In this document: positions 1-20,306 of the stretch, piece after piece
Numbering within the stretch: the first letter of the stretch is position 1
Layout: each line of letters opens with the position of its first letter
DNA from: a virus
Direction: 5' to 3' (one strand)
Virus record (IMG/VR): IMGVR_UViG_3300046794_000064
Coordinates: 1 to 20,306 of that record
Length of the DNA: 20,306 nucleotides
The notes under the pieces: generated by a model
What the model was told of the DNA's origin: nothing
Databases searched by the model: none
What the model saw: the letters and a program-made list of their open reading frames with translations, nothing else
Made by a program: the position numbers and the translations under genes

Positions 1-93
1 TTCGCCGCAACGAAAAATCTCATCGCAGGCCAGGACGGCAAGCGCACCGAGTTCACTGCAATCCAAGACTACATCCAAGGAGAGATGATTTGA
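1..93 (+). CDS. C-terminal end of an unidentified early phage gene (partial)
   Basis: An open frame runs from the first base to a TGA at 91-93 and gives the last 30 residues of a protein, ending in QGEMI. The piece is too short to assign to a family. The next gene starts at a TTG inside its last codons (ATTTGA), the tight coupling seen through the whole window, which supports it as a real gene end. By T7 synteny it lies between the RNA polymerase gene and gene 2.5, where small early genes of varied function are found. No function can be given. Confidence 0.6.
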   Translation, partial: FAATKNLIAGQDGKRTEFTAIQDYIQGEMI

Positions 94-746
94 CGACGAA
101 GTTCAAAAAAGGCGACCGCATCGTTCTGACCGACACCACGTCGATGGACTACGCCCTGACAAAGGGTAAGACCTACGAGGTCGTGAGGAATCAGACCGGC
201 GAATGTGTCGAAATCTCCGACGACGGTGGCTGGCATGCCGCTCCGTTCGCATGGCGGTTCACGTTGGAGGTCAAGAACTTCAACAAGGGCGACTACGTCA
301 CCTGCCTAAACAACGCCCTCTACGAAGACAAGCTGACGGCTCGCGGCATCTACAAGGTGATTGACGCCTACAGCACCCACGGCTTCGACTACATCAGGGT
401 TGAAGGTCGCGGCGAAGTCACCGTCACTGCCCACTCCAGTCGCTTCAAGCTGTGGGCTGCGGCTGAGGAGTTCTCTAAGCACCCGCCTGAGTTCCCAAAG
501 AAGACCCTCTGGAACCCGAAGAGCGACCCGAAGAACAGTTCTCTCGCGGCCCTGGCCCTTCAGTCTGCTAAGCCGTGGGACCTCCGCGCACCCCCGACAA
601 CCCCAGCACTCATGGGTCTGACCATCGAGGCCTCGGTCCTCCACGGGCTGGTCGAGGACCACGTCAAGAAGCACTACGGCATCCACCAGAAGATCTGCAA
701 GATCTCCAAGCCTGCGCCAGACGCCTTCTCGGTCATCTTCAAATGA
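90..746 (+). CDS. Hypothetical protein with two SH3-like repeats
   Basis: 218 aa, family not recognised. The N-terminal half holds two copies of a similar ~55-residue unit. Copy 1 (about residues 5-58) starts FKKGDRIVL, has GKTYEVV and ends WRF. Copy 2 (about 63-121) starts FNKGDYVTC, has RGIYKVI and ends SRF. The pattern (basic-Gly-Asp turn, short beta strands, Tyr-rich centre) is like small SH3-like barrels of DNA- or protein-binding phage proteins. The fold is inferred. The C-terminal 95 residues are Pro/Ser/Lys-rich, then a His-rich helix-like part. The start is TTG at 90, preceded by a good Shine-Dalgarno (AAGGAGAG, 6 bases away) and overlapping the previous stop. The gene ends in an ATGA overlap with the next one. 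It may be an early regulatory or host-takeover protein, but nothing in the sequence shows this. Confidence 0.8.
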   Translation: MTTKFKKGDRIVLTDTTSMDYALTKGKTYEVVRNQTGECVEISDDGGWHAAPFAWRFTLEVKNFNKGDYVTCLNNALYEDKLTARGIYKVIDAYSTHGFDYIRVEGRGEVTVTAHSSRFKLWAAAEEFSKHPPEFPKKTLWNPKSDPKNSSLAALALQSAKPWDLRAPPTTPALMGLTIEASVLHGLVEDHVKKHYGIHQKICKISKPAPDAFSVIFK

Positions 747-886
747 GGGAGCCTGTGTCGCCCCCGGTAGCTCGGGCCATCATCCTCTGGAAGCGCGACC
801 AGTCGCTTCCGGTGGACCTCTACATCCAACTGCGCAACGAGGGGCACAACGTCGAGCGCCTCGAAGCCAAGTACCGCCAGTCCTGA
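743..886 (+). CDS. Small hypothetical protein, 47 aa
   Basis: Starts at the ATG that overlaps the TGA of the preceding gene (ATGA at 743-746) and ends at TGA 884-886. The product is MREPVSPPVARAIILWKRD followed by a charged stretch with two likely short helices (PVDLYIQLRNEG and VERLEAKYRQ). The second helix resembles a short recognition-type helix, but a complete helix-turn-helix is not convincing. The reading frame continues upstream to 575 inside the previous gene, and I prefer the coupled start because every neighbour uses that arrangement. No family is recognised. It is the last gene before the gap that precedes the ssDNA-binding protein gene. Confidence 0.6.
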   Translation: MREPVSPPVARAIILWKRDQSLPVDLYIQLRNEGHNVERLEAKYRQS

Positions 887-944
887 CGCCATAGCTGCGT
901 CTTAATGCCTCCACTACTGCAACGATTGCAAACAAAGGAATACC

Positions 945-1658
945 ATGGCTAAGCAGAAGAACCAGAACGAAATCGCCTTCACCACACCGAAGGCACCTGC
1001 CGTCTACCCGAAGCTCGACCTCGCCAACCCTGACTTCGGCACCGCCGAATACCCAATCGAGGGTGGCAACTTCTCGTGCCAGATCCGGGTGAACAAGAGT
1101 GACCCTGCGGTCAAGGTCATGCTGGCCAAGCTCGACAAGGTGATGGCCGCGTCGGAAGAGGAGGCCGCTGAAGCCTTCGCTGCCCTCCCGGTTGCCTCCC
1201 GCAAGAAGCTCGGTGCCCCGAAGCGCCAGGAGTACTTCACGGACGTCTTCGATGAGGACGAGAACGAGACCGGCGAGATCATCCTGAAGTTCAAGATGAA
1301 GCACTCGGGCGAGAACAAGAAGACCGGCAAGGCCTGGAAGCGCTACCCGCAGCTTATCGACGCCAAGCTCCAGCCGATCAAGAAGGGCACGGCCATCTGG
1401 GGCGGCTCCATCGTCAAGCTCTCGGCCAGCGCGGCTCCGTACTTCATGTCCGCGTCGGGTCTCTGGGGTGCATCGCTGCGCCTCGAAGGTGTCCAGGTGA
1501 TTGATCTGGTGACCGCTGGTGGTCGCTCGGCAGCATCGCTCGGCTTCGAAGCTGAAGATGGCTACGAGGGCGACAACGGCTTCTCCGAAGAAGAGACCTC
1601 GGATGAGAGCGATGACGGCGCTGACGAGAAGGCACCGGCTGGCTCGGACGACTTCTAA
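945..1658 (+). CDS. 2.5: Single-stranded DNA-binding protein (T7 gp2.5-like)
   Basis: 237 aa against 232 for T7 gp2.5. Family knowledge: gp2.5 coats ssDNA through an OB-fold, anneals homologous strands and recruits the replisome. Here the first ~200 residues fit the OB-fold region, with a basic/aromatic stretch around residues 115-130 (KMKHSGENKKTGKAWKRYP). The last ~40 residues are strongly acidic and end SDDF. In T7 the acidic tail and its terminal Phe contact the polymerase and helicase, and that end is kept here. ATG 945 has a clear Shine-Dalgarno (AAAGGAA at 934-940). The gene follows one of the few real gaps of the early region (887-944) and is followed at once by endonuclease I, the T7 order. 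Assignment rests on length, tail and synteny more than on a catalytic motif. Confidence 0.9.
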   Translation: MAKQKNQNEIAFTTPKAPAVYPKLDLANPDFGTAEYPIEGGNFSCQIRVNKSDPAVKVMLAKLDKVMAASEEEAAEAFAALPVASRKKLGAPKRQEYFTDVFDEDENETGEIILKFKMKHSGENKKTGKAWKRYPQLIDAKLQPIKKGTAIWGGSIVKLSASAAPYFMSASGLWGASLRLEGVQVIDLVTAGGRSAASLGFEAEDGYEGDNGFSEEETSDESDDGADEKAPAGSDDF

Positions 1659-1660
1659 TC

Positions 1661-2083
1661 TTGGCACGCAAGCCCACCAAGGCACAGGCCGCGAAGCTCA
1701 AGGGCTTCCGGTCTGGGCTGGAAGACGACACGGCGGATGCCCTCAAGGCGCAGGGCATTCCATTCGAATACGAGAAGATGAAGATCGAGTACGTCAAGCC
1801 TGCACGCAAGGCCAAGTACACTCCAGACTTCAAGCTCCTCTCCAACGGGATCATCGTTGAGACCAAGGGGCGCTTCGTCACGGAGGATAGGCAGAAGCAC
1901 ATCCTCGTCAAAGACCAGCACCCAACCCTCGACATCCGCTTCGTGTTCTCGAACTCGCGGACCCGTATCTCCAAGCAGTCCAAGACGACCTACGGCATGT
2001 GGTGCGAGACCCACGGCTTTCAGTACTCCGACAAAACCATCCCCGCAGCATGGCTGCACGAAGCTCCGAAAGGCATCCAATGA
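1661..2083 (+). CDS. 3: Endonuclease I, Holliday-junction resolvase (T7 gp3-like)
   Basis: 140 aa; T7 gp3 is 149. It resembles T7 gp3 along its length: FRSGLED near residue 16, YTPDF at 53-57, VETKG at 66-70, DIRFVFSNSRT in the middle and IPAAWL near the end. The catalytic set of T7 (E20, D55, E65, K67) corresponds here to E21, D56, E67 and K69, so the enzyme should be active. Family knowledge: it cuts branched DNA, resolves recombination intermediates and degrades host DNA to feed phage synthesis. The start is TTG at 1661, two bases after the gp2.5 stop; no in-frame ATG would keep the N-terminal FRSGLED motif. The Shine-Dalgarno is weak, so translation probably depends on gp2.5 termination. 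The stop overlaps the next ATG. Confidence 0.95.
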   Translation: MARKPTKAQAAKLKGFRSGLEDDTADALKAQGIPFEYEKMKIEYVKPARKAKYTPDFKLLSNGIIVETKGRFVTEDRQKHILVKDQHPTLDIRFVFSNSRTRISKQSKTTYGMWCETHGFQYSDKTIPAAWLHEAPKGIQ

Positions 2084-2316
2084 TCAAGTTCAAGTTCCAC
2101 TACAGCTTCACCCGTAACCGTCCGACCACCGAAGACGCCATCGGCTCGCTCCAGAAGACCCTCGAACAACTCGACGCCGTGGAGAACGCCGAGAACGACG
2201 AAGTCATCCGCCTGGACTACGCGATCTTCGACGCCGAGGAGGCCCGCACTGAGGCCGTCAAGCGCCGCGACCGCGCACAGAACATCGCCTCGCGTCTGGC
2301 TGCTCTGCTCGCATGA
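2080..2316 (+). CDS. Small hypothetical helical/coiled-coil protein, 78 aa
   Basis: The frame is open from 1999, but ATG 2080 overlapping the endonuclease stop (ATGA) is the likely start. The product begins MIKFKFHYSFTRNRPT, a possible beta strand, and then becomes one long, charged, amphipathic helix with hydrophobic residues at regular spacing (SLQKTLEQLDAVENAEND and RTEAVKRRDRAQNIASRLAALL). A coiled coil or helical hairpin is likely. It ends by ATGA overlap with the next ORF. No family is recognised. In T7 the place between genes 3 and 4 holds the 3.5 amidase/RNA-polymerase inhibitor; this protein is not related to it. Confidence 0.7.
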   Translation: MIKFKFHYSFTRNRPTTEDAIGSLQKTLEQLDAVENAENDEVIRLDYAIFDAEEARTEAVKRRDRAQNIASRLAALLA

Positions 2317-2504
2317 GGAACTACCCCGTGAACCCACCACGCACATCGAAGCTGCCTGACGGCTTCAATGTCGAGCGTGCCGAGAATGGTGGATGGGTCC
2401 TGCTCCTCAGGGTTAACCCCGGTGAGTTCCGCGCCTACACAGCAGCCTTCACCAACACCACAGACCTCCTCGCCTTCCTCGCAGCCGAACTGAACGGAGA
2501 GTAA
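2313..2504 (+). CDS. Small hypothetical protein, 63 aa
   Basis: Coupled to the gene before by ATGA at 2313-2316. It has a Pro-rich start (NYPVNPPRTSKLPDGF), a beta-like middle (FNVERAENGGWVLLLRVN and FRAYTAAF) and a short C-terminal helix (TTDLLAFLAAEL). The beta-beta-beta-alpha look is like that of many tiny phage accessory proteins. No cysteines, no membrane segment and no known motif are visible. Third-position C/G usage matches the neighbours, which supports real coding. Function unknown. Confidence 0.65.
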   Translation: MRNYPVNPPRTSKLPDGFNVERAENGGWVLLLRVNPGEFRAYTAAFTNTTDLLAFLAAELNGE

Positions 2505-2756
2505 ATGCGCTCGATCACCATAGACGAACTGAAGGAACTCGCCAGCAAGCTCCCGAACGCCAGGGATAGCCTCGGTCGTCCCTACCATGCGATGCGTGAT
2601 CCCTACTACCGGGGGATGCACGACTATAGCGGCTATATCGACTATGGCGGGGCCACCTCCAACAAGGTGACCTTTAGGCCAGAGCGGGGCCATCTCGACG
2701 GCTCCCTGATCCACTACTGGACCCACAACTCCGTGATCGTGCGGGTGGACGTCTAA
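2505..2756 (+). CDS. Small hypothetical Tyr-rich protein, 83 aa
   Basis: ATG follows the previous TAA directly and has a Shine-Dalgarno GGAG at 2496-2499. The N-terminus forms a helix (TIDELKELASKLPNARD). The middle is unusually rich in Tyr, His and Gly (PYYRGMHDYSGYIDYGG), and the C-terminus looks beta-stranded and ends VIVRVDV. No family is recognised. It is the last gene before primase-helicase; the sequence near its stop supplies the probable Shine-Dalgarno (GGTGGA) of the TTG start of gene 4, so the two are likely translationally coupled. Confidence 0.65.
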   Translation: MRSITIDELKELASKLPNARDSLGRPYHAMRDPYYRGMHDYSGYIDYGGATSNKVTFRPERGHLDGSLIHYWTHNSVIVRVDV

Positions 2757-2759
2757 CCT

Positions 2760-4454
2760 TTGCAAGAGAGCGAGTTCGTTCGCAAGGAGCCGTGCCCATC
2801 GTGCGGCTCCCGAGACAACCTAGGCCGATACAGCGACGGGCATGCGCACTGCTTTGGCTGTGGCTACCGTGAACGTGGAGAAGGAATGGAAGATACGACG
2901 ACGTCACCACCGCGTGACAAGGCCAAGGGCCTCCTACCAATTGGCGAACCCAGTGACTGGGCCAGCCGTAAGATCGACCTTGAGAGCGCCACCAAGTGGG
3001 GCTTCACACGCTCCGAGATGGGCGGCGAGAATGTCCGAATTTTCAACTACCGAAACACTGCACAGCAGATCGTGGCCCAGAAGGTGCGCACGGCGGACAA
3101 GGACTTCAAGTTCCTAGGCGACACGAAGAACGCAGGCCTGTACGGCATGCACCTCTGGCGTGACGGCGGGAAGAAGATCGTGATCACCGAGGGTGAGATC
3201 GACGCCATCTCCATCAGCAAGGCGCAGAACCACAAGTGGCCTGTCGTCTCCGTCCCGAACGGGGCACAGGGCGCATACGCTTCGCTTCAGAAGAACCTCG
3301 AATGGCTCCAGAAGTTCGATGAGGTCATCCTCTGCTTCGACATGGACGAGCCGGGAAGGGAGGCGGTCGACAAATGCGTGGGCCTCTTCGAACCGGGGAA
3401 GTGCAAGACGGCGATCCTACCACGTAAGGACGCCAACGAGATGCTCATGCACGGTGAAGTGCAGAAGCTCATCGACTGCCTCTGGGGTGCCAAGGTCCTA
3501 CGACCAGACGGCATCGTGGACGGGGTGGATCTCTGGGACGTCATGACCGAGGATGACAAAGAGGAAAGCTTCACGCTTCCTTGGAGCAAGATCAACGAGA
3601 TGACGCTCGGTGGCCGCGACGGCGAAGTCATTACCCTGACCTCAGGTTCCGGCATGGGCAAGTCCGCAGTCATCCGCGAGATAGGCGATCACATCCTCAG
3701 GACCACTGAAGACAAGATCGGCATCCTGATGCTGGAGGAACCGATCAAGCGTACGGCCCTCGGCCTCGTGGGCATTCGTTTGTCCAAACCCATCCACCTT
3801 GACAAAAGTCTCGTTAGTGCAGAGGAGATGCGACGTGCGTACGAAGCGACAATTGGTAGTGGTCGAGTTTTCTTGTACGACCATTTTGGATCTACCTCGT
3901 CGGACAACCTCCTTGCTAAGATCCGATACCTCGCTAAGGGGTGTGGTTGTAAGCGCATCTTCCTCGACCATCTCAGTATCGTGGTGTCGGGCCAAGAAGA
4001 TGGAGACGAGCGCCGCAACATAGACTTCATCATGACCGCACTGGCCACCTTGGCCCTCGAATGCGGCATCACGATCTTCCTCGTCACACACCTGAAGCGC
4101 CCCAGTGGCGACAAGGGTCACGAGCAGGGGGCTGAAGTCTCCCTCGCGCAGCTTCGCGGTTCCCACTCCATCGCGCAGCTATCCCACACCGTCATCGGCA
4201 TCGAGCGCAATCAACAAGCCGTCGAAGAGATCACGGTCATGGGCAAGACCTATCAGGTCAACGCCATCACCACCCTGCGTGTCCTCAAGTGCCGATGGAC
4301 CGGCGAGACTGGCCTAGCTGGCTGGCTCTCCTACGACCGGAAGACGGGACGCCTCTCTGAGATGCTCTCCGATCCGTACGCCGACAAGGCACAGAAGTCG
4401 AACCGGCCTGCTGTGTCGGACTTCGAAGATGAAAGCGGAGACGTACCATTCTAA
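2760..4454 (+). CDS. 4: Bifunctional primase-helicase (T7 gp4-like)
   Basis: 564 aa; T7 gp4A is 566. Domains in order: a zinc-binding primase domain with Cys at 12, 15, 31 and 34, the same spacing as T7; a TOPRIM primase core with TEGEID (E144) and FDMDEPGRE (D194, D196); a RecA-like hexameric helicase with Walker A GSGMGKS (296-302, K301), LDHLSIVVS (Walker B/H2 region) and VTHLKRP (H3 region); and an acidic tail ending DVPF. In T7 the tail with its last Phe docks on the polymerase. The enzyme makes RNA primers and unwinds the fork. The start is TTG 2760, needed to include the zinc domain; GGTGGA lies about 9 bases upstream. A second start at ATG 2886 (M43) probably makes a helicase-only form. 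The stop overlaps an unusual small ORF. Confidence 0.97.
   Translation: MQESEFVRKEPCPSCGSRDNLGRYSDGHAHCFGCGYRERGEGMEDTTTSPPRDKAKGLLPIGEPSDWASRKIDLESATKWGFTRSEMGGENVRIFNYRNTAQQIVAQKVRTADKDFKFLGDTKNAGLYGMHLWRDGGKKIVITEGEIDAISISKAQNHKWPVVSVPNGAQGAYASLQKNLEWLQKFDEVILCFDMDEPGREAVDKCVGLFEPGKCKTAILPRKDANEMLMHGEVQKLIDCLWGAKVLRPDGIVDGVDLWDVMTEDDKEESFTLPWSKINEMTLGGRDGEVITLTSGSGMGKSAVIREIGDHILRTTEDKIGILMLEEPIKRTALGLVGIRLSKPIHLDKSLVSAEEMRRAYEATIGSGRVFLYDHFGSTSSDNLLAKIRYLAKGCGCKRIFLDHLSIVVSGQEDGDERRNIDFIMTALATLALECGITIFLVTHLKRPSGDKGHEQGAEVSLAQLRGSHSIAQLSHTVIGIERNQQAVEEITVMGKTYQVNAITTLRVLKCRWTGETGLAGWLSYDRKTGRLSEMLSDPYADKAQKSNRPAVSDFEDESGDVPF
2877..2888 (+). promoter_or_regulatory. Internal ribosome binding site and start for a short gp4 (4B-like) form
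   Basis: GGAG at 2877-2880 lies 5 bases before an in-frame ATG at 2886 (residue 43 of gene 4), just after the zinc-binding domain. This Shine-Dalgarno is stronger than that of the full-length TTG start. T7 gene 4 uses an internal start (codon 64) to make gp4B, a helicase without the zinc domain. The position after the fourth zinc Cys is the same in logic, so two products from one gene are likely here. Confidence 0.65.
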
Positions 4455-4630
4455 CCCATGATCACACGAACGAAGCCATAGCCACCAACGTCCGCGTCAA
4501 GCGTACCGGCGACAACATCACCCTGTCCTTCCGCACCGCTACCATCGTCCTCTCCTTCGAGGGGGCGGCTGCGGTTGCTCAGGCCCTACTGGAGGTTACA
4601 CCACATGAAAGCATCCCACTACCTCGCTGA
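4448..4630 (+). CDS. Hidden small ORF with no ATG/GTG/TTG start; possible ATT start, ~60 aa
   Basis: Between the gene 4 stop and the next ATG the -1 frame relative to gene 4 is open from 4433 to TGA 4628-4630. From about 4460 its codons end in C or G almost without exception, the coding pattern of this genome. The product contains NVRVKRTGDNITLSF, RTATIVLSF and GAAAVAQALLEV: two beta hairpins followed by a helix, a common small-protein layout. No ATG, GTG or TTG occurs in frame. The best start is ATT at 4448, with GGAG at 4437-4440 seven bases before it; it overlaps the gene 4 stop (ATTCTAA). The alternative is a one-base indel near 4458-4480, since an ATG at 4458 in the gene 4 frame reaches TAG after seven codons. 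No family recognised. It overlaps the next gene by 26 bases. Confidence 0.55.
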   Translation: MLTHDHTNEAIATNVRVKRTGDNITLSFRTATIVLSFEGAAAVAQALLEVTPHESIPLPR

Positions 4631-4877
4631 TTTTGTTGACACACAGAGTGACACAATCCTCGGCCTGAAACAGAGCGAGACCTACTGGAAGAAGAACTTC
4701 GAGGAGCAGAAGTTCCGCGCTGAAGAACACGGGAAGAAGATCACTGAACTCAACGATCTGGTCCGCGCCCTGAAGGATGAGAACCGGCAGCTAGACAAGA
4801 TGCTTCAGGAGGAACTTCGCCTGAAGAAGCAGACGGCCCTCGTCGTAGACATCGACCAGTTGGACCTGTTCATCTGA
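4605..4877 (+). CDS. Coiled-coil hypothetical protein, 90 aa
   Basis: The frame is open from 4575, but ATG 4605 has the best Shine-Dalgarno of the region (GGAGGT at 4591-4596) and is the likely start: MKASHYLADFVDTQSD. Residues ~20-75 form a long, highly charged helix with heptad-like spacing (KKITELNDLVRALKDENRQL), so a dimeric coiled coil is likely. The tail VVDIDQLDLFI is hydrophobic-acidic. Its TGA overlaps the ATG of DNA polymerase (4875-4879). No family is recognised. The place between genes 4 and 5 in T7 holds gp4.3-4.7, small proteins of unknown role; a link to the replisome is only suggested by position. Confidence 0.75.
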   Translation: MKASHYLADFVDTQSDTILGLKQSETYWKKNFEEQKFRAEEHGKKITELNDLVRALKDENRQLDKMLQEELRLKKQTALVVDIDQLDLFI

Positions 4878-6856
4878 TGCAGACACTCGTCTTTGATATC
4901 GAGAGTGACGGCCTGATCCCCGAGATGACCAAGGTCCACTCCCTGGTCATCAAGGACATCGAGAGCGGCGAAGTCTGGTCATGCTGGCCGTTCGACGCCG
5001 AGACAGCGCATCCCTACCACACCATCGTGTTTGGACTGAAGATGCTCATGGACGCCGAGTGCATAGCAGGCCACAACATCCAAGGCTTCGACATCCCGGC
5101 GATCCAGAAGATCTACCCGTGGTTCAAGCCTAAGGGGCGCATCCTCGACACGGTCATCATGTCCCGCATGATGTACCCCGACATGCGTGACGCCGACTTC
5201 CGGCAAGCAGAGAAAGGCGACTGGATACCGGGGCAGCACTTCGGCAAGCACAGCCTTGAAAGCTGGGGCTACCGCCTCGGTCTCTGGAAGGGCGACTACG
5301 GTGCCATGCGCAAGGCTGAGGGCAAGGCTCTCGGGCTGACCGGCGCAGAGCTTACGTTCTTCGTCTGGGGCACATGGTCGAAGGAGATGCAGGACTACTG
5401 CGAGCAAGACGTTGAGGTAACCGTTGCACTCCTGCACAAGTTGCAGAAGAAGAACTTCTCCGACGAGAGCATCCAGTTGGAACACGACGTCCAGCGGATC
5501 ATCTCCCGGCAGGAGGCCCATGGTTGGGCGTTCGACGAGAAGGCTGCGGCAGACCTCTACGGCAAGCTCCGTGGCAGTCAGACCGAGATCGAGCAGAAGC
5601 TGGCCGAAGTGTTCGCGCCATGGTTCCGCTTCGATGGCGTCATGACCCCCTCGGGCAACCGTACGGTCAAGCGTGGCGACCTCGACATCACGGTCACCAA
5701 GCGGCGCTTCGGTAAGAACGGCAAGGAACTCGCCCCATACGTAGGTCCCATTCAGGAACACTACGAGGAAGGCGCAACCTACACCAAGGTCAAGCTCAAG
5801 CCCTTCAACCCATCATCCAGGCCCGACATCGCGAACCGCCTGAAGACACTCTACGGCTGGAAGCCAAAGCTCTTCACGCCGAAGGGTGACCCGAAGGTGG
5901 ACGATGAGGTCCTCAGGGAACTGAAGTACCCAGCGGCTCCGCTCCTCACCGAGTATCTGGAAATCGACAAGCTCACCGGCATGCTGGCCGAGGGCAAGGA
6001 GGCGTGGCTCAAGGCTGTCAGGAACGGTCGTGTCCATGGCCGCGTGTCCACTATGGGCACCGTCACCTCCCGCATGACGCACAGCAAACCCAACATGGCT
6101 CAAGTGCCCTCGCACAAGGTCAAGTGGGGCCATGAGTGCCGCGCCCTGTTCACCGCGAACAAGGGTCAGGTTCTCGTGGGCTGTGACGCCGATGCGCTCG
6201 AACTCCGATGCCTCGCTGGCTACATGGCCAACTGGGACAAGGGTGCGTACATCAAGACCATCCTTGAGGGGAAGAAGGAAGACGGAACGGACATGCACAC
6301 GCTGAACGCTAAGGCGCTCGGCTGTGACCGCGACACCGCCAAGACGTGGATCTACGCCATGCTCTACGGGTCCGGTGACTTGAACCTCGGGTCCGTCCTG
6401 GGTGTCAAGGGTTCCGACGCGCAGGTAGCGGGGGCGGGCAAGGCTGCTCGCAACAAGCTGATGAAGGCGTTCCCCGCTCTCAAGCACTTGGTCGAGACCT
6501 GCAAGGAACGCTCCAAGTCCGGCAAGCTCAAGGGCCTCGACGGTCGCTACGTTCCGATCCGCTCGGCGCACTCCGCACTCAACACGCTGCTCCAGTCCGC
6601 TGGTGCCATCATCATGAAAAAGGCCCTCGTCATCCTTGACGCGAACCTTCAGGAACTCGGGCTAACCCCCGGTTTCCATTACGAGTTCGTGGGCAACATC
6701 CACGACGAATGGCAGATCTCCTGCAATCCCGACATAGCGCAACTCGTTGGTCAGACCGCCACTCAGGCGATCCTGCTGGCCGGTGAGGCTCTGAACTTCA
6801 AATGCCCACTCAAAGGAAATTTCGACGTTGGAAGTAACTGGGCTGAAACCCACTAA
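4877..6856 (+). CDS. 5: DNA polymerase, family A with 3'-5' exonuclease (T7 gp5-like)
   Basis: 659 aa; T7 gp5 is 704. Exonuclease domain: FDIESDG (D7, E9), HNIQGFD (D72) and YCEQDV (D178), all three Exo motifs intact, so proofreading is expected. Polymerase domain: motif A GCDADALELR (D437), motif B RDTAKTWIYAMLYG (R485, K489, Y493) and motif C IHDEW (H609, D610, E611), plus LNTLLQSAGA as in T7. Between about residues 259 and 310 lies a basic, Lys/Arg-rich insertion ending PFNPSSRPD. It corresponds to the T7 thioredoxin-binding region but is shorter (~50 against 76 residues), so use of host thioredoxin is possible but unproven. The 3' end overlaps the next gene by 29 bases. Confidence 0.97.
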   Translation: MQTLVFDIESDGLIPEMTKVHSLVIKDIESGEVWSCWPFDAETAHPYHTIVFGLKMLMDAECIAGHNIQGFDIPAIQKIYPWFKPKGRILDTVIMSRMMYPDMRDADFRQAEKGDWIPGQHFGKHSLESWGYRLGLWKGDYGAMRKAEGKALGLTGAELTFFVWGTWSKEMQDYCEQDVEVTVALLHKLQKKNFSDESIQLEHDVQRIISRQEAHGWAFDEKAAADLYGKLRGSQTEIEQKLAEVFAPWFRFDGVMTPSGNRTVKRGDLDITVTKRRFGKNGKELAPYVGPIQEHYEEGATYTKVKLKPFNPSSRPDIANRLKTLYGWKPKLFTPKGDPKVDDEVLRELKYPAAPLLTEYLEIDKLTGMLAEGKEAWLKAVRNGRVHGRVSTMGTVTSRMTHSKPNMAQVPSHKVKWGHECRALFTANKGQVLVGCDADALELRCLAGYMANWDKGAYIKTILEGKKEDGTDMHTLNAKALGCDRDTAKTWIYAMLYGSGDLNLGSVLGVKGSDAQVAGAGKAARNKLMKAFPALKHLVETCKERSKSGKLKGLDGRYVPIRSAHSALNTLLQSAGAIIMKKALVILDANLQELGLTPGFHYEFVGNIHDEWQISCNPDIAQLVGQTATQAILLAGEALNFKCPLKGNFDVGSNWAETH

Positions 6857-7478
6857 GACCTGTACCCGCTGCCTATGCACCAAGCCTGTATCTGAATATC
6901 CCATCCACAAGCACGGCAAGCGAGCAGGGGAGGTATACCCCTACTGCACTGAATGTAACCGAACAGCTTCGCGGCTGGCCATGAGGCGTCTGGCGGCGCT
7001 GCGACGTGGTGAGATCGTCGGGACCCGCTCCGACATCATCATCTGCGATGCCATCGAGACACCCGAACCACCCCAGGCTACCCATGCCGACATCGAGGCC
7101 ATCATCGCCGGACTAAGGTCGATGGCGGTTGAACTCCGGTACAACGAACCCACCACCCAGAAGCCGAAGAAGAAGAAGCATCGCGTCAAGGACGAAGTCG
7201 TCTACGTGGTGGTCCACCCATGCTGGCCGGAATACGTGAAGATCGGCCACACCTCCAACATCGACGCACGTCTCATATCCTACAACACTGGCGATCCACT
7301 AAGGAGATACACCTATGCCCACACCCAAGATGTCTATGATCGTATCCTGGCTGAGCGCGGTATACATGAGTTGCTGGCTTCGTATCGCCGGACGGGGACT
7401 GAGTGGTTCCGTATCCACGTCGAAGACGCCATTAGTGTCATTAGATCACTCCACTCTGGCACCTATGTCGAAGTCTGA
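6828..7478 (+). CDS. GIY-YIG / T5orf172-type nuclease with N-terminal zinc motif, putative homing endonuclease
   Basis: 216 aa. N-terminus: Cys pairs CTRC (12, 15) and CTEC (40, 43) form a likely zinc finger of the kind found in phage HNH/GIY nucleases. Residues ~85-120 are a linker with a basic run. The C-terminal domain starts VVYVVVHPCWPEYVKIGHT (Y126, K138-T142), then R148 and GTEWFRI, the pattern of T5orf172/GIY-YIG domains. Such proteins are typical free-standing homing nucleases that spread next to replication genes. The start is TTG 6828 with AAAGGAAA at 6813-6820, so it begins inside the last codons of DNA polymerase. T7 has nothing like it here. Nuclease activity and mobility are inferred from the family. 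Confidence 0.8.
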   Translation: MEVTGLKPTKTCTRCLCTKPVSEYPIHKHGKRAGEVYPYCTECNRTASRLAMRRLAALRRGEIVGTRSDIIICDAIETPEPPQATHADIEAIIAGLRSMAVELRYNEPTTQKPKKKKHRVKDEVVYVVVHPCWPEYVKIGHTSNIDARLISYNTGDPLRRYTYAHTQDVYDRILAERGIHELLASYRRTGTEWFRIHVEDAISVIRSLHSGTYVEV

Positions 7479-7539
7479 CGAGAAGGCCATGAACGACAAC
7501 CTCACCAACACCTACGGCATCAGGAGCATCTACGCATGA
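7465..7539 (+). CDS. Possible 24-aa ORF between nuclease and membrane protein
   Basis: ATG 7465 starts near the end of the nuclease gene in another frame and gives MSKSDEKAMNDNLTNTYGI plus RSIYA, with TGA overlapping the next ATG (ATGA at 7536-7539). An internal ATG at 7489 has AGAAGG just before it. Support is the stop overlap and the lack of any other use for this 57-base gap. Against it are its tiny size and the lack of a well-spaced Shine-Dalgarno. It could be only a coupling leader for the following gene. Confidence 0.25.
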   Translation: MSKSDEKAMNDNLTNTYGIRSIYA

Positions 7540-7706
7540 GACGCAAGCGCAAGTCCATCAGCAACATCGAGAACAAGTACGTCCGCCGTGCGGCCCTCAT
7601 TGGCATCACGCCCTTCATCTACGTCGCCGCAGTGATCCTTGGTTCCCTCTACGGGATCATTGAGCACGCCTCGGACATCCCGGCGCTGGTGCGTGAAGCT
7701 TGGTGA
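7536..7706 (+). CDS. Small single-span membrane protein, 56 aa
   Basis: MRRKRKSISNIENKYVRRA, then one hydrophobic segment (about residues 20-42: ALIGITPFIYVAAVILGSLYGII), then a short acidic tail with HASDIPALVREAW. The very basic N-terminus and acidic C-terminus predict an N-in, C-out inner-membrane protein. It starts by ATGA overlap, and its TGA overlaps the GTG start of the exonuclease. Many T7-like phages carry one-span proteins in the replication region, with roles in superinfection exclusion or host inhibition; a holin-like role is possible but unlikely far from the lysis genes. Function unknown. Confidence 0.7.
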   Translation: MRRKRKSISNIENKYVRRAALIGITPFIYVAAVILGSLYGIIEHASDIPALVREAW

Positions 7707-8443
7707 AGCGCACCCTACTGATCGACGCCGACATTCTGGTCGTTTCTGGTTGTGCTGCGGGCATGAAAGAGTTCGAGGGCGAGGACGATGAGTGGTACTA
7801 CTCCATCGACCTCAAGGAAGTTAAGAACACATTCCTCACCACCATCGAGCAATTCAAGAAGGAACTGGAAGCTGACGCTGCTATCCTCACACTGTCACAG
7901 GGACCTACCTTCCGACACGAGATTTATCCAGATTATAAAGCTGGACGTGGACGGAAACCTCTTGGTTGTAACGAGGTCAAACGGTGGCTCATCGAGGACC
8001 ATGCGGCTCGACTTAAGCCAGGCATCGAAGCTGATGATCAGCTTGGCATCCTCGCAACGCACCCTTCACTGATCCCCGGCGAGAAGATCATCGTCTCCAT
8101 CGACAAGGATCTGAAGACGATCCCCGGCAACCTCTACCAGGGTGGCCAGTGGCTGGAGATTGACGAGAACACCGCTCGGTACAACTGGCTCCTCCAGACG
8201 CTCACCGGAGACACCACAGATGGCTATCCGGGGTGCAAGAGCTTTGGCCCTGTGAAGGCGAGGGCGCTCCTCGACAAGATCGACATCGAGAACCAAGACG
8301 AGTGGTGGTCTGCCATTGTGTACGCCTACGCAAGCAAGGGTTTCGACTACGACTTCGCGCTGACCCAGGCACGTTGCGCACGCATCCTCCACCACACCGA
8401 CTACGACTATAAGGAACAGAAGCCCATCCTATGGACCCCATAA
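7703..8443 (+). CDS. 6: 5'-3' exonuclease (T7 gp6-like)
   Basis: 246 aa from GTG 7703; T7 gp6 is 300. Flap/FEN-type signatures: LLIDADIL at the N-terminus, YPDYKAGR (T7 has DPNYKANR), EADDQLGILATHPS (T7 EGDDVMGVIASNPS), IVSIDKDLKTIPGNLY (T7 IISCDKDFKTIPNC) and GDTTDGYPG (T7 GDITDGYSG). The end ILHHTDYDYKEQKPILWTP matches the T7 C-terminus in pattern. Family knowledge: it removes RNA primers and degrades host DNA with gp3. It is shorter mainly in the middle of the C-terminal half. A TTG lies one codon upstream (7700), but GTG 7703 overlaps the previous stop as GTGA, so I choose it. Confidence 0.93.
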   Translation: MKRTLLIDADILVVSGCAAGMKEFEGEDDEWYYSIDLKEVKNTFLTTIEQFKKELEADAAILTLSQGPTFRHEIYPDYKAGRGRKPLGCNEVKRWLIEDHAARLKPGIEADDQLGILATHPSLIPGEKIIVSIDKDLKTIPGNLYQGGQWLEIDENTARYNWLLQTLTGDTTDGYPGCKSFGPVKARALLDKIDIENQDEWWSAIVYAYASKGFDYDFALTQARCARILHHTDYDYKEQKPILWTP

Positions 8444-8664
8444 AGTCCGATGGTGGCTCGACGGATTACTACAAGATCCCCGAGTTCGCCAAAGACCTCC
8501 AAGACCTCATCGAACATAAGCACATGAGCTTCAGCATCGGGAACATCTTCAAAGCCTGCTATCGCATGGGCGAGAAGGATGGCACCTCGACACGCTACGA
8601 TCTCCGCAAGATGATCTTCTTCGCCAACCGTGAGCTAGACCGGCTCGACCGCGAAGGAATTTGA
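8431..8664 (+). CDS. DUF3310-domain protein, 77 aa
   Basis: Residues ~12-73 match the DUF3310 pattern: DYYKIPEFAKDLQDLIE, FSIGNIFKACYRMGEKDG and YDLRKMIFFANRELDRL. The conserved GNxFKxxxRxGxKDG core is present. DUF3310 occurs in many phages, including T7 gp1.7, a nucleotide kinase, although the small stand-alone forms have no proven reaction. The ATG lies 13 bases inside the exonuclease gene, with AAGGA upstream at 8411-8415. It ends the DNA-metabolism block; a structured gap follows. In T7 gene 1.7 is early, so its place after gene 6 is a rearrangement or a separate acquisition. Confidence 0.8.
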   Translation: MDPIKSDGGSTDYYKIPEFAKDLQDLIEHKHMSFSIGNIFKACYRMGEKDGTSTRYDLRKMIFFANRELDRLDREGI

Positions 8665-8690
8665 CACGACACATCCACTCGCGGGACAAT
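8661..8690 (+). promoter_or_regulatory. Possible host sigma70-type promoter before the head genes
   Basis: A perfect TTGACA (8661-8666, overlapping the DUF3310 stop) is followed after 18 bases by GACAAT (8685-8690, 4 of 6 to TATAAT). It sits in the only non-coding gap between the DNA-metabolism and head blocks, so a promoter is expected about here. A host-type promoter in the late region of a T7-like phage would be unusual, and the -35 match could be chance. Confidence 0.25.
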
Positions 8691-8703
8691 TCTGCGGGTG
8701 GAT
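8673..8703 (+). promoter_or_regulatory. 10-bp hairpin in the gap before the head genes
   Basis: ATCCACTCGC (8673-8682) pairs with GCGGGTGGAT (8694-8703) over 10 bp with a single G-T wobble, around the 11-base loop GGGACAATTCT. No T-run follows (ACATTATGG), so it is not a normal intrinsic terminator. An RNase III processing site like those between T7 transcription units, or a protein-binding stem, fits better. It separates the replication and head blocks. Confidence 0.5.
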
Positions 8704-8739
8704 ACATTATGGTGACCCCTAGCACTACGAAGGTAATTC

Positions 8740-8931
8740 ATGGACGAAGAGTGTCCCTATGTACCCAGAGATCTGGTTGCGTTCCTTAAACAGGCGTTCC
8801 CCAGCCGATTACCCAGTAACCTATTAACCCTATCAGACAGGGCCATTGGTGCCCTACACGGTGAACAGACAATCGTCGGTTTCCTAGAGGCGCATCTCGC
8901 TGCCCAGGAAGAAAGACATGTGTCCACCTAA
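8740..8931 (+). CDS. Small hypothetical protein, 63 aa, first gene of the head block
   Basis: ATG 8740 has GAAGG six bases upstream. The product starts MDEECPYVPRDLVAFLKQAF and goes on as a helical protein (LSDRAIGALHGEQTIVGFLEAHL). A hydrophobic helix around residues 10-20 and an acidic N-terminus are visible, with no membrane span and no zinc motif. Codon use is less C/G-biased (tta, tta, cta around 8810-8830) than in flanking genes, a possible sign of another origin. It overlaps the following virion-protein gene by 14 bases. In T7 genes 6.3-7 lie here; I recognise no clear homology. Function unknown. Confidence 0.7.
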   Translation: MDEECPYVPRDLVAFLKQAFPSRLPSNLLTLSDRAIGALHGEQTIVGFLEAHLAAQEERHVST

Positions 8932-9148
8932 GGCACCAAAGATCCAGAAGGCCGATCCGGTTCAGGCCGCACCACCACCTGTCGATAGCCCTACGGCCCC
9001 CGTCCTCAACGAGGTTGGCACCACCGGTACCGACGCGGACCTCGCCAATGCCTCTGCAAAGCGCAAGGGCAAGAAGTCACTGGTAACCCCACTCTCGATG
9101 CCCACCACCATGGGACGCCCTCAGATTGGCGTTAACGTACCAGTCTAA
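8918..9148 (+). CDS. gp6.7/gp7.3-like small virion protein, 76 aa
   Basis: Begins MCPPKAPKIQKADPVQ and ends RKGKKSLVTPLSMPTTMG followed by RPQIGVNVPV. T7 gp6.7 starts with a similar MC...PKIKTPK stretch, and T7 gp7.3 ends with GGKKSLSVARSSGGGINI; this protein shows both signatures, in the right place just before the portal gene. Family knowledge: gp6.7 and gp7.3 are small, disordered proteins of the mature virion, released on infection; gp7.3 is needed for tail assembly. The middle is Pro/Ala/Thr-rich and likely disordered. The Shine-Dalgarno is GGAAGAAAGA. The stop overlaps the portal ATG (TAATG). Confidence 0.75.
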   Translation: MCPPKAPKIQKADPVQAAPPPVDSPTAPVLNEVGTTGTDADLANASAKRKGKKSLVTPLSMPTTMGRPQIGVNVPV

Positions 9149-10737
9149 TGGCCGAGACCGTAGTAGAAGTCATCAAGGCTAAAGCCCTATACGACGCGCT
9201 GACGCAGGACCGTAACCCCTACATCACCCGCGCTGAACGAAATGCAAGACTGACCGTTGGCTACCTCTTCCCGAAAGCCGGGACGAGTGCAACAGCCGAC
9301 CTGGACGACACCAATCAAAGCCTCGGTGCCCGTGGTATCCGCCACTTGGCATCGAAGCTGCAACTCGCGTTGTTCCCGGTGAACGCTCCATTCTTCAAGT
9401 ATCAGATTGACGACATCGCGCTCCAGCAACTGACCAAGTCGGACGGCAAGCGTGGCGAAGTTGAGAAGGCCCTCAGTGTCCGTGAACGAGCAGTCATCAA
9501 CGAGATGAACTCGTCCATGTTCCGCCCGATCAGCTTCGAGGTTTGTCGCCAGCTTCTGGTCTCAGGCAACTACCTCCTCTTCATCCCTAAGAAGGGTAGG
9601 CCTCGCGGTTTCCGCCTGTCGTCTTATGTTGTCCAGCGTGACCCCTCAGGCAACGTGCTGGACATCGTGGTCAAGGAAGAGATCGCCAAGACGGCCCTCC
9701 CGAAGGAGATCCGCGCAGCCCTCCCAGAGGCAGATGCGCAGACCGCCCGAGATGCCAAGATCGAAGTCTACACCAAGATCAGCTTGAACGAAGACGGCAC
9801 CAAATACATCGTCACCCAAGAGGTGGCTGACCAGGAAATCAGCGGCCAGTACGCGGGTGAATACCCCGTTGACAAGATGCCCTGGCTTCCAGTCCGACTG
9901 ACCTACCTCGAAGGCGAAGACTACGGTCGCGCTTTCGTCGATGAATACGTTGGCGACCTGACCAGCCTGAACGCCCTGACCGGAGCAATCCGAGATGGCA
10001 CCATGCAGGCAGCTAAGGTTGTCTGGCTCGTCGCCCCGAACTCCACCACATCCGCCTCCAAGCTCGCTAAGGCTGAGAACGGCGGGTTCGTCCAAGGCTC
10101 CCGAGACCACATCCACTGCCTCCAGATGGAGAAGGCGGCTGACTTCAGTGTAGCCGAACGTCTCATCGCGGCCCTTACCGAACGCATCTCCTATGGCTTC
10201 CTCCTCAACTCCGCGATCCAGCGGCAGGGCGAGCGGGTCACCGCAGAAGAGATTCGGTTCATGGCTGGCGAACTCGACCAGGGCCTCGGCGGCATCTACT
10301 CGTTGCTGTCCGAAGAACTCCAGATGCCTGTCGCCCAGCTTTATGGTCTCCGCATGGAGAGCGTACGCAAGGTCCCACCGCTGCCCAAGGAAATCTCCAG
10401 CACGTCCATCGTGACCGGCCTGGATGCTCTTGGCCGTGGCAACGACCTGAACAACCTCGACACATTCATTCAGGGTGCTGCCCAGACCTTCGGGCCTGAG
10501 ATCATCCAGAAGCGCATCAACGACGGCGAGTACTTCAAACGCCGTGGCGCAGCCCTTGGCATCGACACTGGTGGCCTTGTCAGATCCGACGAAGACATCC
10601 AGGCCGAACAGGAAGCTGAACGCCAGCACCAACTCATGACAGCCGCAGCCCCGAACGCCGTCGCCCAAGCGGGTGGCGCAATGCGGGATCAAGCTCAACA
10701 GGAAGCCGACGCGGCTCAACCACAGGGACCACAATGA
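9148..10737 (+). CDS. 8: Portal / head-tail connector protein (T7 gp8-like)
   Basis: 529 aa; T7 gp8 is 536. The position (after the gp7.3-like gene, before scaffold), length and several portal stretches agree: RHLASKLQLALFPVNAPFFK near residue 70, SGNYLLFIPK, GEDYGRAFVDEYVGDLTSLN and the long helices with QRQGERVTAEEIRFMAGELD and GGIYSLLSEELQMP. These are features of T7-type portals, which form a dodecameric ring at one vertex, start procapsid assembly and pass the DNA. The last ~40 residues are Gln/Ala-rich and likely disordered (PNAVAQAGGAMRDQAQQEAD). The ATG overlaps the previous TAA; the gene ends ATGA into a 48-aa ORF not found at this place in T7. Confidence 0.95.
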   Translation: MAETVVEVIKAKALYDALTQDRNPYITRAERNARLTVGYLFPKAGTSATADLDDTNQSLGARGIRHLASKLQLALFPVNAPFFKYQIDDIALQQLTKSDGKRGEVEKALSVRERAVINEMNSSMFRPISFEVCRQLLVSGNYLLFIPKKGRPRGFRLSSYVVQRDPSGNVLDIVVKEEIAKTALPKEIRAALPEADAQTARDAKIEVYTKISLNEDGTKYIVTQEVADQEISGQYAGEYPVDKMPWLPVRLTYLEGEDYGRAFVDEYVGDLTSLNALTGAIRDGTMQAAKVVWLVAPNSTTSASKLAKAENGGFVQGSRDHIHCLQMEKAADFSVAERLIAALTERISYGFLLNSAIQRQGERVTAEEIRFMAGELDQGLGGIYSLLSEELQMPVAQLYGLRMESVRKVPPLPKEISSTSIVTGLDALGRGNDLNNLDTFIQGAAQTFGPEIIQKRINDGEYFKRRGAALGIDTGGLVRSDEDIQAEQEAERQHQLMTAAAPNAVAQAGGAMRDQAQQEADAAQPQGPQ

Positions 10738-10880
10738 ACGAAGACGCAGAAGTAGTAGCAGCAGAAACCGTAGAAGCCCCGAAGGTCACCAAGGCCCGCA
10801 AGGTCCGCACCGACATCCCGGCTGAACCGGAAGAAGTTCGCCTGCATCTCTCTGAAGGCACTCGGTACGTAGCCTCCTAA
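10734..10880 (+). CDS. Small protein between portal and scaffold, 48 aa
   Basis: ATG 10734 overlaps the portal TGA (ATGA), and its own TAA overlaps the scaffold ATG (TAATG at 10878-10882), so it fills the space exactly. The product starts MNEDAEVVAAETVEAPKV, has a basic cluster (TKARKVRTD) and ends with a compact stretch, EEVRLHLSEGTRYVAS, that could form a beta hairpin. The N-terminal half is likely disordered. No family is recognised. Coupling on both sides suggests that it is made together with portal and scaffold, so a role in procapsid assembly is possible, without direct evidence. Confidence 0.65.
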   Translation: MNEDAEVVAAETVEAPKVTKARKVRTDIPAEPEEVRLHLSEGTRYVAS

Positions 10881-11719
10881 TGGAAAGCGTAACTGTAAAT
10901 GGCGGGGCCGAACCCTCTGACGAGGCGGTCCTAGCCACCCTAGAGGAGCAGGCCGCGTCCGCTCCCGCAACCACTGAAGAAGCTCTAGCCCGCCGTGACG
11001 CCGACAAGACGGCACTGCCGGAAGAGTTCACCTCCGTCGAAGACCTCCGTAAAGCCTATGAGGAACTCAAGCGTAAGCAGGGTTCCGCTGAGGAGCCGGA
11101 AGAAGAAGTAACCGAAGGCGGGGTCGAAGAGCCTGAAGAGGGTTCCGAAGAGGCTCCCGCTGAAGAGACCGAAGAGGCCCCTAAAGAAGAGGCTGAAGAG
11201 GAAGAGAAGGCGGAAGAGTACACGACGAACGATGTCGTGGAGTATCTGACCGAACGCTTCTCCGAACTCGACGGTACCCTTGACGATGACGACTATGCGC
11301 TTGCTGAGACCTACGGCTTCGACAAGCAGATGGTCGACAACTACATCGCCGGTCAGCAGGCCGCAGCCGAACTCGCATCCTACAAGATGAACGAAGCTGC
11401 CGGTGGCGCTGAGAACCTCGAAGCTATGCTCATCTGGGCACAGACGGGTCTGAGCGCTGCGGAGATCGACGCATACAACACCGCCCTGGCCGACAACGAT
11501 CTCGGTAGGGCCACCCTGGGTGTCGCCAAGCTGCGCGAGCAGTACGAGGCCCAGCACGGGAAGGAACCAAAGCTCCTCGGCGGTAAACCCGCTCGGGCCA
11601 ACGCTTCGACGTTTGGCTCGTGGGCTGAAGTCTCGGCTGCAATGGCCGACCCACGGTACAGCAGAGACGCCACCTACAATGCACAGGTAGTCGCAAAGCT
11701 TGAGCGCTCGTCGCTCTAA
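10880..11719 (+). CDS. 9: Capsid assembly scaffolding protein (T7 gp9-like)
   Basis: 279 aa; T7 gp9 is 307. Place (after portal), very acidic composition and a C-terminal part rich in helix formers fit scaffold. The N-terminal third has FTSVEDLRKAYEELKRKQ (about residues 50-67), then a long Glu/Pro low-complexity run (about 70-112: EEPEEEVTEGG through KEEAEEEEKAEEY). The central part (YGFDKQMVDNYIAGQQAAAE and NLEAMLIWAQTGLSAAEIDA) resembles T7-type scaffolds. The end has FGSWAEVSAAMADPRYSRD, the capsid-interacting region in this family by position. Scaffold shapes the procapsid and leaves during maturation. Here the gene is followed by a terminator and the lysis genes rather than directly by the capsid gene. 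Confidence 0.9.
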   Translation: MESVTVNGGAEPSDEAVLATLEEQAASAPATTEEALARRDADKTALPEEFTSVEDLRKAYEELKRKQGSAEEPEEEVTEGGVEEPEEGSEEAPAEETEEAPKEEAEEEEKAEEYTTNDVVEYLTERFSELDGTLDDDDYALAETYGFDKQMVDNYIAGQQAAAELASYKMNEAAGGAENLEAMLIWAQTGLSAAEIDAYNTALADNDLGRATLGVAKLREQYEAQHGKEPKLLGGKPARANASTFGSWAEVSAAMADPRYSRDATYNAQVVAKLERSSL

Positions 11720-11727
11720 ACCCTAGA

Positions 11728-11799
11728 ACCCCGCTCGCCTCCTGCCGATCAGCATCTGAGTGAGGTGCCGTGAGCGCACGCGCACCAGCGGGGTCTTTT
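11728..11799 (+). terminator. Structured terminator after the scaffold gene
   Basis: ACCCCGCT (11728-11735) and AGCGGGGT (11787-11794) form a perfect 8-bp stem followed by CTTTTC, an intrinsic-terminator tail. The 51-base loop is long and itself folds: CGCCTC (11736-11741) can pair with GAGGTG (11762-11767), and a GTG/CAC-flanked arm rich in GCGC follows. It would act as a branched terminator between scaffold and lysis genes, or as a stable 3' end. Confidence 0.6.
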
Positions 11800-11812
11800 C
11801 TAAAGGAACACC

Positions 11813-12214
11813 ATGCCAATCACTCTAGGCGCATCAAGCGTCTCGAAGTTGGCTGCGGTCCACCCTGACCTCGTCCGCGTCGTCAAGAGAGCAGCCCTCC
11901 TTTCCGACATCGACTTCACCGTCATGGAAGGTACACGCTCGGTGGCGCAGCAGAAGAAGAACGTCGCTAAGGGCGTCTCTTCGACAATGAACTCCCGCCA
12001 CATCCCCGGCAAAGACGGGCTCGCTCACGCGGTCGATCTGGTCCCCATGATTAAGGGCCAGCCGTCGTGGGATTGGGCTGTCTACAACAAGTTCGCACCC
12101 ATCGTGAAGGAAGCTGCCAAGGTCGAGAAAGTCCCCATTGAGTGGGGCGGCGACTGGAAGACCTTCAAGGATGGCCCGCACTACCAACTGCCGTTCAAGC
12201 AGTACCCCGCATAG
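11813..12214 (+). CDS. Endolysin, M15-type L-alanyl-D-glutamate/D-Ala-D-Ala peptidase
   Basis: 133 aa with peptidase M15 signatures. It has VMEGTRSVAQQKKNVAKG (the ExxRSxxxQ region of M15C enzymes), then SRHIPGKDGLAHAVDLVP with zinc ligands H63 and D75, IEWGGDW (E110) and GPHYQL with the third ligand H123. The size is that of single-domain phage endopeptidases (T5-type). It cuts peptide cross-links of peptidoglycan. No signal peptide or membrane anchor is present, so it needs a holin, which follows downstream. ATG 11813 has AAAGGAA upstream, right after the terminator. T7 uses an amidase (gp3.5) placed between genes 3 and 4; that gene is absent here and this unrelated enzyme probably replaces its lysis role. 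Confidence 0.9.
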   Translation: MPITLGASSVSKLAAVHPDLVRVVKRAALLSDIDFTVMEGTRSVAQQKKNVAKGVSSTMNSRHIPGKDGLAHAVDLVPMIKGQPSWDWAVYNKFAPIVKEAAKVEKVPIEWGGDWKTFKDGPHYQLPFKQYPA

Positions 12215-12226
12215 AAAGGTCACAAC

Positions 12227-12397
12227 ATGAAGAAGTTCCTCGCAGTAGTCGTCCTCGCCGTCTCGGCACTGGCCGCAAGCTGCGCCAATCAGGCATCGTT
12301 CAGCGACAGCGGTCGCAACAACAGCCATCCGGCAGTAGTCAAGGCTGATCACTCCAGCCCGTCGCACGAAGCCAAGTCGGAACACTCGTTCCGCTAA
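12227..12397 (+). CDS. Small lipoprotein or secreted peptide in the lysis cassette, 56 aa
   Basis: ATG 12227 has AAAGG nine bases upstream. The product begins MKKFLAVVVLAVSALAASCA, a clean signal sequence whose C19 follows ALAAS and could be the lipid-bearing Cys; a weak lipobox, with Ala at -3 where Leu is usual. The rest (37 residues) is polar, Ser/His-rich and without structure signs, ending HEAKSEHSFR. The stop overlaps the holin ATG (TAATG). Possible roles are an extra outer-membrane lipoprotein of the lysis system or superinfection exclusion by a periplasmic lipoprotein; the sequence decides neither. It is too short to be the o-spanin, which has its own gene below. Confidence 0.7.
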   Translation: MKKFLAVVVLAVSALAASCANQASFSDSGRNNSHPAVVKADHSSPSHEAKSEHSFR

Positions 12398-12624
12398 TGC
12401 CCTCCAAGCACTCAACCCGGAGAACTTCGAAGCTCTGGTTGGGTGTCTCCATGGTCCTCTCGTGGTCAACCCTATGCGCTGCCTTGTTGCTCCGTCTGGA
12501 GACCGCAGCCGTAGGGATCACCGTACTCATCCCGGCGATGTTTACGGCCTACACCACGATTGGTCACATGGACTATCGCACCGCCCTCTCCAACACCAAT
12601 TCACCGGAACCGCAGCCCCAATGA
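12397..12624 (+). CDS. Putative holin, two membrane spans, 75 aa
   Basis: A basic N-terminus (PSKHSTRRTSK) precedes two hydrophobic segments: about residues 13-32 (LWLGVSMVLSWSTLCAALLL) and 36-56 (TAAVGITVLIPAMFTAYTTI). A polar Pro-rich tail follows. Size and layout fit class II holins (two spans, both ends inside). Position between endolysin and spanins is the strongest argument. No direct similarity to a named holin family is claimed. The coding region starts on the last base of the lipoprotein stop, and its TGA overlaps the i-spanin ATG. Confidence 0.75.
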   Translation: MPSKHSTRRTSKLWLGVSMVLSWSTLCAALLLRLETAAVGITVLIPAMFTAYTTIGHMDYRTALSNTNSPEPQPQ

Positions 12625-12947
12625 CAACTGTCTATAAATGGATCGCAACATGCATCGCGCTCCTCGCCATTGTCGGGATCATCTACGGCAAAGGGCGTCT
12701 CGATAGCCAACACGCAGCCGAACTAGCCGACGTACAGGCCCAACTTACCGCCGTCCAGACGCAAGTGCTGACCGAAAAAGAAGCACGTATTTCGGACGCC
12801 AAGCTGGCCAAGGCTGACGCCGACCGACTCTCCAAACTCAACTCCGACATTGATGGACTGAACGCCTATGTTGACGCGCTTCAAGACGCTGATCGTGAGT
12901 GCCTTAGTGGCGCTGACACTGAACGGCTGCGCCAGCTTTGGCAGTAA
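12621..12947 (+). CDS. Rz: Inner-membrane spanin subunit (Rz-like)
   Basis: 108 aa from ATG 12621 (ATGA overlap with the holin). One N-terminal membrane span (about residues 6-24, KWIATCIALLAIVGIIYGK) is followed by a long periplasmic coiled coil (HAAELADVQAQLTAVQTQVL and KEARISDAKLAKADADRLSK). The end, ECLSGADTERLRQLW, is typical of Rz proteins. Family knowledge: i-spanin dimers pair with the o-spanin lipoprotein across the periplasm and fuse inner and outer membranes in the last step of lysis of Gram-negative hosts. The o-spanin gene begins inside this one in another frame, the usual Rz/Rz1 arrangement. Confidence 0.9.
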   Translation: MTTVYKWIATCIALLAIVGIIYGKGRLDSQHAAELADVQAQLTAVQTQVLTEKEARISDAKLAKADADRLSKLNSDIDGLNAYVDALQDADRECLSGADTERLRQLWQ

Positions 12948-13152
12948 GCAGCTACATCCTCACTACCCTGAATTACCTGCTGATCTACGCATCTGCTTCG
13001 ACGCGGAAGTGCCGAGACCGGCGCAAGGCCCGCTCAACAAGAAGCAGGTGATCGACCTGATCGCCAAGCTGAAAGTTTCCGAAACCACGAAGACTGCATG
13101 CGGCCACCGGCTGGTCCAGTTTTACGACAACCTGGGTGATCCTCATGACTAA
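12868..13152 (+). CDS. Rz1: Outer-membrane spanin lipoprotein (Rz1-like)
   Basis: 94 aa, starting inside Rz and overlapping its last 80 bases in another frame. Signal peptide MLTRFKTLIVSALVALTLNG with lipobox LNG-C; C21 is the lipid-bearing Cys. A Pro-rich segment follows (HPHYPELPADL, EVPRPAQGP), as in many o-spanins. It is longer than classical Rz1: residues ~55-90 (NKKQVIDLIAKLKVSE and ACGHRLVQFYDNLGD) form an extra C-terminal region with two more Cys (C43 and the ACG Cys) that could form a disulfide. Partner of the i-spanin in fusing the two membranes. The stop overlaps the start of the following large gene. Confidence 0.88.
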   Translation: MLTRFKTLIVSALVALTLNGCASFGSKQLHPHYPELPADLRICFDAEVPRPAQGPLNKKQVIDLIAKLKVSETTKTACGHRLVQFYDNLGDPHD

Positions 13153-14638
13153 GTTATCGGCCTTCGCCAGGGCCTTCGCCGCCGCCAGAGCTAAGGGCCT
13201 CAAGGCCTTCCCATGGAACGGAAAGTCCTACAGCACGAAGACCAAAGGGGAGGGCTCCACATCCAAACCGAAGGCCAAGTCGAGTTCAACTGGGGTTGCC
13301 GCTACAAAGGCCCCCTCTACATCTGCCGACACGAAATCTGCCGCTCCTGCCAAGAAGTCAGCGGGTTTCAGCCAGTCGCCCCGAATTTACGGGAACACGT
13401 ACGACAGCTACCAATCAGGCAAGCCAGAAGTTCACGTCCACGTCCATGCCCCAGCGGCTGTACAGGCCGATGCGCCGAAGACGGCCAAAGCTGCATCGTC
13501 TGTAGCGAAGCCCAAGCCTAAGCCTAAAGCCGACCCGAGATCCCACGCGGACACCCCGGCTCAGAAGAAGGCAGTCGCGGCTGAGGCCAAGAAGCCGACC
13601 CCAATGAACACCGCCGCGCAGGATGCAATTGACCGCGCAGGCGCATCACAGAAGGCTGAGCCAAAGGACACGACCCCGTCGTCGTTCAAGTCTCCGCCCC
13701 GTGGCGAGGCGCACGTTGATCGGCGCGAAGATTACCCACGGCCAGCCATCAAGGTCCTAGGCTTCGTCAAAGAGAAGTCGAAGATCGGACAGGCCAAGGC
13801 CAGATCCATCAACGAACCGTACGAGACGCCGAAGTACCCGACCCCAGGCACCAGCCCTCGGTCAGCTAAGGTCACCCAGGCACCCGCGCTGGACACTGGC
13901 CGAACCAAGGACGACATCGTCCGCGTTGACAGTGGTGTCGCTCGTCAGGGATCGCGCCTCGACAAGGCTATCCAGGCCAAGAACCTCGACGCCGCCAACT
14001 CGGCATCCAATGCTGCCCAGCGTGGCCACACACCACAGCCGGTGCAGACCGCATCATCCGATGGTCCGAAGAAGCAGGATGATGTGGCACCTAAGAAGGA
14101 AGCTCCGAAGGAAGTGGCCAAGGCTGATGACAAGCCGACCGCCCCGAAGACCCTCGACGGTGTTCTGAAGCGTCTTGACGACTACGTCTCCTCGAAGACC
14201 GGAGAGCCTAAGGCCCGCGAGAGCGATATCCCGAAGGACCGGAAGCAGAAGGACGACGTGATCGAGAAGCCCGCACCCAAGGAACCTGATGCCCCCACGG
14301 GTGACCGAGGCTCCGACCATATGTCCGAACTCGCAGACGCCAACGCCGACAAGCCCGATCCTGTAGGAGAGGCGCATGCCCGCATTGACGAACTGACGAA
14401 GCGCCTGGACGACATGGCGAAGGAGCGTGACGCAGCCGTTAACGCACCAACCCTGGCGAAGACCTCACGTCTACCAGCGGAACCTAAGGATACCACGGCT
14501 ACGGCCTCGGTGTCTCAGGCGTCTCCAAAGACCTCGCGTCTTCCTGCGAAGGATGATGCCACGGCGTCCAAGACGTCAAGACTACCCGCAATGGAACGCC
14601 TCGCACTGTCGAAGACGTCCCGTCTGGCGAAGAAGTAA
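13145..14638 (+). CDS. Large Lys/Pro/Ala-rich disordered protein with C-terminal KTSRLPA repeats
   Basis: About 497 aa from ATG 13145 (a GTG at 13136 would add three residues). Family not recognised. N-terminus: a basic amphipathic helix (AFARAFAAARAKGLKAF) and PWNGKSYSTKTKGE, a small motif I associate with phage virion proteins. Residues ~30-380 are low-complexity, Lys/Ser/Pro/Ala-rich and presumably disordered, with HVHVHAPA near residue 98. Coiled-coil pieces follow (TLDGVLKRLDDYVSS; HARIDELTKRLDDMAKERDA). The last 60 residues carry four KTSRLPA motifs. It overlaps the o-spanin stop and ends before a terminator just upstream of the capsid gene. It may be a virion or head-associated protein, an assembly factor, or part of the lysis programme; position between lysis and capsid allows all three. 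Coding is supported by the strong third-base C/G bias. Confidence 0.85.
   Translation: MTKLSAFARAFAAARAKGLKAFPWNGKSYSTKTKGEGSTSKPKAKSSSTGVAATKAPSTSADTKSAAPAKKSAGFSQSPRIYGNTYDSYQSGKPEVHVHVHAPAAVQADAPKTAKAASSVAKPKPKPKADPRSHADTPAQKKAVAAEAKKPTPMNTAAQDAIDRAGASQKAEPKDTTPSSFKSPPRGEAHVDRREDYPRPAIKVLGFVKEKSKIGQAKARSINEPYETPKYPTPGTSPRSAKVTQAPALDTGRTKDDIVRVDSGVARQGSRLDKAIQAKNLDAANSASNAAQRGHTPQPVQTASSDGPKKQDDVAPKKEAPKEVAKADDKPTAPKTLDGVLKRLDDYVSSKTGEPKARESDIPKDRKQKDDVIEKPAPKEPDAPTGDRGSDHMSELADANADKPDPVGEAHARIDELTKRLDDMAKERDAAVNAPTLAKTSRLPAEPKDTTATASVSQASPKTSRLPAKDDATASKTSRLPAMERLALSKTSRLAKK
14459..14629 (+). repeat. Four KTSRLP(A) peptide repeats at the C-terminus of the large protein
   Basis: KTSRLP is encoded at 14459-14476, 14528-14545 and 14570-14587, and KTSRLA at 14612-14629. 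The starts are 69, 42 and 42 bases apart, so the last three lie at an exact 14-residue period. The DNA copies differ by synonymous changes (Arg as cgt, cgt, aga, cgt; Ser as tca, tcg, tca, tcc), so the repeat is kept at the protein level, not as a recent DNA duplication. Confidence 0.9.
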
Positions 14639-14648
14639 ATATGGTTCC

Positions 14649-14684
14649 GGTCCCTGCCTTCAGGTAAACCGGGACCCTCTTCTT
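14649..14684 (+). terminator. Probable terminator before the capsid gene
   Basis: GGTCCC (14649-14654) pairs with GGGACC (14671-14676), and CTCTTCTT follows. The 16-base loop can form a small inner CC/GG stem. The T-tract is broken by C, so it may be a weak terminator that lets part of the transcripts through to the capsid. It directly follows the stop of the repeat-protein gene. Confidence 0.55.
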
Positions 14685-14690
14685 ATGAAT

Positions 14691-14756
14691 TGTTGAAGCA
14701 AGTCACACTGACCTTTTTAGGCGGTGACAATCGCGCACCGCGCAAATCCTTCAACA
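14691..14756 (+). promoter_or_regulatory. Branched RNA structure in the capsid mRNA leader
   Basis: TGTTGAAG (14691-14698) and CTTCAACA (14749-14756) form a perfect 8-bp outer stem. Inside lie GTCAC (14702-14706)/GTGAC (14724-14728) and GCGC-ACC-GCGC (14733-14743), so the RNA can fold into a three-way junction. The capsid Shine-Dalgarno AGGAA (14761-14765) stays just outside it. The region may hold the capsid promoter, an RNase III site or a stabilising 5' leader for the most highly made protein. Only the base pairing is seen. Confidence 0.5.
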
Positions 14757-14774
14757 GCATAGGAATACTACTAC

Positions 14775-15698
14775 ATGGCTAACGCTATTGTCTCCCCGTT
14801 GGGTCAGGCTAACGGCGCAGGTGCATCTGATGCCCTGTTCCTCAAGGTCGCTACCGGAGAAATCATCACCTCGTTCGCGAAGACTTCGCAGTTCGTAGAT
14901 CGCCATCAGGTCCGCACGATTGCCAACGGCAAGTCTGCATCCTTCTACGCAACGGGCCGTAGCTCGAACGCGGCATACCATACTCCGGGTCTCGAAGTCC
15001 TCGGCGGCACGATCCCGGTCAACGAAGTCGTCATCACCATCGACGACCTCCTGCTCACCTCGACGTTCATCGCGAACATCGAAGAGGCCAAGCTGCACGT
15101 TGACGTTCGTGGCGAGTTCACGAAGCAGATGGGCGAAGAGCTTGCACAGGCCTTCGACCGCAACGTCGCCATCAACGGCGTCCTCGCTGCACGTCAGTCC
15201 GCTCGTGTCACGGGTGGCCAGGGCGGTGGCAAGCTGATCAACGCTGCTTACCTCACTGATGCGACTGTGTTCGCTGATGCCCACTTCGATGCGGCTGCAT
15301 TGCTCGATGACAAGTTCGTTCCGTCCACGGAGCGCTACTCGTACATGAAGCCGTCGCAGTACTACGCCCTCGTCAAGTCCACCAAGGTCATCAACAAGGA
15401 CTGGGGTGGTGAAGGTTCGTACGCAAACGGTAACGTCCACATGATCGCAGAGATCGTTCCGGTCAAGACGGCCAACCTGCCGAATACCAACATCCTGACC
15501 GGCAAGTACCTCGGTGACTTCTCGAAGACCGCTGGTCTGATCACCCACCGCTCGGCGGTTGGTACGGTCAAGCTGATGGATCTGAAGGCCGAGAGCGAAT
15601 ACCAGATCGCCCGCCAGGGCACTCTGTTCGTCGCCAAGTACGCCATGGGTCACGGCCCTGTGCGTGCCGAAGCTGCGGTCGAACTCGCAATCGCCTAA
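14775..15698 (+). CDS. 10: Major capsid protein (T7 gp10A-like)
   Basis: 307 aa; T7 gp10A is 345. It has the T7-type HK97-fold order: FLKVATGEIITSFAKTSQF (N-arm region), HQVRTIANGKSASFYATGR, DLLLTSTFIANIEEAKLH (spine helix region), RGEFTKQMGEELAQAFDRN, the P-domain with YALVKSTKVINKDWGGEG, and LITHRSAVGTVKLMDLKAES near the end. It forms the icosahedral shell around the scaffold. The start has Shine-Dalgarno AGGAA. The gene has its own leader and is enclosed by terminators on both sides, as expected for the most abundant protein. Readthrough of the TAA would add only seven codons (SNPAGAP) before another stop, and the terminator begins 10 bases after the gene, so no long gp10B-like extension is seen. 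Confidence 0.96.
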   Translation: MANAIVSPLGQANGAGASDALFLKVATGEIITSFAKTSQFVDRHQVRTIANGKSASFYATGRSSNAAYHTPGLEVLGGTIPVNEVVITIDDLLLTSTFIANIEEAKLHVDVRGEFTKQMGEELAQAFDRNVAINGVLAARQSARVTGGQGGGKLINAAYLTDATVFADAHFDAAALLDDKFVPSTERYSYMKPSQYYALVKSTKVINKDWGGEGSYANGNVHMIAEIVPVKTANLPNTNILTGKYLGDFSKTAGLITHRSAVGTVKLMDLKAESEYQIARQGTLFVAKYAMGHGPVRAEAAVELAIA

Positions 15699-15708
15699 TC
15701 CAACCCAG

Positions 15709-15741
15709 CCGGGGCTCCTTAATTGGGGCCTCGGTTTTTTT
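15709..15741 (+). terminator. Strong intrinsic terminator after the capsid gene
   Basis: CCGGGGCTCC (15709-15718) and GGGGCCTCGG (15725-15734) pair over 10 bp (two G-T wobbles) around the loop TTAATT, followed by seven T (15735-15741). It matches the place of T7 T-phi, directly behind gene 10, which limits transcription of the tail genes. Confidence 0.92.
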
Positions 15742-15757
15742 CGTTTAAGGAACCCCT

Positions 15758-16351
15758 ATGTCTTCACTTTATGGCTTGACGCCTCTCACGGAGCTTGAGG
15801 CCGTCAACGTGATGCTGGCCACCACCGCCGATAGTCCAATATCGACGCTGGAAGACAACCAGATCATCGACGCTTCTCTTGCCCGAAACACCCTCCGTGC
15901 GGTCCTTGTCGAAGTGCAGTCACAGGGGCTCTCGTTCAACACCGAAAGCAACTACGTCATCGCGCCGGATCAGAACGGCTTCATCCTGCTCCCCAAGAAT
16001 ACACTCAAGGTGGACACGGATGGCGCTGATGCCAGCACCGACGCCGTCCAGCGTGGCACCCGTCTCTACAACAAGGACGACCACACGTACATCTGGACCA
16101 AGCCGGTTTCCGTCGAGATCACCTTTGGTCTCCTGTTCGAGGAACTGCCCCCGGTGGTGGCCAACTACTGCGTCATCAAGGCTGCACGTAAGTACCAGGA
16201 CCAGTACTTCGGTGACGATCACGTCCACTCCTACACATCACAGGACGAGCTGGTCGCCCAAGCCGCAGTCATGAACGCCGAGATCGAGACAACCGATCCG
16301 AACATGCTGACCGGTAGCCAGTTCATGCAGGGATTGCTGGCACGTAGCTAA
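15758..16351 (+). CDS. 11: Tail tubular protein A (T7 gp11-like)
   Basis: 197 aa; T7 gp11 is 196. It starts SSLYGLTPLTELEAVNVML, as T7-type gp11 proteins do (LxxVNxxL), and has LVEVQSQGLSFNTESNYVI, LPKNTLKVDTDG and the helical end ELPPVVANYCVIKAARKYQD with EIETTDPNML. Gp11 forms the dodecameric adaptor ring between portal and nozzle. The Shine-Dalgarno is AAGGAA shortly after the capsid terminator. Its TAA overlaps the gp12 ATG. Confidence 0.93.
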   Translation: MSSLYGLTPLTELEAVNVMLATTADSPISTLEDNQIIDASLARNTLRAVLVEVQSQGLSFNTESNYVIAPDQNGFILLPKNTLKVDTDGADASTDAVQRGTRLYNKDDHTYIWTKPVSVEITFGLLFEELPPVVANYCVIKAARKYQDQYFGDDHVHSYTSQDELVAQAAVMNAEIETTDPNMLTGSQFMQGLLARS

Positions 16352-18801
16352 TGGCCCGCATTTCCGGCACTATCTCGAACTTCATCAATGGCGTCAGCCA
16401 GCAGGCTATGGCCCTGCGTATGGCGTCCCAGGGCGACATCCAGATCAACGCTCACTCCACTGTGGTGGACGGCCTGATCAAGCGCCCCCCGCTAATCCGA
16501 GGCCCGCAGCTTGTGGGCGACTTCAACACCAACCCGATCCACTGCCACCCGATCAACCGCGACGTCAACGAGCGTTACGAGACGATCTGGTCCAAGACCG
16601 GCATCCGCGTGTTCACCCTAGATGGCGTCGAGCGGCAAGTGAACTACCCAGGTGGTCTTCAGTACCTCCAGTACGCTGGAACCCCGGCTGCGCCTCCGTA
16701 CCGCACGGCCACGATTGGCGACTACACCTACATGACGAACACCCAGCGAGCAGTCCAGATGGACGGTGGTGCCCTTGAGGCTCCGCAGCCCTACGAGGCG
16801 CTGGTCTACGTCATGGCCGGGAACTACGGCAAGGCCTACAACATCCTGATCAACGGGACCCTCATGGCCAGCTACTCGACCCCTGATGGGACCTCGGGTG
16901 CGCAGAGCCCCGGCGTGGATACCGCGTACATCGCTAGGCGGCTGGCGACCGGCGAGACCCAGAACCTCGGCCTCACGGTCAACGGTACAACGGCTTGGAC
17001 CTACAAGGGCACCGACAAGAACCTGACGACCACCTTGGCTGGCTCTATGGGCATCGCGGTAGGCAAGGGCGTCATCTACCTGACCTCGGCCACCCCGTTC
17101 ACGGTCACCGTCGAGGACGGCTACAATGGTCATGCCATGAAGGCGATCCAGTACGAGACGCAGGACTTCTCCGACCTCCCAGCCTTCGGGTTCCCCGGCG
17201 TGGCTATCAAGGTCAAGGGTTCCGTCACGACGGCCTACGACGACTACTACGTCCGCTTCAAGGCGAACGACGGTGCCTCAGGTATCACAGGTGGCCGCTG
17301 GGTCGAATGTGCGAAGCCAGGCACTCCGCTGGCCTTCCAGGCTGAAACCATGCCACACGCCCTTGTGCGCCAGCCTGACGGCTCGTTCAACTTTGGTCCT
17401 GTCGCGTGGGAAAGGCGTAAGTGCGGTGACGAGATCACCAGCCCACAGCCTTCCTTCGTTGGGTCTCCGGTCAGTGACATCCTCTGGTTCAAGAACCGGC
17501 TGGGCTTCCTGTCCAGCGAGAATGTCATCCTAGGTAGGGCAGGGGGTCCGTTTGACTTCTGGAAGACGACCGCCACTACGACCATGGACGACGATCCGAT
17601 TGACGTGGCCTCCTCGGAGACCGACGTGTCGATCCTCCGTTCCGCCGTGGGATTTGCCGATAGGTTGCTCCTGTTCTCGGACAGCACTCAGGCTTGGTTG
17701 GCCGGTAACGACACGCTCACCTACAAGACGGTCAACATCAAGTCCTCGACCAGCTACAGCATGTCGTCGCGCTGCCGACCGGTAGTGAACGGCGATAACG
17801 TCTACTTCCCGGTCAAGCGGGGCCAGTACTCGATGATCCGTGAGTACACCATCGACCCCGCGAGTGACCTGGGCAACGCCGAGGATATCACGAGCAACGT
17901 CCCGACCTACGTTCGTGGTGATGTCATCAAGATGCGTGCCTCTACCCATGAGGACGTGGTTGTGGTCCAAACCGACGAGGGCGGGGGCGGATTGTACGTC
18001 TACAAGTACTTCTACCAAGATCGATCGAAGGTTCAGTCCTCGTGGTCGCGGTGGGAGTTCACGAACGTCGCCAAGATCTTCGACTTCTGGTTCATCGAGA
18101 GCAAGCTCTACATGCTTGTCCAGTCCACCTCGGGAAAGACTTGGCTGGAGAGCGTGGACATCCAGGCTGGCAACGTTGACGACGGCATGACCTTCTTGGT
18201 CAACCTCGACCGGCGCATCACCTTGCCGGGGACGGGCCGTACCTACAACGCCCTGCTCGACCGAACCACGGTCACCGCAGACATCACGAGCAACCCCTTC
18301 GTCCTCGTAAGTGGCGCGGGTGGCACCAACATCGGGCCGGGGCTTCTGCTCCATCCGATCAACGTGACCTCGACCACCTTCGACCTCGTGGGCGACCTTC
18401 GTGACGTCCCGATCTACGTGGGCCTGGACTACACCTCACGGTACCGCCTCTCCACGATCTACATCCGCGAGAACGCTCCGGGTGGTGGGCAGAGCGTACG
18501 TTCAGAGGGACGGCTACAGTTGATCAAGCTCCTGGTCCGGTATGGCAAGACAGCCTACCTCAGGGCCGAGGTCACCCTTCAGGGCATCCTCAGCCGCTCC
18601 TACACCACCAATGGACGCATCATGGGTGACCCCGATAACAGGGCCGACAGCATCACCCTCGGTGACGGCATCCTGGACATCCCGCTACTGTCGAAGAACG
18701 ACCTCGTCACCGTGGACCTGATCAACGACAGCTACCTCCCATCCTCGATCATCTCTGCGGAGTGGATCGCCAACTTCGTCCCCAAGACCAAGAGGATCTA
18801 A
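16351..18801 (+). CDS. 12: Tail tubular protein B / nozzle (T7 gp12-like)
   Basis: 816 aa; T7 gp12 is 794. It begins ISGTISNFINGVSQQAMALR, typical for gp12 (NLxGGVSQQ in relatives), then IKRPPLIRG and the beta-propeller-type region. Nozzle stretches: YTYMTNTQRAVQ (~residue 125), VSDILWFKNRLGFLSSENVI (~375), DVASSETDVSILRSAVGFAD, LLLFSDSTQAWLAGND, SYSMSSRCRPV and VYFPVKRGQYSMIREY. Family knowledge: six copies form the tail nozzle that carries the fibres and gates DNA. The C-terminal end SIISAEWIANFVPKTKRI is as expected. The start and stop both overlap neighbours (TAATG). No unusual feature is seen. Confidence 0.96.
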   Translation: MARISGTISNFINGVSQQAMALRMASQGDIQINAHSTVVDGLIKRPPLIRGPQLVGDFNTNPIHCHPINRDVNERYETIWSKTGIRVFTLDGVERQVNYPGGLQYLQYAGTPAAPPYRTATIGDYTYMTNTQRAVQMDGGALEAPQPYEALVYVMAGNYGKAYNILINGTLMASYSTPDGTSGAQSPGVDTAYIARRLATGETQNLGLTVNGTTAWTYKGTDKNLTTTLAGSMGIAVGKGVIYLTSATPFTVTVEDGYNGHAMKAIQYETQDFSDLPAFGFPGVAIKVKGSVTTAYDDYYVRFKANDGASGITGGRWVECAKPGTPLAFQAETMPHALVRQPDGSFNFGPVAWERRKCGDEITSPQPSFVGSPVSDILWFKNRLGFLSSENVILGRAGGPFDFWKTTATTTMDDDPIDVASSETDVSILRSAVGFADRLLLFSDSTQAWLAGNDTLTYKTVNIKSSTSYSMSSRCRPVVNGDNVYFPVKRGQYSMIREYTIDPASDLGNAEDITSNVPTYVRGDVIKMRASTHEDVVVVQTDEGGGGLYVYKYFYQDRSKVQSSWSRWEFTNVAKIFDFWFIESKLYMLVQSTSGKTWLESVDIQAGNVDDGMTFLVNLDRRITLPGTGRTYNALLDRTTVTADITSNPFVLVSGAGGTNIGPGLLLHPINVTSTTFDLVGDLRDVPIYVGLDYTSRYRLSTIYIRENAPGGGQSVRSEGRLQLIKLLVRYGKTAYLRAEVTLQGILSRSYTTNGRIMGDPDNRADSITLGDGILDIPLLSKNDLVTVDLINDSYLPSSIISAEWIANFVPKTKRI

Positions 18802-19286
18802 TGATAGAACTACGTGAAGCCACGGTGGCCGACATGGTTGCCCTGGCTCCACGTTTGCGACCAGAGGACCGCGCTGAGTGCCTAGCGGCATCCGGGGTGG
18901 CCCCTGAGATCTCCTTGCCTTCCGCCGTGTGGCTGGGCAAGTCCTGGGTCTGGACCGTCGATGGTGTGCCCGAATGCGCCATAGGCGTCCTCCCAGTCTG
19001 TGGTCAGGAGCCTGGAACAGCCTACGAACTCACAGGCGCAGTCTGGATGCTCGGCACCAACGAACTCCTCAAGCACGTCCGGTACATGGTCAAGAACCTG
19101 CCGTCCGTGATCGACATGCTGCACGACCACTACCCGCTCCTCGGGAACTACGTGGACCAGCGCAACACAACCCACATCTCATTCATCAAACACTGCGGCT
19201 TCAAGCTCCTCCGGGTCATCCCCGACTACGGCGTCGAGCGCAGACCCTTCATCGAATTTGTCAAGCTAAGGAAACCGAATGTGTGA
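18801..19286 (+). CDS. 13: gp13-like internal protein with GNAT-like fold
   Basis: 161 aa from ATG 18801 (TAATG overlap with gp12); T7 gp13 is 138. The start MIELREATVADMVALAPRL and the end FIKHCGFKLLRVIPDYG are GNAT acetyltransferase-like in layout (REAT...D at the front, a GF turn near the end), a feature I associate with many gp13 relatives. The acetyl-CoA loop (Q/RxxGxG/A) is not clear, so enzymatic activity is doubtful. The order gp12, this gene, gp14 fits T7 gp13, which is needed for infective particles. Its stop lies 8 bases inside the gp14 gene. Confidence 0.7.
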   Translation: MIELREATVADMVALAPRLRPEDRAECLAASGVAPEISLPSAVWLGKSWVWTVDGVPECAIGVLPVCGQEPGTAYELTGAVWMLGTNELLKHVRYMVKNLPSVIDMLHDHYPLLGNYVDQRNTTHISFIKHCGFKLLRVIPDYGVERRPFIEFVKLRKPNV

Positions 19287-19803
19287 TCCGATATCACTCG
19301 CCACCTTTGCCATTGGAGCCGCCAGTCAAGTCACTAGCTTCATGGGCGCAAAGCAAGAGGCCGAGACCCAGAACAAACTAGCCGAGAACAACCGCATCGA
19401 GGCCAACCGCGCCGCAGCCGACGACTACGCAGCCCTCCAGAACCGCATGTTGCAGGAGAAGGCCGCAGCCGGTCAGGAACTTGAGAGTGCCAACACGCAG
19501 GCCGCACAGGCTCGAGGGACAGCCAGGGTCACCTCTGGTGAAGCCGGTGTCATGGGCATCTCGGTGGACAACCTGCTCGCTGACTACAACGCACAGCAGG
19601 GCAAGTTCGAGCGTACCAACGAGCAGAACCTTCAGATGACGCAGGATCAGGTCCGCGACCAGATGCGGGGCACTAAGGCCCAGGCCGAGAACCGCATCAA
19701 CTCGGTCCAGAAGGTCGCCAAGCCGTCGTTCGCTCCATACGCAATCGGCATCGCAAGCTCCGGTCTGGACAGCTATTCCTCATTCAAGAAGGCTAATAAG
19801 TAA
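19279..19803 (+). CDS. 14: Internal virion protein B (T7 gp14-like)
   Basis: 174 aa; T7 gp14 is 196. It starts MCDPISLATFAIGAASQVTS, as T7 gp14 starts with MC and a small-residue hydrophobic stretch. Then a long helical Ala/Gln-rich part follows (NNRIEANRAAADDYAALQNR, ARGTARVTSGEAGVMGISVD, RDQMRGTKAQAENRINSVQK) and a hydrophobic-polar end, YAIGIASSGLDSYSSFKK. Gp14 is ejected into the outer membrane to form the first part of the channel for the genome. The N-terminal segment could insert in the membrane. Shine-Dalgarno AAGGAAA. The TAA overlaps the next ATG. Confidence 0.9.
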   Translation: MCDPISLATFAIGAASQVTSFMGAKQEAETQNKLAENNRIEANRAAADDYAALQNRMLQEKAAAGQELESANTQAAQARGTARVTSGEAGVMGISVDNLLADYNAQQGKFERTNEQNLQMTQDQVRDQMRGTKAQAENRINSVQKVAKPSFAPYAIGIASSGLDSYSSFKKANK

Positions 19804-20306
19804 TGGCACAAGGCCGCGTTGAGGCAGCGCCTCTCAACCTCCAGAACCGCCTGACACCCCAGGCATCCCCGGTGGACACTTACGCCGCCCCGGCAAAGGC
19901 CCCGATTGACAATAGCCTCGAACGTCTCTCCAAGGCGCTCGAAGGTTTCGGCGGGTCCGTGCAGACCTACCAGCAGGTGGCCGCAGCCGACAAGAAGGCT
20001 TCCGGCGATGCTGCCTATGAGGCCGAGAAGGCTCGCCAAAATAGCCTCTCGTGGGAGCAGATCCAGGCCGAACGTGCTGCCGGTAAGGGCGGGCACTATG
20101 ACGACAAACTCCGCCAGCAGGGCATCGAGGCCACCCAGGGCATAGTCAAGGGTCGAGACCTGAAGGCCAAGCTGGAGACCTACATCCAGACCAGCTACGA
20201 TCCTACGAAGGACGGGTCGATCCGCGACTACGTCCAGAAGGCCACGACGGATGCCCTCGAAGGGGAGACCGATGCGGCGAAGGCCCAGATCTTCAACCAG
20301 ACGTCT
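19803..20306 (+). CDS. 15: Internal virion protein C (T7 gp15-like), N-terminal part
   Basis: Begins at ATG 19803 (TAATG) and is open to the window end: 168 residues, no stop. The N-terminus is Ala/Pro/Gln-rich (AQGRVEAAPLNLQNRLTPQA), then SLERLSKALEGFGGSVQTYQ and WEQIQAERAAGKGGHYDDKL. T7-type gp15 proteins start similarly with a disordered part and then a helical array; T7 gp15 has 747 aa and forms the periplasmic channel. Position after gp14 is the main support. Whether it is gp15 alone or a fusion with gp16 cannot be told here. Confidence 0.82.
   Translation, partial: MAQGRVEAAPLNLQNRLTPQASPVDTYAAPAKAPIDNSLERLSKALEGFGGSVQTYQQVAAADKKASGDAAYEAEKARQNSLSWEQIQAERAAGKGGHYDDKLRQQGIEATQGIVKGRDLKAKLETYIQTSYDPTKDGSIRDYVQKATTDALEGETDAAKAQIFNQTS

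Follow-up and report, generated by a model that had tools for sequence, protein, structure and literature searches.

The gene and its flanks

What does a long disordered protein encoded between the lysis genes and the major capsid protein gene contribute to a phage, and which part of it is conserved? We addressed this question in a 20,306-nucleotide stretch of viral DNA (the window; IMG/VR record IMGVR_UViG_3300046794_000064). Its gene for a 497-aa protein lies at 13145–14638 on the + strand, as do the parts of that gene and the two flanking genes described below, with an ATG at 13145 and a stop codon that ends at 14638. The start is inside the end of the o-spanin-like lipoprotein gene directly upstream (12868–13152), whose stop codon is at 13150–13152, giving an overlap of 8 bases. 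The upstream gene was called from its lipobox-like LNGCAS and by comparison with the Pasto o-spanin, and it has no family match in Pfam or PHROGs; M15 endolysin, holin-like and i-spanin-like genes also lie upstream, and the holin-like and o-spanin-like calls rest on sequence and position only. Downstream is the gene for a T7 gp10-like major capsid protein (14775–15698), identified by family matches. The placement between lysis genes and capsid given by an earlier, sequence-only reading of this DNA is therefore correct. That reading had also stated that T7 has no counterpart at this position; T7 is indeed not known to have a gene between scaffold and capsid, but a lysis cassette at this site is ordinary in the group of relatives (Lo5R7ANS, Pasto).

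The same reading described the product as an unrecognised, basic and disordered protein of about 500 aa, and this is borne out as follows: 66% of its residues are disorder-promoting, its net charge is +30 (with an acidic stretch at aa 281–430) and it falls below the Uversky boundary. The full-length AlphaFold model has a mean pLDDT of 54, with values below 50 at 298 of 497 residues, and is confident only at residues 1–33 and in a single coiled-coil-like helix at aa 406–433 (14360–14443; pLDDT ~96), weaker helices being predicted elsewhere. Thus, of the "coiled-coil pieces" reported earlier just this one is confident. The basic N-terminal stretch is folded, as a helix plus hairpin, and PWNGKSYSTKTKGE, listed earlier as one feature among several, is half of a conserved domain (below). 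The protein gave nothing better than E 0.49 against Pfam and PHROGs, including no spanin or lysis, tail fibre or nucleic-acid-binding family, so the known-family match (tail fibre or spanin-linked) that would have spoken against the multivalent-motif idea did not appear in these libraries; orthologues and the full-length protein, searched against Pfam, PHROGs and NCBIfam, likewise returned nothing usable. By inspection no signal peptide, lipobox or transmembrane helix is visible in it. Elsewhere in the window, a 216-aa ORF (6828–7478) has a CxxC...CxxC start and a YVKIGHTSNIDARL stretch that by eye resembles GIY-YIG/T5orf172 nucleases, and it is possibly a homing-type endonuclease.

Homologous blocks and the KTSRLPA repeats

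With the whole protein as query, tblastn against 50,697 phage records gave a single relative, in Rhizobium phage RHEph21, and a full-length protein scan of IMG/VR, which has low sensitivity for a disordered query, found none. Among close relatives in IMG/VR (capsid 87–92% identical), all seven that have at least 3.3 kb of upstream sequence carry an orthologue with the N-terminal module (below) before the capsid gene, and the 35 remoter capsid relatives (43–53%) gave no credible orthologue and one spurious match (E 0.036). In the rhizobial Autographiviridae RHEph01, RHEph21 and vTRX32-1 the orthologue is between portal and scaffold. The related phages Lo5R7ANS, LUZ100, BB8 and Pasto do not have the gene, and it is therefore accessory rather than an essential head part. 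The hypothetical proteins RHEph01 gp034, RHEph21 QXV74657 and vTRX32-1 QQM14024 (Paadamvirus, Autographiviridae) resemble the window protein in the module, in a DYPRPA...IGQA block, in disorder and in their location in the late region of T7-like rhizobial phages; they differ from it in length (~160–170 aa versus 497), in their portal-scaffold placement and in having a C-terminal ARKGSAIS and no KTSRLPA.

Homologous blocks were defined by alignment with shuffled controls, expressed as z scores. The first block, aa 1–36, gives z values of 9–21 across the orthologues (11–14 for the RHEph21 group). The second, aa 181–260 (13685–13924; DYPRPA...IGQA and GTSPRSAK), is common to RHEph21 (z 13.1), vTRX32-1 (z 7.0), and the relatives L012 and L010, and a third, aa 255–330 (13907–14134; TKDD and GVARQGSRLDKA motifs), is common to L019 (z 6.4). 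No z above 4 against the orthologues was obtained for the segments aa 37–180 and 331–436. The order of module followed by second block is conserved between the window and the QXV74657 group; the C-terminal WYA[RK]KGSAIS motif of that group is missing from the window, which has the looser GVARQGSRLDKA at aa 266–277. L010 has two tandem orthologues (5321–6025 and 6025–6771; 234 + 248 aa) that together are about as long as the window ORF. The latter may possibly be a fusion or expansion of such tandem paralogues: its aa 181–260 match copy 1 with z 5.5, and its tail matches copy 2 with z 3.2, which is not significant.

The C-terminal repeats were located by repeat count and codon comparison. The sequence-only reading had counted four KTSRLPA motifs; the KTSRL core does occur four times, but only three copies are full KTSRLPA (aa 439, 14459–14479; aa 462, 14528–14548; aa 476, 14570–14590), the fourth being a degenerate KTSRLAK (aa 490, 14612–14632). 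Repeats of this kind are rarely produced by chance: when the composition was kept and the order shuffled 20,000 times, a 5-mer reached four copies in 4 shuffles and a 7-mer reached three copies in none. A DNA-level search found no repeat at the KTSRLPA sites, and pairwise nucleotide differences among the four cores amount to 20 synonymous and 0 non-synonymous, CGT/AGA arginine codons among them. Because these differences are all synonymous, the copies are not fresh DNA duplications, and the peptide was kept while the DNA drifted.

Is the repeat, then, the working part of the protein, offering multivalent binding to capsid or scaffold as was proposed from the sequence? The exclusively synonymous divergence of the copies speaks for such a function, but the motif is in none of the other loci compared, including every homologue, and the sole match of an IMG/VR-wide search for two copies at comparable spacing is not KTSRLPA in the frame of the match. 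Recurrence next to capsid genes of other podophages, which the earlier reading had put forward as a check, was thus not found among the homologues or, at comparable spacing, in IMG/VR. The tail (aa 437–497) also has no significant similarity to any orthologue (z ≤3.2 with shuffled controls). We rejected KTSRLPA as a hallmark of the family, and give little credence to its being the working part. What survives of the multivalent-motif idea is a disordered carrier with recurring short motifs, since the family has other recurrent motifs of this kind (GIARxGSxIxxAA, which canonical members have twice; [RK]xKDD[VI]; GT[SA]PR[MS]A); a multivalent tail is thus possible in the family generally, with motif letters that turn over. 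Judged by these comparisons, the KTSRLPA repeat is private to this phage, whereas the first ~33 residues, a mini-domain of ~30, are its conserved hallmark and of greater interest.

The interval between the gene and the capsid gene (14639–14774) has features of its own. It has a predicted RNA fold of −49.8 kcal/mol (z −4.9 versus shuffles) and no match in Rfam; the closest relative, L010, keeps a related sequence whose closing stem (GUUGAAG/CUUCAAC) seems, by eye, to have undergone compensatory changes, and a tRNA-Asn occupies this place in the relatives RHEph01 and LUZ100. In some relatives large genes lie between the orthologue and the capsid gene (L014 5311–6507, whose protein has by eye a GDS motif as in SGNH-type hydrolases; L016 960–2612; L121 3463–5115), and the interval looks like a cargo hotspot.

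The N-terminal module and its spread

The module (aa 4–36, 13154–13252) has the consensus FxxAFxxARxxGxxxFxWNGKxYxTxxxxE and is predicted by AlphaFold to be a helix (residues 3–17) followed by a beta-hairpin (strands 21–24 and 27–30), with a mean pLDDT of 85; the full-length model agrees. The window protein matches the module HMM with E 1e-12, the window itself being one of the 45 rows of that HMM. The two halves travel together: the hairpin is kept in 26 of 26 matches to a helix pattern and the helix in 16 of 17 matches to a hairpin pattern, counts to which confirmation by tblastn adds some bias. Since the pattern of each half recovers the other half, the conservation is not only an artefact of the search. 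No credible match to the module was found by sequence in Pfam, PHROGs or the PDB, and it is not represented in these family and structure libraries. Foldseek found nothing credible among solved structures (best E 1.2); its BFVD matches were phage proteins without characterisation, at probability 1.00 but with a best E of 0.014. A search of paper full text for module strings gave no match.

In IMG/VR, 337 module loci were confirmed by one pattern search, and 80 were retained. The module is at the N-terminus, at the C-terminus or in the middle of mostly disordered proteins, and is present twice in one protein in a single case (L171). Its carriers include podophages, crAss-like and other tailed phages and two microviruses; searches with the module alone matched Pedosvirus S28C3, Roseobacter phages CRP-13 and CRP-345, crAss-like cr107_1, csAssE-Sib, P. 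putida PpuM phages, Pelagibacter phage HTVC115P and two microviruses. In a single search the poorest of these matches had an E close to 1 or higher, but most score well with the module HMM. In the two microviruses it forms the C-terminus of M15 endolysins, and among the M15 matches listed most microvirus relatives end before it. We considered microviruses as the main source of the module and rejected them, with two microvirus records only and most M15 relatives lacking it. In a crAss-like tail lysozyme the module comes just before the lysozyme part. Other crAss-like proteins are similar in this respect: the module lies inside large proteins (L091 3933–6317; L093 3507–5927), one of them annotated as a tail lysozyme, with structural genes nearby. 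When 84,980 bacterial and archaeal genomes were scanned, only two module loci were confirmed. Both are on MAG contigs, and one of these coincides with an IMG/VR viral contig in its length and in the position of the match. As far as these sequence searches reach, the module is found almost only in viruses.

The net charge of the protein and a mostly basic module suggest a nucleic-acid condensing protein, whose basic tail and module would bind packaged or intracellular DNA or RNA. However, aa 281–430 are acidic, no nucleic-acid-binding family is matched, and the net charge of the module over 72 sequences ranges from −4 to +9; the last of these disfavours simple nucleic-acid binding, and we regard a condensing protein as quite improbable.

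Head-gene neighbourhoods and a proposed role

The above comparisons identify a widespread mini-domain, but do the genes that carry it have a common surrounding? Of 24 non-redundant loci examined individually, 16 have a portal, TerL, capsid or scaffold gene among the nearest larger ORFs, a raw count in which chance proximity is included, and the other 8 gave no clear head gene. L112 and L123 both have the order TerL-module-portal, L113 has portal-module-scaffold, and in Roseobacter phage CRP-345 the module (a weak match, 61% over 23 residues) is flanked by the portal and coat protein genes. Among the PHROG families matched by 106 neighbouring proteins, the leading ones were, apart from families of unknown function, head-tail adaptor/portal, TerL, major head, head assembly and maturation protease families, and no lysis family was among the 25 commonest. 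The module also occurs inside large proteins of probable structural role. The earlier suggestion of a link to head genes therefore holds beyond this locus: homologues and other module carriers adjoin portal, scaffold, capsid or terminase genes. Because the adjoining portals and capsids are non-homologous, this link has probably arisen several times.

A lysis-linked role had been suggested as well. If the module bound peptidoglycan or the envelope, the gene could be the last member of the lysis cassette, which would agree with its overlap with the o-spanin stop, with the module on the two microvirus endolysins and the crAss-like tail lysozyme, and with a 69-aa carrier that weakly matches an endolysin family. 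Yet the RHEph gene is between portal and scaffold, away from the endolysin gene, most carriers adjoin head genes, most of the microvirus M15 matches listed stop before the module, and there is no visible signal peptide or transmembrane stretch. As the RHEph phages and most carriers have the gene outside the lysis cassette, we do not favour this role and think it unlikely. A helper of assembly only, which would bind portal or scaffold in prohead formation and be missing from mature virions, fits a gene that adjoins portal and scaffold in several lineages, but the gene is dispensable in close families, and it is difficult to see how one conserved head partner could serve a module that occurs in ssDNA microviruses as well as near portals and capsids that are not homologous; we hold such a helper to be rather improbable.

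We favour, with a probability of roughly 0.45, a late accessory protein of the head-gene cluster that is probably virion-associated and in which the mini-domain would serve the variable disordered tail as an anchor or targeting tag. Its architecture would be a phage-specific helix-hairpin mini-domain joined to a long, fast-evolving, mostly basic disordered tail with a few short motifs and one helix. The mini-domain would bind a partner that it encounters while the head is assembled, be it portal, scaffold, packaged DNA or a host component; this binding would bring the tail into or onto the virion, where it might act as a multivalent binder or be ejected along with the genome. One conserved head partner is disfavoured because the module adjoins unrelated head proteins and sits on microvirus endolysins; a host component, the cell wall or nucleic acid are possible alternatives, and the endolysin and tail lysozyme carriers would fit a cell-wall partner also. 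In a wider form of the idea, which we consider doubtful, the helix-hairpin would be a portable address tag of unrelated dsDNA and ssDNA phages, added independently to disordered proteins, endolysins and large virion proteins and leading to the same destination, the virion or one conserved host structure.

Known systems offer two analogies. The T7 genes for gp6.7 and gp7.3 are near the portal gene. Both products are small accessory virion proteins, gp6.7 being a core protein and gp7.3 helping tail assembly (PMC11784390). They are the closest functional analogy, although the window protein has no sequence match to them and another protein of the window, of 76 aa (8918–9148), is a separate candidate for this type, weakly matching phrog_1320 (host range and adsorption protein, E 0.0022). 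The capsid targeting sequence of T4 internal proteins, by which diverse proteins are directed to the head with a short tag, is a conceptual analogue, likened here by description. It is N-terminal and is cleaved by the prohead protease; the module, unlike it, is also found mid-protein and C-terminally, and T7-like phages are not known to have a prohead protease of the T4 kind.

vTRX32-1 is an inducible, plaque-forming temperate phage and RHEph01 a lytic phage isolated earlier (PMC8631192). The presence of the gene in both means that its presence in virions and the need for it can be tested directly in laboratory rhizobia. More generally, unnamed disordered genes occur in many phage head clusters, and one mini-domain that marks hundreds of them is a handle by which they may be grouped and tested.
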